A stretch of 64,000 nucleotides of DNA from Archangium gephyra (GTDB lineage: Bacteria; Myxococcota; Myxococcia; Myxococcales; Myxococcaceae), in NCBI RefSeq assembly GCF_001027285.1, contig NZ_CP011509.1, forward strand, positions 174,501-238,500. Reading direction: 5' to 3'. How positions within the stretch are numbered: the stretch's first letter is position 1; the number at the start of each line of letters is the position of its first letter. Under the pieces are notes generated by a model. It was not told where the DNA came from. It saw only the letters and a program-made list of their open reading frames with translations, and ran no database searches. Below are positions 1 through 64,000 of this stretch, one piece after another. The position numbers were made by a program, and so were the translations under genes.

Positions 1-278
1 GCTCGAAGAAGGCGAATTTCTACCACGTGCCCAGTGGAGGCGCGCTCCTGATGCGCGCGGATCTCACGGGAGCGAAGCTGCGCGCCGCCACGCTGGCCAA
101 TTGCAACTTCGAGGGAGCCATCCTTCGAGGCGCCGATCTGCGCAACGCCAACCTGGAATTGTCCAACCTGGAAGGGGCGGACCTCACGGAGGCGCGGCTG
201 TCGGGCGCCACCTGGACCGACTACAGCACGTGTGCGAAGGGCTCCGTGGGGCGGTGCGTTCCCACCCGCGCCCGATGA
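1..278 (+). CDS. Pentapeptide-repeat protein, 5' truncated by window edge
   Basis: The reading frame is open from the first bases and ends at TGA 276-278. The visible C-terminal part carries A(D/N)LxX pentapeptide repeats (GADLRNANL, GADLTEARL) and the tail GATWTDYSTCAKGSVG. It is nearly identical to the C-terminal part of the next gene (399-1142), so the two are tandem paralogues. Pentapeptide repeats fold as a right-handed quadrilateral beta helix, usually acting in protein contacts. By analogy with its neighbour it is probably a lipoprotein, but its N-terminus lies outside the window. A GTG at 27 could be read as a start, but homology to the neighbour extends upstream of it. Confidence 0.8.
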   Translation, partial: SKKANFYHVPSGGALLMRADLTGAKLRAATLANCNFEGAILRGADLRNANLELSNLEGADLTEARLSGATWTDYSTCAKGSVGRCVPTRAR

Positions 279-398
279 GCGGCACCTACCCGCTCACTTC
301 TTGAAAGCCCAGTGGGCGAGCGGAGAACCATCGGCCACTCGGCCCGAGGCCACGAGTCCCGAGGCAGCGCACGAGGGGACGGGGTAGACTCCGGGGCC

Positions 399-1142
399 AT
401 GCGACACCCGATGCGTCTCGGCCGGCTCCTCCCCCTCGTCCTCCTGTTGGGCCCCCCTCTCTCCGGGTGCCTCAGCGAGCGCGAGAAGACCGTCCGGCGT
501 CTGCTGGAGACGCGCGAGTGCGAGGGGTGCGATCTGACGGACGCTTCGCTGGAGGGAGCGGACCTCGAGGGCGCCCGCCTTAAGGGGGCGACGCTGATGA
601 AAGCGAAGCTGGCGCGCGCGCGCCTGCGCAACGCCGATCTCACCGACGCGGGGCTGGAGGGGGCGGATGCGCGACAGGCGGACCTGCGCGGGGCCCGGCT
701 CGACCACACCCGATTGGCGGGCACGCAGTTCCAGGGCGCCAACCTGGAGGGAGTGGATTTGCGCGAAGTCGTCACCGCAGAGTCCGCCAACTTCGAGGGG
801 GCCAACCTGCGCGGCATCAACCTCGAGGAGTCCGGCCTGTACGGACCGGATGGACCCTACCGCCGTTCCAAGAAGAGGTATCTCTACGACGTCCCTGCCG
901 GAGGCGCGCTCCTCATGCGCGCGGACCTCACGGGAGCGAACCTCCGTTACGCGGTCCTGGCGCTGTGCAACCTCGAGGGAGCCATCCTCCGAGGCGCCGA
1001 TCTGCGCGACGCCAATCTGGAATCGGCCAACCTGGAAGGGGTGGACCTGACGGATGCACGGCTGTCGGGCGCTACCTGGACCGACTACAGCAAGTGTGCA
1101 AAGGGCTCCGTGGGGCAGTGCACTCCCATCCGTCCCCGTTGA
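399..1142 (+). CDS. Pentapeptide-repeat lipoprotein
   Basis: A 247-aa protein. ATG 399 was chosen because it directly opens a lipoprotein signal peptide (MRHPMRLGRLLPLVLLLGPP, then LSGC, lipidated Cys about residue 25). Residues about 45-230 are pentapeptide repeats of the A(D/N)L type in two blocks, separated by a linker with GLYGPDGPYRRSKKRY. It ends with GATWTDYSKCAKGSVGQC, whose two cysteines may form a disulfide. It is the tandem paralogue of the partial gene at 1-278. It converges on the alpha/beta hydrolase gene only 15 bp downstream on the other strand. Duplicated envelope lipoproteins beside a lipase-like gene recall effector-immunity pairs, but that is inference. The molecular target is unknown. 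Confidence 0.85.
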   Translation: MRHPMRLGRLLPLVLLLGPPLSGCLSEREKTVRRLLETRECEGCDLTDASLEGADLEGARLKGATLMKAKLARARLRNADLTDAGLEGADARQADLRGARLDHTRLAGTQFQGANLEGVDLREVVTAESANFEGANLRGINLEESGLYGPDGPYRRSKKRYLYDVPAGGALLMRADLTGANLRYAVLALCNLEGAILRGADLRDANLESANLEGVDLTDARLSGATWTDYSKCAKGSVGQCTPIRPR

Positions 1143-1157
1143 GCAGTGCGCGCCCGC

Positions 1158-2960
1158 TCACTTCCCCGCGCGCGGCAGGGTATCGAACTGGCCCTCCAGG
1201 GCCGCCTTCACCTTCGTGTACAGATCCTGGCGGCTGGTGGAGTGCGCAGTCATCGCGAAATAGGGGATGCTGCCCAGCGTAGGCGTCCCCTCCTCATTGA
1301 ACTTGGGATCATCCACCTGCATCGGTCCGCAGTCCCGGTCCTTGAAGATGAGCGCATAGCTCTCCAGCATCTGCACGAAACGCAGCACCAGCTTGTCCAA
1401 ATCGGTCTGGGCGCCCAGCTTCGACTTCACCCACGCCTCGCTGCGCAGCATGCCCTCGTACCAGTCCACGGCGGTCGCCCATTTCGATACCGCGGTCCGC
1501 AGCGGCTCCATCTGGGCGATGAGCGTGAAGAGCAGATCCATCAGCGTGTGCTGAGTGGGCGCCTGCGCATAGCGGGTCTCGATGCCCTCCAGCCGAGCGA
1601 TGAACTTGTCGAAGGCGGCATCCTTCCCCTTGCCGAAGAACTTGTCCTCGTTCGTGATGGGCAGGTCCACGATGCGGGCCGCGAACGGCGTCCCCCTGAG
1701 CTGGGCAGCGGGCGTGGTCTCCGTGTTGTCGAACTCGTGGATCTGCTCCTTGAGCAGCTCGTACACGAGGTCCCACAGCGGGCCCCGCAGGCTGGTGCGA
1801 TCCACCGAGAGGAAACGGACCAGCGGCTGGAGGAAGGCGGTGACGTGCAGATCCTCGAAGAAGCCGTGGTGCGGGAACTTGCCGCTCTTGCGGCGCGCCT
1901 GGAAGGCCTTCTCCGTCTTGTCCAGCCCCCGCTCGATCTCGTCCAGCCGGAGGCGGAACTTCGAGGCGAGCGTGTCGCTCATCACCTGGCGATGCTTCGT
2001 GAGCTTCGCATCCAGTTCCTTCGGCACCGGGTAGTCGATACCCTGGTTGAACCTGTCGATGATCTCCCGCGCTTTGTCGAACACGGCGTGGACCTGCTTC
2101 AAGGTGGCGAGCACCCCGTCGTAGAGCTTCTTGCCCTCCGCCGCGTCCATCAGCAGCTTGGGGTCGGGCACGTACCACTTGCTCCCTTTGATCTGCACAT
2201 CCACGGACAGCATGGCGCGCTGGAGGAGCCCCGTGTCGAACTTCACCTCGGCGATGCGCTCCACGAGTTCGGAGGCGCACACCTGCTTGAGCACGTCATT
2301 GAGAGGGAAGAGCGAGAAGTCGGCGATGACACGCTGGGTCAGGTCGTACTTGCAGTAGACATTGAGGACGCGGCATTCCTTGTGGAAGGCGCCGGTGTCC
2401 ACCGGATGCAGCCGCTTGAAGAAGGGCGTGGACAGATAGGTGACGCTGCGGATCTTCCACTGCTTCGGCCACTGCTTGGAGGTGGCCACCCGGTGGGTGA
2501 ACTCGTTGATGACGTTGCCGCCGTGGGAGTGGCCAATGAGGTGGATGGACACCTCGCTGTGGAGAAAGCCCTTGTAGTAGGCCTTCTCGCCATTACCTCC
2601 GCACAACCGGTCCGCCAGGTAGGCCCCGGCAATCCGCCGGTTGGTGGGCGAGTTGTCGCCGGTCCACCCATGGGCGACGAAGAGGTGCAGGTTGCGGTAC
2701 TTCTGCTGGAGTCGCTCGAGCGCTTCGCGGAGAGGTCTGTTGAGCCCCCAGTACCAGTCCGGATCATTGTCCTTCTTCGGATCCGGCGGCGGAGCCACCT
2801 TGGGATTGCGGTAGCTGGCGGAGCGGGCCTTGGGATCGCTGTTGATCGGATCCACGGTGCCGCCCACCATGACCACGAGGTTGATGACATCCCGGGCGGT
2901 CTGCTTCTGGGGCACGGGGGCGACGCGCCCAGCCGTCTGGGGCGAGGGATTCGGGGCCAT
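1158..2960 (-). CDS. Alpha/beta-hydrolase-fold protein with lipase-like GHSHGG motif
   Basis: A 600-aa protein; ATG 2960 was chosen for the AGGAGACC ribosome site just upstream. No signal peptide is visible. The N-terminal 40 residues are Pro/Gln-rich, then LVVMVGGTVDP and LHLFVAHGWTGDN lead to the nucleophile elbow IHLIGHSHGG (Ser about residue 146) and VTYLSTPFF, as in lipase/esterase families of the DUF676 or Tle type. The C-terminal 350 residues are mostly helical and match no domain I recognise. The length and extra helical half are reminiscent of type VI lipase effectors, but no VgrG, PAAR or T6SS gene is in the window. It converges with two pentapeptide lipoproteins. Hydrolase is well supported; the substrate is unknown. 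Confidence 0.7.
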   Translation of the reverse strand: MAPNPSPQTAGRVAPVPQKQTARDVINLVVMVGGTVDPINSDPKARSASYRNPKVAPPPDPKKDNDPDWYWGLNRPLREALERLQQKYRNLHLFVAHGWTGDNSPTNRRIAGAYLADRLCGGNGEKAYYKGFLHSEVSIHLIGHSHGGNVINEFTHRVATSKQWPKQWKIRSVTYLSTPFFKRLHPVDTGAFHKECRVLNVYCKYDLTQRVIADFSLFPLNDVLKQVCASELVERIAEVKFDTGLLQRAMLSVDVQIKGSKWYVPDPKLLMDAAEGKKLYDGVLATLKQVHAVFDKAREIIDRFNQGIDYPVPKELDAKLTKHRQVMSDTLASKFRLRLDEIERGLDKTEKAFQARRKSGKFPHHGFFEDLHVTAFLQPLVRFLSVDRTSLRGPLWDLVYELLKEQIHEFDNTETTPAAQLRGTPFAARIVDLPITNEDKFFGKGKDAAFDKFIARLEGIETRYAQAPTQHTLMDLLFTLIAQMEPLRTAVSKWATAVDWYEGMLRSEAWVKSKLGAQTDLDKLVLRFVQMLESYALIFKDRDCGPMQVDDPKFNEEGTPTLGSIPYFAMTAHSTSRQDLYTKVKAALEGQFDTLPRAGK

Positions 2961-3110
2961 GGAGGGTCTCCTGGACAGCGCCTCCACGATCCCCCACCCG
3001 GGGACTCGAGGGCAAGGGACGCACCGGCACACCTTCCCCGACAAAGAATAAACGGACCCACGGCCCGTCAGTGAAAAGCCGCATCCACCCCAACGATAGA
3101 AGGATGGTCC

Positions 3111-3578
3111 ATGGTTTCGCTTCGCCACCTCGCCGGGCAGCTCCTCGTACTGGGCATGATGTTCCTCTTCTCTGGCAACGCCCAGGCGCAGACGTATTTC
3201 CTCACGGGAGGGCCGGAGCTCACCCAGGAGCAGCGGGCCAACGTGTTCGCCTACGTGAAGAACGCGTGGCAGTTGGCGGATGGCAAGTCGGCGACGGACC
3301 TGGAAGCGCACCGCCGCTGGGCCCGAGGTCAGACCGCCACGGTGGTGAACGGCGAGGTCGACTTCCTCGTGGATCAGACGATGGCCAAGGTGCGCCGGCT
3401 GGGCAAGGACAAGCTCCAGCAGGTCTTCGCGAACCTCAAGCAGGGCGCGGTGATCGCGGGCAACAAGGCGGAGGGCCACAGCCTCGAGACCCACCTGAAC
3501 TGGGCGCGTGAACAGACCGAGGAGGCCATCCGCGGCGAGCTCGTTCGCATCGCCCTGGCCGGTTACAAGGCGTTCTAG
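3111..3578 (+). CDS. Small secreted protein with internal duplication
   Basis: A 155-aa protein starting at ATG 3111 with AGAAGGA about 6 nt upstream. Residues 1-26 are a Sec signal peptide ending GNAQA-Q. The mature protein is helical and contains an internal repeat: DLEAHRRWARGQTATVVNGEV matches SLETHLNWAREQTEEAIRGEL about 60 residues later. It has no cysteine and no family I recognise. It is divergent from the hydrolase gene with a 150-bp shared upstream region, so the two could be co-regulated. Function unknown. Confidence 0.7.
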   Translation: MVSLRHLAGQLLVLGMMFLFSGNAQAQTYFLTGGPELTQEQRANVFAYVKNAWQLADGKSATDLEAHRRWARGQTATVVNGEVDFLVDQTMAKVRRLGKDKLQQVFANLKQGAVIAGNKAEGHSLETHLNWAREQTEEAIRGELVRIALAGYKAF

Positions 3579-3637
3579 GAGCGCCCACCTGAGGTGTTTG
3601 AACGCGCGGCTTGACCCGCTCCGCCCGCCGCGCGCAC

Positions 3638-4147
3638 ATGGCACCCATGACCACCCTGACCCTGCTCTGCCTCACCCTGCTGACCGCCACGCCCGAGACG
3701 GCAACGCCCGCCACGCCCACGGCCGCCGTGAACGCCGTGCTCGACGACTGGCACAAGGCCGCCGCCCAGGCGGACGAGGCCCGCTACTTCGGCCACTTCA
3801 CGTCCGACGCCGTCTTCCTCGGCACGGACGCCACCGAGCGCTGGACGCGCGAGGAGTTCCGCGCCTGGGCCAGGCCCTACTTCTCCAAGGGCAAGGCCTG
3901 GAGCTTCACCAGCGTGTCGCGCCACGTGAGCTTCTCGAAGGACGGCGCGGTGGCCTGGTTCGACGAGGCGCTCTCCACACCCAACATGGGCCCGGCGCGC
4001 GGCTCGGGCGTGCTCGTGAAGGACGGGAGCGCCTGGAAGATCGCCCAGTACAACCTCTCGATTCCCATCCCCAATGCCCTGATGGACGACTTCAAGCAGC
4101 GCATCGAGGCGCACGAGAAGAAGCGCACGGAGAAGAAGGGCAAGTAG
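3638..4147 (+). CDS. Secreted NTF2/SnoaL-like protein
   Basis: About 169 aa from ATG 3638 (ATG 3647 is an equally good start; TTG 3611 is unlikely because it precedes the hydrophobic segment). A short signal peptide (TTLTLLCLTLLTA) is followed by a Thr/Pro linker and one NTF2-like cone fold. Landmarks are AAVNAVLDDWHKAAAQADEARY, FTSDAVFLGTDATERWTREEFR, a central GKAWSFTSVSRHVSF strand pair, VLVKDGSAWKIAQYNLSIPIP, and a Lys/Glu-rich tail. This matches the SnoaL_3/DUF4440-like group, often annotated as nuclear transport factor 2 family with no fixed activity. Translocation to the periplasm is inferred from the N-terminus. Confidence 0.8.
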   Translation: MAPMTTLTLLCLTLLTATPETATPATPTAAVNAVLDDWHKAAAQADEARYFGHFTSDAVFLGTDATERWTREEFRAWARPYFSKGKAWSFTSVSRHVSFSKDGAVAWFDEALSTPNMGPARGSGVLVKDGSAWKIAQYNLSIPIPNALMDDFKQRIEAHEKKRTEKKGK

Positions 4148-4158
4148 CCAGCCCCTTC

Positions 4159-4254
4159 CGCCGCATCCTGAGATGCAGGAGCATGGCCACGCTCGAACGC
4201 TGGTTCGAGCGGGCCCTGCATGCCCGAAGCCTCTCGAAGGTGCTGGAGTCGTGA
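4159..4254 (+). pseudogene. Remnant C-terminus of an Rpn-family nuclease gene
   Basis: In-frame codons from 4159 to TGA 4252-4254 encode RRIL-C, then LERWFERALHARSLSKVLES. This aligns directly with the last 30 residues of the intact Rpn-family protein at 38829-39851 (RQRILSCTDLDTLDRWFDRALN...LRDVLDD). No upstream Rpn sequence precedes it, because the NTF2-like gene ends at 4147. It is therefore a decayed tail left by a deleted copy. It lies 1 bp from the stop of the convergent NYN gene. Confidence 0.7.
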
Positions 4255-4255
4255 C

Positions 4256-5233
4256 TCAGAAGTCGTCCACGGGATCCGGGTAGACCTCCTCCTCGTCCTC
4301 CTCCTCCACGGGAGGACGCGCGGCCCGGCCCCGGCCCTTGGACTCGGGCGTGGGCTCCAGCGGCGCCGCGTCCGGCGCCACCACGTACCACTGCCGGCCC
4401 TGCTGCACCCGCTTGAGCACGCCCTCGTGCTCCAGCGCCGACAGCAGCTTGGTGAACGAGGAGAAGCCGTGGTCGCGCTCGTCGAAGTCCGGCTCCTTGC
4501 GCACCAGGGCTTCCTTGATGAGCGACGGATTGAGCGTCCCCGTCGTCCTCGCCAGCAGGCGCTGCACCACCTCCACCACGCTCTCGGGCACCTCTGTCTT
4601 CGAGCCCTCGGCCTTCCCCTTGGGCCCGTGCGCCTGCTCCTTCCCCTGGCGCTCCCCGTGCCCCTTGCCGTGCTTGCCGCCGCGGCCCTTCCCGCCCTCC
4701 TCGTGCTCGTGGGCGCGCTTCTCCTTCTCCTTGTCCTTCTCCGCCCGGGTGCGCGGCCGCAGGTAGATGAACTCGTCACACGCCTTCACGAAGAGGGGGC
4801 TCGTCGCCTCCTTCACCGCGAGGCCGATGAGCTGCTTACCGTTCTCGCGCAGCTTGTACGCCAGCGGGCAGAAGTCGCTGTCTCCCGAGGCGATGGCGAA
4901 GGTGTCGATGTGCTCGCGCGCGTAGCACAGCTCCAGCGCGTCGATGACCAGGCGCATGTCCGCCCCGTTCTTCCCCGAGCGCGTCGAGGGCGGCACGTCG
5001 ATGAGCTCGACACCGAACTCGTGCAGGTTGCCCTTGGCGTCCTTGAAGCGCGACCAGTCGCAGTAGGCGCGGCGGAACACCACCTTGCCCCGCTCCAGCA
5101 GGCGGTCCATCGCCGGCTGCAGGTCGAAGTTGCCAGAGGTGAACCCGGTGTTCGTCACCAGGTTCTCGAAGTCGAGGAACAGCGCGATGCGGTGCTGATT
5201 GTTTTCCAAAAAGCCCTCCCGGGTGCGTGCCAT
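4256..5233 (-). CDS. NYN (PIN-like) domain protein with C-terminal OST-HTH/LOTUS domain
   Basis: A 325-aa protein. Residues 10-160 form a NYN/LabA-type domain with the metal-binding acids visible in IALFLDFENL (D21) and FAIASGDSDFCPLAYKLRE (D118, D120), so RNase activity is plausible. Residues 161-213 are a charged Lys/Glu/His/Gly linker. Residues 214-287 (VPESVVEVVQRLLARTTGTLNPSLIKEALVR ... FTKLLSALEHEGVLKRV) match an OST-HTH/LOTUS winged helix, which in characterised proteins binds RNA, notably G-quadruplex RNA. The tail is acidic (EEEDEEEV). The two domains together suggest an RNA-targeting nuclease, which is known for the family but unproven here. The gene stands alone, with the response-regulator operon upstream in the same orientation. 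Confidence 0.85.
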   Translation of the reverse strand: MARTREGFLENNQHRIALFLDFENLVTNTGFTSGNFDLQPAMDRLLERGKVVFRRAYCDWSRFKDAKGNLHEFGVELIDVPPSTRSGKNGADMRLVIDALELCYAREHIDTFAIASGDSDFCPLAYKLRENGKQLIGLAVKEATSPLFVKACDEFIYLRPRTRAEKDKEKEKRAHEHEEGGKGRGGKHGKGHGERQGKEQAHGPKGKAEGSKTEVPESVVEVVQRLLARTTGTLNPSLIKEALVRKEPDFDERDHGFSSFTKLLSALEHEGVLKRVQQGRQWYVVAPDAAPLEPTPESKGRGRAARPPVEEEDEEEVYPDPVDDF

Positions 5234-5370
5234 CCTCCCCTACTCCCAACCCGGGACGGCCTCGCGAGCATCCATGACCTGCCCTCCCGGGTCCATCATT
5301 CAAATGACTTCCCAGGTGTCCCGGGACGCGCGCTCGCTCTCCTGGCCCCCCACCTCGTGCCCGCGGGCGC

Positions 5371-5739
5371 TCAGGGCTTCGCCGTGGCCCCGAGCAACCG
5401 GTTCACTTCCATCAGCAGCCGGTCGATGGTGAAGGGCTTGCGCAGGAAGCCGGTGGGCTTGCAATCCGGGGGCAGGCTGGAGCGCGGCACGGCGCTCATC
5501 ATGAGCACGGGGAGGTGCCGCAGGGCGGCGTCGGCCTGGAGGGCCAGCAGCAGCTCGCGCCCATCCATCACCGGCATCATGTAGTCGAGCAGGATGAGGT
5601 CCGGCCGCTTCTCCGCCATGCGCGTCAGGGCTTCCCTGCCGTTGCCCGCCACGAGGACGTGAAAGCCCTCTTCGCTCAACAAATCGTTGAGCGCTTCGGT
5701 GATGCCGACCTCATCGTCCACCACGAGGAGGGTCTTCAC
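5371..5739 (-). CDS. Single-domain response regulator
   Basis: A 122-aa CheY-like receiver with a GTG start at 5739. All key residues are present: acidic pair D8/D9, phosphoacceptor D52 (LLDYMMP), a Ser/Thr near position 82 and K101 (GFLRKPF). There is no output domain. It starts 2 bp after the stop of the upstream KaiC-like gene on the same strand, so the two are almost certainly co-transcribed. It probably relays phosphoryl signals from an orphan kinase, possibly to or through the KaiC-like ATPase; the kinase is not identifiable from this window. Confidence 0.93.
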   Translation of the reverse strand: MKTLLVVDDEVGITEALNDLLSEEGFHVLVAGNGREALTRMAEKRPDLILLDYMMPVMDGRELLLALQADAALRHLPVLMMSAVPRSSLPPDCKPTGFLRKPFTIDRLLMEVNRLLGATAKP

Positions 5740-5741
5740 GG

Positions 5742-7235
5742 CTACCGGCTCCGCTTCTTGAGCAGGCCCCTGCGCCTGGGCGGGGAGACCGTCTTCGCAT
5801 TGCCCGACAGAACGGACTCGGCACTCTGGAAGGTGTCGGCGAGCACGATGCCCTGGGACGTGATGCGGTACTCCCGGAGGGAGGAGTCGTAGTCACTGTC
5901 GCGCACCTTGACCACGGACAGCATCCGGTGGAGTTGGGCGTGCAGCTCCACGAAGCGCAGGAAGAAGATGTTCTCGACGAGGCTCGAGACCCCGCTGATG
6001 GGCAGCTTCACCTCCCGGCTGAACATCTCCTGCAGCTCGCTGGTGTAGAGGGTGGTGACGCCCAGCACCCGCAGCTCGTTGGTGAGCGCGGCGAGGAAGT
6101 GGCTGATGCGGTTGGGATCGGACGCCGACTGGAGGAAGCCGTCCACGCCATCGACGAAGAGCCGCTTCACGCCCCGCTCGCGCACCGTATTGAGGAGCTT
6201 GTTGCCGAGCCCGTCGAGAATGCGCTCGGTGGGCGAGTGCCACAAGATGTCGACGACGCCCTGCTTGTGCTTCTTCTCGAGGCCGAGCCCCAGCCTGCTG
6301 GCCTTGAGGAGGAGGCGGGGCGGCGTCTCGTAGAAGCCGAAGAGGAGGCCCGGCTCCGACTTGCTCGACTCGTCGAGGAAGTGCAGCCCGAACGTCGTCT
6401 TGCCCGCCCCGGTGGGGCCAAAGAGGACGCTGGTGGAGGCACACGGAACGCCCCCCTGGAGCATCTTGTCCAGCTGGGCGATGCCCGTGGGGACCCGGTT
6501 GGACTTGCAGGGGTCCTCGCGCGAGGGATTCTGCAGGAGCGCCTCGATGCGCGGGTGCACCTGGATGCCTTCGCGGGTGATTTGGAAGGCGTGGCCGCCG
6601 CGCAGGTAGCTGCTGCCGCGGAACTTCTTCACCTCCAGCTCGCGCTCCGTGCGCCGGCCCAGCCGGTTGTCGGTCAGCTCGATGACGCCGTCCACCATGG
6701 TGTGCTCGGGCCCCACCGGCTCCTCGCTGGAGCTGGTGAGCAGCAGGATGGTGCAGCCGACGAGGTTGGCGTGGATTTGCAGCTCGTGGATGAACTTCTT
6801 GAAGTCCCGCTTCGTCTGGGCGCTCTCCTCCGCCGTCACCAGGCCATCCACCACGAGCAGGGTGGCCTGGCGCGCCCGGGCCTCGCGGCGGAGCACCTCC
6901 ACGAGCGCCTTGAGGCCGCCCTGCTCGAGCGTCGCGAAGGCGCTCAGGTAGGAGACCTGCTCGGGGATGCGGGAGGTGTCGAAGAAGGTGAGCGGCTCGA
7001 GGTTGAAGAGCAGGCGCTCGTGCGTCTCGGCCAGCAGGGTGGCGTAGAGGACGCGGCCACCCTGGGCGGCATGGTGGAAGCACACCTGGTTGGAGAGGAT
7101 CGTCTTCCCCGCGCCCGGGCGGCCCTGGAGCATGTACACACCCCGGCGCAGCAAGCCCCCGTGCAGGACGGTGTCCAGCCCGGGCACTCCCGTGGGAATC
7201 CGGTCCTGAGGCCGCTCCGTCGTCGACTCACTCAT
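5742..7235 (-). CDS. KaiC-like double RecA-domain ATPase
   Basis: A 497-aa protein. ATG 7235 was chosen (GAGGGCGAG upstream; the ORF upstream of it lacks family similarity). Two KaiC/RadA-like RecA domains are visible. The first has Walker A GRPGAGKT at residues 38-45 and Walker B LLVVDG about 126-131. The second has Walker A GPTGAGKT at 273-280 and Walker B RLFVDGVDG. Each begins with the KaiC-type leader (RIPTGVPGLDTVLHGGL; RVPTGIAQLDKMLQGGV). It is similar in length to cyanobacterial KaiC, but such proteins outside cyanobacteria usually act as signalling ATPases rather than clocks. It precedes the single-domain response regulator in one operon, as in many bacterial KaiC-response regulator pairs. 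Confidence 0.92.
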   Translation of the reverse strand: MSESTTERPQDRIPTGVPGLDTVLHGGLLRRGVYMLQGRPGAGKTILSNQVCFHHAAQGGRVLYATLLAETHERLLFNLEPLTFFDTSRIPEQVSYLSAFATLEQGGLKALVEVLRREARARQATLLVVDGLVTAEESAQTKRDFKKFIHELQIHANLVGCTILLLTSSSEEPVGPEHTMVDGVIELTDNRLGRRTERELEVKKFRGSSYLRGGHAFQITREGIQVHPRIEALLQNPSREDPCKSNRVPTGIAQLDKMLQGGVPCASTSVLFGPTGAGKTTFGLHFLDESSKSEPGLLFGFYETPPRLLLKASRLGLGLEKKHKQGVVDILWHSPTERILDGLGNKLLNTVRERGVKRLFVDGVDGFLQSASDPNRISHFLAALTNELRVLGVTTLYTSELQEMFSREVKLPISGVSSLVENIFFLRFVELHAQLHRMLSVVKVRDSDYDSSLREYRITSQGIVLADTFQSAESVLSGNAKTVSPPRRRGLLKKRSR

Positions 7236-7393
7236 CTCGCCCTCGTTCCTTCCAGGCCAGCCACTGACCCATACCACGGGCGTCCGGACTCAGGACCCCG
7301 GCTTCACGCACCCGGGTTCCAGCTACCACAAGGCGGTGGCCATCTGTCGGGCGACGTACAGAGTCCACGGGGCGGCGGTGTTCAGCGCCATGC

Positions 7394-8515
7394 TCAAGGC
7401 CACAACGCGTCGCAGAAGCGCTCCAGCCGGGCAAGCGCGTCGGGCATGTTCGTCCGGCCCAGGCCGAGCCGGAAGTGGTTGCCCGGGAAGTCATACACGT
7501 CGCCAGGCAGCAACAGCACGCCCTCCGTCTCCACCAGCCGCTGGCAGAAGTCGGCCACCGGCATGTCCTTCAACAACTTCGGGAACGCCACGCTTCCCGA
7601 GGCCGGACGTATCCAGCGGAACGTGTCCGCCCGCCGGGCGAAGAAGCCATCCAGCACGGCGAGGTTGCGCGCGAGGAGCTCGCGGCTCCGGTCCAGCACG
7701 CGCTCCCGGGCCCGGAGGGCGATGAGGGAGAGCACCTCGCTCGGGGCGGCGTTGCAGATGGTGGTGTAGTCCTTGTAGGCCGCGCAGCGCTCCAGCAGGG
7801 CGGTGTCCCGGCTCGCGAGCCACCCCACGCGCAGCCCCGCGAGCCCGAAGGCCTTGGACATCACCCCCAGGCTCACGCCGCGCGCCGACAGCTCCGCGGC
7901 CGCGGGCAGGGTGTCCTTGGGGTCGTGCTCCAGCAGCCGGTACACCTCGTCCGCCAGCACGTGGAGGCCGCGCTCCTCGGCCAGGGCGAAGAGGCCCCTC
8001 CACGCCGCCGCGTCGGGCAGGGCGCCCGTGGGGTTGTGCGGGAAGTTGACCACCAGCAGCTTCGTCTGGGGCCGCAGCTCACGCTTCAGCGCGTCCAGGT
8101 CCAGCTTCCAGCCGTCCTCCTCGCGCAGCCGCAGCAGCGACACCTCGGCGCCCGTGGCCCGCGCCACCTCGTACAGCGACTGATAGCCCGGCCACGTCAC
8201 CACCGCGTGGTCTCCCGGCCCCAGCAGCACGTTCATCAGGACGAAGATGGCCTCCTGCGCCCCTCCGAAGGTCAGCACGTGCCGCGGCTCGAGTCCGGGG
8301 TACATCCGGGCGATCTCCTCGCGCAGCGCCGGCAGCCCGGTGGACTCGGTGTAGCCCAGCGAGAGCCGCTCCCAGCGCTCGCGCCCGTCCTCGTCCGCCA
8401 GCGCGAGCAGCTCGCTCATCCGCCAGCCCTCGATGTCCGAGGAGCACAGCAGGTACGGCGCGTTGAACTCCCACTTCGCGAAGTACCGCTCGAGCTTGAA
8501 ATCCGGAATCCGCAT
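7394..8515 (-). CDS. Fold-type I PLP-dependent aminotransferase (class I/II)
   Basis: A 373-aa protein. It has the class I/II aminotransferase landmarks: LGYTESTGLPALREEIA, FGGAQEAIF, WPGYQSLYE, VVNFPHNPTGAL (N161), VLADEVYR (D189), and Schiff-base Lys K221 in VMSKAFGLAGLRVGW. The C-terminus has NHFRLGLGR, which includes the carboxylate-binding Arg. It resembles the MalY/PatB-like and alanine/aspartate branches; substrate cannot be assigned. It is the last gene of a minus-strand run, 9 bp downstream of a lipoprotein gene. Confidence 0.9.
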   Translation of the reverse strand: MRIPDFKLERYFAKWEFNAPYLLCSSDIEGWRMSELLALADEDGRERWERLSLGYTESTGLPALREEIARMYPGLEPRHVLTFGGAQEAIFVLMNVLLGPGDHAVVTWPGYQSLYEVARATGAEVSLLRLREEDGWKLDLDALKRELRPQTKLLVVNFPHNPTGALPDAAAWRGLFALAEERGLHVLADEVYRLLEHDPKDTLPAAAELSARGVSLGVMSKAFGLAGLRVGWLASRDTALLERCAAYKDYTTICNAAPSEVLSLIALRARERVLDRSRELLARNLAVLDGFFARRADTFRWIRPASGSVAFPKLLKDMPVADFCQRLVETEGVLLLPGDVYDFPGNHFRLGLGRTNMPDALARLERFCDALWP

Positions 8516-8524
8516 GGCGCCTCG

Positions 8525-9187
8525 CTACCGCGAGCCGGGCGGGTTTGCCAAGGAGCCAGCGTCCTCGGAGGAGGGCGGTCCGTCCTGGGTGCCGCCGTCC
8601 TGCTGCGTTCCGCCGTCCAGCAGCGCCTCCCAGTCTATCTCCGGCCATCCGTCCTTCCGCGTGCCCCCGTCCAGCGATGGGGGACGCACGGCCCGGATGC
8701 GCTCGCGGGCAACGACTCCGCCGTCGAATGCGTGCAGACGAAGGGTGGCCTCGACGCACTCCGGCCCGATTCCGGTGAAGTGCTCATCGAACAGCATGAA
8801 GTGCACCGTCCTGCCGTACCAGTAGCCAGGCTCGAGAACCATGAGGTTCTCCGCCCGGTTCAAGGCGGAGATGACATCCGCGTGGATGGACATGACGGAG
8901 CCACGTTCGCAATCCGCGACGATTCCGATACTCACATCGATGCTCGGAATGAACCGCCTGTCCAGGCGCAACGCACCCCCTTCGGGACTCACCAGGACTC
9001 GCGCCGAAACCGTCAACCCATCGTATTGGATGTCTTGAACTTCCATGATGACGCGAGCGGGGAGCTGAATACCCGCGCCGCTGACGGCCCCCCGGCTCGA
9101 GGAGGAGGCTCGCTTCCCAAAGAAGGGGAACCCCGAACAGGCCACCAGCAGGAGCAGGGAAGCAAGTCCGATTCCAGGAGCGCTCAT
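8525..9187 (-). CDS. Lipoprotein of unknown function, coupled to upstream metalloprotease-like gene
   Basis: 220 aa from ATG 9187. This start was preferred because it overlaps the upstream stop as ATGA (4 bp), indicating translational coupling; ATG 9193 is an alternative. The signal peptide MSAPGIGLASLLLLVACSG carries a lipobox (LVAC). The mature part has a Ser-rich linker, a beta-rich core (ARVIMEVQDIQYDGLTVSARVLVSPEGG) and a C-terminal Asp/Gly/Thr-rich tail with repeated DGGTQ units. No family is recognised. Coupling to the HExxH lipoprotein suggests a joint envelope role. Confidence 0.75.
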   Translation of the reverse strand: MSAPGIGLASLLLLVACSGFPFFGKRASSSSRGAVSGAGIQLPARVIMEVQDIQYDGLTVSARVLVSPEGGALRLDRRFIPSIDVSIGIVADCERGSVMSIHADVISALNRAENLMVLEPGYWYGRTVHFMLFDEHFTGIGPECVEATLRLHAFDGGVVARERIRAVRPPSLDGGTRKDGWPEIDWEALLDGGTQQDGGTQDGPPSSEDAGSLANPPGSR

Positions 9188-9789
9188 TCGCATGACGTCC
9201 TCGTGCCTTTCGCGTCGACACACGCGCATTCGGCAATGGGCTCGTTGTCAGGGTCGTTGCCAGGAACGTTGTGACCTTGCCCATGGTCCCAGCCACATGA
9301 ATGTGCCAGCTCGTGGATGACCACCTTGGTGATGCACTCCCGCGAGGCCGGGTCCTCACACCAGTGGGTCTCCTTGACCGGATAGAACCGATTGAGCGTT
9401 CCCGACCTGGGGACATACGTGAACGCAAGAACGGCCTTGCCGGAATGCTCACTCTGCTCCCTGCACTTCTGCCGGCTCCACTCGCCGCAGGTCACCGTGA
9501 GGGTGCTGCACTGCCGGCTCATGCAACTCATCATGCAACTCATGAGGAGCTCGTCATCAATCCGCACCGCCTCCTCGATGCCCTCCTCGACCGTGGGCAG
9601 CTCGATGGAGGCGGGACAGCTCGTCTTCATCTGTGTCCCGGGTGGGCGCGCAACGGGAGTCGCGGTCGCACACCCGGCGCAGACAAGAGACCCGAGCGTC
9701 AACGCGAAGCCAAGGACCCATGAGGACCAGGTGAGCCCCGCCGTGGAGACCGTGCCTGACGGAGTGCAACGTATCGGGAGCAACTGCAC
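9184..9789 (-). CDS. Lipoprotein with HExxHxxGxxH zinc-protease-like motif
   Basis: A 201-aa protein. The signal peptide ends VCAGC (Cys40). The mature protein is Cys-rich (at least ten Cys), consistent with disulfides outside the cytoplasm. Residues 157-173 read VIHELAHSCGWDHGQGH, which provides H159, E160, H163 and a third ligand H169, the metzincin-like HExxHxxGxxH pattern. No Met-turn is obvious. Zinc hydrolase activity is therefore plausible, but the domain is short and may be a non-enzymatic relative. It overlaps the downstream lipoprotein gene by 4 bp (ATGA). No family name is assigned. Confidence 0.75.
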   Translation of the reverse strand: MQLLPIRCTPSGTVSTAGLTWSSWVLGFALTLGSLVCAGCATATPVARPPGTQMKTSCPASIELPTVEEGIEEAVRIDDELLMSCMMSCMSRQCSTLTVTCGEWSRQKCREQSEHSGKAVLAFTYVPRSGTLNRFYPVKETHWCEDPASRECITKVVIHELAHSCGWDHGQGHNVPGNDPDNEPIAECACVDAKGTRTSCE

Positions 9790-9834
9790 CTCGGTGAGAA
9801 ATCCGGCCGGACCCTACTGCCATTCCCACCCGGT

Positions 9835-10317
9835 CTACACCGAGCCGAGCAGCTTCTCGAAGAACGCCGCCTTCTCTTCCCGGTACTCGTCCATCGGCCT
9901 GCCTTCCCACCTCGCCTTCAGCGCGTCGTACTCCGCCAACAGCCTCGCGTCCGCGCGCAGCAGGTCCCTCGCCCTCGAGAAGAAGTCGCGGCTCCCTCCC
10001 ATCGCCGTGAGCTGGATTCCCAACGGCACCTCCAGCGTCTCGTCCTGGAAGCTCGAGAACTCGGACGTGCGGTCACTCGCCTCGTTCCGCGCGTAATGTC
10101 CCGCCAGCACCGCCTCCGCTTCCGCGAAGCGCTCGGGCGGCACCCGCACCTGGATGTCCAGGTCCCCCTTCGTCCGGACTCCCGGGGTCGCCGTGCTCCC
10201 CACGTGCTGGATGTCCGCGTACGGCAGCAACGCGGACAGCCGCGCGTGGTGCCCGCGAAAGGCCTCTTCCGCCCTCTCGCGAACCTGCTCGTGGGAGTGA
10301 AATCGTACGTTTCCCAT
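9835..10317 (-). CDS. GrpB/UPF0157 family nucleotidyltransferase-like protein
   Basis: A 160-aa protein starting at ATG 10317 after AAGGGGG. It matches the GrpB family along its full length. The nucleotidyltransferase-like core HVGSTATPGVRTKGDLDIQV holds GS and the D-x-D pair, followed by the characteristic C-terminal FFSRARDLLRADARLLAEYDALK. The family shares the nucleotidyltransferase fold, but its substrate is unknown. It is divergently arranged with the FHA gene across about 80 bp, which must hold both promoters. Confidence 0.9.
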   Translation of the reverse strand: MGNVRFHSHEQVRERAEEAFRGHHARLSALLPYADIQHVGSTATPGVRTKGDLDIQVRVPPERFAEAEAVLAGHYARNEASDRTSEFSSFQDETLEVPLGIQLTAMGGSRDFFSRARDLLRADARLLAEYDALKARWEGRPMDEYREEKAAFFEKLLGSV

Positions 10318-10397
10318 CAGTCCCCCTTTGTCTCACCGCGAAAACACCCGCTCGAGTAGGCTTACCCTCTGTCCGAGTACGCAGGGGGGCCTCACGA

Positions 10398-11369
<972 letters not shown>

Positions 11370-11444
11370 GCCAGCGGAAGTAAGTTCTTTCAGGGGTGCT
11401 CTTGCAGCAGCGCAGGGGGCGCCTTCCGGGCGCGCGGCGTGCCG

Positions 11445-11467
11445 ACTGGTCCGACAGTCGGACCAGT
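11445..11467. promoter_or_regulatory. Perfect 23-bp inverted repeat, possible operator
   Basis: Arms ACTGGTCCGAC (11445-11455) and GTCGGACCAGT (11457-11467) are perfect reverse complements around a single A. No T-run follows, so it does not look like an intrinsic terminator. It lies between the FHA gene and the lipoprotein gene, about 150 bp upstream of the latter's start. Its size and symmetry are typical of operators for dimeric helix-turn-helix repressors. No matching regulator gene is adjacent; the LysR gene is about 1 kb away. Confidence 0.5.
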
Positions 11468-11618
11468 TGCGCCTCATCGCCGCCGGAACCTCCCCCCTGA
11501 CAGGAGTGACTCCTCCTGGCTTGGCCACGCGTCAGTCCGGACGCCAGGAGGCGCTGGCGGGAGCACAGGCTGTCAGCAATACTCCGAGGCTCCCCCTCTG
11601 TCTCAGCAAGGAGCCCCC

Positions 11619-11933
11619 ATGCGTCTGTCGAAGCTGTTCGCCGCCGCCTGCCTGTCGCTGACCCTCGCCGCCTGTGGCGGGACCGAGTCCACCGACGAGT
11701 CCGTGCCGCCCGAGGACCTCTCCAGCGTGGAGCAGCGGGTGGAGCCCGTGCCCCTGTGCCCCCCCGGCGAGCAGACCCTCTACTGGACGGAGTACGGGGC
11801 GTGCGGCGGGTGCCTCTATCTGCGCCAGCCGGGCACGCCCGTCCGCAAGTACGCGGCCTGCTCCGGCAACGTCTCCGGGACGAAGTCGCTCATCGGCAAC
11901 TCCTGCCAGTCCGGGTGCGTGCTGGAGCCCTGA
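11619..11933 (+). CDS. Small Cys-rich lipoprotein
   Basis: A 104-aa protein from ATG 11619 with AAGGAG 6 nt upstream. The signal peptide MRLSKLFAAACLSLTLAACG ends in a clear lipobox (LAAC). The mature domain has an acidic linker and a Cys-rich module (CPPG, ACGGCLYL, ACSG, SCQSGC), likely with three disulfides. The 250 bp upstream contain the 23-bp palindrome. Unknown function, probably surface-exposed or periplasmic. Confidence 0.8.
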   Translation: MRLSKLFAAACLSLTLAACGGTESTDESVPPEDLSSVEQRVEPVPLCPPGEQTLYWTEYGACGGCLYLRQPGTPVRKYAACSGNVSGTKSLIGNSCQSGCVLEP

Positions 11934-11935
11934 GC

Positions 11936-12262
11936 TCAGAGCACCTGCTGGAACGCGCTCGCCAGCTTCGCCTTCGGAACGGCGCCGACAATCTGGCCCA
12001 CCACCTTGCCCTGCTTGAAGAAGAGCAGGGTGGGCATCGAGCGGATGCCGTACTCCTGCGCCGTCACCAGGTTGTCGTCCACGTCGATCCGCGTCACCTT
12101 CACCCGGCCCTTGTACTCGGAGGCGAGCGACTCCAGCGCCGGCTTGAGGGCGCGGCACGGTCCACACCACTGCGCCGTGAAGTCCACCAGCACCGGCTCC
12201 TCCGCCTCCAACACCTCGCGGCGGAAGTCCGGGTCCTTCAGGTCGATGATGTCCGTGCTCAT
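11936..12262 (-). CDS. trxA: Thioredoxin
   Basis: A 108-aa thioredoxin. ATG 12262 was chosen because it gives the standard family length. The active site VLVDFTAQWCGPC holds C33 and C36, and the cis-proline motif RSMPTLLFF and the GAVPKAKL C-terminal helix are present. There is no signal peptide, so it acts as a cytoplasmic dithiol-disulfide reductant. It follows the LysR gene in the same orientation after a 175-bp gap that carries a 19-bp palindrome, so it may have its own promoter. Confidence 0.96.
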   Translation of the reverse strand: MSTDIIDLKDPDFRREVLEAEEPVLVDFTAQWCGPCRALKPALESLASEYKGRVKVTRIDVDDNLVTAQEYGIRSMPTLLFFKQGKVVGQIVGAVPKAKLASAFQQVL

Positions 12263-12416
12263 GGCGTGTCCCTCTCGGGGTGGGCGCGTCCTGGCCGCCA
12301 TGGCCCTCGCCCCACCTTCCACGCAAAGACTTAACGGCGGCGGCCCGGACGGACGAGAGCCCGCCACGCAATGGATTGTTCCGCGAAGAGCCCCGCCGGG
12401 GCCGGTCTTCCACAAG

Positions 12417-12435
12417 TTGTCCAACTGTTGGACAA
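12417..12435. promoter_or_regulatory. 19-bp perfect inverted repeat between LysR gene and trxA
   Basis: TTGTCCAAC (12417-12425) and GTTGGACAA (12427-12435) flank one T. It begins 3 bp past the LysR stop codon on the minus strand and lies about 155 bp upstream of trxA. It could be a weak terminator stem for the LysR transcript (no U-run seen) or an operator. Its core resembles the half-site GTCCRAC of the 11445-11467 palindrome. Confidence 0.4.
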
Positions 12436-12437
12436 GT

Positions 12438-13397
12438 TCAGGAAGAGCGCCCCCGGGAGGCTGGCTTCGGAGGGCCTGACGGTGCGGCGCTCTCCTCCCA
12501 GGGAAGCGCGGCGCGGCGCTCGGCGAGCATGTCGAGGAAGGCGCGCACCTTGGAAGGCAGCTGCCGGCTGCTCGGGTAGACGGCGTAGAGGGGCTGGCCC
12601 GGCGGCGTCACCGCCTCCAGCACCGGGACGAGCACGCCCGTGCGCACGTCGTCCGCGACGAGCACCGTGGGCAGGCGCACCAGGCCCAGTCCCGCTCGCG
12701 CCGCCGCATGTCCGGCCCGTACGCTCGGCACCTGCAGCCGTCCACTCACCGGCACCGTGCGCGCGCCTCGCGGGCCCGTGAAGAACCACACCTCGTCCGT
12801 GCCCGGCTCGGCGATCAGCACGCACTCATGGCCCTCGAGTGCCTCCGGTGACCGCGGCGTGCCGCGCCGGCTGAGGTAGGCCGGGCTCGCGTAATACCCG
12901 GTGCGCAGGTGTCCGAGTTGCTTCGCCACCATGGACGAGTCCATCAGCGGCCCGGTGCGCAGCGCCAGGTCGTACTCCTCGGCGATGAGGTCCACGTGCG
13001 CCTGGGCGAGCGACAGCTGCACGCGCACCTGCGGGTGGCGCAGGAGGAACTCGGAGAGCACCGGGGTGAGCAGCTCGCCCAGCAGCGAGAACGTGGCCAC
13101 CCGCAGCGTGCCCCGGGGAGTGCCCCGCGACTCGCTCACCGCCCGGTTCACCGCCCGCGCCTCCGCGACGAGCCGCGCGCAGTGGGCGTGGTACTCGCGC
13201 CCCGATTCGGTGAGCCGCAGCCGCCGCGTGTTGCGCTCGAGCAGCCGTGTCCCCAGCCGCTCCTCCAGCGCCGCCAGCCTGCGGCTCACCGTGGACTTGC
13301 GCAGCCCCAGCCGCGCCGCCGCCGCGGTGATGCCTCCCGCGCTCACCACCTCGGCGAACACGAGCATGTCATCGAGCAACGGAGGAGTCGGGGACAT
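12438..13397 (-). CDS. LysR-family transcriptional regulator
   Basis: 319 aa from ATG 13397, which opens at the helix-turn-helix. Residues 5-65 form the LysR winged helix (MLVFAEVVSAGGITAAAARLGLRKSTVSRRLAALEERLG), and the remaining residues form the substrate-binding effector domain (TLRVATFSLLGELLTPVLSEFLLRHPQVRVQL). The arrangement resembles the DsdA/CrgA subgroup often called LysR family regulators of quinone or efflux genes; the effector is unknown. It is divergent from the astacin-FBA protease gene across 180 bp, so that gene is its most likely target. Confidence 0.92.
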   Translation of the reverse strand: MSPTPPLLDDMLVFAEVVSAGGITAAAARLGLRKSTVSRRLAALEERLGTRLLERNTRRLRLTESGREYHAHCARLVAEARAVNRAVSESRGTPRGTLRVATFSLLGELLTPVLSEFLLRHPQVRVQLSLAQAHVDLIAEEYDLALRTGPLMDSSMVAKQLGHLRTGYYASPAYLSRRGTPRSPEALEGHECVLIAEPGTDEVWFFTGPRGARTVPVSGRLQVPSVRAGHAAARAGLGLVRLPTVLVADDVRTGVLVPVLEAVTPPGQPLYAVYPSSRQLPSKVRAFLDMLAERRAALPWEESAAPSGPPKPASRGRSS

Positions 13398-13577
13398 GGG
13401 CCGCCAGCCTACGCCTCCCGCGCGCGGCCCTGGTGGCGAAATGGGAGGAAGCTCCCCTCCGGGGTTGTGACGCACCTCACCTCCGGGCGGTGACGCCTGT
13501 CACAGCCCCCGCGCGGCCCCGGTGGCAACGTGCCTCTCACCTGGCCACCTCCGCCAGCACCAAGGATGAATCCCGTC

Positions 13578-15224
13578 ATGTCGCCTCACGTCCGCACGCC
13601 GCGCTCTCTTCTCGCCACCCTCTCCCTCGGAGGGCTCCTCCTGTCCCCGCTGGGCTGTGACGGGAACATGAACCCGGGGGACGCCGGGAGCGAAGAGGAG
13701 CTCAGCGCCACGTCCCAGCCCGCTTATGCCATCGCGACGCGGAAGTGGCCCACCCTGACCATTCCCGTGTGCTGGGAGACCAGCGGCTACGCCACGGAGA
13801 AGGGCTGGGTCAAAGCCGCCGTGGAGAACACCTGGTCCGCCGCCTCGGGCCTCTCGTTCTCCGGCTGGGGAAGCTGCGCCTCCTCCTCCACGGGAGTCCG
13901 CATCCAGGTCGCGGACGTGAATCCCCATACCAAGGGCATCGGCACCGACATCAACGGCCTGCTGAGCGGCATGGTGCTCAACTTCACCTTCAACACCTGG
14001 AGCCCCGCGTGCCAGGGCATGCGCCAGGACTGCATCGAGGACATCGCGGTGCACGAGTTCGGTCACGCGGCCGGCTTCGACCACGAGCAGAACCGGACGG
14101 ATACGCCCTCGAACTGCAATGACAGACCCACGGGGGGCTACGGCGACTGGAAGATGTCCGCCTGGGACCTGCGGAGCGTGATGAACTACTGCAACCCGGA
14201 GTGGAACGGCGACGGCTTCCTCAGCGCGCTCGACAAGCAGGCCGTGGGAGAGCTCTATGGCCTGCTCGCCAACCCGGATGGCAGCGCCGGCAACATGAAT
14301 GGCTGGAGCGTCACCCAGAACGGCGGCAACGGCTGGCTCGCGGCGGGCGGCGAGTTCCGCACCTCCTACGAGTGGAGCAAGCGCACGCAGCTCATCGACC
14401 TCCACACCCGCGGCTTCACGGCCGCCGAGCTCGCCGCGGCCCCGCCCATCGAGATTTCAGAGGAGTTCCGCCGCACCTGGTGCCCGGACTCCTACTTCCT
14501 CAAGGTGCAGCTGCTCGACGCGAACATGAATGTCGTGGACACCTTCGACACGGGCGAGGTGCAGCAGACGGGCCCCTGTGACAACAACGGGGCCTGGGAG
14601 AAGGTGTCCCATGTCTTCACCGGCTACGGCAAGAACACGGGCACGGTGCGCTACGTCCGCTGGGAGGACGGCGGCGTGGACTCCGAGTGGTGGTGGGGCC
14701 ACTACGGCGCGGCCCTGCGCAACGCCGTCCTCAAGGTGCGCAAGAACCAGCTCGTCAACGGTGATGCCTCCGGCAATACCCTGAATGGCTGGACCCTCAC
14801 CGAGAACGGCGGCAACGGCTGGCTCGCGGAGGGCGGGGCGTTCCACACCTCCTACGAGTGGAGCAAGCGCACGCAGCTCATCGACCTCTACAGCGCCGGG
14901 TACTCGCAGGCCGCGCTTTCCAGCTCGCCCCCCATCTTCGTGTCCGAGCAGTTCAAGCGCTTCTATTGCCCGGACACGTACTTCCTCAAGGTGGAGCTGC
15001 TCGACGCCAACATGAACGTCCTGGCGGCGTATGACACGGGCGAGGTCTCCCAGCCGGGCCCGTGTGACTACGCTGCCGCCTGGGAGAAGGTCTCCCACAC
15101 GTTCACCCACTACGGCCCGGGCGCGCGGTATGTCCGCTGGAGCGACGGCGGCGTGGACTCCGAGTGGTGGTGGGGCCACTACGGTGTCGTGATGGATGAC
15201 GCGGTCGTGGCCGTGTTCCGGTAG
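13578..15224 (+). CDS. Astacin-like metalloprotease lipoprotein with two tandem FBA (F-box-associated) domains
   Basis: 548 aa from ATG 13578 (ATG 13566 possible). The signal peptide ends LLSPLGC, a likely lipidated Cys. Residues 45-230 form a zinc protease domain with DIAVHEFGHAAGFDHEQNR (H159, E160, H163, H169), the astacin HExxHxxGFxHExxR signature, and a Met-turn SVMNYC (M202). Residues about 240-392 and 398-548 are two copies of one 145-aa module containing NGGNGWL, SYEWSKRTQLIDL, SYFLKVQLLDANMNV, WEKVSHVFTGYG and RYVRW-DGGVDSEWWWGHYG. This pattern matches the eukaryotic FBA domain of Fbs1-type F-box proteins, which binds N-glycans. Secreted degradation of glycoproteins, perhaps of prey, is inferred. 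Confidence 0.85.
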   Translation: MSPHVRTPRSLLATLSLGGLLLSPLGCDGNMNPGDAGSEEELSATSQPAYAIATRKWPTLTIPVCWETSGYATEKGWVKAAVENTWSAASGLSFSGWGSCASSSTGVRIQVADVNPHTKGIGTDINGLLSGMVLNFTFNTWSPACQGMRQDCIEDIAVHEFGHAAGFDHEQNRTDTPSNCNDRPTGGYGDWKMSAWDLRSVMNYCNPEWNGDGFLSALDKQAVGELYGLLANPDGSAGNMNGWSVTQNGGNGWLAAGGEFRTSYEWSKRTQLIDLHTRGFTAAELAAAPPIEISEEFRRTWCPDSYFLKVQLLDANMNVVDTFDTGEVQQTGPCDNNGAWEKVSHVFTGYGKNTGTVRYVRWEDGGVDSEWWWGHYGAALRNAVLKVRKNQLVNGDASGNTLNGWTLTENGGNGWLAEGGAFHTSYEWSKRTQLIDLYSAGYSQAALSSSPPIFVSEQFKRFYCPDTYFLKVELLDANMNVLAAYDTGEVSQPGPCDYAAAWEKVSHTFTHYGPGARYVRWSDGGVDSEWWWGHYGVVMDDAVVAVFR

Positions 15225-15614
15225 GCCCACGCCTCCCGCCCACGCCTTCCAGAGGCGGCTCGCCGTGGGGACCCGCCCCCGGCAGGGCCACCGGCGCGAG
15301 GCCCGCCTCCACTCGCGCCACGCGGGCGGCTTCGGACGGACGGGCCAGCCACTGCGTGGCGGGCTTGCGCGTATCGGCGGCGGTGAGGACGCAGAGGCCC
15401 ACGCAGCCCACGAGGGCGACGGTGGCGGCACGGGGAAGGGCTCGACGCAGGCGTGCTCCAGGTACGGAGGAGGCCGCCACCCCAATCGAGCCCGCGGAGG
15501 GCGAAGGGCGGTGGGTCCGAGCGGGGGGGTAGCAACCTTCCGCCGGTCCGTCCGATAATTCCCGAGCGGCAAGAATTCCCCTCACCCACCGCCCCTCTCC
15601 GGAGCACCCCCTCC
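15225..15614 (-). other. 390-bp intergenic stretch; possible small membrane-protein ORF on the minus strand
   Basis: No convincing gene is seen between the protease and the Ala-rich protein. A minus-strand frame from 15585 encodes one hydrophobic segment (AATVALVGCVGLCVLTAA) followed by RKPATQWLARPSEAARVARVEAGL, but it runs 120 bp antisense into the protease gene and has no recognisable family. It could be a small membrane protein or chance coding in GC-rich DNA. The promoter of the gene at 15615 must also lie here. Confidence 0.25.
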
Positions 15615-18005
15615 ATGACGATTCGAGCCACCAGCAGCGGTGCCCCCCAGACCGCGTCCACGTCGAAGAATGACGCGGCGCAGCAGGCCGCGCAGCGTGC
15701 GGCGGAGGCGGCCCGGCAGGCGGCGGCGGAGGCCCTGCGGGCGGCCCGCGAGGCGGCGGCCGCGGCCCGGCAGGCGCGCTCGGAGCTCCAGTCCCAGTCG
15801 TTCTCCGCCACGAAGCAGCCGGCGGGGCAGAACACCGTCCAGGGCTCGAAGCTGGAGCAGAAGGTCCTCCTGGCCGAGACGGAGGCCCGCAACCTCGGCA
15901 AGGCCGCGCAGCAGGCCATCCAGCACGCCAATGACACCGCTCGCGCCGCCGGCAGGCCGCTGCCCTTCGCGGGCCCCGCGCGCAACACGGCCACGGGCCT
16001 CCAGGACACGTACACCGCTGGCGCCAAGGCCTCGCCCTTCAGCCCGCTGGATGGGGGCGTCACCCTCGCCCACTTCACCCACGAGCCGCTCGGCGTGCAG
16101 GACGCGGGCGGTCCCCAGCAGACCGCCGCGACCGACTCCACCAGCTCCACCACCGCCGCCGAGGCCACGAACGCCGCGAGCTCTCCCGAGGAGGCCCACC
16201 AGAACCTGGTGAACGCCCAGGAGGCCTACGACGACGCCCAGAAGAAGACCGACGAGCTCAACCAGCAGCTCAACACGGAGCTGGCCAAGCTCGGCCCCGG
16301 CCTCACCGAGGAGCAGAAGCAGCAGTACGTCCAGGAGTTCCGCGAGCGCTACCCCGATGAGTTCGCCGCCGAGGCAGCCGCCGCCCGCGAGCTGAACACC
16401 GCCCTCAACGATCCCAAGTTGATGGAGGCCGCCCGCGGCAACCCGGACATCGCCGAGGAGTGCGTCGAGGCCGCCACGGACCTGTCGGGCTCGCCCGAGG
16501 CCCGGGGCGCGCTCGAGTGGGCCGCCAAGGCGCAGGATCCGAACGGCCCGGCGGGCACCGCCTTCGCGGGCCTCGAGGACAAGATCAACGACGACGTCAC
16601 CGCGACGGCCCTCTCCACCGTGGCGGGCCAGCTCATCACCGAGCACGACGGCGACGTCGAGGCCGCGCTGGCGGAGCTGTCGGAGCTCACCGAGCCGCTC
16701 GTCCCACTGGGCAAGGGCGGCGCGGCCATCAAGACGGGCATCCAGACCATCCGCACCGCGCTCGCCTCGGGCAACCCGGAGCCGCTGCGCCAGCTGGCGG
16801 AGAGCAGCAAGATTGGCAGCGCGCTGGCCGGCGCGGGCGTCGTCTTCGGACTGGCGAGCGCGGTGAGCGACGCCCAGCGGGGCGAGTGGGGCGACGTCGT
16901 CAAGGACCTGGCCGGAGCGGGCCGCAGCGGCGCGCAGCTGGCGGCCAACGTCATGCGCACGCTCGGCGAGTCGGGCCGGGTGGCCGCGGCCACGGGCGAG
17001 AAGGCGGCGGCGTTCCTCGGACGGCTGGCCCCGGCGTTCGGCGTGGTGGCCAACGCGGTGATCCTCGCGGACCACTTCAAGGACTTCATGGATGACCCGT
17101 CCGTGGGCGGCGGCGTCCGGGCCTTCGGTGACGCGGTGGCCGTGGTGGGCGCCGGCCTGGGCACCGTGCTCCCCGGCGTGGGCCACATCGTCGAGGGCGT
17201 GGGCCTGGTGCTCTCCGCCGTCGGCGAGCTGCTCGTCGGCAAGGAGGAGACGGAGAGGCTCAACAACGAGTCCGAGGCCATCCTCCGCGAGATGGGCCTG
17301 GATGGGGACGTGGCCAAGACGCTCGCCCACGGAGACGACCAGCCCCAGCAGCTGGCGGAGGAGCTGGGCCTGTCCCCGGAGCAGATCCAGGAGCTGGCGA
17401 AGAACCACCCGGACATCTTCGACGCCCCGGGCCTGGGCGGGGCGGTCATCGACGCGGCCAAGGCCTGCGGCATGGAGGGCGAGGACGCGGTGGAGTTCAT
17501 CGACAAGCTGGCCGAGGACAACCCCAACTTCGCGTGGGATCTGCTGGGCGTGAAGCCGCTGCTCGAGGGCGACGGCACGCACCCCACGTCCACCGAGGAC
17601 GGCTGGCGCGCCTACGTGCAGGGCAACTTCCCGAGCGCCTACGCCCACGCGACGGAGAACGCGCCGGAGCTCTTCGGGGAGGAGGCGGAGTCGCGCCTGC
17701 AGGCGGACCGCGACTACGAGCAGGCCGCGGGCAGCATCGACATCTGGAACTCGTACGCGCGGCTGTGCGAGGACCACAAGGACGACCCCGCCTACACCAG
17801 CCGGTTCATCGAGCGCATGGAGGAGGAGGGCACCCTGGACATCTTCGTCGAGTCCGTCGCCAACTACGGGCTCGACATGGACTACGAGGGCGCCAAGGCG
17901 GCCATCGACGCGGCCCTCGAGACCGGCGTGCTCACCGAGGAGGAGCTGCAGGAGCACCTCGACGGGGACTACGGCGACGCCTGGCGCGCCGTCATGGAGA
18001 GCTGA
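15615..18005 (+). CDS. Large Ala-rich protein of unknown function with central hydrophobic Gly-rich segment
   Basis: 796 aa from ATG 15615 (the first Met after the upstream ORF noise). There is no signal peptide. Residues 1-60 are a long Ala/Arg/Gln heptad-like helix (AAQQAAQRAAEAARQAAAEALRAAREAAAAARQAR). Residues about 200-250 are a second coiled region (AHQNLVNAQEAYDDAQKKTDELNQQL). Residues about 410-540 include hydrophobic, Gly-rich helices (SALAGAGVVFGLASAVSDA; VVGAGLGTVLPGVGHIVEGVGLVLSAVGELLVG) that could insert into a membrane, and the C-terminal 250 residues are acidic and helical. The layout resembles exported pore-forming or effector-like proteins, but no family is recognised. Confidence 0.75.
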   Translation: MTIRATSSGAPQTASTSKNDAAQQAAQRAAEAARQAAAEALRAAREAAAAARQARSELQSQSFSATKQPAGQNTVQGSKLEQKVLLAETEARNLGKAAQQAIQHANDTARAAGRPLPFAGPARNTATGLQDTYTAGAKASPFSPLDGGVTLAHFTHEPLGVQDAGGPQQTAATDSTSSTTAAEATNAASSPEEAHQNLVNAQEAYDDAQKKTDELNQQLNTELAKLGPGLTEEQKQQYVQEFRERYPDEFAAEAAAARELNTALNDPKLMEAARGNPDIAEECVEAATDLSGSPEARGALEWAAKAQDPNGPAGTAFAGLEDKINDDVTATALSTVAGQLITEHDGDVEAALAELSELTEPLVPLGKGGAAIKTGIQTIRTALASGNPEPLRQLAESSKIGSALAGAGVVFGLASAVSDAQRGEWGDVVKDLAGAGRSGAQLAANVMRTLGESGRVAAATGEKAAAFLGRLAPAFGVVANAVILADHFKDFMDDPSVGGGVRAFGDAVAVVGAGLGTVLPGVGHIVEGVGLVLSAVGELLVGKEETERLNNESEAILREMGLDGDVAKTLAHGDDQPQQLAEELGLSPEQIQELAKNHPDIFDAPGLGGAVIDAAKACGMEGEDAVEFIDKLAEDNPNFAWDLLGVKPLLEGDGTHPTSTEDGWRAYVQGNFPSAYAHATENAPELFGEEAESRLQADRDYEQAAGSIDIWNSYARLCEDHKDDPAYTSRFIERMEEEGTLDIFVESVANYGLDMDYEGAKAAIDAALETGVLTEEELQEHLDGDYGDAWRAVMES

Positions 18006-18020
18006 GGCGAGAGCTGAGGC

Positions 18021-19187
18021 TCAGTCCACCCGGGTGGAGACGATGGGGTGCTGCGCCGCCGTCTCCCAGGGCAGCTCCGGCCACCAGCGCTCGCGCGTGG
18101 GCGGAGCCTCGGGCTCGATGGGCTGACCGGGCCGGGGCACGACGACCGTGTCCCCCGCCTGGGAGGCCGCCGTGAGCACGCGCTCGATGGGCTCCGTCCA
18201 GCCGTGGACCGCGAGCGTGAAGAGCCCCCAGTGCACCGGCAGCAGGACGCGGCCCTGGACCATCCGGTGCGCGAGCACCGCCTGCTCGGGGCCGATGTGC
18301 CAGTCCGGCCACGCGCTGTGGTACTGGCCCACTTCGATCATCGTCACGTCGAAGGGCCCCAGGCGCGCGCCAATGTCCTTCATCGCGGGGAACAGCCCCG
18401 TGTCACCCGAGTAGTACGCGCGGTGCTTGGGGCCCAGCAGCGCGAAGCCCGCCCACAGCGTCGCGTCCTTGTCGAGCACCGTGCGCCCCGACGCGTGACG
18501 CGCGGGCGTGGCCACCACCTCCAGCTCGCGCACCCGTGTGCGCTCCCACCAGTCGAGCTCGACGATGCGCGACTCGGGCACGCCCCACGAGGCCAGGTGC
18601 GCGCCCACGCCCAGCGGCACGATGAAGGTGGTGTTCCAGTCCTTCATCGCCACCAGGGTCGAGTAGTCGAGGTGGTCATAGTGGTCATGGGAGATGACGA
18701 CCGCGTCGATGGGCGGCAGCTCCGCGAGCGCGATGGGGGGCGCGTACCAGCGCTTGGGCCCCACCCAGCTCAGGGGCGAGGCGCGCTCGCTCCAGACGGG
18801 GTCGGTGAGGACACGGTGGCCGTCCAGCTCGATGAGCGTCGAGGAGTGGCCGAGCCACGTGACGCGCAGGCCGGTGGCCGGGGGCGTCTCGAAGCGGCGG
18901 TGATCGCCGGGCACCGTGGGCAGCGGCTCCGAGGGGCCCACGTACGGGCTCGCGGCGAACATGGCCTTCACCGAGCCCCACCAGTCGTTGTAGAGCGGCT
19001 GCGGGTTCTCGAAGTGGCCCTCCAGCCACTGCGCCGAGCGCTCCATCTTCGCGCGCCGCTCTCCCCGGGCCGTCTTCCCCAGCGCGGGCCACGCGTCGGC
19101 GGCGATGGCGGCGAGCGCGACCCCTCCCACCAGTCCCGTCCAAAGGGCCACGCGTGCCAGGGCCCCACGCTTCTTGCTGCTCTTCAT
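18021..19187 (-). CDS. MBL-fold metallo-hydrolase, NAPE-PLD/UlaG-like
   Basis: A 388-aa protein. The N-terminal hydrophobic stretch at residues 10-30 (ARVALWTGLVGGVALAAIAA) acts as an uncleaved anchor or signal. The metallo-beta-lactamase core has VTWLGHSSTLIEL, the metal box SHDHYDHLD (H167, H169, D171, H172), TPARHASGR, YYSGDTGLF and LLPVHWGLF. This set is typical of the NAPE-PLD-like group, which hydrolyses phosphodiester head groups of N-acylphosphatidylethanolamines; the bacterial substrate is unknown. It stands alone between convergent and divergent neighbours. Confidence 0.88.
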   Translation of the reverse strand: MKSSKKRGALARVALWTGLVGGVALAAIAADAWPALGKTARGERRAKMERSAQWLEGHFENPQPLYNDWWGSVKAMFAASPYVGPSEPLPTVPGDHRRFETPPATGLRVTWLGHSSTLIELDGHRVLTDPVWSERASPLSWVGPKRWYAPPIALAELPPIDAVVISHDHYDHLDYSTLVAMKDWNTTFIVPLGVGAHLASWGVPESRIVELDWWERTRVRELEVVATPARHASGRTVLDKDATLWAGFALLGPKHRAYYSGDTGLFPAMKDIGARLGPFDVTMIEVGQYHSAWPDWHIGPEQAVLAHRMVQGRVLLPVHWGLFTLAVHGWTEPIERVLTAASQAGDTVVVPRPGQPIEPEAPPTRERWWPELPWETAAQHPIVSTRVD

Positions 19188-19373
19188 CCGTGCTCTCCGG
19201 ACCCGAGCTCACCGGGTCTCCCCCACACTACCCCGCTGCCGCCTTCCCAACACCCCGCCCCCGCCAGTGGCCTCCGCCCAACGCTTGCCCCCCGTCCCTC
19301 CGGCGGCCCGCCCACCCCATCCCCATAATCCGGGTTGTAGGGCTTTCCCCAACCTTCGCGAGGAGTGCCGGCG

Positions 19374-19850
19374 ATGATTCTCTTCGAGGACACGCTGTGG
19401 CCGCTGCTTCACCTGAAGTTCGTGGGGGAGCACACGCCCGCGCAGTACGAGGAGTACCTGACGCGGCTGGAGAAGAGCCTGCGCCGGCCGGAGCCGTGCC
19501 TCGTCATCATCGACACCAACGTGGCCCAGTCGGTGCCGCTCAGCCATTGCCGGCGGCAGGCCGAGTGGTGCCGCGAGCACGAGGCGCTGGTGCGCGAGAA
19601 GGTGCTGGGCGTGGCCTTCGTGGTGAACTCCACGCTCGCCCGGCTGTCGCTCAACGTCGTGGTGCAGCTGGCGCCCATGCCGGTGCCCTACACCTTCGTG
19701 TCGCACGCCCGGGCCGCCGCCGAGTGGGCGGCCGAGCGCTTCAGCGACAGGGGCCTGCTGCAGCCCTCCGTGCGCGTGCGCCAGCACTTCGGGCTGCGGC
19801 CCGTCACGGTGGCGGCCGCGGCCCCCTGGCAACGGCCCGTGCCCGGCTAG
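19374..19850 (+). CDS. Small paralogous protein, SpoIIAA/STAS-like fold possible (copy 1)
   Basis: 158 aa from ATG 19374 with AGGAG upstream. Sequence runs LWPLLHLKFVGEHTPAQYEEYLTRLEKSLRRPEPCLVIIDT, then RRQAEWCREHEALVREKVLGVAFVVNSTLARLSLNVV, then FVSHARAAAEWAAERFSDRGLLQP. It is homologous to the protein at 21862-22347 (LWPLLVVKLGR, CIVDAREV, RQRYSEWLRENEAALRRWTLGTAYI, AAAWAAERFQEVGLLQA). The alternating strand-helix pattern resembles STAS/SpoIIAA-like regulatory domains; this is a fold guess. The pair flanks the two zinc-ribbon genes. Confidence 0.75.
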   Translation: MILFEDTLWPLLHLKFVGEHTPAQYEEYLTRLEKSLRRPEPCLVIIDTNVAQSVPLSHCRRQAEWCREHEALVREKVLGVAFVVNSTLARLSLNVVVQLAPMPVPYTFVSHARAAAEWAAERFSDRGLLQPSVRVRQHFGLRPVTVAAAAPWQRPVPG

Positions 19851-19854
19851 CGCT

Positions 19855-20823
19855 TCAGCGCGAGAAGAGCAGCGCGAGCAGCCCCAGCGCGAGCAGCACC
19901 CCGCCCACCACCAGCACCACCTTGGCCCAGGACAGCGGCGCGTCGCCCAGCACCACGCCCGCGTCCTGCCCGTGCACCACCACCCGGTACACCTTGCCCT
20001 TGTACTGGTAGGCCAGCACGTACGCCGGCAGCGCGTAGCGCTTCGTCTCCAGGCTGGAGAGCACCACCGCCACGTGCAGGTTGCGCACGCGGCTGCCCGG
20101 CACGTGCTGGTGCTCCATCTCCTCGCTCGCCAGCGCCTCCACCGCCGCCAATATCTGCCGGCGCGCCCCGGAGCGCGTCACGTCGAAGCGCTCCACCTGC
20201 GCGTCCTCCGGCCCTCGTGGTGCGGGCTGCGCGCTGCCCAGCTGGTAGTGCCCCGCCAGCTTGTCGCACTCGCGCTCCGTCAACCCCTTGGACGCGGACA
20301 CGAGGATGTCCTGGAAGCTCATCGTCTCCTGGCCCGAGTGCGGCGCCCACGCCGAGCGCCGGCTCCCCGCGTCCGAGTCCGCCGCCCAGCTCACCCGCGC
20401 CCCCGCGGTGAAACCCCACGCCGGCCACCACATGGGCCGCAGCGACTGCAGCGCCGCCGACGCCGCCAGGTCCGACGGCCGGAAGAAGCGCTTCTCCCCC
20501 AGGAAGCGCCCCAGCGCCTCGCGCGCCGCCGCCTCGTCCACCGTGAAGGGCAGGTACGCCTCCGCCTGCTCCAGCGGATCCGCCGTCGTCTCCACCTTCA
20601 TCACCGAGGCGCAGAAGGCACACCGCGGCGCCTTCAGCTCCGCCGAGTACTCCAGCGAGGCCCCGCAGCTGACGCACCTCACCACCTTCGCCCGCACCTT
20701 CTCCAGCAGCACGCCACCCTCGCGCGGCTCGCCCACCGACAGCGCGCAGATGGGGCAGCGCAAGTCCCCCTCCTCCAGCGCGCTTCCGCACCGCGCGCAC
20801 CCCGCCACCAGCGTCGCGCTCAT
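19855..20823 (-). CDS. Zinc-ribbon membrane protein with two ribbons
   Basis: A 322-aa protein. Two CxxC-x-CxxC ribbons are seen: C9/C12/C23/C26 and C50/C53/C68/C71 (CVSCGASLEYSAEL...CAFCASV). A central soluble domain (PMWWPAWGFTAGARVSW, SFQDILVSASKGLTERE) follows, and a single C-terminal transmembrane helix (WAKVVLVVGGVLLALGLLALLF). It overlaps the start of its paralogue upstream by 4 bp (ATGA), so the pair is translationally coupled. The family is widespread in myxobacteria as TFIIB-type zinc ribbon-containing protein; function is unknown. The C-terminal anchor would put the ribbons in the cytoplasm. Confidence 0.85.
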   Translation of the reverse strand: MSATLVAGCARCGSALEEGDLRCPICALSVGEPREGGVLLEKVRAKVVRCVSCGASLEYSAELKAPRCAFCASVMKVETTADPLEQAEAYLPFTVDEAAAREALGRFLGEKRFFRPSDLAASAALQSLRPMWWPAWGFTAGARVSWAADSDAGSRRSAWAPHSGQETMSFQDILVSASKGLTERECDKLAGHYQLGSAQPAPRGPEDAQVERFDVTRSGARRQILAAVEALASEEMEHQHVPGSRVRNLHVAVVLSSLETKRYALPAYVLAYQYKGKVYRVVVHGQDAGVVLGDAPLSWAKVVLVVGGVLLALGLLALLFSR

Positions 20824-21725
20824 GGCCGGCCTCCCTGGTTCATCAGGTACACGACGAGCACCAGCACCGCCACCGCCACCACCGTCAGCGCCACCTTCAC
20901 CCAGGAGATGGGCACCTCGCCGTGCACCTCGCCCGACTGCCCGTTCACCACCACGCGCAGCGGCGGCTTCTCCGGATCATACCGCGCCGCCAGCACCCAG
21001 ACGGGCACCAGGCACACCTCCAGCGACTCCGCGCTCAGCCGCGTGTTCACGTCCTGCATCCGGTGCGAGTCCCCCGGCATGAACGCGTCCAGCCGCCGCT
21101 TCACCTTCTCCATCGCCTCCTGGCGCGCCATCGCCAGACACTCCTCGCGCGACAGCGACGGCTCCTCGGCTATCCACCCCGCCACCAGCGCCGGCTCGTA
21201 GCGCGCCAGCATGCGCAGATCGAACGGCTCGAGGTGCTCCAGCTCCACGTTGGTCAGCCCGCGCGAGGCCGTCACCAGCACGTCCGGCACGTACTCGGCG
21301 TGCTCGCCGCTCAGCGAGCGCCACTCCGTCTTCGTCACCGTGCGCGTCTTGGTGACCGTCTTCCCGTTCTCCGTCGTCGTGTACGTCTCCGTCTCGGTGT
21401 AGTTCTCCCCGATGGAGGCGCTGTACTCCGACTGCGCCAGCGCGCTGTAGAGGTACGCCGGCACGTAGATGCCGCGCACGTCCTGCAGCGGTGCCTTCTT
21501 CAGCCCCGAGTGGCTCCACGGATGGCGCGTGCGCAGCCAGTGCTTCACGCGCTCCGCCGCCGACGGCTGCGTCATCGCGAAGCCCAGCGCGAACGTGGGC
21601 GGCGGCCTGTCCACGCTCGGCGGCCGCTCCACCACCGACGGCGCTGCGCAGTAGGGACATACCGTCGTGCGCAATTCTTCCGCCACCACGAGATCCGCCC
21701 CACATGATTGGCACCGTAAGTTCAT
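20820..21725 (-). CDS. Zinc-ribbon membrane protein, paralogue of the downstream gene
   Basis: A 301-aa protein. One N-terminal ribbon is seen (C5, C8, C23, C26). Its core shares with the partner the order of a short YVPAYLYSALAQSEYSASIG strand region, a conserved VTASRGLTNVE (partner: VSASKGLTERE), an alpha-helical stretch and CLVPVWVLAARY. A C-terminal transmembrane helix (VALTVVAVAVLVLVVYLM) follows a SWVKVAL joint identical in style to the partner's SWAKVVL. A Thr-rich hairpin (TETETYTTTENGKTVTKTRTVTKTEW) is specific to this copy. Unknown function; likely forms a complex with the coupled partner. Confidence 0.85.
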   Translation of the reverse strand: MNLRCQSCGADLVVAEELRTTVCPYCAAPSVVERPPSVDRPPPTFALGFAMTQPSAAERVKHWLRTRHPWSHSGLKKAPLQDVRGIYVPAYLYSALAQSEYSASIGENYTETETYTTTENGKTVTKTRTVTKTEWRSLSGEHAEYVPDVLVTASRGLTNVELEHLEPFDLRMLARYEPALVAGWIAEEPSLSREECLAMARQEAMEKVKRRLDAFMPGDSHRMQDVNTRLSAESLEVCLVPVWVLAARYDPEKPPLRVVVNGQSGEVHGEVPISWVKVALTVVAVAVLVLVVYLMNQGGRP

Positions 21726-21861
21726 CTCAGGCTCCTCTCCGCGTACGCGCGCGGCGTTGACGAGCCTCCATTACCATCGCATTCCACTCAACTTTCCTCC
21801 CGAATTGCGGTACATCCACCCACCCTTGCTCCGATTTCACCCCAACCCCTCTCAGGACGGA

Positions 21862-22347
21862 ATGGCTCTGTCCTTTCCAATCTCCTTCACGCTCTCCAGC
21901 GATGTGGCGTCACCCGTCACGGTGGATGGCCGGTTGTGGCCTCTATTGGTGGTGAAGCTGGGCCGAGGCGGAACGATGCAGGAGCTGGAGGCCTACCTGG
22001 CCGAGCGGGCCGAGTACCTGGCGCGGTGCGAGCCGCACGTGTGCATCGTGGATGCACGCGAGGTGCACATGCCGGCGGCGTGCCTGCGCCAGCGCTACTC
22101 GGAGTGGCTGCGCGAGAACGAGGCGGCGCTGCGCCGCTGGACGCTGGGCACGGCGTACATCGCCCAGACGCCCGCGGTGCAGATGATGGTGAGTGTCATG
22201 CGCCACGTGGCGCGGATGACCATGCCCTTCGTCGTCACCAGCACGATGCCGCCCGCGGCCGCCTGGGCCGCCGAGCGCTTCCAGGAAGTGGGCCTCCTCC
22301 AGGCCGCCACGCGCATCCGCACCCAGTACGCCGTCCCCGCGAGCTGA
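21862..22347 (+). CDS. Small paralogous protein, SpoIIAA/STAS-like fold possible (copy 2)
   Basis: 161 aa from ATG 21862 (AGGACGGA upstream). It is homologous to the protein at 19374-19850 over its full length, as described there. It has no signal peptide. The two copies point the same way and bracket the minus-strand zinc-ribbon pair. This suggests an ancestral duplication of one gene followed by insertion of the pair, or a four-gene module. mtnP follows 81 bp downstream in the same direction. Confidence 0.75.
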   Translation: MALSFPISFTLSSDVASPVTVDGRLWPLLVVKLGRGGTMQELEAYLAERAEYLARCEPHVCIVDAREVHMPAACLRQRYSEWLRENEAALRRWTLGTAYIAQTPAVQMMVSVMRHVARMTMPFVVTSTMPPAAAWAAERFQEVGLLQAATRIRTQYAVPAS

Positions 22348-22428
22348 AGTCCGGCGCTCTTCGTTGTTGCCTCCACGGTGTCCGGCGGGAAGAGTGAGGG
22401 CCTGTCCCTGCCGTCCCCCGGAGCATCC

Positions 22429-23313
22429 ATGGCGCACCCGTCCCCTCCCGTCCTTGGCATCATCGGAGGCAGTGGCCTCTATCAGATCGATGGCCTCCAG
22501 GACGTCACCTGGCGCAAGGTGGCCTCGCCCTTCGGAGAGCCCTCGGACGAGCTGTGCTTCGGCAAGCTCGAGGGCACGCAGGTGGTGTTCCTGCCGCGGC
22601 ATGGACGAGGCCACCGGCTGTCGCCCTCGGACATCAACTTCCGCGCCAACCTCGACGCGCTCAAGCGGGTGGGGGTGACGGACGTGCTGTCGGTGTCGGC
22701 GGTGGGGAGCCTGCGCGAGGACCTGCCCCCGGGCACCTTCGTGGTGGTGGACCAGTTCATCGACCGGACCTTCGCGCGCACCAAGAGCTTCTTCGGCACG
22801 GGGTGCGTGGCGCACGTGTCCATGGCGAAGCCGGTGTGCACGCGGCTGGGGGACGCGGTGATGGGGGCCCTGCAGAGGCTCGGGACTCCGGCGAAGCGCG
22901 GCGGCTCGTACCTGGCCATGGAGGGGCCGCAGTTCTCCACGCTCGCCGAGAGCGAGCTGTACCGGAGCTGGGGCTGCAGCGTGATCGGCATGACGAACAT
23001 GCCCGAGGCCAAGCTCGCCCGGGAGGCGGAGCTCTGCTACGCGACGGTGGCCATGGTGACGGACTTCGACTGCTGGCACCCGGGCCATGAGGCCGTCACG
23101 GTGGACCAGGTCGTCAGTGTGCTGGTGGCCAACGCGGGCAAGGCGCGCGCGCTGGTGAAGAGCGTGGTGCCCCAGCTCGGCCAGCACGTGGGCCCGTGCC
23201 GCCACGGGTGCCAGACGGCGCTCGACCATGCCCTCATCACCGCGCCCGAGGCCCGCGACCCGGCCGTCCTCCAGCGGCTCGACGCCGTGGCCGGCCGGGT
23301 CCTGAAGCGCTAG
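22429..23313 (+). CDS. mtnP: S-methyl-5'-thioadenosine phosphorylase
   Basis: 294 aa from ATG 22429 after GGAG. Family hallmarks are PVLGIIGGSGLY, VVFLPRHGRGHRLSPSDINFRANL, SVSAVGSLREDLPPG, GSYLAMEGPQFSTLAES, VIGMTNMPEAKLAREAELCYATVAMVTDFDCW and NAGKARALVKSVV. It phosphorolyses methylthioadenosine to adenine and 5-methylthioribose-1-phosphate in the cytoplasm. It is followed by mtnA 165 bp downstream (the gap holds a dispersed repeat), then a class II aldolase gene. The trio is a methylthioadenosine salvage route. Confidence 0.95.
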   Translation: MAHPSPPVLGIIGGSGLYQIDGLQDVTWRKVASPFGEPSDELCFGKLEGTQVVFLPRHGRGHRLSPSDINFRANLDALKRVGVTDVLSVSAVGSLREDLPPGTFVVVDQFIDRTFARTKSFFGTGCVAHVSMAKPVCTRLGDAVMGALQRLGTPAKRGGSYLAMEGPQFSTLAESELYRSWGCSVIGMTNMPEAKLAREAELCYATVAMVTDFDCWHPGHEAVTVDQVVSVLVANAGKARALVKSVVPQLGQHVGPCRHGCQTALDHALITAPEARDPAVLQRLDAVAGRVLKR

Positions 23314-23386
23314 CCGCCCGCCCCCGCTCGTCCAGAGCGCCCGAGCCCCTCCTGACGCGCCCACGGAGAGGGCGCCTGAGCCCCTG

Positions 23387-23428
23387 CTCCCCCTCCCACC
23401 GGGAGAGGGTCGGGGTGAGGGTATCGGG
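23387..23428 (+). repeat. Dispersed GAGAGGG repeat, copy 1
   Basis: Contains CCCTCCCACCGGGAGAGGG then CGGGGTGAGGGTATCGGG. The two halves CCCTC(T)CCC and GGGAGAGGG are nearly inverted. It lies between mtnP and mtnA. See the copies at 25797, 31794, 31890, 46106 and 48417. Confidence 0.75.
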
Positions 23429-23478
23429 TCTACTGTATTGCCCCCCCTGGGCACCCCCTCGCGAGGAGACACCGCCGC

Positions 23479-24594
23479 ATGAAGGTCCATGGAAAGCCAA
23501 TGCGTACCCTCTGGGTCGAGGCCGACGGCTGGTCGGTGGGAATCATCGACCAGACGCACCTGCCCCACGCCCTGGTGACGCTGCGGCTCACGACGCTCGA
23601 CGAGGCGGCGCATGCCATCCGCTCCATGCAGGTGCGAGGAGCGCCGCTGATCGGCGCGGTGGCGGCGTACGGCGTGTGCCTGGGGCTGCGCGGAGACGCG
23701 TCGGACGGGGCGCTCGAGCGGACGTGCGCGCTGCTGCAGGAGACGCGGCCCACGGCGGTGAACCTGCGCTGGGCGCTGGACGAGATGCGCCGGACGCTGC
23801 GGCCGCTGGCGCCTGGGCAGCGGGTGGCGGTGGCGTACCAGCGCGCGGCGGCCATCGCCGACGAGGACGTGGCCATCAACCGGGCCATTGGCGCGCACGG
23901 GCTGGGGCTCATCGCGTCGGCCTGGGAGCGCAAGGGCCGGCAAGGGCGGGTGAACGTGCTGACCCACTGCAACGCGGGCTGGCTGGCGACGGTGGACTGG
24001 GGCACGGCGCTCTCGCCCATCTACCAGGCGCATGACAGCGGCATCGCGGTGCACGTCTGGGTGGACGAGACGCGGCCGCGCAACCAGGGCGCGAGCCTGA
24101 CGGCGTGGGAGCTGGGACAGCACGGTGTGCCGCACACCGTCATCGTGGACAACATGGGCGGGCACCTGATGCAGCACGGGCAGGTGGACCTGTGCATCGT
24201 GGGGACGGACCGCACGACGGCGCGGGGCGACGTGGCGAACAAGATTGGCACGTACCTGAAGGCGCTGGCGGCGAAGGACAACGGGGTGCCCTTCTACGTG
24301 GCGCTGCCCTCGCCGACCATCGACTGGACGCTGGAGGATGGGGTGCGGGACATCCCCATCGAGCAGCGGGATGGGCGCGAGGTGACGGACGTGAGCGGGC
24401 GGCTGCCCTCGGGTGAGGTGGTGACGGTGCGGGTGACGCCGGAGGGGAGCGCGGTGGCCAACTACGGCTTCGACGTGACCCCGGCGCGGCTGGTGACGGC
24501 GCTCGTCACGGAGCGGGGCGTGTGCGCGGCCAGCACCGAGGGCCTGCTGTCGCTCTTCCCCGAGCGGCGGCCGGTGCGGGAGACGGGAACGTGA
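23479..24594 (+). CDS. mtnA: Methylthioribose-1-phosphate isomerase
   Basis: 371 aa with GAGGAG upstream of ATG 23479. Hallmarks are [108 protein letters not shown] and [11 protein letters not shown]. It converts methylthioribose-1-phosphate to methylthioribulose-1-phosphate. Its stop overlaps the next gene's GTG start by 4 bp (GTGA), so it is translationally coupled with the aldolase. Confidence 0.96.
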
Positions 24595-25250
24595 GCACGG
24601 TGGGACACCTGGCGCTGCGCGAGGCGATGATCGCCACGGCGCGGCGGATGAACACGTCGGGGCTGAACCAGGGGACGAGCGGCAACCTGAGCCAGCGGGT
24701 GGAGGACGGCTTCCTGCTGACGCCCACGGGGATGGACTACGACGCGCTGGTGCCGGACGACATCGTGCTGATGCGCTTCGACGGGAGCCACGAGGGGCGG
24801 CGCGCGCCGTCGTCCGAGTGGCGCTTCCACCGGGACATCCTGGCGAGGAGGCCCGAGGTGGGAGCGGTGCTGCACGCGCACTCGATGTTCTGCACGACGC
24901 TGGCGTGCCTGAGGCGGGGGATTCCGTCCTTCCACTACATGGTGACGGCGGCGGGAGGCGCGGACATCCGGTGCGCGCCGTACGCCACGTTTGGCACGGA
25001 GGAGCTGTCGCACCACGCGGTGGAGGCGCTGGAGGGGCGCAAGGCGTGCCTGCTGGCGAACCACGGGATGCTGGCGCTGGGCAAGGACCTGGCGGCGGCG
25101 TTCAAGCTGGCGGTGGAGGTGGAGACGCTGGCGGCCATGTACTGGCGAGCGCTCCAGGTGGGCGAGCCCGTGCTGCTCGACGCGGAGGAGATGGCGCGGG
25201 TGCAGGAGAAGTTCAAGACGTACGGGCAGCAGCCAGCGCTCAAGGGCTGA
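24591..25250 (+). CDS. ald2: Class II aldolase, L-fuculose-phosphate-aldolase-like; candidate methylthioribulose-1-phosphate aldolase
   Basis: 219 aa from GTG 24591 (GTGA overlap with mtnA). Family residues are [34 protein letters not shown] (catalytic Glu), [15 protein letters not shown] (HxH metal ligands) and [12 protein letters not shown] (third His). The segment [32 protein letters not shown] closely follows the aldolases of DHAP shunts rather than MtnB dehydratases. In that pathway methylthioribulose-1-phosphate is cleaved to DHAP and 2-methylthioacetaldehyde. The assignment over fuculose-phosphate aldolase rests mainly on coupling to mtnA. MtnB, MtnC and MtnD are absent here. The gene symbol follows the DHAP-shunt literature. 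Confidence 0.75.
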
Positions 25251-25262
25251 CGAGCGGACGGA

Positions 25263-25282
25263 CGCGGTTCGACGAAACCGCG
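25263..25282. terminator. Stem-loop after the mtnP-mtnA-aldolase operon
   Basis: Arms CGCGGTT (25263-25269) and AACCGCG (25276-25282) close a small loop 12 bp after the aldolase stop. No clear U-tract follows, so it is a weak terminator or processing hairpin. Confidence 0.35.
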
Positions 25283-25364
25283 GCCTGGCACGATCCGGCT
25301 TGGACTTCTCTGAGCTTCTCCGTCTGGCTTCTCCGTCTGCCCTCGATGCGGGTAGAGCTCGTCC

Positions 25365-25715
25365 TCAGTCGTGAGCGAGGATGTTCACCAACTTGCCGAA
25401 TGGGTCGCGCACGAAGAACCGGCGCACGCCCCAGGGCTCGTCGCACGGGCCATACTCCACCGGGATTCTCGCCTTCTTCACCCGACGCAGCACCGCTTCC
25501 AGATCATCCACCTCGATCGACAGGTCTGGCGCCGGCGCACCCGAGCCCCCTTCCGAGATGAAACTGATCTGCACCGTCATCTCCTCCTCGGAGCCGTAGG
25601 TCGCGATCCATCCCATGTCCATGAGGATGTCGAGCCCCAGGATGTCCTTGTAGAAGCGAGCGGCTTCAGCCGGTGCCGGGCTCACCACGTTGGCCACGAT
25701 TCGTTTGACTCGCAT
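25365..25715 (-). CDS. VOC-family (glyoxalase/bleomycin resistance-like) protein
   Basis: 116 aa from ATG 25715. It has paired beta-alpha-beta-beta-beta units: RVKRIVANVVSPAPAEAARFYKDILGLDILMD and a second half with LSIEVDDLEAVLRRVKKARIPVEYGPCDEPWGVRRFFVRDPFGKLVNILAHD. The C-terminal RRFFVRDPFGKLVNIL is the standard VOC closing signature. A single-domain metal enzyme or binding protein; its substrate is unknown. It is the last gene of a minus-strand pair with the MEDS kinase, 86 bp downstream of it. Confidence 0.88.
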   Translation of the reverse strand: MRVKRIVANVVSPAPAEAARFYKDILGLDILMDMGWIATYGSEEEMTVQISFISEGGSGAPAPDLSIEVDDLEAVLRRVKKARIPVEYGPCDEPWGVRRFFVRDPFGKLVNILAHD

Positions 25716-25796
25716 GGGCACCTCGGGTCGTACCAGAACCGTGTCGTGCCGCCCAGTTCGTGCCCCGTGCCGCACGGAGCCAACCCGGGTGACGGA

Positions 25797-25835
25797 AACC
25801 CTCACCCCGCCCCTCTCCCGAGGGGAGAGGGAGAG
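25797..25835 (-). repeat. Dispersed GAGAGGG repeat, copy 2 (overlaps kinase 3' end)
   Basis: Reverse-oriented copy: ACCCTCACCCCGCCCCTCTCCCGAGGGGAGAGGG. The TGA stop of the histidine kinase (25802-25804) comes from the GTGAGGG part of the repeat, and the kinase's last residues (SPSPLGRGAG) are read from it, so the repeat has contributed the protein's C-terminus. Confidence 0.75.
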
Positions 25836-27346
25836 ACGGCTCCCACCGACTGCGGGGAGAAACGCGGCAACACCACACGGAACGTGGCGCCATGGCCCGG
25901 CTCGCTCTCCACCTCGATGGTGCCTCCCAGCGCCTGGACGATCTGCCGCGTGATGTAGAGCCCCAGCCCCAGCCCTCCGTAGTGCCGCCCCGACACCGCC
26001 CGCTCGAACTTGCCGAAGATGCGCTCGAGGTGCTCGGGCCCGATGCCAATCCCCTCGTCGCTCACCACCAGCACCGCCCTCTCCGGCTCCCCCTCCACCG
26101 CCACCCGCACCGGCCGGCCCGCCCCGTACTTCAGCGCGTTGGACAGCAGGTTCGTCATCACCTGCTCCAGCCTCACCCGATCCCACCTCCCCATCACCCG
26201 CCCCTCCGCCTCCACCTCCACCGCGCTCCCCGTCTTCGCCGCCTGCTGCGCGAAACGCTCCACCACCTCCCGCACCACCTCCGTCAAATCCAACTCCTCC
26301 CACGTCAGCACCAGCCGCCCCTGCGTCAGCCTCGACACGTCCAGCAGCGCGTCCACCAGCACCGCCAGCTTGCGCAACTGCTGCTCCGCCCCCTGCGCCA
26401 CACTCGCCACGCGCTCGCGCGCCACCGGCTCCCCCCCGCGCCCCTCCACCTCCCGCTTCAGCCCCTGCAGCCTCAGCCTCAGCGGCGTCAGCGGCGTCTT
26501 CAACTCGTGCGACGCCACCGAGAGGAACTCGTCCCGCGCCCGCACCGCCTCGCGCGCCTCCTCGTACAGTCTCCGGTTCTCCACCGCCTGCTCGGACAGA
26601 CGGATTCCCATCAGCACCAGCTTGCGCTCGGCCTCCCGCACCCGCTTGAGCTGCCGCACCATCCACTCCACCCGCATCGCCGCCGACTCCTCCCCCAGCA
26701 ACATCTCCGGCGTCTCGTAGAAGAGGTTCTCGTGCACCTCGTCCCCGAGGATGACCCGCGGGTGCGTGCGCAGCACGTCCCGGATGACCTCCGGCGGAAA
26801 GCGCCTCCGGTCGTACTGGCAGTTGGCCATCGCCCGGCTGCCTGGCAGGAAGTGGTTGAGCAGCATCTCGTAGCGCAGCAGCTCCTCCCGCGACGGCTCC
26901 GGGCCCAGTGCCCAGCTCATCTCCCCCGTCGCGCACACCCCCGAGAAGCCCGCCGCCAGGGACTCCACCACCACCCGGTGGAAATAGGCGATCATCGCCT
27001 CGGGCTCGAACCGCCCCTCGCGCAGGAACGTCTCGCGCTGCGTGAGGAAGACGAGCGCTCCCCGGGCCCGCTCCCGCTCCACCTCCACCCCGTGCGCCTC
27101 CAGCACCACGGCCACGTCCTCCACCCCGTGCGCGTCCACCACGTACACGCAGCGCTCGCCGCGCTCGAGCCCCTGCCGCATGTACGGCACCAGCGCCGCC
27201 ACGTGGTCCGCCATCCGCTCGTACACGAGGCAGACGTGGTCCCCCAGCCCCAGCCGCGTCAGCTGCCGGGCCGTCTCACCCACCGCCGCGCCGGCCTCCA
27301 GGAGCACGGGCGGCGCGGTGGGCGCTGGCATGGATGGTCCGTTCAT
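25802..27346 (-). CDS. Sensor histidine kinase with N-terminal MEDS domain
   Basis: 514 aa from ATG 27346. Residues 25-210 match the MEDS domain (LGLGDHVCLVYERMADHVAALVPYMRQGLERGERCVYVV, GVCATGEMSWALGPEPSREELLRYE, MANCQYDRRRFPPEVIRDVLRTHP). Then come a coiled linker, HisKA with SVASHELKTPLTPLRLRLQ (phosphoacceptor His), and HATPase_c with TNLLSNALKYGAGRPVRV, VSDEGIGIGPE and GGLGLGLYITRQIV. There are no membrane spans, so it is a cytoplasmic sensor. The last 10 residues come from dispersed repeat sequence. It is divergent from the gene at 27508 across 160 bp. Ligand unknown; MEDS domains occur in DcmR-type regulators of methyl and halomethane metabolism. Confidence 0.92.
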   Translation of the reverse strand: MNGPSMPAPTAPPVLLEAGAAVGETARQLTRLGLGDHVCLVYERMADHVAALVPYMRQGLERGERCVYVVDAHGVEDVAVVLEAHGVEVERERARGALVFLTQRETFLREGRFEPEAMIAYFHRVVVESLAAGFSGVCATGEMSWALGPEPSREELLRYEMLLNHFLPGSRAMANCQYDRRRFPPEVIRDVLRTHPRVILGDEVHENLFYETPEMLLGEESAAMRVEWMVRQLKRVREAERKLVLMGIRLSEQAVENRRLYEEAREAVRARDEFLSVASHELKTPLTPLRLRLQGLKREVEGRGGEPVARERVASVAQGAEQQLRKLAVLVDALLDVSRLTQGRLVLTWEELDLTEVVREVVERFAQQAAKTGSAVEVEAEGRVMGRWDRVRLEQVMTNLLSNALKYGAGRPVRVAVEGEPERAVLVVSDEGIGIGPEHLERIFGKFERAVSGRHYGGLGLGLYITRQIVQALGGTIEVESEPGHGATFRVVLPRFSPQSVGAVSPSPLGRGAG

Positions 27347-27507
27347 CTCGCCCCCAAGGAGGTGCCCCTCGCACGTCCTCCCCAACCCATGTCCACGCGC
27401 CTCCCCGAGGGCAAGAGAGGGGCTTTTTCCCTCGCACTCCCGCTCCCCGGACATGTCAGACCCATCCGTTAATGTCTTCACATCACGACTTCTCAGGGAG
27501 GCACTTC

Positions 27508-28191
27508 ATGAACGGACCTACGGAGTCACCGCACGTCTCGGTGAACAAGCTGGGCCGCTACCTCACGGCGACGCCCGCCCTCCGCAAGCGGCTCATCGAG
27601 GCCCAGAAGCACCCGCCGGATCCGCAGTACCTGCGCTACCCCGAGGCCGCGTACGCCATCACCGACTTCCTGTGCCGCGGCCAGGACGAGTCCATCCTCC
27701 GCCAGCACCAGCACCGGCTGGCCACCAGCGTCTTCGCCGATGACTTCGACACGCAGCGCGCCCGGCTGTGCATCGAGGCGCTCGAGCACTACCGCAAGCT
27801 GCACCCGCGCCTGGGCCTCCAGGGTGTGGTGGCCAGCGAGGTGGGCGACGAGCCGCCCGCGCTGCAGATGGCCGGCGTGTCCATCCGTGTCGGGCCCCAG
27901 GTGGTGCTGCAGACGGTGGACCGCAACGGCCACAACAAGGTCGGGGTGATGAAGCTGTATTTCTCCAAGCACCACCCGCTGGACGAGCGCTCCGGGCAGT
28001 ACATCGCCACGCTGCTGCAGGCCTTCGCCGAGCAGCACCTGGCGCCGCTGGGCCCCATCGAGCCGAGGCTGGTGCGCGTGGTGGATGTGTTCGCTGGCAA
28101 GGAGTTCCTGCCGCCCAAGGCCCGGGTGCGCCGGCTGTGTGACGTGCAGCGTGCGTGCGAGGAGATCGCCGCCCGCTGGCCCATGCAGTGA
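27508..28191 (+). CDS. Protein of unknown function
   Basis: 227 aa from ATG 27508 (GGGAGG upstream). No signal peptide or transmembrane segment. The C-terminal half has conserved-looking blocks GVSIRVGPQVVLQTVDRNGHNKVGVMKLYFSKHHPLDERSGQYIATLLQAFAEQHL. The VGVMKLYFSK strand with a preceding acidic loop is loosely reminiscent of PD-(D/E)xK-like folds, but I do not claim it. It is divergent from the MEDS kinase. Function unknown; it looks like a real gene by codon use and ribosome site. Confidence 0.75.
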   Translation: MNGPTESPHVSVNKLGRYLTATPALRKRLIEAQKHPPDPQYLRYPEAAYAITDFLCRGQDESILRQHQHRLATSVFADDFDTQRARLCIEALEHYRKLHPRLGLQGVVASEVGDEPPALQMAGVSIRVGPQVVLQTVDRNGHNKVGVMKLYFSKHHPLDERSGQYIATLLQAFAEQHLAPLGPIEPRLVRVVDVFAGKEFLPPKARVRRLCDVQRACEEIAARWPMQ

Positions 28192-28270
28192 CGGGCAGCG
28201 GACGCTCGGGCCTGCCCGCCGGGCAACTCCCACCCGGCGGCTTCCCTTGTCGGAGCGGGAAACGGTCGTT

Positions 28271-29299
28271 ATGACTGGCTTCCTGCACGACACCTGGGAA
28301 GACACCTTGGGAGGGGCGACGGCCTTGCTCGACGCACTGTGGGAACGGAGGGCGCTGCTCGTCTCGGGCAAGGGGGGAGTGGGCAAGACGACCCTCACGG
28401 CGGCCCTGGCGCGCGCGGCGGTGGCCGCGGGCCGGCGCGTGCTGCTGGCCGAGGTGGAGGTGGGCTCCGACGAGCAGGACAGCCCCTCCACCCTCGGTGC
28501 ACTCGTGGGGGCCCCCCGCGTCTCCGGCCCCGCCGTGCGGGAGGTGTCTCCGGGGCTGTCCTTCGTGCGCCTGTCCCCCGTGGAGGGCCAGCGCCTCTTC
28601 CTGCAGGACGTCTTGCCGCTGCGTGTCATGGCCGAGGCCGCCATGCGCACCCGCGCCCTGCGCCGCTTCCTCGAGGCCGCTCCCGCGCTCCGGGAGATGG
28701 GCGTCCTCTTCCAGATGCTCCACCTGGTGCGCCGCACCCGCCCGGATGGCAGCCCCCAGTACCCGCTGTGCATCCTGGACCTGCCGGCCACCGGCCATGC
28801 GCTGGCCATCGCCTCGCTGCCGGACGCGCTGCTGTCCGTCATGCCCGGTGGGCCGATCGGCCGCTCGGTGCGCGAGGGTCTCTCGCTGCTGAGGGACCCA
28901 CGGCTCACCGGGGCCCTGCTCGTCACCCTGCCCGAGCCCCTGCCCGTGAGTGAGACGCTGGAGCTGGCCACCGCCATCCAGCGCCACCGCATTCCCATCG
29001 CCGCGGGCGTGCTCAACCGCATGCCGGACAACCCCTTCTCGCCGGACGGGCGCGCCGCGGTGGAGCGGCTGCTCGGCGAGCACGGGCCCCACCTGGGACA
29101 ACGCGCGCTGGGACGGTTGGACCGGGCGCGCGAGGCCCAGGCCCGGCTGGCGGGCAACCTCCCCGCGCCCCTGCTCACCCTGCCCGAGCTGTCCGTGACC
29201 GGCCCGGAGCTCGTGGCGCGGCTCGCCACGCACCTCGCCCGTCCCACCGTCCACCCCGCGTCTCCGCCTCGGAGCGAGCGCACCGGAGCCTCGTCATGA
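28271..29299 (+). CDS. ArsA/GET3-family ATPase, first of a coupled pair
   Basis: 342 aa from ATG 28271. The deviant Walker A ALLVSGKGGVGKTTLTAALA is at residues 32-45, with a conserved Lys just upstream of GVGKT as in the SIMIBI class. The LCILDLPATGHAL block corresponds to the switch/Walker B region with D-x-P-A-T-G-H. There is no arsenical metal-binding Cys triad. It overlaps the second ATPase gene by 4 bp (ATGA). Paired ArsA-like ATPases without ArsB are common in Actinobacteria and Deltaproteobacteria; the client is unknown and arsenic transport is unlikely here. Confidence 0.88.
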   Translation: MTGFLHDTWEDTLGGATALLDALWERRALLVSGKGGVGKTTLTAALARAAVAAGRRVLLAEVEVGSDEQDSPSTLGALVGAPRVSGPAVREVSPGLSFVRLSPVEGQRLFLQDVLPLRVMAEAAMRTRALRRFLEAAPALREMGVLFQMLHLVRRTRPDGSPQYPLCILDLPATGHALAIASLPDALLSVMPGGPIGRSVREGLSLLRDPRLTGALLVTLPEPLPVSETLELATAIQRHRIPIAAGVLNRMPDNPFSPDGRAAVERLLGEHGPHLGQRALGRLDRAREAQARLAGNLPAPLLTLPELSVTGPELVARLATHLARPTVHPASPPRSERTGASS

Positions 29300-30411
29300 A
29301 CCTCCAATCCCTGCTGCGGGAGAAGCGTGTCCTCGTGTTGTGTGGCGCGGGCGGCGTGGGGAAGACGACGACGGCGGCGGCGCTCGGCGTGGCGGCGGCG
29401 CGCGCGGGCCGCAAGGTGCTGGTGCTGACCATCGATCCGGCCAAGCGGCTCGCCGAGGCCATGGGCATGCCCGAGGGCGGCGCGGAGCCCACCCCCATTC
29501 CCCCCGAGCGCCTCTTCGCGGGCCAGGAGCCCGGCCCGGGCCGGCTGGACGTGTGGATGTTGGACCCGCGCGTCGTCTTCGAGCGCTTCGTGCGGCGGCT
29601 GTCGTCCTCGCCCGAGGCGGCGCGCACCATCCTGGAGAACCGCCTCTACCGCTTCCTGTCGGACCTGGTGGCGGGCATGCAGGAGTACGCGGCGGCCGAG
29701 GCGCTGGACAACTTCCTGGACGAGGGCGGCTACGAGCTCATCGTCCTGGACACGCCGCCGAGCCGCCACGCGCTGGACTTCCTGGAGGCGCCGGGACGGC
29801 TGGCGCGCTTCCTGGATGATCGCATCGTCTCCGTCTTCCTGCCGGAGGAGAAGAGCCGCGGGGGGAGGCTGTGGCGCAAGACGTCGCAGCTGGTGGGCAA
29901 CGTGCTGGGGAGCATCTTCGGCGAGAGCTTCACCCAGGAGATGAGGACCTTCATGGGGGCCTTCAGCGGGCTGTTCGCGGGCATCCGGCTGAGGGCGGAC
30001 CGGCTGCGCTCGCGGCTGACGTCGCCGGACGCGGCCTTCCTGCTGGTGACGTCGCCGGAGGGGGCCTCGCTGTCGGAGGCGGCCTTCTTCCGGGACATGC
30101 TGCACGAGAAGGGGCTGCCCTTCGCGGGCTTCGTGCTCAACCGGAGCTGGGCGCGCGAGGACGGGCTGACGTCTCCCGAGGCCCTGCTGCGGCACGTGGA
30201 GGACGCGGGCGCCGCGCGCGACGGGGTGGAGGCGCTCATCCGCCTGGCGGACCTGGAGCGGGCACGCGCCGAGGCCCACCGGGGTGTGCTCGCGCGGCTC
30301 GCGGAGAAGCTGCCCGCGGGGGCCGTGGCGGTGGCCGCTCCCGAGGCCGGGGGCGAGCTGGAGGACTTCGGCGGCCTGGTGCGCCTGGGCGAGGCGCTCG
30401 CCACCTCCTGA
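29296..30411 (+). CDS. ArsA/GET3-family ATPase, second of a coupled pair
   Basis: A 371-aa protein. Walker A VLVLCGAGGVGKTTTAAALG is at residues 12-31, with LVLTIDPAKRLAEAMG (switch I-like) following, and LIVLDTPPSRHALDFLEAP as Walker B/switch II. The C-terminal half is helical with FLLVTSPEGASLSEA and FAGFVLNR. It is homologous to but longer than the first ATPase, and together they likely form a heterodimer. The next gene on the same strand is the CBS protein, 170 bp downstream. Confidence 0.9.
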   Translation: MNLQSLLREKRVLVLCGAGGVGKTTTAAALGVAAARAGRKVLVLTIDPAKRLAEAMGMPEGGAEPTPIPPERLFAGQEPGPGRLDVWMLDPRVVFERFVRRLSSSPEAARTILENRLYRFLSDLVAGMQEYAAAEALDNFLDEGGYELIVLDTPPSRHALDFLEAPGRLARFLDDRIVSVFLPEEKSRGGRLWRKTSQLVGNVLGSIFGESFTQEMRTFMGAFSGLFAGIRLRADRLRSRLTSPDAAFLLVTSPEGASLSEAAFFRDMLHEKGLPFAGFVLNRSWAREDGLTSPEALLRHVEDAGAARDGVEALIRLADLERARAEAHRGVLARLAEKLPAGAVAVAAPEAGGELEDFGGLVRLGEALATS

Positions 30412-30580
30412 GGCAAGCCTGTCCCCGAGGGCGGGGCGGGTGTCCGGAGACGGGCACTCGGTGGGGGCGGGCATGCCCGCGGGCGGACAGCCCGGCGTGC
30501 CGTGCGACCCCAGGCCCTTGGAGGAAGCCGGGTGCGTGCCGAGCCTCCGGCGGCACACACATCCAGGAGGTCGCAACCCC

Positions 30581-31774
30581 ATGGCCCAGAGGCACACCGA
30601 TGATGGCCGGGACACCCCGGCGCGCAGCTCGCCGCCCAACGGTACACACGCCGAGCGCGAGCGCCGCGCCGCGGAGTCCCCCCCGGGCTCGCGCGAGCGC
30701 TCCGAGTCCGATGTCACCGGGTGGAGCACCGAGCGTGACGAGCCCCCCGAGGTGAGGGAGGGCCGCTTCCACCGCGCCGCCCAGCTGCGCATGGCCCAGC
30801 CGCGCACCGAGGAGGGCGCACCGCCCCCCGAGGACGACACGCGCTTCGAGCGGGTTCCCCAGCGCCGCGGCCTCTTCCACCGGGGCCGGGGCCGTCCCGT
30901 CGAGCGTCCCTCGGGCCTCACCGCCAGCGTGCCCCACGGCCCCTACGGCCGGGATGATCGCAACATGGAGGACGCCGCGGGCATGGGCTCGGGGCCGCTG
31001 CTGGGCGAGCAGGAGCGCTACCACGCGCTGGAGGACAACCATCCGCAGCGCGAGTACCGCCCGTGGGACCGCTCGGGCACCGGCCAGGAGCCGAGCGGGA
31101 ACGCCCCGTACGAGGATCGCGGCGGGCGCGAGGTGCGGGGCGAGGCGAGAGGCCCGGAGCTGCGCGGCGGCCCGGGGCAGCGCGGGCGCGAGGAGCACTG
31201 GCGCGAGGACCGGCCGGGAGCGGAGCAGCGGGCGGGCACGGGCGACGTGTACTCGGGGCTGATGGGCATGGGCCAGACGGGGACGCAGCGCACCGAGACG
31301 CAGCGCCAGGGGCGTTGGAAGCGCGAGCCCTTGAACGCGCGGGAGATCATGACGCGCAACGTGAAGAGCGCGCAGCTGGACAGCAGCCTGCGCGAGGTGG
31401 CGCGCATCATGAAGGACGAGGACTGCGGCGTGGTGCCGGTGGTGGACAAGCAGGGCCGGCTGCGAGGCCTCATCACGGACCGGGACCTGGTCATCCGCAC
31501 GCTGGCCGAGGGACGGCCGCCGGACACCCTGCACGCCCGGGACATCATGACGGATGACGTGGAGGTGGTGACGCCGGACGAGGACATCCACAGCATCATC
31601 GCGTTGATGGGCCGCCGGCAGGTGCGGCGCGTGCCGGTGGTGGAGAAGGACGATCGGCTGGTGGGGATCATCTCGATGGCGGACATCGCCACCCGGGCCG
31701 ACTACGACGAGGAGTTGCAGGACGCACTGGACCACATCTCGGCGCGGCGCTCGTTCTGGAGCCGGCTCTACTGA
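30581..31774 (+). CDS. CBS-domain pair protein with long disordered N-terminus
   Basis: 397 aa from ATG 30581 with AGGAGG upstream. Residues 1-255 are low-complexity and charged (Arg/Glu/Gly/Pro-rich) with no predicted fold. Residues 262-385 are two CBS motifs: REIMTRNVKSAQLDSSLREVARIMKDEDCGVVPVVDKQGRLRGLITDRDLVIR and ARDIMTDDVEVVTPDEDIHSIIALMGRRQVRRVPVVEKDDRLVGIISMADIA. CBS pairs bind adenosine nucleotides and act as energy sensors. The C-terminus has a Trp/Ser-rich tail. The N-terminus could be a flexible tether. Function otherwise unknown. Confidence 0.88.
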   Translation: MAQRHTDDGRDTPARSSPPNGTHAERERRAAESPPGSRERSESDVTGWSTERDEPPEVREGRFHRAAQLRMAQPRTEEGAPPPEDDTRFERVPQRRGLFHRGRGRPVERPSGLTASVPHGPYGRDDRNMEDAAGMGSGPLLGEQERYHALEDNHPQREYRPWDRSGTGQEPSGNAPYEDRGGREVRGEARGPELRGGPGQRGREEHWREDRPGAEQRAGTGDVYSGLMGMGQTGTQRTETQRQGRWKREPLNAREIMTRNVKSAQLDSSLREVARIMKDEDCGVVPVVDKQGRLRGLITDRDLVIRTLAEGRPPDTLHARDIMTDDVEVVTPDEDIHSIIALMGRRQVRRVPVVEKDDRLVGIISMADIATRADYDEELQDALDHISARRSFWSRLY

Positions 31775-31793
31775 GGGTCCTCCCTCGAGGGTC

Positions 31794-31835
31794 CTCCCCT
31801 CTCCCCCCGGGAGAGGGAAAGGGTGAGGGTGTCCG
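31794..31835 (+). repeat. Dispersed GAGAGGG repeat, copy 3
   Basis: TCCCCTCTCCCCCCGGGAGAGGGAAAGGGTGAGGGTGTCC. Lies downstream of the CBS gene and faces copy 4 in inverted orientation. Confidence 0.75.
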
Positions 31836-31889
31836 TCCCCGTGTTCCCCACGGTGGGCCAGGGTGAGGGGCAACCTGGTTGTTCCAGGC

Positions 31890-31925
31890 ACCCTCACCCC
31901 GTCCCTCTCCCGAAGGGAGAGGGGA
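31890..31925 (-). repeat. Dispersed GAGAGGG repeat, copy 4
   Basis: Inverted copy: ACCCTCACCCCGTCCCTCTCCCGAAGGGAGAGGGG. With copy 3 it forms an inverted pair about 55 bp apart between the 3' ends of two convergent genes, so it could act as a bidirectional terminator. Confidence 0.75.
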
Positions 31926-31940
31926 AGTTGGGGGAAATCG

Positions 31941-32741
31941 CTACACGATGGCCACGGTGACGCCGGTGGAGTCGCTGGTCGCCGTGAACTTCTTGAGATT
32001 GCCCGTCGCGAGCGCGGGACCCGCCGTCACCTCGCCCGTCTTGGTGAACCGCGACTTGTGGCAATCGCAGAAGAGATCGTCTTCCGTCGCCCGGAACTCC
32101 ACGGGGCACTGCTGGTGGGTGCAGATGGAGTCCACCGCCGCGTACGTCCCATCCGCGAGCGCGAAGACGAAGATGAGCGCGCCATAACCACCCGGAGTGC
32201 CCTGCACCCTGCCGCCCGCCGTCTGAAGCTGGGGGAAGTCCGCGAAGGGGAAGAAGATCTTCCCATCCACGACGGAGGGAAAGCCCTCCTCACCCGCCGC
32301 GAAGTCGATGGTCAGCTCGTCCGTCTCCGAGTCGTAGCTCGAGGAGAACTGCCTCAGCGGCGAGCGGGCGGGCGGGTGCGTCACCGTGCCGTCCAGCGCG
32401 AAGCGCGACAGGTGGCAGGGGCAGATGGCCTCATTCTTCTCGAAGCCCAGCGGGCATCCCGAGTGCGTGCAGAGGCTGGAGAGCACCACGTACTGGGTGC
32501 CCTGCGGGTGCGTGACGAGCACCTGCGGCTCATCTTTCACGCGCAAGGTGATGGCACCGCCCGGACGCGACAGGTCCGGGTAGCGGCTCACGTTCAACAC
32601 CACGCGCCTGCTCGCGTCCTTCTCCGCGTTCACGAAGGGCGCGGGAGAGAGATCCGGCGCGCAGCCGGACAGACCCGTGGCCGCGGCACCCGCGCCCACG
32701 CCCACCAGTCCCTTGAGGAACCTCCGGCGGTCCGTGCTCAC
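31941..32741 (-). CDS. Tat-exported lipoprotein with two tandem Rieske [2Fe-2S] domains
   Basis: A 266-aa protein. The Tat motif DRRRFLKG at residues 4-11 is followed by a hydrophobic core and a lipobox-like LSGC (Cys27). Two Rieske domains follow. The first has CTHSGC (C91, H93, C96) and CPCH (C107, C109, H110), while the second has CTHQQC (C207, H209, C212) and CDCH (C225, C227, H228). Both sets include the second Cys pair that gives the disulfide of high-potential Rieske proteins. A double-Rieske exported protein is unusual. Its start overlaps the YceI stop by 4 bp (ATGA). It likely transfers electrons at the outer face of the membrane with the operon's other products. Confidence 0.93.
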   Translation of the reverse strand: MSTDRRRFLKGLVGVGAGAAATGLSGCAPDLSPAPFVNAEKDASRRVVLNVSRYPDLSRPGGAITLRVKDEPQVLVTHPQGTQYVVLSSLCTHSGCPLGFEKNEAICPCHLSRFALDGTVTHPPARSPLRQFSSSYDSETDELTIDFAAGEEGFPSVVDGKIFFPFADFPQLQTAGGRVQGTPGGYGALIFVFALADGTYAAVDSICTHQQCPVEFRATEDDLFCDCHKSRFTKTGEVTAGPALATGNLKKFTATSDSTGVTVAIV

Positions 32742-33325
32742 TTCCCCTCCTGAAGCTGGAACTTCGTCTCCAGGTCGAGCGCGTCGTCCACCTTCACCAT
32801 CAGCAGCGACGGGCGCTCCACCTTGAAGGCCTCCAGGCTGATCTGGAAGGTGCCCGTGGCCGTCACGTCCTTGGCCGAGGTGAACACCACCTTCAGGGGC
32901 ACCTCCACCGGCTGCTTCACGCCGTGGAAGGTGATCTGCCCCTTGAGCGCCACCGTCTGCTCCGCGGGGAACGCGGTGGGCACCTTCACGCCACTGGCCG
33001 TGCCCTTGAACTCGATGGTGGGGTACTTGGGCTCCTCGGTGGCCTCCTTCATGTGGGCGTCCCGGTTGGAGTTGCCCGAGTCGAAGTCGGCCACGTTGGC
33101 GCGCACGGCCACCTGCAGGGTGCCGTCCGGCATCAGCCGCGCCTTGCCCTCGGTGGGGCGCGCCGTGCCCTCCACCACGTGCAGCTTGTGCTTGAGACGA
33201 TACGTCAGCGAGCTGTCCGCGGACTTCACCGAGTACATGCGCGGGGCGGCGGGAGCCGCCTCCTGCGCGAGCGCGGACGTGGACAGGAACAGCGTGGCCA
33301 GCACGGCCAGGGACGAGCGTTTCAT
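32738..33325 (-). CDS. YceI-family periplasmic lipocalin-like protein
   Basis: A 195-aa protein. The Sec signal peptide is MKRSSLAVLATLFLSTSALA-Q. The mature protein has the YceI fold: YSVKSADSSLTYRLKHKLHVVEG, ANVADFDSGNSNRDAHMKEATEEPKYPTIEFKG, LKGQITFHGVKQPVEVPLKV and LLMVKVDDALDLETKFQL. YceI proteins bind isoprenoid quinone-like molecules in a long hydrophobic cavity, which fits the redox operon (Rieske, four-His membrane protein). Ribosome site GGAGG upstream. Confidence 0.93.
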   Translation of the reverse strand: MKRSSLAVLATLFLSTSALAQEAAPAAPRMYSVKSADSSLTYRLKHKLHVVEGTARPTEGKARLMPDGTLQVAVRANVADFDSGNSNRDAHMKEATEEPKYPTIEFKGTASGVKVPTAFPAEQTVALKGQITFHGVKQPVEVPLKVVFTSAKDVTATGTFQISLEAFKVERPSLLMVKVDDALDLETKFQLQEGK

Positions 33326-33372
33326 GATGAGAGAGCCTCCGGGTGTCTCGACGCGTACGCTTGTTGGTGTAT

Positions 33373-34101
33373 TCAGAAGACGATCATCAGGGCGCCCGCG
33401 CCAACGGCACCCAGCGTCGCATACCCCACCACCTGGTGCGCCGTGGCCAGGTCCACCTGGGACAGCTTCCCCTCCTGGCTCCCCGTCACCAGGCCGAGCA
33501 CCACCTGGGTGAGCATGCCGGCGGTGGCCAGCGAGACGAAGATCTTGTGCAGGGTGATGGTGTCCAGCCGCAGCTCCTTCTTGAAGGGCGTGGGCGCGAA
33601 CAGGCCGAGCAGGCCCGTGCCGGCGAACAGGCTGCTGCTGCCGATCACCAGGCCCGTGTGCCAGGCGTCGAAGCGGCCCGTGTCGCCGCCGCCGCGGTAG
33701 CGGTCGTTGAAGTGCAGCTGCCCCACCACGATGGTGGCCGCCAGCGTCGTCAGCGTGGCGAGCCCCAGCCCCTGGTGCACGGTGAGCATGGTGCGGCGGG
33801 TGGCGATGGCCTTCTCCAGCGCGGGATCCACCAGGCGCGGCGACTCGGCGGCCGGCGAGGGCTCGAGCAGATCGAAGTCCATGTCCGACTCCTCGGACTG
33901 CTGCACCGGAGCATCGGCCGGCCGCGTCTCGGCGGGCTTCGTCTCGGTGGGCGCCGGCTCGGCGGGCTGCTTCTGCGCGGGCTTGGACTCGGTGGACTTC
34001 CTGGACGTCTGCGTCGACGAGGCCTTCTTCCCAGCGGCGTGGGCACGCGGGGCGGAGGCGGCGACGAGCAGGGCCAACACGACAACGGCGGTGCGGGACA
34101 T
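33373..34101 (-). CDS. Four-helix membrane protein with four His near helix ends, cytochrome b561-like candidate
   Basis: 242 aa from ATG 34101 (AAGGGGAAGAG upstream). A signal peptide precedes a Lys/Pro/Glu/Thr-rich linker. The C-terminal 140 residues hold four hydrophobic helices, each with a His at its start: MLTVHQGLGLATL (H109), FDAWHTGLVIGSSSLF (H148), ITLHKIFVSLATAG (H185) and ATAHQVVGYATLG (H222). Two pairs of His across a four-helix bundle is the pattern of diheme b561-type cytochromes. Heme binding is inferred. It is the first gene of the operon with YceI and the tandem Rieske protein, 47 bp upstream of YceI. Confidence 0.75.
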   Translation of the reverse strand: MSRTAVVVLALLVAASAPRAHAAGKKASSTQTSRKSTESKPAQKQPAEPAPTETKPAETRPADAPVQQSEESDMDFDLLEPSPAAESPRLVDPALEKAIATRRTMLTVHQGLGLATLTTLAATIVVGQLHFNDRYRGGGDTGRFDAWHTGLVIGSSSLFAGTGLLGLFAPTPFKKELRLDTITLHKIFVSLATAGMLTQVVLGLVTGSQEGKLSQVDLATAHQVVGYATLGAVGAGALMIVF

Positions 34102-34248
34102 CTCTTCCCCTTGGTCAGGAAAGCAACAGTCCCAGTATGCGCCAAGACGCGACGCGTTACATGTCGAGATATTTCCGGCCGGGTCCCCGCTCCGCGCTTC
34201 CACCGCCGTGAGAAAAGGGCGTGGGACCCGGTCTCCCCCGGGCCCGGC

Positions 34249-34674
34249 TCAGGCCGGAGCGGTGGCCGGGGCCTCCGAGCGGTTCGCGGTGCCCTGCGAC
34301 AGCTCCTGGCCCAGCACGCGCGGATCGAAGTAGGCGTAGAAACGCGAGATGCGCTCGCCATCCCACTCGATGATGGAGACGCCCTCGTAGTCCACCGCCG
34401 CCCCGTTGTGCGCGGTGCCGCTGGACTCCCACTCGAGCGCCACGCGGTCCCCGGCTTCGATCATGTTGCGGAAGGTGGACTTCACCTGGCGCAGCATGCC
34501 CTTGTACTCGCGCCAGAAGTCGCGGGCGCCGTCGCGGCCCTGGAAGGTGCGCCGCGAGGCCACGTTGCTCACCTGCGCGTCGTCACTGAAGAGCTCCAGC
34601 AGGGGCTCCACGTCTCCGTTCTCCTCCAGCTTCGCCAGTGCATCCACGAAACGCTGCGCTCGCTCCATCGCCAT
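34249..34674 (-). CDS. SnoaL/NTF2-like nuclear transport factor family protein
   Basis: 141 aa from ATG 34674 (GAGGA upstream; ATG 34668 also possible). The NTF2 fold is seen as AQRFVDALAKLEENGDVEPLLELFSDDAQVSNV, FQGRDGARDFWREYKGMLRQVKSTFRNMIEAGDRVALEWESSGTAHNG and YEGVSIIEWDGERISRFYAYFDP. The family includes polyketide cyclases and many uncharacterised isomerase-like proteins. No signal peptide, so it is cytoplasmic, unlike the SnoaL at 3638. Divergent from the unknown membrane protein across 188 bp. Confidence 0.9.
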   Translation of the reverse strand: MAMERAQRFVDALAKLEENGDVEPLLELFSDDAQVSNVASRRTFQGRDGARDFWREYKGMLRQVKSTFRNMIEAGDRVALEWESSGTAHNGAAVDYEGVSIIEWDGERISRFYAYFDPRVLGQELSQGTANRSEAPATAPA

Positions 34675-34862
34675 GGGGGTCCTCGCTCCGTCCGCGTAGG
34701 GGGCCTGTAGAGGTCCTCTGTAGAGACCTGCTGAGTCGCACGGTGCGCATGGGGAGCGGGCGATGCCTTCTCCACGGGTTGCCCGCCCGGTCTGCGTGCG
34801 GAGGGGCCGGGCGTTGGCGGCGTGCCACCCGGTCCGGGTTCGCATTAGGCTCGGCGGTGTCC

Positions 34863-35690
34863 ATGCAACGCCTCCAGCCAGCCCCGCCCGCCGCCTCCGA
34901 GCAGGAAGCCGAGCCCGTCGCGTCCCTGCCCGGACCCGAGCCGGTGCCGGTGCACGAGCGCCTGGAGTTGCTGCGCCTGTCCGGCGCGCCGGTCCCCGAG
35001 GTGGACACCTTCCTGGCCGGGCTCGAGGCGCCCTACCTGCCCGGCGAGTCCCCGCGCGAGCGGGCGGACCTGATGTTGGAGCTCCTCGAGGACGAGCGGC
35101 TGTGTGAGCTGACCGGGAGCACCGGGCGCCGGGTGGGACTGGCGGCGCTGGAGACCCTGCTGCGGCTTGGCTACCCGTACGCCTTCGAGGTGACGCCCGC
35201 CATGCTGGAGCGCGCGCGGGGCTCCCAGGGGCTCGGGCTCTCCTCGCGCTCGGTGCTGGGCCTGGGCCTGATGGCCGTCAACGTCCTGCTGCCGGTGACA
35301 CTGCTGTCCGCGGAGTTCTTCTCCTATGTCGAGGCCCTGTTCGACGACGGGATGGGCCACCGCCGGGACGAGGTCTTCTCCGGGCCCGCGCGCTACCTGC
35401 CGCTGCTCGTGCTGGTGCTGCTCGTGCCGCCGGTGCTCTCGGCCGTCATGGAATGGCGCAAGGAAGGGTGGCGCCAGCGCGAGGAGGAGAAGAAGTCCCG
35501 CCTCGGCCGGACGGCCCTCACCGGGCTGCAGGCGATGGTGGGCCTGGTGTTCCTCCTGCTCGCGGTGAGCGAGCCGCCGGGGGACTTCTGGGTGTACGGC
35601 GCGGAGCGCTTCCTGCTGGCGCTCTCCGGCCTGCTGGCGTGGGTCACCGCCTTCTGCCTGCACCCGCGCGAGGAACCGCCGGAGCCCTGA
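34863..35690 (+). CDS. Membrane protein of unknown function, four predicted transmembrane helices
   Basis: 275 aa from ATG 34863 (GTG 34857 possible). Residues 1-125 are soluble, with HERLELLRLSGAPVPEVDTFLAGLEAPYLPGESPRERADLMLELLEDERL and a short helical repeat ending YPYAFEVTPAML. Helices at about 130-155, 178-197, 217-235 and 249-267 are hydrophobic. There are no conserved catalytic motifs and the family is not recognised. It shares a strong bidirectional terminator with the convergent wall hydrolase gene. Confidence 0.8.
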   Translation: MQRLQPAPPAASEQEAEPVASLPGPEPVPVHERLELLRLSGAPVPEVDTFLAGLEAPYLPGESPRERADLMLELLEDERLCELTGSTGRRVGLAALETLLRLGYPYAFEVTPAMLERARGSQGLGLSSRSVLGLGLMAVNVLLPVTLLSAEFFSYVEALFDDGMGHRRDEVFSGPARYLPLLVLVLLVPPVLSAVMEWRKEGWRQREEEKKSRLGRTALTGLQAMVGLVFLLLAVSEPPGDFWVYGAERFLLALSGLLAWVTAFCLHPREEPPEP

Positions 35691-35705
35691 GGCCCGCAAA
35701 AGACA

Positions 35706-35770
35706 ATGACCGCGGCCGAGGGGGGTTGGCCGCGGTCATCGGGCCCCCTTCCGGGGGGAAGGGGGGCCGT
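35706..35770. terminator. Bidirectional terminator hairpins
   Basis: A perfect 12-bp stem ATGACCGCGGCC / GGCCGCGGTCAT (35706-35717, 35728-35739) and a second stem built from GGCCCCCTTCC and GGAAGGGGGGCC just after it. They lie between the convergent membrane-protein gene and the wall hydrolase gene. Confidence 0.75.
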
Positions 35771-35793
35771 GCCGAATCATGTGAAGCCGTGGC

Positions 35794-37509
35794 TCAGGTG
35801 AGCACGTCGAGCGCGCGCTGGTAGTACTTCTGGCGATCGGCGAGCCCGTTGTAGCCGCCGTTGATGCGGCGGGTGAGCTCCTTGAAGTTGCCGGAGTCCG
35901 CGTACTGGTTCAGGTTGCGGCTGTTCCAGTACCAGGCGGCGGTGCGGAAGCCCACGTCCGGGTCGGAGGCGCGCTTGGGGTTGTTCTCCAGGTCGATGCC
36001 CAGGGCCTTGCCCGCGGCGCGGTAGTTGGCGCGGCCGGTGATCTGGATGGGGCCACGGCCCTTGAAGCGCACGCCGTCGCCGGGCTGCGTGTTGCCCAGG
36101 TCCTTGCGGCCCTCGTAGGCGGCACCGGAGGCGATCTCCTCCATGTAGCGGAACTCACCGCTCTCGTGGGCGAGCTGCGCGAGGAAGGCGGCCTGGCGCT
36201 TGGGAGTGTTGATGCCGGCCTCGGCCATGGCCTTGTTGAGGTGGGGCAGGTACTGCTCGGCCTTGGCCTGCGACAGGTTGGGCATGATCTTCCGCAGCTG
36301 CGCGAGCGACACGCCGCCCTTGGCGCCGGGCTCGTTGCCCGGGCCGGTGACGGGGCCGGGGCCGGAGGAGCCACCGGTGCCCTGGGTGCCGCCCACGTCG
36401 GCGCCGAGCTTGTCGAAGGCGGCGCGCGTCTTGGGGCCGTAGTAGCCGGTGTTGGGCACGCCGTGGGCGGCCTGGAACTCCTTGAGGGCCGCCTCGGTCT
36501 TCGGGCCGAAGACGCCCGGGCCGGTGTTCATCTCGGCCTGGGTCATGTGGCCGAGCTTCACCAGCGCCGTCTGGAGCTGCTTCACGGCGGCGCCCTTGGC
36601 GCCCTTCTCCAGGTCACCGCCGGGCAGGTCCAGGCCCTTCACGGCGCTGCCGGAGGGCTTGGTGGGCGCGGGCGCGGGGGCGGGGGTGCTGCCGCCGCCG
36701 GCCGGAGCGGTGCCCGGCTTGGGGTTGCCGCCCGAGAAGGTCACCAGCTCGCCGGTGCTCTTGTAGTTGCTGGGGCCGCCGACCAGCTTGCCGCCCTGGA
36801 GCTTGAGGGAGATCTCCTTGCCGGTGGCCGGGTCGTTGGCGAAGTAGGTGTTGCCCTCGCGGCGGGTGACGGCGACCCAGTGGTCGGTGCCGTTGGAGCC
36901 GCCGTTGGAGCCGGCCTTGTAGTCCACGCCGATGACGACGGGGCGGCCGGCGTCGATCTGCTTGTTGATGGTGTCCATGCTCCAGCCGGGCTTGCTGGCG
37001 CCCAGGCCGCCCATCTTGGCGGCCTGGCCCCAGATGAGGCCGTTGCCGGCGTAGCCACCGGTCTTGTCGAGATGGGCGTCGAGCTCACCGGGGTTGATGA
37101 CCTTGCCGGTGATCTTGCTCATGGCCATGGCGGTGGAGGTCATGGCGCAGCCGGCGGCGGAGATGGAGGAGCCGGTGCCGAGGGAGCGGCCGCCCCACTG
37201 GGCATCGCCCTGCTTGAAGATGGGGGTGCCATCGGCCGAGGTGGGGAACTGACGGCCGTCGTCATCGCGGGCGGGGCCGGCGCGGCCGCTGGAGGAAGCG
37301 GGAGCCTGCTGGAAGTTGTCACCGCCGCCCTTGGAGGGGCCGCTGGTGGACGGACGCTCGAAGCTGTCGGGCAGCTTGAGCTTCTGGCCCACCGCGATGG
37401 TGTTCACGTCCTTGATGTTGTTGGCCTTGGCCAGCTTGTCGACGGTGGTGTTGTACTGCTTGGCGAGGGCCGACAGGGTGTCGCCGCGGCGAACGGTGTG
37501 GACGGACAC
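35794..37509 (-). CDS. Four-domain cell wall hydrolase: LysM, C39-like protease, PG-binding, GH19
   Basis: 571 aa from GTG 37509 (CGGAG upstream). No signal peptide. LysM at residues 3-47 (HTVRRGDTLSALAKQYN). A papain-like C39_2 domain at 95-260 with Cys121 (AAGCAMTS), His210 (GTDHWVAV) and Asp226 (NDPATG). A Pro/Ala-rich linker, then a PG_binding_1 domain at 300-370 (GAAVKQLQTALVKLG, FGPKTEAALKEFQAAHG). A GH19 domain at 400-571 with the catalytic Glu in AFLAQLAHESGEF (E449) and RFKGRGPIQITGRANY. GH19 is a chitinase or lysozyme family; with LysM and PG-binding this one is more likely a peptidoglycan hydrolase. A cysteine protease or amidase joined to a GH19 lysozyme in one chain is unusual and suits a predatory or export role. 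Confidence 0.92.
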   Translation of the reverse strand: MSVHTVRRGDTLSALAKQYNTTVDKLAKANNIKDVNTIAVGQKLKLPDSFERPSTSGPSKGGGDNFQQAPASSSGRAGPARDDDGRQFPTSADGTPIFKQGDAQWGGRSLGTGSSISAAGCAMTSTAMAMSKITGKVINPGELDAHLDKTGGYAGNGLIWGQAAKMGGLGASKPGWSMDTINKQIDAGRPVVIGVDYKAGSNGGSNGTDHWVAVTRREGNTYFANDPATGKEISLKLQGGKLVGGPSNYKSTGELVTFSGGNPKPGTAPAGGGSTPAPAPAPTKPSGSAVKGLDLPGGDLEKGAKGAAVKQLQTALVKLGHMTQAEMNTGPGVFGPKTEAALKEFQAAHGVPNTGYYGPKTRAAFDKLGADVGGTQGTGGSSGPGPVTGPGNEPGAKGGVSLAQLRKIMPNLSQAKAEQYLPHLNKAMAEAGINTPKRQAAFLAQLAHESGEFRYMEEIASGAAYEGRKDLGNTQPGDGVRFKGRGPIQITGRANYRAAGKALGIDLENNPKRASDPDVGFRTAAWYWNSRNLNQYADSGNFKELTRRINGGYNGLADRQKYYQRALDVLT

Positions 37510-37682
37510 GGGGGACTCCGGAAGAGGGAAGACTTGGGGGAAGAAGGACAGCGATGACCTATTCTCGCGTGAAGCGAAAAAAGGTTGCTGGGGGGTCGGA
37601 AAAAAGTCGTGACGCCCACACCCGGAGTACGCAAGGGCCCGGAAACAGAGGCGAAAACGCACGCGGGGAGCGGGTTGGCGGG

Positions 37683-38411
37683 CTACTGCGGGCGCGCCAC
37701 GCACCGCATCCGGACCGAGCCGGGTTTCGCCGGCCGGGCGATCGGCTCGCAGATCTGCGCCTCGGGGCAGGGGGACTGCTGGCAGTTCGTCCCGTGGACC
37801 ACGGAGCAGACCGAGGCCCCCTGGTCGAAGCGGATGCACACCTGACCGGGAGGGCAGCCCCGGGCCTCACAGGTCGGAAGACAGGAGGGGCCTTCGGGTC
37901 CGCCCTCGCGAGGGCAGAAGAACCCCTCGGGGCAGCTCTCCGGAACGTCCGGCCGGCAGGAGCGGCCACACCACTCGTTGCAGAGCAATCCCGGAGCGCA
38001 GGCGCTCGCGTGACTCTTCGACTGTGGCTGGCAGCCCTCTCCCTCGCGCCTGTCTCCCTCCAGCGCGCACCGCTTCAGCAGCTCTCCGCCCCATGTCTCC
38101 AGGGTGCGGCAGACGAAACCCTCCCGGCATTGGGAGTCCGTCGTGCACTCGCTGTCCGTGCAGTAGAGGCTCGCGAGGTTCCTGTCGAAGAAGCAGGCGA
38201 GTAGTGGATCACAGTCGTCGCCGCGGCGGCAGGGCTGGTGCCAGGTGGGGCGCTCGCGGCGCTGCTCCCAGGAGAGCATGGGCACCACGGCCTTCGCCTG
38301 CTGGGGGACGGGCTGGGGCAGAGACGCGCGCCAATGGCTGGCGATGAGGGCCACGAGCGGCACGGGCAGCAGCAAGGCACCCAGGAACGCGGCCACGGCC
38401 CGCCACTTCAC
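37683..38411 (-). CDS. Cys-rich protein with one N-terminal membrane anchor
   Basis: 242 aa from GTG 38411, overlapping the upstream stop by 4 bp (GTGA). The N-terminal helix at about residues 6-25 (AVAAFLGALLLPVPLVALIA) is an uncleaved anchor. The rest holds about 20 Cys in EGF-like or stanniocalcin-like spacing: DDCDPLLACFFDRN, CTDSECTTDSQCREGFVCR, CAPGLLCNEWCGRSCRPDVPESCPEGFFCP, TCEARGCPPGQVCI. These Dickkopf/LRP-like Cys patterns are common in myxobacterial surface proteins of unknown role. Coupled to the small lipoprotein upstream. Confidence 0.75.
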   Translation of the reverse strand: MKWRAVAAFLGALLLPVPLVALIASHWRASLPQPVPQQAKAVVPMLSWEQRRERPTWHQPCRRGDDCDPLLACFFDRNLASLYCTDSECTTDSQCREGFVCRTLETWGGELLKRCALEGDRREGEGCQPQSKSHASACAPGLLCNEWCGRSCRPDVPESCPEGFFCPREGGPEGPSCLPTCEARGCPPGQVCIRFDQGASVCSVVHGTNCQQSPCPEAQICEPIARPAKPGSVRMRCVARPQ

Positions 38412-38656
38412 CACTCTTCTTCCTCTTGCGCCGCGAGCGCTTCCCAGCATTGCCGTTCACACTCCGCGAGCTTTTCAGGAAGGCAGATGGCTTGGAGGGT
38501 GACTGGCCCACAGTCTCTCAGCTTCGGCTGTCTGACGGACTCCTCCATGTCCTTGAGCACGGCCCGGTCGATCGTGCCCCCCTTCCCGAAGGCATGCGGA
38601 CAGGCCGTGCTGCTGAAGAGTACGCACAGGACGATGGGAATGTACCCACAGCGCAT
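38408..38656 (-). CDS. Small lipoprotein
   Basis: 82 aa from ATG 38656 (CGGAGACG upstream). The signal peptide MRCGYIPIVLCVLFSSTACP ends with a lipobox (STAC). The mature part has three more Cys (DCGPVTLQAICLPEKLAECERQCWEALAAQEE) and an acidic EEEEW tail, and overlaps the next gene by 4 bp. Unknown function; likely co-expressed with the Cys-rich anchored protein. Confidence 0.7.
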   Translation of the reverse strand: MRCGYIPIVLCVLFSSTACPHAFGKGGTIDRAVLKDMEESVRQPKLRDCGPVTLQAICLPEKLAECERQCWEALAAQEEEEW

Positions 38657-38723
38657 TCGCGTCTCCGGAAGTGGAAGGCTCAACCTAACACGGTGATCCG
38701 GAGACAAGTCGGCCCCCAAGTCG

Positions 38724-38816
38724 TTGTTCCATTCGATGCTGGATGAGCAGCGTGCGGAGGAGCTGATGAGCACCCAGAGGACTCGTCCCACACCTCTTGG
38801 CCCGCCGGATGCTTGA
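38724..38816 (+). pseudogene. Fragment of an Rpn-family nuclease gene
   Basis: In-frame codons encode LFHSMLDEQRAEELMSTQ and then run to a stop at 38814-38816. This matches VLHSVMDGQRAEELMRTW inside the intact Rpn gene at 38829-39851. It sits 12 bp upstream of that gene and is a decayed piece of a second copy, suggesting repeated loss after tandem duplication. Confidence 0.7.
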
Positions 38817-38828
38817 GCGCGGCTGGCC

Positions 38829-39851
38829 ATGTCGGGACCCCATGACCTCTTCGCCCGCTACACCTTCGGCCACCCCGAGCGGGCCGCCGCTGAACTGCGC
38901 GCCGTGCTGCCCGCGTACGTCGTCTCCGAGGTGGACTGGACGTCCCTGCGGCGGGAGCCCGGCAGCGTGGTGGACCCGGAGCTGCGCGAGACCGAGAGCG
39001 ATCTGCTCTTCACGGCACGGATGCACTCAGGGCAGTCACTGCTGCTGTACGTGCTGCTGGAGCACCAGTCGTCGGTGGACCGGTGGATGGCGCTGCGCAT
39101 GCTGCGCTACGTGGTGCGCCAGGTGGAGCGTTGGAGACAGGAGCACCCGGAGAGCGAGCTGCTCCCGCTCATCATCCCGCTCGTCATGTACCACGGGCCA
39201 GACGGGGCCTGGACGGCACCACGCCGGGTGGAGGAGCTCTTCCAGCTACCGGGCGGGGATGCGGAGCGGTGGCGAGCGCTGCTGCCTCGCTTCGAATACC
39301 TGCTCGATGACTTGACGGCCGAGCGGGAGGAAGCGCTGAGAGCACGCCCCGGTCCGCCGCTGGCCCGCCTGGCGTGGCTGGTGCTGCGCTACGGCCGTAC
39401 CGGGGAACTGGCCCGAAAGCTACCCGACTGGGTGGCGCTCTTCGCGCAGGTGCACGCGGACACCGAGGGAGCCGAGCATCTGGTGGTGGTCATTCGTTAC
39501 CTGCTGTGGGTGGAGAGGAATGCGGCCGTCCACACAGCGGCGAGGCGGGTGTTACATTCGGTGATGGATGGGCAACGAGCGGAGGAGCTGATGAGAACCT
39601 GGGCCGAGGAGATGCTCGAGCAGGGAGTCCAGAAGGGCTTGGAGAAAGGCCTGGCCAAGGGCCGGGAAGAGGGGCTGACCCGATTGCGTGGGCACATCGT
39701 GCGGCTGCTCACCGCTCGGGGCGTGCAGGTCGACGAGGCCGCCCGCCAGCGAATCCTCTCCTGCACGGACCTGGACACCCTCGACCGCTGGTTCGATCGC
39801 GCCCTGAACGCCACCACCCTCCGCGACGTACTGGACGACCTCCCGCAGTAG
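38829..39851 (+). CDS. Rpn-family recombination-promoting nuclease/putative transposase
   Basis: A 340-aa protein. The PD-(D/E)xK nuclease core is at residues about 5-120, with RETESDLLFTAR (D58) and LYVLLEHQSSVDRWMALRMLRYVV (E78, Q80) followed by IIPLVMYHGPDGAW. The C-terminal third has a helical LEQGVQKGLEKGLAKGREEGL coiled stretch typical of Rpn/DUF4351 proteins, and ends RILSCTDLDTLDRWFDRALN. Rpn proteins (E. coli RpnA) are DNA endonucleases that raise recombination independent of RecA. Two decayed copies exist in the window. Not a classical transposase: no terminal repeats were found. Confidence 0.88.
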   Translation: MSGPHDLFARYTFGHPERAAAELRAVLPAYVVSEVDWTSLRREPGSVVDPELRETESDLLFTARMHSGQSLLLYVLLEHQSSVDRWMALRMLRYVVRQVERWRQEHPESELLPLIIPLVMYHGPDGAWTAPRRVEELFQLPGGDAERWRALLPRFEYLLDDLTAEREEALRARPGPPLARLAWLVLRYGRTGELARKLPDWVALFAQVHADTEGAEHLVVVIRYLLWVERNAAVHTAARRVLHSVMDGQRAEELMRTWAEEMLEQGVQKGLEKGLAKGREEGLTRLRGHIVRLLTARGVQVDEAARQRILSCTDLDTLDRWFDRALNATTLRDVLDDLPQ

Positions 39852-39869
39852 TCCGCCCTCGCGCGCGCC

Positions 39870-42806
39870 TCACCCCACCTTGGCGCCCGCGTCTCCGCGT
39901 CCCGCGAGCCTCGCCACCGCTTCCACCAGCGTCCCCGGCTCCAGCGGCTTGGCCAGGTGCACCTGGAAGCCCGCGCGGTAGGCCTTCCGCGCATCCTCCG
40001 CGCTCGCATACGCCGTCAGCGCGATCGCGGGCACCCACTGGTCCCTCGCCTCGGCCCACGCCCTCACCTTCCTCAAGAGCGAGTGTCCGTCCTCCCCCGG
40101 CAGGCCAATGTCGGACACCAGCACGTCCGGCATCGACTCCCTCAGCCGCTCCAGCGCCTCCGCCGCGGTGCTCGCCGTCCCCACCACCGCACCCCGCTCG
40201 CGCAGCATCAAGGCAATCAACTCCCGCGCGTCCGGCGCGTCCTCCACCAGCAACACCGTCACCCCGTCCAGCCTCACCTCCGGCGCCTCGGCTCCCGGCA
40301 GCGCCTCCGCCTTCGCCTCGGGCAGCACCGCCGGCACCGGCAGCGTCACCGTGAACGTGGAGCCCTTGCCCTCCCCCGCGCTCTCCGCCCGCACCTGGCC
40401 CCCGTGCAGCCCCACCAGGTGGTGGACGATCGCCAGCCCCAGGCCCAGGCCCCCGTGCTCGCGCGTCGCCGAGCCGTCCGCCTGCCAGAAGCGCTCGAAG
40501 AGGTGCGGCAGCGAGTCCGCCTGAATCCCCTTCCCCGTGTCCGTCACCCGCACCCACAGGTCGCGCTCGTTGCGCTCCACCCGCACGTGCACCCGCCCTC
40601 CCGCCGGGGTGAACTTCACCGCGTTCACCAGCAGGTTCCAGCACACCTGCTGCAACCGTCCCGGGTCCCCCACCAGCATCGCCGTGCCGTTGCCGCCCAC
40701 GTCCACCTCGAGCGCCAGCGACACCCCCTTCTGCTCCGCGTGCGGCTTCACCACCTCCACCGCCGCCTGCACCACCCCCACCAGCTCCACGCCCCTGCGG
40801 ACCAGCGTCAGCTTCCCGGTGATGATGCGCGACACGTCCAGCACGTCTTCAATCAGCTGCGCCAGCGTGCGCGCGTTGCGCTCGATGACGCCCAGCCCCT
40901 TCTCCACCGCCTTCGCGTCGTTCTGCCGGTTGCGCAGCATCTGCGTCCAGCCCAGCACCGCCGTCAGCGGCGTGCGCAGCTCGTGGCTCATCACCGCGAG
41001 GAACTCGTCCTTGGCGCGATTGGCCGCCTGCGTCTCCGCCATCAGCCGCGTGTTCTCGATGGCCACCGACGCCATGCGCGCCAGCTGCACCAGAATCGCC
41101 TCGTCCTCCGAGCTGAAGTCCCCCTCGTACCGGTCCGACAGCTGGATGAGGCCCAGGTTGCGCCCATCCCGGCCCACCAGCGGCGCCGCCAGCCACCCGC
41201 GCAGCGGCGGGTGCTTCCCCGTGTGCCGCCCGAAGGCCCTCCAGGCCGCATGCGACTCGAGCTCCGTCTGCGTCAGCCGGATGGGCAGGTTCAGCCGGCA
41301 CACCCAGCTGTAGATGCCCGTCCCCTCCCGCGACTGCTTCCACTCGCGCCACGCCGCGTACTTGTCCGACATGGACACCGAGTGGATGGCCTGGGACCAG
41401 TTGCCCTCCAGCGTCAGGCTCGTGACGGCCTGGTGCGCGCCAATCACCTCGCGTGCCTGCTCGGTGATGGCCTTGAGCACGTGCTCGACGGACTCCGCCT
41501 CGCTGATGACGAGCGCCGCGCTGGCCAGCCCCTGCAGCTGCACCGCGTGGTGCTGCTCCCGCGCGAGCAGGCGCTCCCGCTCGGCCTCGCCCTGGCGCTG
41601 GCGGGTGATGTCCCGGTGCGCCCCCACCCACTCGCGCACCGAGCCGTCCTTCTCCAGTACCGGCACCGCGCGCGCCAGCATGTGGCGGTACGAGCCATCG
41701 TGGTGCCGCAGCCGGTGCTCCACCTGGAAGGACGTGCGCGTGGAGAGCGCGTCCTCCCAGGAGCGCACGGAGCGCTCCCGGTCCTCCGGGTGCACCGCCT
41801 CCAGCCAGCCCCAGCCCTGGTACTGCTCGCGGGGCTGCCCGGTGAAGGCGCTCCAGCCCGGCTGCTCCTCCACGAACTCGCCCGAGGGGGGCGTGGCCCA
41901 GATGATGTCCGACGTCGCCGTCACCAGCGAGCGGAAGCGCTCCTCGCTGTGCCCCAAATCTCTCGCCAACGCCTCGGCGGTGCGGCGCGAGCGCACCAGG
42001 TCCGTCACGTCGTAGGCGAAGATGGCCACGCCCTCCACCCGTCCGGCCGCGTCGCGCTGCGGGTGGTAGGCGATGTCGAAGAACATCTCCTCCGAGGGCG
42101 CCCCGGCCGCGCGGGGCACCTTCACCGGCCGGGCCCGGCCCACGTACGAGCTGCCCGTGGTGTACACCCGCTCCATCACCTCGAAGACGCCCTGGCCCGC
42201 GAGCTCCGGCAGGGCCTCGCGCACCGGCTGGCCCACCAGATCCCTCCCGCCGTAGAAGCGCCGGTGCAGCAGGTTGGAGAAGACGAAGCGGTGCTCGGGG
42301 CCGCGGGTGATGCTGACGGCGGCGGGCGCCAGCATCAACATCTCCTGGAAGCGGGCGCGCTCGCCCTCCACGGCCGTGCGCGCCGTCTGCTCCGCGGACA
42401 GCAGCCGCACCCGCTCGTTCTCCGCCAGGCGCCGCTCCGTCACGTCCCGGCTGAAGACGACGAGCCCCTCGCCCGAGGGGAAGGCACGCGACTCCAGCCA
42501 CACCCCACCCGGCGCGAAGAAGTCCTCCAGCGACACCAGCGTGCGCGCGTCCATGGCGCGGCGCCACGCCGGGGCGAAGGCGCTCTCGGCCAGCTCGGGC
42601 AGCACCGCCCACAACTCCTGTCCCAGTATCTGCTCGCGCGAGCGGCCCAGCAGCCGCTCGAACACGGCGTTGAGCCACACCAGGCGCCAGGCCCCATCCA
42701 CCACGAGGATGCCGTCGGTGACACCGTCCAGCAACGGGGCGAACCCCGCCGGCACCCCGCGCTCCAGCCCCCCGGTTGGAGTTATGGACGGCTCGTGATT
42801 GGCCAT
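39870..42806 (-). CDS. Hybrid sensor histidine kinase/response regulator with PAS and GAF domains
   Basis: 978 aa from ATG 42806. Domains in order: PAS at about 20-125 (VTDGILVVDGAWRLVWLNAVFERLLGR), PAS at 145-265, PAS at 285-405 (DIIWATPPSGEF, FQVEHRLRHHDGSYRHMLARAV), GAF at 420-590, HisKA at 605-670 with FLAVMSHELRTPLTAVLGW, HATPase_c at 715-830 (GDPGRLQQVCWNLLVNAVKFTP, TDTGKGIQ, GGLGLGLAIVHHLV), and a C-terminal receiver at 855-975 with VTVLLVEDAPDARE and phosphoacceptor Asp in VLVSDIGLPG. There are no membrane spans, so it is cytoplasmic. Target and signal unknown. Confidence 0.95.
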   Translation of the reverse strand: MANHEPSITPTGGLERGVPAGFAPLLDGVTDGILVVDGAWRLVWLNAVFERLLGRSREQILGQELWAVLPELAESAFAPAWRRAMDARTLVSLEDFFAPGGVWLESRAFPSGEGLVVFSRDVTERRLAENERVRLLSAEQTARTAVEGERARFQEMLMLAPAAVSITRGPEHRFVFSNLLHRRFYGGRDLVGQPVREALPELAGQGVFEVMERVYTTGSSYVGRARPVKVPRAAGAPSEEMFFDIAYHPQRDAAGRVEGVAIFAYDVTDLVRSRRTAEALARDLGHSEERFRSLVTATSDIIWATPPSGEFVEEQPGWSAFTGQPREQYQGWGWLEAVHPEDRERSVRSWEDALSTRTSFQVEHRLRHHDGSYRHMLARAVPVLEKDGSVREWVGAHRDITRQRQGEAERERLLAREQHHAVQLQGLASAALVISEAESVEHVLKAITEQAREVIGAHQAVTSLTLEGNWSQAIHSVSMSDKYAAWREWKQSREGTGIYSWVCRLNLPIRLTQTELESHAAWRAFGRHTGKHPPLRGWLAAPLVGRDGRNLGLIQLSDRYEGDFSSEDEAILVQLARMASVAIENTRLMAETQAANRAKDEFLAVMSHELRTPLTAVLGWTQMLRNRQNDAKAVEKGLGVIERNARTLAQLIEDVLDVSRIITGKLTLVRRGVELVGVVQAAVEVVKPHAEQKGVSLALEVDVGGNGTAMLVGDPGRLQQVCWNLLVNAVKFTPAGGRVHVRVERNERDLWVRVTDTGKGIQADSLPHLFERFWQADGSATREHGGLGLGLAIVHHLVGLHGGQVRAESAGEGKGSTFTVTLPVPAVLPEAKAEALPGAEAPEVRLDGVTVLLVEDAPDARELIALMLRERGAVVGTASTAAEALERLRESMPDVLVSDIGLPGEDGHSLLRKVRAWAEARDQWVPAIALTAYASAEDARKAYRAGFQVHLAKPLEPGTLVEAVARLAGRGDAGAKVG

Positions 42807-43006
42807 GGACTCTGGCTTCAGGCTTAGCAGAGCGCGTTGGCGGCTGCTCGCGGGTGGCCGGCCGAGTGTCCGGCGCAGGCCGTTCCAAGGTGGGAGTAGC
42901 GGACACCTGGGGGAGCCTGAAGCCGCCCGGAGAGGGAGGAGGCGGCCCGGACGCCCGTGGCCTTGTGCGGCCGGGACGCATCCGCTAGCAGTCGGGGCCG
43001 ACCCCC

Positions 43007-43657
43007 ATGCTCACCGACGTCCCGACTCCGAAACCGTCGCGCTCTCCCCGCACCTTCCTGTGGGCGGGGATGGGCTTCGCCCTCTCCCTCTGCCTGGCGC
43101 TGCTCGTGGTGGGGCTGGTGCGCCCCCGGCAGGAGCCGTTGCAGCGGCTCGGCAAGCTTCCCGCCTTCCGCTTCACGCGCCAGGACGGCGAGCCCTTCGG
43201 CCTCCAGCAGCTCCAGGGCAAGCCCTGGGTGGCCAACTTCATCTTCACCCGCTGCCCCACCATCTGCCCCGTCTTCACCCGGAAGATGGCGAGCGTGCAG
43301 AAGCAGACGGCGGAGCTGGATGGGCTCGCGCTCGTCTCCTTCTCGGTGGACCCCGCGTACGACACCCCCGAGCGCCTCACCGCCTATGCCCAGAAGCACG
43401 GCGCGGACCCGGCGCGCTGGAGCTTCCTCACCGGCGACTACGTGCAGCTCAAGGACACCATCGTCGGCGGCTTCAAGATCGCCATGGGCCGCGAGGAGGG
43501 CGGGGACGAGAACGACATCGCCAGCATCTTCCACGGCTCGCACTTCGTGCTGGTGGACCGGAGCGGGGAGATCCGCGGCTACTACAACAGCGAGCACGAC
43601 GACGACGTGGCGCGGCTGGTGCTCGACGCGGCGCGGCTGGTGAAGAGCGGCGAGTAG
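43007..43657 (+). CDS. SCO1/SenC-family copper chaperone or thiol redox protein
   Basis: 216 aa. One membrane anchor at about residues 17-38 (WAGMGFALSLCLALLVVGLV). The thioredoxin-like fold carries the family motif FIFTRCPTICPVF (C83, C87) and a C-terminal His in FHGSHFVLV (H176 or H179), the copper ligands of SCO proteins. It delivers copper to the CuA site of cytochrome c oxidase or acts as a thiol oxidoreductase; oxidase genes are not in the window. It ends with a strong terminator. Confidence 0.94.
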   Translation: MLTDVPTPKPSRSPRTFLWAGMGFALSLCLALLVVGLVRPRQEPLQRLGKLPAFRFTRQDGEPFGLQQLQGKPWVANFIFTRCPTICPVFTRKMASVQKQTAELDGLALVSFSVDPAYDTPERLTAYAQKHGADPARWSFLTGDYVQLKDTIVGGFKIAMGREEGGDENDIASIFHGSHFVLVDRSGEIRGYYNSEHDDDVARLVLDAARLVKSGE

Positions 43658-43678
43658 CCTCTGGCGCCAGAAAGCACG

Positions 43679-43719
43679 AAGGGCCGGCTTCCCGGGAGTG
43701 GGAAGACCGGCCCTTTTTC
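43679..43719 (+). terminator. Intrinsic terminator after the SCO1 gene
   Basis: Stem AAGGGCCGG-CTTCCC / GGGAAG-ACCGGCCCTT with a short loop, then TTTC. It is about 21 bp after the SCO1 stop and also faces the convergent gene at 43759. Confidence 0.85.
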
Positions 43720-43758
43720 ATGTGACGCGTCCGCGACGCGTCCAGGGACGCGAGGGGC

Positions 43759-44181
43759 TCAGGCCGCCTCGAGCAGCTTCTGGGCGTGGGCGTGGGCGAA
43801 GATGTTCTGCAGGTTGATGCCGCCCTCGGCCGGCAGCGCGTCGCCGACCTTCTTGGCGATGCCACCCACCGTCTGGGCCAGGTCGGCGATCTTGCCGATC
43901 GTGGGCATGGCCTTGGCCAGCACACCCAGGCCACCCAGCGGGCCACCGGCCACGAAGGACAGGGCGTTATCCAGGAACTTGTCGGCGAAGGGCTTGATGA
44001 ACTTGCCGATGCCGAAGGGCAGCTTGTCCAGCGCGCCACCGACCAGCTTCTTCACCGGCGCCATGATCTGGTCCAGCGGCTTCTGCAGGAAGTTGGTCAC
44101 CTTGCCCACCACGTCGGCCACCTTGCCCACGGTGCGCGCGATGCCGCCGATTGCCTTGCCGATGCCCTTGAGAAAGCCCAT
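43759..44181 (-). CDS. Small amphipathic-helix protein of unknown function
   Basis: 140 aa with GAGGA upstream. No signal peptide. The whole chain is Gly/Ala/Lys/Val-rich amphipathic helix: MGFLKGIGKAIGGIARTVGK, VGKVTNFLQKPLDQIM, PVKKLVGGALDKLPFGIGKF, LSFVAGGPLGGLGVLAKAMP. It ends with INLQNIFAHAHAQKLLEAA. The N-terminus looks like an antimicrobial or pore-forming peptide, but the protein is longer than typical bacteriocins and has no immunity gene nearby. The neighbour at 44297 on the same strand may be co-transcribed. Confidence 0.7.
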   Translation of the reverse strand: MGFLKGIGKAIGGIARTVGKVADVVGKVTNFLQKPLDQIMAPVKKLVGGALDKLPFGIGKFIKPFADKFLDNALSFVAGGPLGGLGVLAKAMPTIGKIADLAQTVGGIAKKVGDALPAEGGINLQNIFAHAHAQKLLEAA

Positions 44182-44296
44182 GGTCGTGTCCTCGTTCCCC
44201 TATAGGGATGACGAACTTCGTGGTGGAAGTGGCCCGCCGTGCTGGCGGCTACAAAAGGATTATCGCGGGGGGGGTTTTCGAGTTGCGTGGGGGGAT

Positions 44297-44734
44297 TTAA
44301 ATCCGGCCCGGGCCGCCCTTGCGCATCTGGTTGAGCAGCTCCTGGCGCTTCTCGGGGTCATCCGAGGCCAGGGGCTTCTCGCCCTCGGTGCCCTGCAGCG
44401 AGGGCTTGCCCGCGGAGGACGGAGCGCTGTCGAAGCCGGACTTGTTGAAGTCGGGGCCCTCGAGGCCCAGCTCGCCCCTGGCGCCGGCGACGAAGAACTG
44501 ACCGACCTCCTCGGGGGTGGGCGGCTCGTAGCCCGCGGCGCGCAGCTCGGCGTCGTCGGCGACATGGAGCACCGGCTGCTTGTCCGGGTTCTGCGCGTAA
44601 TCCAGCACCAGCTCCACGTACGCCTCCAGCTCCATGCCCACCGACTTCGCGATGCGCTTGGTGTCGGGATCGGCGAGCAGCTCGGCGCGAACCTTCTCCA
44701 CGGGCTTCTTCAGACGCGGCTTCTGCTGGGACAT
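44297..44734 (-). CDS. Small soluble protein of unknown function
   Basis: 145 aa from ATG 44734 with GGAG upstream. An N-terminal basic helix (QQKPRLKKPVEKVRAELLADPDTKRIAKSVGMELEAYVELVLDYAQNPDKQP) is followed by acidic low complexity (GPDFNKSGFDSAPSSAGKPSLQGTEGEKPLASDDPEKRQ). No membrane or signal region. 115 bp upstream of the amphipathic protein gene. Function unknown. Confidence 0.65.
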   Translation of the reverse strand: MSQQKPRLKKPVEKVRAELLADPDTKRIAKSVGMELEAYVELVLDYAQNPDKQPVLHVADDAELRAAGYEPPTPEEVGQFFVAGARGELGLEGPDFNKSGFDSAPSSAGKPSLQGTEGEKPLASDDPEKRQELLNQMRKGGPGRI

Positions 44735-44815
44735 GAACGGGCTCCAGTCGAGGAAAAGCGGAGTAGCCGGAGACTCTACCCCAGCCCTTCCATGTGGGCC
44801 AGAAGGCCACCTGCC

Positions 44816-45358
<543 letters not shown>

Positions 45359-45512
45359 TGAGCGCTCCTGCGAGAGAGGGGCCTGGCGGACGGGCAAGCG
45401 CTGGAGGGCCTGACGGCCCCTCGGACGGCCGGAATAATGACGCGGTGCTTCCAGCACGCCCTCGCGTGCATACCTTGGCCGGAAAGACATCGGACAGGGA
45501 AGGGACACACAC

Positions 45513-46034
45513 ATGGCGATGATGGGGACCCGCCTGGTGGAGCGAGTGAAGGACGAGGCGCTGCGGCTGGGCACCAAGGGAGTGAGGTGGGTGGTGGAGG
45601 GGACCGCCACGGCCTTGAGGACCCTGGACCGGCTGCAGGAGTGGCTGCCGCACGAGGAGCGGGAGTCGCTGCGACGGCCGGCCCGTGAGGACGCGATGAT
45701 GCAGCAGCAGCAGCGGGAGCCGACGCTGTACCGGCCTCCACCGGTGGCGGCCCGTCCGGCGAAGAAGCCGATCTCGCCCGAGGTGCAGGCCACGGCGGAG
45801 CGGGTGCTGGAGGAGGCGCGAGCGGCGAAGGAGCGCATCAAGAAGGCGCAGCCGGCGCCCAAGCCGCTGATCGTCTCGGCGGACGCCGAGGAGCAACTGC
45901 CTGGCCCCGCCAAGCGCAGGACGGCGCGCCGGACGCAGGGCCGCAAGACGATGGCCTCGGCCGCGGCGCCCAAGCGGGTCACGGCGCCGAAAGAGGGCTT
46001 CAAGGCGAAGCGGGGCCAGAAGCACAAGCACTGA
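45513..46034 (+). CDS. Small basic-tailed protein of unknown function
   Basis: 173 aa from ATG 45513 (GGAAGGGA upstream). The N-terminus is helical (GTRLVERVKDEALRLGTKGVRWVVEGTATALRTLDRLQEWLPHEERESL), and the C-terminus is highly basic (KRRTARRTQGRKTM, PKEGFKAKRGQKHKH). The tail suggests nucleic-acid binding. No family recognised. Divergent from the macrodomain gene across 154 bp. Confidence 0.65.
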   Translation: MAMMGTRLVERVKDEALRLGTKGVRWVVEGTATALRTLDRLQEWLPHEERESLRRPAREDAMMQQQQREPTLYRPPPVAARPAKKPISPEVQATAERVLEEARAAKERIKKAQPAPKPLIVSADAEEQLPGPAKRRTARRTQGRKTMASAAAPKRVTAPKEGFKAKRGQKHKH

Positions 46035-46105
46035 GCCGCGCCGCGGAGGACCCCGCCACGCCAGAGCACGTCACGCGGCCACCCCGCGCGACACAGTACC
46101 CCCCT

Positions 46106-46147
46106 CCCCTCTCCCCTCGGGAGAGGGACGGGGTGAGGGTATCCGGG
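46106..46147 (+). repeat. Dispersed GAGAGGG repeat, copy 5
   Basis: CCCCTCTCCCCTCGGGAGAGGGACGGGGTGAGGGTATCCGGG. It lies between the convergent genes at 45513 and 46179. Confidence 0.75.
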
Positions 46148-46178
46148 CCCCGGGTTCCACCCCGTGCGGCCCGGAGCG

Positions 46179-46757
46179 TTACCGGCGCGTGACCTTGGGA
46201 GAAGTCGCGCGCGGAGCCACCTTGCTGCGCATGCGCGAGCTCTTCATGGAGACACCCGAGGCCTTCATCTGCGCGGCCTTCTCGGCGGCGAGGCGCTCGG
46301 CCTCGGCCTTGCGGGCGGCCTCATCGGCGGCGAGCTGAGCGCGGCGCTGGGCGATGAGCTCCCGCATGCCCTCGGTGGTGAGGTCCACCTGGGCGAGGTG
46401 GAGGCGGTAGAGGAGATCCTCGCGCAGGGTGCCCTTGGTGCGGGCCTGCTCGACGCCGCCGGAGAGGCCGACGACGATTTTAGGACGCTCCTCCTGGGTC
46501 TGGAGGCAGCGGACGATGAGGCCCTGAGCGGGGATGCTCAGCCGGGCCACATCGGGGATGAACACCACCCCGCGAGGCTGCCGGAGAGCGTCGCCGACCT
46601 GCTCGGTCTGGCGGACCTCCACCAGGGGCCCCTCCTTGGAAAAGTTCCTCGCCGCCGTCGCCGCCCACGTGCGCCGCTCATCTTCCGTGCCGCCGCTCAG
46701 GAGCACGGACGCGCGGTTCGCTACAAGCTCCTCTTCGCGGTACCCTCGCGGTGTCAA
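46179..46757 (-). CDS. Truncated sigma54-activator-like AAA fragment protein
   Basis: 192 aa from TTG 46757, chosen because GGGGGAGG precedes it by 6 nt; the ORF extends further upstream without a good start. The segment GVVFIPDVARLSIPAQGLIVRCLQTQEERPKIVVGLSGGVEQARTKGTLREDLLYRLHLAQVDLT follows the AAA+ core of NtrC-type activators (Walker B, then the FREDLYYRL motif), but the GAFTGA loop and Walker A are missing. The C-terminal half is a Lys/Arg/Ala coiled region (RAQLAADEAARKAEAERLAAEKAAQMKA) and a basic tail. It may be a regulator-derived dominant-negative or a reused fold; not an active ATPase. Confidence 0.65.
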   Translation of the reverse strand: MTPRGYREEELVANRASVLLSGGTEDERRTWAATAARNFSKEGPLVEVRQTEQVGDALRQPRGVVFIPDVARLSIPAQGLIVRCLQTQEERPKIVVGLSGGVEQARTKGTLREDLLYRLHLAQVDLTTEGMRELIAQRRAQLAADEAARKAEAERLAAEKAAQMKASGVSMKSSRMRSKVAPRATSPKVTRR

Positions 46758-46933
46758 AGGCAGACCTCCCCCGTCGTTGACTGCTATTGAGGAAAGCCTA
46801 ACGCAAATGAGGTTTCCCGTCGAACCCCGCAACGGCGCCAGGGCCTGAAAACCGGCCCCGGATGCGGAAATCCCCCAGTCTTTCCACGGAGTTGCAAAAA
46901 CAACGGGGGGCCCAAGAAACCTCTGGGGGAGGG

Positions 46934-48295
46934 TCAGGCGTGGAGGACCACGACGGGGCGGCGGCAGCGCTCCACGAGGGTACGGGCCACCGCGTTGTCG
47001 AGGTAGCTGGAATGACCCGGTGCGTCAGACGTACCCAGGCACACCAGATCCACGCCCTCGCGCTCGGTGGCCTGGCAGATGGCGCGGGCCACGTCGTCGC
47101 CGGTGACGCCCTCCATCGTCCACTGCACCTCGGAGGCGCCGTCCTCGCGGGGCACCAGGGCCTTGAGGCGCTCGAGGACGGCGGACTGCTCGCGAGGAGG
47201 CTCGGGCACCACGCCGTACTGGTCCATCATCCAGGAGCGGTCCGAGGCGCGGCGGCGGTGCACGTGCAGCAGGTGGACGCGGCCGCCGGGGCGCACGAGC
47301 GAGCGGGCCTCGGAGATGGCGCGGGTGCTGGCCTCGGAGAAGTCCACGGGCACCAGCACGCTGCGAGGCGGGACGCTCTTGCGGACCCGGGGCTGGGTGG
47401 AAGGCACGCACGCCACGGACTGCTCGGCATGGCGCAGCACGCCGGCGGACACGGAGCCGTGCCACAGCCGGGCGAGGCCTCCCCGCTGGTGGTTGCCCAC
47501 GACGACGAGGTCCGCGGCATGCGCGTGCGCCACGTGCAGCAGGTGGTCCGCGGGGCGGCCGAAACCGGGCTCCAGGTGCAACTCCAGACGGCCCTCTCCG
47601 GGCAGCTCGCCCAGGCGCTCGCGCAGCTCGCGCAGCAGCACGCGCTCCACCTGCGGGTCCAACACCTCGATGCGGCGCACCACCGGGTCCAACACCTCGA
47701 GGTGCACGGGGGTGTGGATGCCCAGACGCTCGCGCTCCTCCACGGGCGAGCACACGGAGACGGCGAGGACGTCACAGGGGCCCACGCGGCGCAGGTCGTG
47801 CAGCCACGCGACGGCGGCGGCCGAGACGCCCGAGTCATCCACGCCGACGAGCACCTGGAGGCGGCGCCGGCCCAGGGCCCAATCCGCGAGGGCGTCGCCC
47901 TGGCGGCGCACCACGAGCACGGGGACATGGGCCTGCTGGGCCACCCGCTCGTGGACGGGGGTACGGTGCCAGGCGGGGAGGTGGCCCCAGCCCTCGGCGG
48001 AGACGATGAGGAGCCGGGCGTTTCGGACGCGCTCGTCCTGCACGAGCACGGTGCCCGGAGAGCCCTCCAACAACCACGCCTCCACGGAGACGCCCATGGA
48101 GTGCAGGCGGGCGGCCTCGGAGGAGAGCCGGGCGCGGGCCTCGTCGCGGGCGCGGTAGCCGGGGCGGGAGGAGTGCTCGGTGTGGAGGACGCCGAGCAGC
48201 CACAGGGGCTCACGAAGACGGGCGGCGATGGCCGCGGCGGCCTGGGCGGAGCGGCCCGAGGCCTCGGTCAGGTTGGTTGCACACACGACGGCCAT
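46934..48295 (-). CDS. Universal stress protein with three tandem Usp domains
   Basis: 453 aa from ATG 48295 with GGGAGG upstream. Three Usp folds are read at residues about 1-133, 145-295 and 310-453. Domain 1 begins MAVVCATNLTEASGRSAQAAAAIAARL. Domain 2 begins LQVLVGVDDSGVSAAAVAWL and ends VVVGNHQRGGLARLWHGSVS. Domain 3 begins SVLVPVDFSEASTRAISEA, where DFS is the ATP-binding start, and ends CLGTSDAPGHSSYLDNAVARTLVERCRRPVVVL. The two C-terminal domains keep the G(2)xG(9)(S/T) ATP-type loops. Triple Usp chains are less common than doubles. Confidence 0.88.
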   Translation of the reverse strand: MAVVCATNLTEASGRSAQAAAAIAARLREPLWLLGVLHTEHSSRPGYRARDEARARLSSEAARLHSMGVSVEAWLLEGSPGTVLVQDERVRNARLLIVSAEGWGHLPAWHRTPVHERVAQQAHVPVLVVRRQGDALADWALGRRRLQVLVGVDDSGVSAAAVAWLHDLRRVGPCDVLAVSVCSPVEERERLGIHTPVHLEVLDPVVRRIEVLDPQVERVLLRELRERLGELPGEGRLELHLEPGFGRPADHLLHVAHAHAADLVVVGNHQRGGLARLWHGSVSAGVLRHAEQSVACVPSTQPRVRKSVPPRSVLVPVDFSEASTRAISEARSLVRPGGRVHLLHVHRRRASDRSWMMDQYGVVPEPPREQSAVLERLKALVPREDGASEVQWTMEGVTGDDVARAICQATEREGVDLVCLGTSDAPGHSSYLDNAVARTLVERCRRPVVVLHA

Positions 48296-48416
48296 GACAG
48301 CCTCCCACCGAGGGCACGAGGGGGAATGCCCTCTTCCAGGAGAACCCTCGACGGGAGGATGGCCATTGCGAGCAAGGCCAGGAGGCCCCCGGCCACGAGG
48401 GTCCCCACCAGGACGC

Positions 48417-48462
48417 TCCTCCCCTCGCCCGCCGGGAGAGGGACGGGGTGAGGGTATCGGGG
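48417..48462 (+). repeat. Dispersed GAGAGGG repeat, copy 6
   Basis: CTCCCCTCGCCCGCCGGGAGAGGGACGGGGTGAGGGTATCGGGG. Between the Usp gene and the GspG-like gene. Confidence 0.75.
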
Positions 48463-48494
48463 AACACGAGTTGAATCCGCTTATGCCCCCGCGC

Positions 48495-48881
48495 CTACCG
48501 CGTCCCCACGGCCGCGTGGCCGTCGTGGTTGGTGTGGTCCTGGTTGGGACCATTGCCGCCGCGCAGCCCATCCTGCCCGTAGGACTGGAGGAAGGGCCGC
48601 TGGCCGTCGCTGGCGTAGGCGTAGGGGTGGCCCCAGGGGTCGGTGGGCTCGGCGGGGAGGTACTTGGGCACGAGGAAGGACAGGTCGCCCTCCTCGGGGA
48701 TGGAGCCGCGTTCGGCGCGGTAGACCTCGAGCGCCGCGAGGATGCGGGCGAAGTCGGCGTGGACCTGGGCGGCGCCCGGGTCGTGCTTGCCGCGCAGGCC
48801 GAGCCACACGGTGATGCCGATGGCCACGAAGGCGATCGGCAGGAAGATGACCATCAGGTGGGGGCGTCGGCGCGGCGTCAC
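48495..48881 (-). CDS. GspG-like pseudopilin domain protein
   Basis: 128 aa from GTG 48881 (ATG 48854 possible). The N-terminal hydrophobic helix (LMVIFLPIAFVAIGITVWLGL) lacks a prepilin cleavage motif. The body follows the major T2SS pseudopilin C-terminal fold: FARILAALEVYRAERGSIPEEGDLSFLVPKYLPAEPTDPWGHPYAYASDGQ, then FLQSYGQDGLRGGNGPNQDHTNH. It lies 36 bp downstream of the radical SAM gene on the same strand, so it may belong to that operon. It may be an anchored relative that does not assemble pili. Confidence 0.8.
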   Translation of the reverse strand: MTPRRRPHLMVIFLPIAFVAIGITVWLGLRGKHDPGAAQVHADFARILAALEVYRAERGSIPEEGDLSFLVPKYLPAEPTDPWGHPYAYASDGQRPFLQSYGQDGLRGGNGPNQDHTNHDGHAAVGTR

Positions 48882-48917
48882 GGACGCGGGCTTACCACAG
48901 GCCGGGCGTCCGAGCCG

Positions 48918-50201
48918 CTACGTCCCCACGGCGGCCCGGGCCTCGCTCTGCGCCTTGGGCTCGGGCAGGGGGAAGGCCTCCCAACCGGCGGGCCACTGCA
49001 CGCGCTCGTAGCTGAAGCGGTGCGTGTCATCCGCGGGCCAGGGCGCGTCCACCGGCTCCACCAGCAGATCGAAGACACCGTGGTCGAAGGGCCGGCCCGG
49101 TCCCGGCTTCCCCGGAACGATGCGCTCGCGCAGGCCGCGTCCGGCCAGCTCCAGCGAGCGGTAATGACAGAACGGGTTGTTGCCCCGCTTGTCGAAGAGC
49201 ACGTGTGCCTGCTGGCTGCACCCGCCCCGGCACGCCGCGGCGTACTTGCAGCTTCCGCAGTACCCCCACATGTGCGCCGTCCCCTTCTCGGTACCGGCGT
49301 CCACGTTGAAGGTCAGCTCGCGCGACTCCAGGATATCGGCCAGCGGCTGCTTGCGGATGTTGCCGCCCACGTACTCGGACGGCAGCGTGGGGCAGCCCTT
49401 GATGCCGCCATCGGCATGAATGCCGAGCACGGACAGGCCCGCCTTGCAGCCCGCCCACAGCTTGCCCACGCTCGCGAAGAGCAGGTCGTCGTACGGGCCG
49501 AAGTAACCGATGTCATTGGCGGGCGTCAGCGCCACGCGCGACTCATCGCGGGCCCGCAGCGCGACGCGCGCGAGCATCCGGTAGAAGTCCGGCAGCTCCG
49601 CCGGCTGCAGCAGCATCCACGCGTTGTCCCCGCCATTGCCCATGGCCGAGGTGAGCTGCACCTGCCACCCGCGGATGCCGGCGTCCCTCAGCCGCTCGTA
49701 GAGCGCGGGCAGCTCGGGGGCGGACAGGCGGTTGATCTGCGTGTTGGCGCTGAAGGGCAGGCCCACCTCGCGGAAGTGGCCCAGCGTCTGGAAGCAGAAG
49801 AAGAAGGAGCGGGGCTTGCCGCGAATGCGATCGTGCGTGGCCTCGAGGCCGTCCACCGACACGGAGACGTGGGCGATGCCCGCGTCCTTCATCTTGCGCG
49901 CCGTCTCGCGCGACAGGCCATAGCCGCCCGTCGTCATCGTGCAGCGCATGCCGGCGTCCGTGATGGCCCTGGCGATCTCCAGCCAGTCCGGACGGAGGAA
50001 GGCTTCTCCTCCCTCGATGGTGACTTCCTGGATGCCCACCTCGGCCAGCTGGCGGACCAGGTCGAGCGCCTCCTCGGGGGAGAGCTCGTCGTTGCGCGTG
50101 TCCCCCGCCCGGGAGCCGCAGTGTCCACAGGCGAGATTGCACTTCAGGGTGAGTTCCCACACGGCATACGCCGTGCGGGGTTGGACGACCGGAGGTGGCA
50201 T
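48918..50201 (-). CDS. Radical SAM/SPASM enzyme, probable peptide maturase
   Basis: 427 aa. The radical SAM cluster motif is CNLACGHC (C21, C25, C28), followed by TIEGGEAFLR, SVSVDGLEATHDRIRG and the TIM-barrel strands. The C-terminus has the SPASM pattern: C252-x12-G-x4-C270, C315-x2-C318-x5-C324-x3-C328 and C345, all seven in the expected order for two auxiliary [4Fe-4S] clusters. The stop is 36 bp from the GspG-like gene and the start is 30 bp from a 55-aa peptide gene. SPASM enzymes next to short precursors make Cys-thioether, ether or C-C crosslinks in RiPPs. Product unknown. Confidence 0.92.
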   Translation of the reverse strand: MPPPVVQPRTAYAVWELTLKCNLACGHCGSRAGDTRNDELSPEEALDLVRQLAEVGIQEVTIEGGEAFLRPDWLEIARAITDAGMRCTMTTGGYGLSRETARKMKDAGIAHVSVSVDGLEATHDRIRGKPRSFFFCFQTLGHFREVGLPFSANTQINRLSAPELPALYERLRDAGIRGWQVQLTSAMGNGGDNAWMLLQPAELPDFYRMLARVALRARDESRVALTPANDIGYFGPYDDLLFASVGKLWAGCKAGLSVLGIHADGGIKGCPTLPSEYVGGNIRKQPLADILESRELTFNVDAGTEKGTAHMWGYCGSCKYAAACRGGCSQQAHVLFDKRGNNPFCHYRSLELAGRGLRERIVPGKPGPGRPFDHGVFDLLVEPVDAPWPADDTHRFSYERVQWPAGWEAFPLPEPKAQSEARAAVGT

Positions 50202-50231
50202 GGGCGGGGGCGCGCGAACGTGAGAGGGAGA

Positions 50232-50399
50232 CTAGCTCTCCAGCGAGATCTCGATCGGGGGCGGCAGGCCGTACCGGGCGCTACCACCGCGCACGCCCTC
50301 GAGGGTGTTCTCGTCCAGCTCGACGACCTCGCGGGCCTTCTCGTTCTGGCGCTCAATCACCTTGCTACGGGGGAACTTCTTCTCGACCTTCGTCGTCAT
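50232..50399 (-). CDS. Putative RiPP precursor peptide
   Basis: A 55-aa protein from ATG 50399. The leader-like N-terminus is basic then acidic (KKFPRSKVIERQNEKAREVVELDENTLEGV) and ends in RGG at residues 37-39. The remaining 16 residues are SARYGLPPPIEISLES. There is no cysteine, so a thioether sactipeptide is excluded; the aromatic Tyr43 and the PPPIEI run are the likely crosslink or epimerisation sites. Its proximity to the SPASM enzyme (30 bp) is the main evidence. I do not recognise a named RiPP family. Confidence 0.7.
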   Translation of the reverse strand: MTTKVEKKFPRSKVIERQNEKAREVVELDENTLEGVRGGSARYGLPPPIEISLES

Positions 50400-50485
50400 G
50401 GCAGTCCCTTCCGACCGAGTAGTGGGCCTTCTAGGGTGAATGAAGGGCACACCGCCTGTCAACCCGCGAACCACGAAATCCGCGT

Positions 50486-50620
50486 CTACCAGAGAGCGCG
50501 GAAGAGGGGCACGGAGTGGGGCTTGCCCTTGAGGCGCACGGGGGGCAGCTCCTCGAAGCCGGACTCGTGGCCCGCGAGCAGCTCCACGGTGCGCTCGCCG
50601 ACGAGGAGAGTTCCCCGGGT
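50486..50620 (-). pseudogene. Duplicated 3' end of the cyclase gene
   Basis: The last 39 codons plus stop ([40 protein letters not shown], about 120 bp) repeat the 3' end of the cyclase gene at 54609-56132, with roughly ten mismatches. Upstream of it the reading frame no longer matches a cyclase. The two copies are direct repeats flanking the large kelch-like gene, suggesting a duplication or insertion scar. Confidence 0.8.
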
Positions 50621-50811
50621 GGAGGCCCTGCCAGGTGGGCCTCGCAAAACCAAGCAGTCCTGCTGCGACCCTTCGTGTGGAGCTCGGAGCGTACGGTGAA
50701 GCCGACCATGAGCATCTCCGGACAGTGAATACACTAGGCTTAGACGCGCTCATGGCTTCATGTCAGCGTCCCCTCCATCTGCAGAATGACGTATCACCAC
50801 GAGGGAAAAGC

Positions 50812-53800
50812 ATGAGCGAACTCAAGCAGCAAACAGGGTTGTGCAAGCAACCTTCCCAGGAATGCCCTGGCGCCGCTGTGCGCATGGCGCTCTCCATGAT
50901 GCTTGGGCTCTTCTGCCTCTTCAGCCTTGGCTGCGGCAATACCACCACCGAGCAACCGCGCGAGGAATTCCGCCCGTCGCGGACACTCCTGGACCGCGCC
51001 ACCTCGGTGTCCTCCACGTCCGAAGGCGAGTGGAGTCCGGCGGCAAGCATGGCCGGTGGCCGGTTCCTTCACACCGCCACGCGCCTGGCGGATGGCCGGG
51101 TCCTCGCCACGGGCGGCTACAACCGCTCCACGGAGCTTTACGACCCTGGCACCGGCACCTGGGGCCGCAGGGCGGACGCGCTCGACACGCACCGCGCGGC
51201 CACGGCCACGCTGCTACCCGATGGCCGGGTGCTCATCGCCGGCGTTGGTGACAACGGTATTTCCTCGGAGCTGTACGCGCCCACCAACGGCACCTGGACC
51301 CCGAGCGGTAGCATGGGGACGCCGCGCCTCTACCATACGGCCACGCTGCTGCCGGGCGGCCGCGTCCTGGTGACAGGGGGCGCGGACCGCGAGTACGGAG
51401 GCGCCGTGCTGTCCACGGCCGAGCTCTATGACCCAGCCACCGGCACCTGGATGCCTGCGGCCCCCATGGCCTCGGCTCGCCGCGACCACACCGCCACCCT
51501 GCTCGGCAACGGCAAGGTGCTGGTGACGGGCGGAACCAACGCCAGCGGCCTGCGCCAGGGCTCGACCGAGGTGTACGATCCAGCCACGGGCACCTGGAGC
51601 CCGGCGGGTGGTATGGCCGTGGCGCGTGTCTCCCACTCGGCCACCCTGCTCCCGGACGGTAAGGTGCTCGTCGTGGGCGGTGGCGACACCTCGTGGGAGA
51701 GCAGCACCTCCGTGGAGCTTTTCAACCCGGCCACCGGCACCTGGACCAGGGCCGCCAGCATGGCCGCGCCGCGCCGCGCCCACTCCGCGACCCTGCTGCC
51801 CTCGGGACAAGTGCTCGTAGCGGGCGGCTTCCATGAGCACAACGGCATCCTCACCTCGGCGGAGGTGTACGAACCCACCCTCGGCGCCTGGCACGCCGCG
51901 GGGCCCCTGACCACAGGCCGTTATCTTCACACCGCGACGCTCCTGACGGACGGCCGGGTTCTCGCTGCTGGCGGCGTCAGCAACGGCGACCAGGCTTCCA
52001 CGGAAGTGTACAGCCCCCCTCCTCCTTTCGAGCCGGCTGGCACCAGCCTGCTGCTTCAGGTGGTCGACAACGCGGGCCATCCCATCCCAGGGGCCGCTGT
52101 CTCCTCTCAAGGCGCTGTCTTCCCCCTCGACAGCTCGGGCCACCGGCTCTTCGAGAATCTCCCGCCCGGGCGCTTCTTCGCCCGCGTGGATGCGCTCGGC
52201 TTCACGTCCGCCACGGCGGTGGTGGAGTTGCGAGCAGGGGCTCACGTGGGAGCCCAGGTGAAGCTGCTCCCGCTGGCCAACCCCATCCCCTTCCAGGCAA
52301 ACCTAGGCGGCGACATCCAGACGGAGCAGGTTCGCGTCACCATTCCAGCGGGCGCTGTCGTGGATGCCCTGGGGCAGCGCGTCACGGGCACCGTGAATGT
52401 CACCATCGCCCCGCTGAACCCAACGAGCCAGTTGGCCGCCATGCCGGGCCCCCTGGAGGGCATCGCCGCCGCGGATGGCGAGACCGTGCAGTTGGAGAGC
52501 TTCTTCATGGCCGAGGTGAGCCTGTGGAGCAACGGTGCGCCCGTGCAGCTGGCTCCGGGCAAATCCGCTACCTTGGAGTTCCTCCTCCCGGCGGCCCTGG
52601 CCAGCCAGTTCAAGGCCGGGGACACCGTGCCCGCCTGGTGGTTTGACTTGGACGCGGGCCACTGGCGCGAGGAGGGCCGCGGCACCATCAAGCCCTCCAC
52701 CACCCAGCCAGGAAGACTGGCATGGGTCGTCACGGTGAACCACTTCACCTGGTGGAACTGCGACGCGCCCTGGACGGACAAGAGTTGTGTCAACGTCCTC
52801 GTCGTGGACTCGCGTGGTGCACCCGTCCAAGGCGCCGCAGTGAACGCCGAGGGGGTCAGCTACACGGGGGCCAGCAGCCACTCCTACACCGACGGGAGCG
52901 GCCGGGCCTGCATCGAGATAAAACGTGGCAACACGGCCAACGTCTTCGCCGGACTGCCCGGCCAGCCCGCCACGGAGCGGGTGACCGTGACGGGAACATC
53001 AGCGGCGGCTGTCTGTGGCAGAGGCCCCTGCACCGAGGTGCAGCTCATCCTACCCGACGTCATCTGCACGCCGGGAGCCTACGTGTCATGCCCGTACTCG
53101 GGGCCCGCGGGAACCGAGGGCCAGGGGCTGTGTCAGGCCAGCCGTCGGCGGTGCAATGTCACGGGGACGGAGTGGAGCGTCTGCCAGGGACAAGTGCTGC
53201 CCGTGACAGAGAACTGCCACACCCCCTTTGATGATGACTGCGATGGCGTGGTGAATGAGGACTGCTTCTGCTCCGACAAACAGGGCCAGCCCTGCTATGG
53301 CGGCCCCACCGGGACGCAGGGAGTCGGCATCTGTCATGAGGGCACCATCGGGTGCGATCTCTTCGGCACTATCATCTGTCAGGGGCAACAGCTCCCCCAG
53401 ACGGAGGCATGCTGGACACTGACGGATGATGACTGCAATGGCGTGAGCGAAGCATGCGCGGCCGGTGCATCGGGTTGGACCTCGACGGGCTCCATGGCCG
53501 CGGCTCGCTACCTCCACACGGCGACGCTGCTGCCCAACGGCAAGGTGCTCGTCGTGGGGGGATTCGGAAGCAGCGGTCCCCTTGCGACAGCGGAGGTGTA
53601 CGACCCGGCCTCGGGCACTTGGAGCACGACCGGCTCCATGGCCTCGGCTCGCTACCTCCACACGGCGACGCTGCTGCCCGACGGCAAGGTGCTCGTCTCG
53701 GGGGGAACGGGCGGTGGCGCCAGCTCCGTGACGTCAGAGGTGTACGACCCCGCCTCGGGCACCTGGAGCGCTCCCAGCTTCATGACGTCGCCTCGCTTCA

Positions 53801-54477
53801 GCCACACGGCGACGCTGCTGCCCAACGGCAAGGTGCTCCTCTCCGGGGGATTCGGCGCCGGCATCAACGAGACGGCGGAGGTGTACGACCCCACCTTGGG
53901 CACCTGGAGCGCTACCGGCTCCATGGCCTCGCCTCGCGCCGCCCATACAGCGACGCTGCTGCCCAACGGCAAGGTGCTCGTCTCAGGGGGCCAAAGCAGT
54001 AGCGGCTACCTCGCGACAGCGGAGGTGTACGACCCCGCCTCGGGCACCTGGAGCGCTACCGGCGTCATGACCTCGCCTCGCATCCAGCACAAGGCGACGC
54101 TGCTGCCTAGCGGCAAGGTGCTCGTCTCGGGAGGAGAGGACAACGACTATCTCGCGTTGGCAGAGGTGTACGACCCAGCCTCGGGCACCTGGAGCGCTAC
54201 CAACTCCATGGCCATGCCTCGCTACGGCCACACGGCGACCCTGCTGCCCAACGGCAAGGTGCTCGTCTCGGGGGGATGGAGCAGTAGCGGCATCACCCTC
54301 ATGACAGCGGAGGTGTACGACCCGGCCTCGGGCACCTGGAGCGCTATCGACACCATGGCCTCGCGTCGCGGCTTCCACACGGCGACACTGCTGCCCAACA
54401 ACAAGGTGCTCATCTCGGGGGGATTAATCTATGGCTTCTTCCTCTTTATCTCGGAGGCGGAGCTGTACACACCCTGA
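50812..54477 (+). CDS. Large lipoprotein with kelch-like repeats and a Cys-rich MopE-like region
   Basis: 1221 aa from ATG 50812 (GAGGGAAAAGC upstream). The signal region [16 protein letters not shown] ends with a lipobox-type Cys (C41). Residues 73-403 hold about seven kelch-like repeats of the pattern [21 protein letters not shown]. Residues 407-477 resemble a carboxypeptidase regulatory-like domain ([20 protein letters not shown]), then a beta domain follows. Residues 751-884 are Cys-rich with the [12 protein letters not shown] and [11 protein letters not shown] motifs of MopE-like putative metal-binding proteins. Residues 887-1221 hold about seven more repeats ending SGG. The repeats are highly similar, especially the C-terminal set. 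Surface adhesin or sensor is inferred. Confidence 0.85.
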
Positions 54478-54508
54478 GCCCTGAGCGGCATTCAATGCCA
54501 CGACAGGC

Positions 54509-54546
54509 AAGCGGCGGGGCCCGGCCCACGGGCTCCGCCGCTTCAT
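54509..54546 (+). terminator. Terminator after the kelch-like gene
   Basis: AAGCGGCGG (54509-54517) pairs with CCGCCGCTT (54535-54543), with CCCG/CGGG continuing the stem and a short T-rich tail. About 32 bp after the gene's stop codon. Confidence 0.7.
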
Positions 54547-54608
54547 TCAACTGGGATGAAGCAGCCACGCCTGGACGGGCAGAGCATTCGCTCCCGGAGG
54601 AGAGGGAC

Positions 54609-56132
54609 CTACCACAGAGCGCGGAAGAGGGGCACGGGGTGGGGCTTGCCCTTGAGGCGCACGGGGGGCAGTTCCTCGAAGCCCGACTCGTGCCCGGCCA
54701 GCAGCTCCACGGTGCGCTCGCCGACGAGAATTTCTCCCGGACCGGCCAGGGCGCACAGCCGCGCGGCCACGTTCACCGAGTCGCCGATGCAGGTGTACTC
54801 GGTGCGCATGGCGCCGCCGATGTTGCCGGCCACGGCCATGCCCGAGTTGATGCCGATGCCCAGCTCGAGCGTGAGGGGGCGGCCCTGGCGGGTGGTGGCC
54901 CACTCGGCCTCGGCGCGCTGGCGCAGCTCGACCATGAAGGCCATCATCATCTTCGCGGACTGGAGGGCGCGCAGCGCGTCGTCCTCGCGGAACACGGGCG
55001 CGCCGAAGACGGCCATGAGCCCATCCCCGAGGAACTTGTCCAGCGTCCCGCCGCAGGTGAGCACCGCGTCGGACAGCCCGCCCAGCACTTGATTCAACAC
55101 ACCGACGGTCTGCTCGGGAGGCAGACTGTCCGCGAGCCCGGTGAAGTTGCGGATGTCGGCGAAGAGGATGGTGACCTCGCGCTTCTCGCCGGTGAGCACC
55201 ACCGAGTCGGGGCTCTTGAGGATCTCCTCGACGACGGCGTCGGAGGTGTAGCGGGCGAAGAGCTTGCGCATCCGCTCCGTCTCGCCGGTGCGGCGCATGA
55301 CGCTCTCGATGCGCGCGGCGAGCTCGTCCATGGAGGCGGACTTGTTGACGTAGTCATCCGCGCCCGCGCGCAGGCCCTTCACGCGCTCGGTGTCGTTGTC
55401 GTTGGCGGTGAGGATGATGACGGGCATGGCCCGGCTGGGGCCTTCCTTGAGGCGGCGGCACAGCTCCATGCCGTCGATGCCGGGCATGTCCAGGTCGCTC
55501 AGGACGATGGCCGGCTGCACCTTGCCCACCTGCTCGAGGGCCTCGTACGGATCCTGGAAGCAGATGACCTCGTAGCCGAGCGACACGAGCCCGTCCTGCA
55601 CGAAGGCGCAGGCCAGGGGGCTGTCGTCGACGACCATGACGCGGTGGTGGCCGCCCTCCTGGGGCAGGGCGCGGGCGGGAGTCTCCTGGCGGCCGGAGAC
55701 GCGGCCCTGGAGGCCGAGCCCCTCGTAGAGCTGTTTGTAGGTGCAGTACCCGTGCTCGACGACGATTTCGCCCAGCTTGCGGCCGGTGCGGCGCTGGAGG
55801 GCGAGGGCCTCGTCGAGCTGCGCGACGGTGAGGTACTTGAGGCCCACGAGCAGCTCGCCCAGGGGGGGCTGCGCGGGGGTGAAGCCCTGGGGGGCGTTGT
55901 GCAGGCCGAGCGCCTCGCCCAGCGCGTCTTGAATCTGCTCGCGGGTGACGTAGCCCAGGGAGATGAGGGCCTCGCCGAGCCGCTGGCCGTTGAGCGACTG
56001 GAGGGCGAGTGCCTCTTCGATCTGATTGGGCGTGACGATGCCGAGCTTGAGCAGGAGCTCGCCGAAGAGAGGGCTGTCAGCGCGAACCGCGGAGCGGTTG
56101 CTGCCATCGGCACGGGTCAAACGGGCATCCAC
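54609..56132 (-). CDS. MshEN (c-di-GMP-binding-like)-receiver-class III adenylate/guanylate cyclase
   Basis: 507 aa; GTG 56132 chosen but the start is uncertain. Residues 21-78 and 90-142 are two MshEN-like repeats ([85 protein letters not shown]), the motif that binds c-di-GMP in MshE-type ATPases. Residues 164-280 are a receiver domain with VVDDS, phosphoacceptor D213 (LSDLDMPG) and Lys264. Residues 315-507 are a class III cyclase with metal Asps D326 (ILFADIRNF) and D370 (LDKFLGDG) and the [11 protein letters not shown] block. K366 suggests ATP specificity. The 3' end is duplicated at 50486-50620. Confidence 0.9.
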
Positions 56133-56286
56133 CTTCGAAAAAAGTGATTCCGGGTCCCAGCGTACCCCAGGCTCCGGGGTCGAGACACATCGCGTCCACA
56201 CTCCCCCGGTGGGTCCCCAGGCAGGCGGAAGCTTCCCTGATTTCAAGGGTTTGTGTCCGTGGATGCCCCCTCGCCCCCCGTCCCCC

Positions 56287-59154
56287 CTACTCCCGGGGAA
56301 GCTCCACGGTGAAGGTGGACCCCTCTCCGGGAGCGCTGCGCACCAGGATGTGGCCCCCGTGGGACTCGACGATCTCCCGTGAAATCCACAGCCCCAGCCC
56401 GAGCCCGTTGAACTGCTGGCCATTCACGGCGCGCTCGAAGCGCTCGAAGATGCGGGCCTGGTCCTCGGGGGCGATGCCAATCCCGTTGTCCTTCACCACC
56501 AGCCGGGCCCGGCCATCCATCCCCGACTCCACGCGCACCTCCACGGGCTGGCCGCGCCCGTACTTCGCCGCGTTGGACAGCAGGTTGCCCACCACCTGCT
56601 CCAGCCGCACCCGGTCCCACCGGCCGGGCACGGCGGCGTCGGCCACCAGCTTCACCTCGCTGCCGGCGCGGGCGAGCGCCTCGGACAGGCGCCCCACCGT
56701 GTCGCGTGTCAGTGCCGCCAGGTCCACCTCCTCGCGCTGCAGGTTCAGCCGCCCCGAGGTGATGCGGCCCGCGTCCAGCAGCTCGTCGATGAGGGCGCCC
56801 AGCCGCTCGCTGGTGCGCTCGGCCTTCTCCACGCGCTGCGCCAGTCCCGGGGTGGTGGCCACCTCCCGCGCCGTGCGTGCCAGCATCTGGATCTGCAGCC
56901 GCAACGCGCTCAGCGGCGTCTTCAGCTCGTGCCCCGCCACGGAGAGGAAGTCATCGCGCAGGCGCACCGCCTCGGTGGCCGCGCCGTACAGCCGCGCGTC
57001 CTCGATGGCCAGGGCCGCGCGCTCGCCGAGGCTCTGCAGCAACATCTGGTCCTCCTCGCCGTAGGGCTTGCCCCCGGCCACGTCGCGCACCACGCCGAGG
57101 CTGCCGAAGACCCGCCCCTTCACCGTGAGCGGCACCACCAGCAGACTCTGCGGGCCGTAGCGGTCCAGGTAGGGCAGGTACTCGGGCAGCCGGCCCGAGG
57201 TCCGCGCCTCCTCCACGTCGATGTCCGGCAGCAGCACCGCGCGCCCGCTGGAGACGGCGCCGCCATGCAGTCCCTCGCCCAGCTTCTGCCGCCGCGCGTG
57301 CACGGTGCCCGCCAGCAGCCAGCCCGCCTCGGGATCCGGGTGGTGGATGGTGACGGGCTCCAGGAAGTCCCCGTCCTCGGCCATGAGTTGCAGCACGCAC
57401 CCATCTCCCATCACCTCGGACACCTTGCGGGCGATCACATCCAGCACCGCCGGCAGATCCAGGCCGGCTTCCGCCAACAACTTGTCCACCTCCACGAGGC
57501 TGCGCAGGCGCGCGGCGTTGCGGCGGGACTCGGCCTCGGCGGAGCGGGCCTTGCGCAACAGGCGCGCATTGTCGATGGCCATGCCCGTGCGCGCCGCCAG
57601 GTCCTCGGCCAGCGAGCGGTCCGCGTCGGTGAAGGGCGCGTGCTCGGGCCCGCGCACGAAGGACATGGCGCCCAGGGTGCGCTGGCGAGCCACCAGCGGC
57701 ACGATGAGGAACGAGCCGCCCCCGGGTTTCTCTCCGGGACGCGCCTCCGCCTTGCGCGAGAAGGGGGGCACCAGCCCGGTGACGAGCTGCGAGCGCCCGG
57801 TGCGCACCACCTCCGTGATCGCCGAGGGCCGGGCCCGCTCCGGCGAGTAGCTTTCAATCTTGTCATGCATCAACGAGCGCTCCGGGCGCACGTGCTGCAC
57901 GGTGAGCCGCCGCAGGGCGCCGTGGTCGTCGAGGAAGTCCACCGCGCACCAGTCGGAGAAGCTCCCCACGGCGAGCTGCGCCACGCTGGCCACCGACGAC
58001 TCCCACTCGAGGGAGCCGGACAGCAGCACGCCGGCGTCGGCGAGCAGTTGCAGCCGCTGTCCGGCGGCCTCGGCCTGGAGACGGGCCGCGCGCTCGTTCT
58101 CGTAGAGGCGGGCGCGCTCCATGGCCTGGGCGCACTGGCGCGCCAGTCCCATCATCAGGGTGCGCTCCAGCTCGGTGAAGTGGCGCGCCTGGGCGAAGCC
58201 GAAGGCCAGCAGTCCCAGGCTGCGCTGCTCCACCCGGAGGGGGAGGAAGGCGAAGGCCTGGCAGGGCTGGCGCGACATGTACGCCATGAAGGCGGGGTAG
58301 CGGGCCCGCGCGTCCTCGGGGGACTCCAGCCACACCGGCACGCCCCGCGCCGCCGCGTCGAAGCCGGGCAGCTCGGGCATCTCCCGGGGCAGGGTGCGCA
58401 GCAGGGCCTCGTCCTCCGCGCGCGTGCCCACCGAGGCCACCATCTCCACCGAGCACCCATCCGCCGAGGCCTGGTGCACCGTGCCGCCCAGCGCGCCCAC
58501 GGCGGGCACGCCCAGCTCCAGCACCGCCCGGCCCACGTCCTCGCGGGTGAGGGCGCGGCCGAAGGCCTCCGTCACCGCGTGGAAGCTGGTGAGGCGCAGC
58601 AGCTCGGCCTGCTCGGCCTCGGCGCGGGCCTGCAACGCGGAGGTGCGCGCGGACTCCACCCACCGGCCGCGCTCGATGGCCAGCCCGGCCAGCTGCGCGT
58701 AGAGGGTGAAGCGCCGCATCTCCTCCGGAGAGAAGCCACGCGGCTCCGGCGAGGGCCCCAGCAGCACGCCCACGGTGCCACCGCCCGCGGCCCGCACCGG
58801 CAGGGCCAGCAGCGACGCCGCCCCCAGCCCGTCCATCACCCTCGCGAGCGCCGGCTCCAGCGCCCGCTCCGTCTGGTGGAACAACCAGGGCACGGGCTCC
58901 AGTGGAGGCGTGTCCAGCAGGCGGCGTCCGCACGTGGCCAGCGCCTCGGGGCAGAGCCCGGGAGTGGCCTGTGTCAGCAGCCGTCCGTCCACGTCCAGCC
59001 AGACGATGGCGGCACGCTCCAGCCCCACCGAGGACGCGGCGCAGCGCGCCACCTCCTGCAGCACGGCCAGGGCCGACGGCGCCGACGCGAGCTGCTCCAG
59101 CGCGCGCGACATGCGCTCCACCGCCGCGACGAAATTGCTTCCGGGCACCTGCAT
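56287..59154 (-). CDS. Sensor histidine kinase with four GAF domains
   Basis: 955 aa from ATG 59154 (GGGG-rich upstream; a TTG 27 bp further up is also open). GAF domains are at residues about 10-165, 185-350, 365-540 and 565-725, read from repeats such as [56 protein letters not shown] and [20 protein letters not shown]. HisKA follows with [19 protein letters not shown] (phosphoacceptor His), then HATPase_c with [29 protein letters not shown] and [13 protein letters not shown]. No membrane spans. The gene is upstream of the cyclase gene on the same strand, 154 bp away. Confidence 0.93.
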
Positions 59155-59317
59155 GCGCCCACCCCCCAGGCCCGGGCCCAACCAGCACCGAGCGTGAGAT
59201 AGGAGTTTTCCACGAGTACCAGACGCCGGCCACCCTCCCCCCGGGCCGAGCGTCCGATTCAGGATAAACGGAACTTCCAGTTTTACCTGGATGTCTGACG
59301 CTTCACGTGGCGCGCCG

Positions 59318-60433
59318 TCACTCGAAGACCCGGAGGAAGGCGAAGAGGATCTCCAGGACGATGAGCAGGACGATGGTGAGCTCCAGCGTGAGGCTCCGGT
59401 CGGTGTCCACCTCGCCCTTGAGCAGGCCGTACGTCTGGGCCAGCAGCTGCTGCTTGCGCGTCACCGAGGCCTGCCACGCCGGAATGCGCATGCGCTTGAC
59501 GGAGGCCTCGTACACCTTGGCCAGGTAGAAATCGCCGATGATTTTGAGGCTGTTGTCCACGCGCTCGATGAACTCGTTGAGGTCCACCAGGGTGGCGAGC
59601 GTCTCGCGGGCCAGGGCGCGGTAGGGGCTGCGGAACAGGGCGAGGAAGCCATGGCGCTTGGCCTGCACCTCGTCGTGGATGCGGCCGATGTGCGCGTCCA
59701 GCAGGAAGTCGTAGTAGCGGAACTCCAGCAGCTGGGCGTTGGCCACCTCCAGCAAGTCCGGAATGTCGCTGGAGCCGGAGGGCTCGTAGACGAAGGCGCT
59801 GTTCCAGTCGATGACGGCCAGGTCATCCACGGTGTAGCTGAAGCGCGACTGGGTGACGGCCTCGCGCTCGCGGGAGGACAGCGGCTTGGCGTTCACCTCG
59901 CCGAGCAACACCCGGGCGAGGTCCGCGCGCGCCATCAGCTCCTCGGCGGAGGGGTTGCCTTGAATGCGCTCGACGAAGAGGACGGTGTAGCTCTCGTTCT
60001 GATCCCACAGGTGCGGCCCCTGCACGGCGGGAGCAATCATCTTGCGCACCGACTCGATGAGCTCCACGGCGAGCTCCTCGAGGGCCACGCTGTCGTAGAG
60101 CTCATCGGCGAGCGAGATGAGGGGCTCGAGCGTGGTGTCCGGGGCCACCGGGACGCGCAGGATGATGGAGGCGGCGCCATGGTCGAAGAGGCGTGCCGTC
60201 ACGTCCACGGTGACGGGCCCCTGGCGCAGGGCGAGCGCGCGCCGGCCCAGCTCGAAGGCCAGGGGCGGGTTGGGCAGCTGGAGGTACTGGCTGTTCTCCC
60301 GGCCGAGCTTCAGGCGGCGGGCATCCGAGGAGATGACCCGGCGGGCCTGCTCGAGGTTGATCTCCTCGGCGATATCAAAGGTGCGGTAGCAGAGGACGTG
60401 GGCCTTCTCGAAGACGAGGGGAGCGGCGGCCAT
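59318..60433 (-). CDS. RMD1/YagE-family protein with C-terminal membrane anchor
   Basis: A 371-aa protein. No N-terminal signal. The RMD1 pattern is seen in the C-terminal half: LDAHIGRIHDEVQAKRHGFLALFRSPYRALARETLATLVDLNEFIERVDNSLKIIGDFYLAKVYEASVKRM, followed by a single transmembrane helix (LELTIVLLIVLEILFAFL). RMD1 proteins are anchored in mitochondria in yeast and occur sporadically in bacteria; the role is unknown. It begins 20 bp after the stop of the Uma2 gene upstream. Confidence 0.7.
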   Translation of the reverse strand: MAAAPLVFEKAHVLCYRTFDIAEEINLEQARRVISSDARRLKLGRENSQYLQLPNPPLAFELGRRALALRQGPVTVDVTARLFDHGAASIILRVPVAPDTTLEPLISLADELYDSVALEELAVELIESVRKMIAPAVQGPHLWDQNESYTVLFVERIQGNPSAEELMARADLARVLLGEVNAKPLSSREREAVTQSRFSYTVDDLAVIDWNSAFVYEPSGSSDIPDLLEVANAQLLEFRYYDFLLDAHIGRIHDEVQAKRHGFLALFRSPYRALARETLATLVDLNEFIERVDNSLKIIGDFYLAKVYEASVKRMRIPAWQASVTRKQQLLAQTYGLLKGEVDTDRSLTLELTIVLLIVLEILFAFLRVFE

Positions 60434-60453
60434 AAGGGCCGTACCTTAACCCC

Positions 60454-61017
60454 TCATTCCGCCCAGAGCAGGCGCAACGGGAGCTCGAGGGCGTTGAAAG
60501 GTTCGGCACGGACGGTGCTGGTGCCCGAGTGCAGGGCGGTGAGCGCATAGCGGCGGCCGTCGAGCTGGAGCACCTCCAGGGTGCGCACCTCGGGGTCCAC
60601 CAGCCACACGTGGCGGATGCCCTCGCGGGCATAGAGGGGCAGCAGGGTGGCGCGCTCCTCGGGGTGGGAGAGCACCTCGCAGACCCAGTCCGGGGAGAGC
60701 GCGATGCCGGAGGAGCCGCGGGCCATGCGCGGCAGACGCTCGCGCCGCCAGCCGATGAGGTCCGGCGAGAGGACGCTCTGGCCGAGGTGGATTTCCAGTC
60801 CGGACAGCAGCAGCCAGGAGGCGCCGGCGGTGCCGCGGCCGGCGCCGTAGGTGGCGATGAGCTCGGCGCCGAGCTGGGAGGCGGCATACGCATGCAGCGC
60901 GGCCGAGCGGGAGGAGACGGGGCGCGTGGCCAGTGAGAGCCCCTTGCGGCGCAGGGGAAGGGGCTCGACGTGGGACAGGAAAGCGGTGCTCAACATGGCG
61001 GTCATGAGGAATGTCAT
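60454..61017 (-). CDS. Uma2-family (DUF820) PD-(D/E)xK-like protein
   Basis: About 187 aa; start ATG 61017 or 61005. The core includes SPDLIGWRRERLPRM, PDWVCEVLSHPEE and YAREGIRHVWLVDPEVRTLEVLQL, the Uma2 restriction-endonuclease-like fold with acidic metal residues. The usual first 20-25 residues (the SxEEYL...E(L/I)IDGEL block) are not visible, so the N-terminus is diverged or the gene is truncated. Uma2 proteins are mobile and numerous in bacteria, with unknown substrates. Confidence 0.75.
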   Translation of the reverse strand: MTFLMTAMLSTAFLSHVEPLPLRRKGLSLATRPVSSRSAALHAYAASQLGAELIATYGAGRGTAGASWLLLSGLEIHLGQSVLSPDLIGWRRERLPRMARGSSGIALSPDWVCEVLSHPEERATLLPLYAREGIRHVWLVDPEVRTLEVLQLDGRRYALTALHSGTSTVRAEPFNALELPLRLLWAE

Positions 61018-61072
61018 GTTGCAGAGAGGTCTGACATCCGCCGGGCGTCGTACCGCTCTTTCCTATTTTTCC

Positions 61073-61825
61073 CTAATTTCCACTTTCTTGGTTATTGAGA
61101 GCGTCTGAGAAGTCGAGCTGGGAGAGGAGGCTGTCGGTGAAGCGCTGGGCGCAGTCGGGAGCGGGGCTGGGGTGGAGGGCGCACTGGCGGCGGGCGAGGG
61201 CCTCGGGGCCGGAGGCGGCGCGCTCGAGGCGCTCCAGGTAGGGCTTCCAGTCGTCCTGGGCGAGCTGGCGCACGGGCATGTCGGACTCCTCGACGTGGGC
61301 GGGCGCGCGGGCGGCGGTGGCCTGGGCCTTGGAGCGGTAGGCCTGGAGGGTGTCGCGCGCCTTGCGGGCGGACTCGGAGAAGCCCTGGAGGGCCTGTTGA
61401 ATGCCGTTCCAATCCTTGCGAGCCCAAGCATCGGCGTAGAAGCCCCGCCAGGCGAACTGCTGCTGGAGACACTGGCTCTCGGTGAAACCATAGCCGGTGC
61501 CCATGGAGCGCTCACCGGAGGCGAGGTCCACCCAGTTGGCCTCTTCCACGGCGGCGCAGGCCTCGGCCATCCAGCGGTTGTAGTCGGCCTGCAAGGACAT
61601 CCATTCCTTGAAGGCGGGCGGCTTGGACTTCTTGAGGGGGACGATGACCTTGTCGAGCGCCTTGTTCATGGCCTTCTTGAGGCACTCGGCGCGCTGCTGC
61701 TCCGAGAACTTCATCTCGATGTTGGAGTCAGGCGTCTGCTTTGGAGGAGGACAGGCCTTGCGGGACCAGGCCTCGACGGGATTGGGATTGGCGGCGAGCA
61801 CGGCGGCGAGGGTCAGTGCGAGCAT
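61073..61825 (-). CDS. Secreted protein of unknown function, possibly LprI-like
   Basis: A 250-aa protein with a short signal peptide (MLALTLAAVLAANPNPVEA). The mature part has Cys at CPPP, AECLKKAMNK, EACAAVEEANW, SQCLQQQFAW, QCAL and CAQR with Lys-rich helices. The QADYNRWMAEACAAVEEANWVDLASGERSMGTGYGFTESQC run loosely resembles DUF1311/LprI lysozyme inhibitors, which have WL-AC-W-C spacing; not certain. It lies 55 bp upstream of the Uma2 gene on the same strand. Confidence 0.65.
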   Translation of the reverse strand: MLALTLAAVLAANPNPVEAWSRKACPPPKQTPDSNIEMKFSEQQRAECLKKAMNKALDKVIVPLKKSKPPAFKEWMSLQADYNRWMAEACAAVEEANWVDLASGERSMGTGYGFTESQCLQQQFAWRGFYADAWARKDWNGIQQALQGFSESARKARDTLQAYRSKAQATAARAPAHVEESDMPVRQLAQDDWKPYLERLERAASGPEALARRQCALHPSPAPDCAQRFTDSLLSQLDFSDALNNQESGN

Positions 61826-61884
61826 GGGGCCGCTCTACCACGGGTAGGAGGGGACCCGATGCACCCTCCTCCCGCGGTGAACAC

Positions 61885-62064
61885 TCAGTCCTCTGGCGTA
61901 TGCGGCGGGAAGACGACGGGCTTGCCCGGGCCGGGCGCATCATCGGGAAGATTGCCGATGTGTCCCGGGGTGGGAATGGGCCGGTCTCCGGCCTGACGCT
62001 TCAAATGTCCCTCGTCGTCCTCGGGCAGCGAGGGCTCTCGCTTCGGCCTGTCGTGCTCGGCCAT
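61885..62064 (-). CDS. Short acidic/basic protein, 59 aa
   Basis: A 59-aa ORF below the usual length cut-off, with GGAGGAG 6 nt before ATG 62064. It starts MAEHDRPKREPSLPEDDEGH and contains LKRQAGDRPIPTPGHIGNLPDDAPGPGK. It is hydrophilic, Pro-rich and disordered. The ribosome site and Asp/Pro composition suggest a real small protein. 59 bp upstream of the secreted protein. Confidence 0.5.
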   Translation of the reverse strand: MAEHDRPKREPSLPEDDEGHLKRQAGDRPIPTPGHIGNLPDDAPGPGKPVVFPPHTPED

Positions 62065-62160
62065 GGTGACTCCTCCTTTTCCTGCTCAAGCTAGGAATGG
62101 GAGCCCCCCGGGGCAGCAGTGGGAGCGGGAACAGGCCCGAGGGCCCGGCCGCACGCCCGC

Positions 62161-62850
62161 CTACGCTCCCGGGACGGAGGCGAGCGCGTTGCGTTCTAGG
62201 GGACGCGAGGACCAGTGCTCCTCGATGGCCTGGACGAACTCAGCGCGCACGAGCTTGGCGCGGGCCTCCAGGAAACCGCCCCGGTCACGGCGCAGGTAGA
62301 GTCCCTCCATGGGGCCCGGGGCAAGCCGGGAAGGACCGAGGAGCGTCTGGACCTCGGCGAGGGTGAACCGTCCACGGGCGAGTTCGGGCACCCGGAAGAG
62401 GCCGAGCTCATCGACCAGGGCATCCCGGCGTTCGGCGGACCAGAAGCGCCCCGCCTCACGGTCATAGACGTCGAAGGCGAGGAACCAGTCGGGCAGCGCG
62501 TCGTAGCGGACGCTGTGAACAGCGAAGCACCACTCCCCGAAGAGCATGAGCCGCTGTCCGAGCGCCTCGACGAGCCGCTCGCGCCGGGCCTCCAACCAGG
62601 GCCACAAGGGCTGGAACTGGGGCGAGGCGCGAGTGCCCAGAAACGAGCCACGGTTCTGCGCGCGGAGGTTGCCGGAAGGGTCGACGGAGATGCCGAGGTT
62701 GGCCCCGTCCACCTTCTCCTCGATGAGCACCTCACCGGAGAGGAAGTCGCGGACCTCGGGGGGCGAGAGCACCTTGTCCTGACGCGCGGGAGCGGAGGAG
62801 AGCCACGCCAGGTGGGGGGTGTGCGGGAACTTGAAGAACGACTCGGGCAT
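62161..62850 (-). CDS. RNA ligase (T4 Rnl2-like/ATP-grasp nucleotidyltransferase)
   Basis: 229 aa from ATG 62850; its start overlaps the PIN gene stop (TGATG). Motif I is VLIEEKVDGANLG (lysyl-AMP Lys46), motif III is LMLFGEWCFA, motif IV EGLYLRRD and motif V RAKLVRAEF. This is the nucleotidyltransferase core of Rnl2-type RNA ligases without a long C-terminal extension. It would join RNA ends using ATP. Coupled with a PIN nuclease and an AAA ATPase, it could repair or modify cleaved RNA. Confidence 0.88.
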   Translation of the reverse strand: MPESFFKFPHTPHLAWLSSAPARQDKVLSPPEVRDFLSGEVLIEEKVDGANLGISVDPSGNLRAQNRGSFLGTRASPQFQPLWPWLEARRERLVEALGQRLMLFGEWCFAVHSVRYDALPDWFLAFDVYDREAGRFWSAERRDALVDELGLFRVPELARGRFTLAEVQTLLGPSRLAPGPMEGLYLRRDRGGFLEARAKLVRAEFVQAIEEHWSSRPLERNALASVPGA

Positions 62851-63368
62851 CACGAACCCGTCTTCCGCTTGTGGAGTTCCTTGATGTGGTCGGGACAGAG
62901 GAAGTGCACATTCACCCCGCAGCTAGCCAGGGCCTCACGGAGTCCCCACCACTTACTGTCGGTGGCCTGCAGGATTGGAGGATGAGCCGGATGAGCACAG
63001 CTCACCGCGACGAACTTGCGATCGGACGGATCGAACCCGGCCAGGGCCTCATCCGGGGGAAACTCCTCGAAGTCCCGAGGGTCATGCTGCTGGGGTGTGA
63101 GTTCCACGCGCGTACAGCGCGCCGGGTTGGTCTGATTCGTCAGCACCCACTTGAGGAACGCGTCTCCGACTCCGGGCTGACCGGTCTGGGAGAGCTTGTT
63201 CATGTACTCCTTGATGATGCGGAACTTGTCGTCAATGACGATATGACCGGACCGCATCAGCGCCTCAATAGCCTCGACGCAGGCGCGTTGGCACAGCAGG
63301 TCCGCACCACCATTAGCCGTAAGCGGCACATTGGTGTCGACGACACAAGGATTGACCGGAGCCGTCAT
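62850..63368 (-). CDS. PIN-domain nuclease-like protein
   Basis: A 172-aa protein. PIN acids are visible: VVDTNVPL (D11), FRIIKEYMNKL (E54), GFDPSDRKFVAVS (D113, D116) and ATDSKWWGL (D137). PIN proteins are RNases, often toxins. It overlaps the upstream ATPase stop by 4 bp (ATGA) and the downstream ligase start by 1 bp. No antitoxin is seen, which fits a multi-gene defence or RNA-processing cassette rather than VapBC. Confidence 0.85.
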   Translation of the reverse strand: MTAPVNPCVVDTNVPLTANGGADLLCQRACVEAIEALMRSGHIVIDDKFRIIKEYMNKLSQTGQPGVGDAFLKWVLTNQTNPARCTRVELTPQQHDPRDFEEFPPDEALAGFDPSDRKFVAVSCAHPAHPPILQATDSKWWGLREALASCGVNVHFLCPDHIKELHKRKTGS

Positions 63369-64000
63369 TCCACCTCCGAACCAAGCTGCCGCTTCATGGC
63401 GGCTTTGGCCATCGCCGAGAGGTCACCCACCTCGTCGCCGAAGAAGTTCTCCGGCCAGTTGGAGATGTTTCCGAACTCATCGAGTTTCAATTCCTCGATG
63501 GTGGAGCCCTCGGGGCCCGGCTTGCAGAAGTAGAGCGCCGTCTGGTCCGGCGTCAACACACCTTCGGCAATCCGTCGCTGGAGACGGCGCAGGAAATGTT
63601 CCGAGTGGCTCTCCACCAGAAACTGGATGTTACGGGGAAGAGCATCTTCCCGCATCTGGATTGCATCAATGAAGAGGTCCGCCAGGGATGATTGGGCGCT
63701 GGGATGCAGGTGAAGCTCGGGCTGTTCCAATAGAATGGTGCTCTCACGCTCGACATAGAACGCCTGCACGAGAACCGGCAGAATCTGCGAAATCCCGAAG
63801 CCAACATCGATCAGGTTGACCGTTTCGGCACCACCACGGCTCCGAACGAGAACCTCATAATCCCTCCGACTGGGCGCGATCCGCTTGACTTCGAAGCTGT
63901 CGAGCAACTGCATCCGAACGAGCCAGTCCGCAATCAGCGCTCCGAAACGCACAGGCGCACCATCACCACGCCGCAAGGTACGTTCCATTCCCGCCAATAA
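63365..64000 (-). CDS. AAA ATPase with DUF3696-type C-terminus (5' end off window)
   Basis: The last 211 residues are visible and the gene runs past 64000. The block NLIDVGFGISQILPVLVQAFYVERESTILLEQPELHLHPSAQSSLADLFI holds the ABC/SMC-type signature and Walker B (LLEQPE with the catalytic Glu) and D-loop region. It continues with NIQFLVESHSEHFLRRLQRRIAEG (switch His) and ends NISNWPENFFGDEVGDL, the DUF3696 tail. Such ATPases occur in many anti-phage systems, next to an effector. GC appears lower than the rest of the window. ATGA coupling to the PIN gene. Confidence 0.88.
   Translation of the reverse strand, partial: LLAGMERTLRRGDGAPVRFGALIADWLVRMQLLDSFEVKRIAPSRRDYEVLVRSRGGAETVNLIDVGFGISQILPVLVQAFYVERESTILLEQPELHLHPSAQSSLADLFIDAIQMREDALPRNIQFLVESHSEHFLRRLQRRIAEGVLTPDQTALYFCKPGPEGSTIEELKLDEFGNISNWPENFFGDEVGDLSAMAKAAMKRQLGSEVE

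Follow-up and report, generated by a model that had tools for sequence, protein, structure and literature searches.

An Archangium gephyra gene pair joining a PlpX-like radical SAM/SPASM enzyme to a 55-residue X-Y-G peptide is apparently a spliceotide-type locus

The window analysed here is a stretch of 64,000 nucleotides from the genome of the soil myxobacterium Archangium gephyra, a single contig of 12489432 bases. Within it, the gene for a 55-residue peptide lies 5' of the gene for a radical SAM/SPASM enzyme, both on the minus strand and 30 nt apart (Table 1). A first-pass annotation made from the sequence alone had placed the two ORFs there, had read them as the precursor and maturase of a ribosomally made peptide (RiPP), and had counted all seven SPASM cysteines in the enzyme; the ORF read-out, the family assignment of the enzyme and the conservation of the precursor beside related enzymes (see below) bear this out. 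The pair is genuine. A second full pair, 82% identical and with the core S-A-D-Y-G-L-P-P-P, is present in the same genome, as is a third enzyme copy, a fragment of ~50 residues (L043 1501-1644; G000:C1:2396439-2396588).

Table 1. Coordinates of the gene pair and of its features within the window.
Feature	Position	Strand	Remarks
Precursor peptide CDS, 55 aa	50232..50399	-	ATG at 50399, stop ends at 50232
Precursor division: leader 1-39, core 40-55 SARYGLPPPIEISLES			Boundary inferred from GG
Shine-Dalgarno-like GGAAGGGA, purine-rich, 5' of precursor ATG	50405..50412	-	Sequence read-out; putative function
Leader residues 9-14, FPRSKV ([F/L]PRxx[W/V/I] motif)	50358..50375	-	Common to fused leaders; with W, also to putative cyanobacterial PlpY
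Leader end, Arg37-Gly38-Gly39	50283..50291	-	GG invariant in 12/12 precursors; likely protease site
Arg42-Tyr43-Gly44, X-Y-G splice motif	50268..50276	-	Tyramine excision predicted at Tyr43
Radical SAM/SPASM enzyme, 427 aa, PlpX-like splicease	48918..50201	-	ATG at 50201, stop ends at 48918
CxxxCxxC radical SAM cluster motif, Cys21/25/28	50118..50141	-	Enzyme
SPASM region, residues 252-345; seven Cys: 252, 270, 315, 318, 324, 328, 345	49167..49448	-	

Among 18950 NCBIfam models, the best match of the window enzyme is TIGR04103 (nif11-class peptide radical SAM maturase 3, an equivalog model), with 612.9 bits; TIGR03913 comes next with 345.4 bits. We take TIGR04103 to be the family of the PlpX "splicease", presumably the same as IPR026482, the class given for PlpX. 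The score stays under the curated cut-off of 725, as do all matches in 195 Myxococcota genomes, and the Nif11-type precursor leader that the family name implies is absent from the window precursor. With TIGR04103 so far in front, the idea of a new kind of enzyme was rejected: what the first-pass annotation had called an uncharacterised enzyme has as its best family one that is linked to the tyramine-excising PlpX, which acts on Xaa-Tyr-Gly. Assignment to TIGR03913, the radical SAM/SPASM maturases associated with GDL-motif peptides, was rejected as well; the match is long and falls short of that family's cut-off of 591.75, 268 bits behind TIGR04103. The nearest named relative is the enzyme of Archangium violaceum Cb vi76 (94% identity). 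In a tree that is a quick one with long branches, the window enzyme falls within a 12-row clade whose partners are short peptides (SH-aLRT 99), and one unstarred set (SH-aLRT 94) joins it with the cyanobacterial rows, 24 in all, which represent enzymes from loci arranged like plp (see below). An AlphaFold2 model built from a 20-row alignment (mean pLDDT 87.0, pTM 0.88) has SkfB, PqqE and SuiB (streptide) as its best matches among solved structures (Foldseek, TM-score by query length 0.54-0.62). The overall fold is the same, at 17-23% identity.

The precursor itself matched no NCBIfam model up to E 10 and, in Pfam, just ComC, below its cut-off. It contains no Cys, as the first-pass annotation had pointed out, and thioether chemistry of the sactipeptide or ranthipeptide kind is thereby ruled out. 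A profile built from 12 precursors, the window's included, was run on 145 genomes of the order Myxococcales and picked out 13 strong copies (E < 1e-25), 12 of them directly 5' of an enzyme of the window enzyme's family. Invariant in the 12 are K4, E6, K7, K8, P10, R11, R17, E20, R23, L33, G38, G39, Y43, P46 and P47. The core thus keeps Tyr43, Pro46 and Pro47 throughout; position 44 is Gly in ten and Ala in two, and Tyr is preceded by Arg, Lys, Asp or Ile. In the window core, S-A-R-Y-G-L-P-P-P, R-Y-G corresponds to the X-Tyr-Gly at which PlpX substrates are spliced. Tyr43 had been singled out as a likely site of modification, in agreement with its invariance within X-Y-G, where the reaction is predicted; the PPPIEI run, proposed alongside it, does not hold as a unit, its Pro46 and Pro47 being invariant and its IEI not. 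The annotation had also proposed to see whether each homologous enzyme has a peptide with RGG and a PPPIE core, and had named enzymes lacking the peptide, or a peptide without conservation, as grounds against the pairing. A peptide with GG and Tyr is indeed found at 12/12 loci of the clade, and its consensus core is X-Y-(G, rarely A)-(L/I)-P-P rather than PPPIE. The 13th precursor copy (L179 2013-2162 in G045:C402; SAEYGLPPP, with Glu before Tyr) has no enzyme match nearby (tblastn, E <= 0.01). An enzyme-like stretch, GIQEVTIGGG, can be seen by eye just downstream of it, and this copy has probably decayed.

Eight neighbouring ORFs between 43.0 and 56.4 kb were scanned against Pfam. They match SCO1, universal stress protein, T2SS-G, Kelch and response regulator/cyclase families, or nothing; there is no transporter among them, as previously noted, and no peptidase, dedicated C39 peptidase/transporter or second radical SAM enzyme. 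Removal of the leader must come from elsewhere. Peptidase_C39 has eight matches elsewhere in the A. gephyra genome, five of them in open frames over 700 aa; C39 transporters have been described as serving some spliceotide systems, though not universally (PMC10885120). The flanks of seven other loci of the 12-member clade differ among themselves, and the nearest relative alone shares the cyclase and T2SS-G genes, so that the unit seems to consist of just two genes. A 120-nt direct repeat (94%; 50486-50605 and 54609-54728), derived from the 3' end of the cyclase gene, brackets the Kelch-repeat gene (50635-54477, plus strand). The latter looks like an insertion, since in the nearest relative the cyclase gene directly adjoins the precursor.

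The association of such enzymes with X-Y-G sequences extends across the order. At E <= 1e-80, 39 of the 145 genomes hold 59 enzymes in all, and every one of these loci was examined. ORFs with YG-x(1,2)-P occur within 700 nt upstream in 43/58 loci (one locus lies too near a contig end and was left out), as opposed to 14/262 windows taken farther away and 204/1160 shuffled windows. By rules drawn up after the loci had been seen, 56/59 enzymes have an X-Y-G substrate (X-Y-A in two cases) adjoining them or, once, fused to them. These substrates comprise 19 with a PR-motif leader (including the two X-Y-A), 31 zinc-ribbon proteins, four helical two-site proteins, one repeat protein and one motif at an enzyme C-terminus. 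They lack obvious similarity beyond X-Y-G, which argues that X-Y-G is what the enzymes act on. Three enzymes, among them G137:C12 and G135:C172, have no X-Y-G substrate by the rules; the remaining one, G088:C384, shows AAYGVPPC by eye, a sequence missed by the cysteine rule. Like the window enzyme, those paired with zinc-ribbon proteins match TIGR04103 (420-474 bits) and adjoin X-Y-G proteins, but they form a separate clade with other substrates, and the [F/L]PRxx[W/V/I] motif of the window leader is found in none of their 38 X-Y-G ORFs. The 31 enzymes in question (L072 and most of L098-L130) have upstream a protein with an N-terminal zinc-ribbon-like Cys pattern, which Pfam zinc ribbons match below cut-off only, followed by a hydrophobic stretch and often by LMACYG. 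The Cys before Tyr-Gly in this last motif resembles, we presume, a lipobox Cys, and it is possible that these proteins are keto-modified lipoproteins.

The search for TIGR04103 enzymes also covered 386 genomes from the phylum that includes G195, the Prochloraceae cyanobacterium holding locus L003. Twenty-three genomes have a match at E <= 1e-150, 21 of them over the cut-off. The 25 loci from this search and L138 make up the 26 cyanobacterial loci compared. An X-Y-G ORF lies upstream in 20/26, and a small [L/F]PRxxW ORF lies 3' of the enzyme in 21/26; the latter is, from its position and size, the putative PlpY. No enzyme was called by rule at L159, L166 and L167, the first two of which still yielded a PlpY-like ORF in a profile search. 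Six of the X-Y-G precursors were scanned, and all have leaders over the curated cut-offs (four Nif11, two NHLP). The cyanobacterial TIGR04103 loci thus show the layout published for the plp cluster of Pleurocapsa, in which PlpX, of SPASM subclass IPR026482, is said to occur with a small helper, PlpY, and with leaders of the Nif11 or nitrile-hydratase-like type (PMC11002830). Compared with PlpA/PlpX/PlpY of Pleurocapsa sp. PCC 7319, for which published descriptions were the source, the window has the radical SAM/SPASM enzyme, the X-Y-G motif and the Y-G-L-P context in common. It differs in its single 55-residue peptide with one X-Y-G, its short GG leader with an FPR motif in place of a Nif11/NHLP leader, its enzyme score under the TIGR04103 cut-off, and in having no second radical SAM gene among the eight ORFs and no stand-alone PlpY within about 3 kb (PlpY profile search).

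In the published accounts, splicing is described for PlpX together with PlpY (PMC11002830, PMC10373908). PlpXY is reported to cut C8H9NO from the Tyr of X-Y-G and to join the Tyr carbonyl to the X carbonyl, with a stated loss of -135.0757 Da (PMC10533398); the mass calculated here for C8H9NO is 135.0684. Tags tried with PlpXY include GPIRPLYGLPI (PMC10533398), and comparison of the window core R-Y-G-L-P with this tag (PIRP-L-Y-G-L-P-I) shows a match at Y-G-L-P.

We consider the window pair very likely to be a minimal spliceotide locus, with known cyanobacterial chemistry and what is apparently a variant precursor architecture. A PlpX-like splicease would bind the precursor leader (about residues 6-34, with the FPR motif and the residues after it at the centre) and would take a tyramine equivalent (C8H9NO) out of Tyr43, whose leftover carbonyl would be linked to that of Arg42. 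The predicted product is an internal alpha-keto-beta-homoarginine amide ahead of Gly44-Leu-Pro-Pro-Pro. A GG-specific protease encoded elsewhere would then free the core after Gly39; with this cut, splicing at R42-Y43-G44 is predicted to shift the core [M+H]+ from 1728.917 to 1593.848 (-135.07 Da). The product would likely serve to inhibit serine/cysteine proteases, its Arg, replaced in relatives by Lys, Asp, Glu or Ile, taking a P1-like place. Protease inhibition has been ascribed to beta-residues (PMC10373908, citing Scott et al. 2022).

Other fates of the peptide have to be weighed against splicing. The first-pass annotation had offered C-C, ether or D-amino acid chemistry; given TIGR04103 as the best family and the X-Y-G motif, backbone splicing is to be expected instead. 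An enzyme that recognises Y-G and then subjects Tyr43 or the run of prolines to some other radical reaction (epimerisation, or cross-linking through C-C or ether bonds) appears improbable. The closest folds are those of generic SPASM enzymes and leave the chemistry unfixed, and the TIGR04103 score lies under an equivalog cut-off, both of which would suit such a reaction. However, the family that leads by so wide a margin has cyanobacterial members paired with X-Y-G cores, and with nothing but Tyr and two Pro kept in all 12 cores, and Gly in ten, no other conserved residue is available as a cross-link partner. Copies of the system do decay, as the enzyme-less precursor of G045:C402 and the enzyme fragment in the A. 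gephyra genome illustrate, but it is very improbable that the window locus is itself an inactive remnant: both genes are open, all ten motif cysteines are present, the pair has the same neighbours in the nearest relative, and over 45 codons the window and that relative differ by 0.25 synonymous and 0.06 non-synonymous changes per site. Least probable of all is that the true substrate is another neighbour, for instance the T2SS-G-like protein encoded at 48495-48881 (minus strand), which contains QSYGQDG. Its gene still adjoins the enzyme gene in the nearest relative but was not seen beside the six other clade enzymes whose flanks were examined, whereas the precursor adjoins all 12.

How a splicease would act here with no PlpY beside it is a separate matter, on which the leader may bear. 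Among 7941 ORFs around the myxobacterial and other loci, a PlpY profile search found stand-alone PlpY twice, both times in cyanobacteria. The next matches lie inside X-Y-G substrates (G084, E 0.0066; L133, E 0.018). A profile comparison of seven such fused leaders with 12 PlpY pieces scored 31.5, a value that none of 300 column shuffles attained (highest 17.3); fusion of a PlpY-like module to repeat substrates is, from these alignments, well supported. The G084 substrate, 5' of the enzyme at L091, combines a leader resembling PlpY with ten repeats of P-(L/M)-Y-G that recall cyanobacterial cores. Window-type leaders scored 15.3 against the fused leaders (0/300 shuffles as good, highest 13.7) and a weak 11.6 directly against PlpY (8/300 as good); hhalign on whole alignments gave them probabilities of 3.7% with the fused-leader set and 0.4% with PlpY. 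An iterative PlpY profile reached a leader of the window's clade, not the window's own, and at E 2.1 only, so that the window leader is linked to PlpY through the motif and through the indirect comparison via fused leaders. On these grounds, the presence of a PlpY-like module fused within the window peptide is plausible. The motif, [F/L]PRxx[W/V/I], occurs in 20/20 substrates of Myxococcota enzymes scoring at least 597 bits (8/20 with W strictly), a count that is descriptive because the motif and the seven fused leaders were picked after the substrates had been seen; in the whole set, those substrates included, it occurs in 76/7664 ORFs.

Our proposal is that PlpY arose as a leader that came off its substrate, or else that the leader is a PlpY that became fused to one. 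PlpY is too small to be counted as an RRE in a 2025 paper (PMC12710340). Put together, and held tentatively at slightly less than even confidence, the reading would be that PlpY, which is not an RRE, is a detached substrate leader; that a single handle, [F/L]PRxxW plus a helix, is read by the splicease either in trans or fused; that the 39-residue leader of the window peptide is a worn-down PlpY; and that the two window genes alone suffice for splicing. A variant of the preferred splicing reading, whose probability overlaps with it, has the splicease depend on a PlpY encoded elsewhere in the genome, with an FPR leader unrelated to PlpY. We consider this unlikely, though a serious contender: in published work splicing was obtained with PlpX and PlpY together, the direct comparison of the window leader with PlpY is weak, and five loci of the joint enzyme set (L007, L140, L167, L168 and L170) have neither a PlpY-like ORF nor the leader motif, FPRPPI in the L168 repeats looking like chance. 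It is countered by the finding of stand-alone PlpY, among the 7941 ORFs around the loci, in two cyanobacterial cases only, by the motif in every substrate of the higher-scoring Myxococcota enzymes and by the alignment of the fused leaders with PlpY, unequalled by shuffling. The idea of a leader acting in cis or in trans makes the role of PlpY directly testable.

A previously unassigned myxobacterial gene pair thereby acquires a specific prediction that can be tested by mass. Compared with the cyanobacterial systems, one built on a 55-residue, single-site substrate that lacks a separate helper would be simpler, and it could serve to install reactive ketoamides in proteins; the keto group predicted here is reactive, and protease blocking has been reported for groups of its kind. 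Variation of the residue before Tyr (Arg, Lys, Asp, Glu, Ile) would be compatible with tuned inhibitors of proteases, and the P1-like Arg of the window peptide and the Asp of the second copy would suit different proteases. Among the literature matches listed, no title refers to a myxobacterial spliceotide or to a PlpY fusion; the primary papers of 2018 (Science) and 2022 (Chem) lay outside that check, and the latter may report either. Neither spliceotide nor radical SAM occurs as a term in the main text of a 2025 survey covering Myxococcota gene clusters, and according to a 2022 review the isolation of a natural spliceotide had yet to be achieved (PMC8868522).

Some variants among the related loci deserve mention. 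In the Cystobacter group, L092 and L093 (G073:C11 and G074:C1:11220293) are near-identical paralogous pairs with X-Y-A (SARYALPPPPPTPPP) and an open enzyme frame. Such natural paralogues offer a test of how strictly Gly is needed and, should the detached-leader reading be true, these two would show whether X-Y-A replaces X-Y-G in nature. At L132 (G139:C187), the enzyme ORF ends in EYGVMPLP...CDYGIPPPPECC, substrate motif and enzyme being seemingly fused in one protein. Finally, a conserved ORF of ~96-100 aa with LSNYGYP is found 3' of the enzyme at L046, L076 and L091; it may encode a second substrate or a helper.
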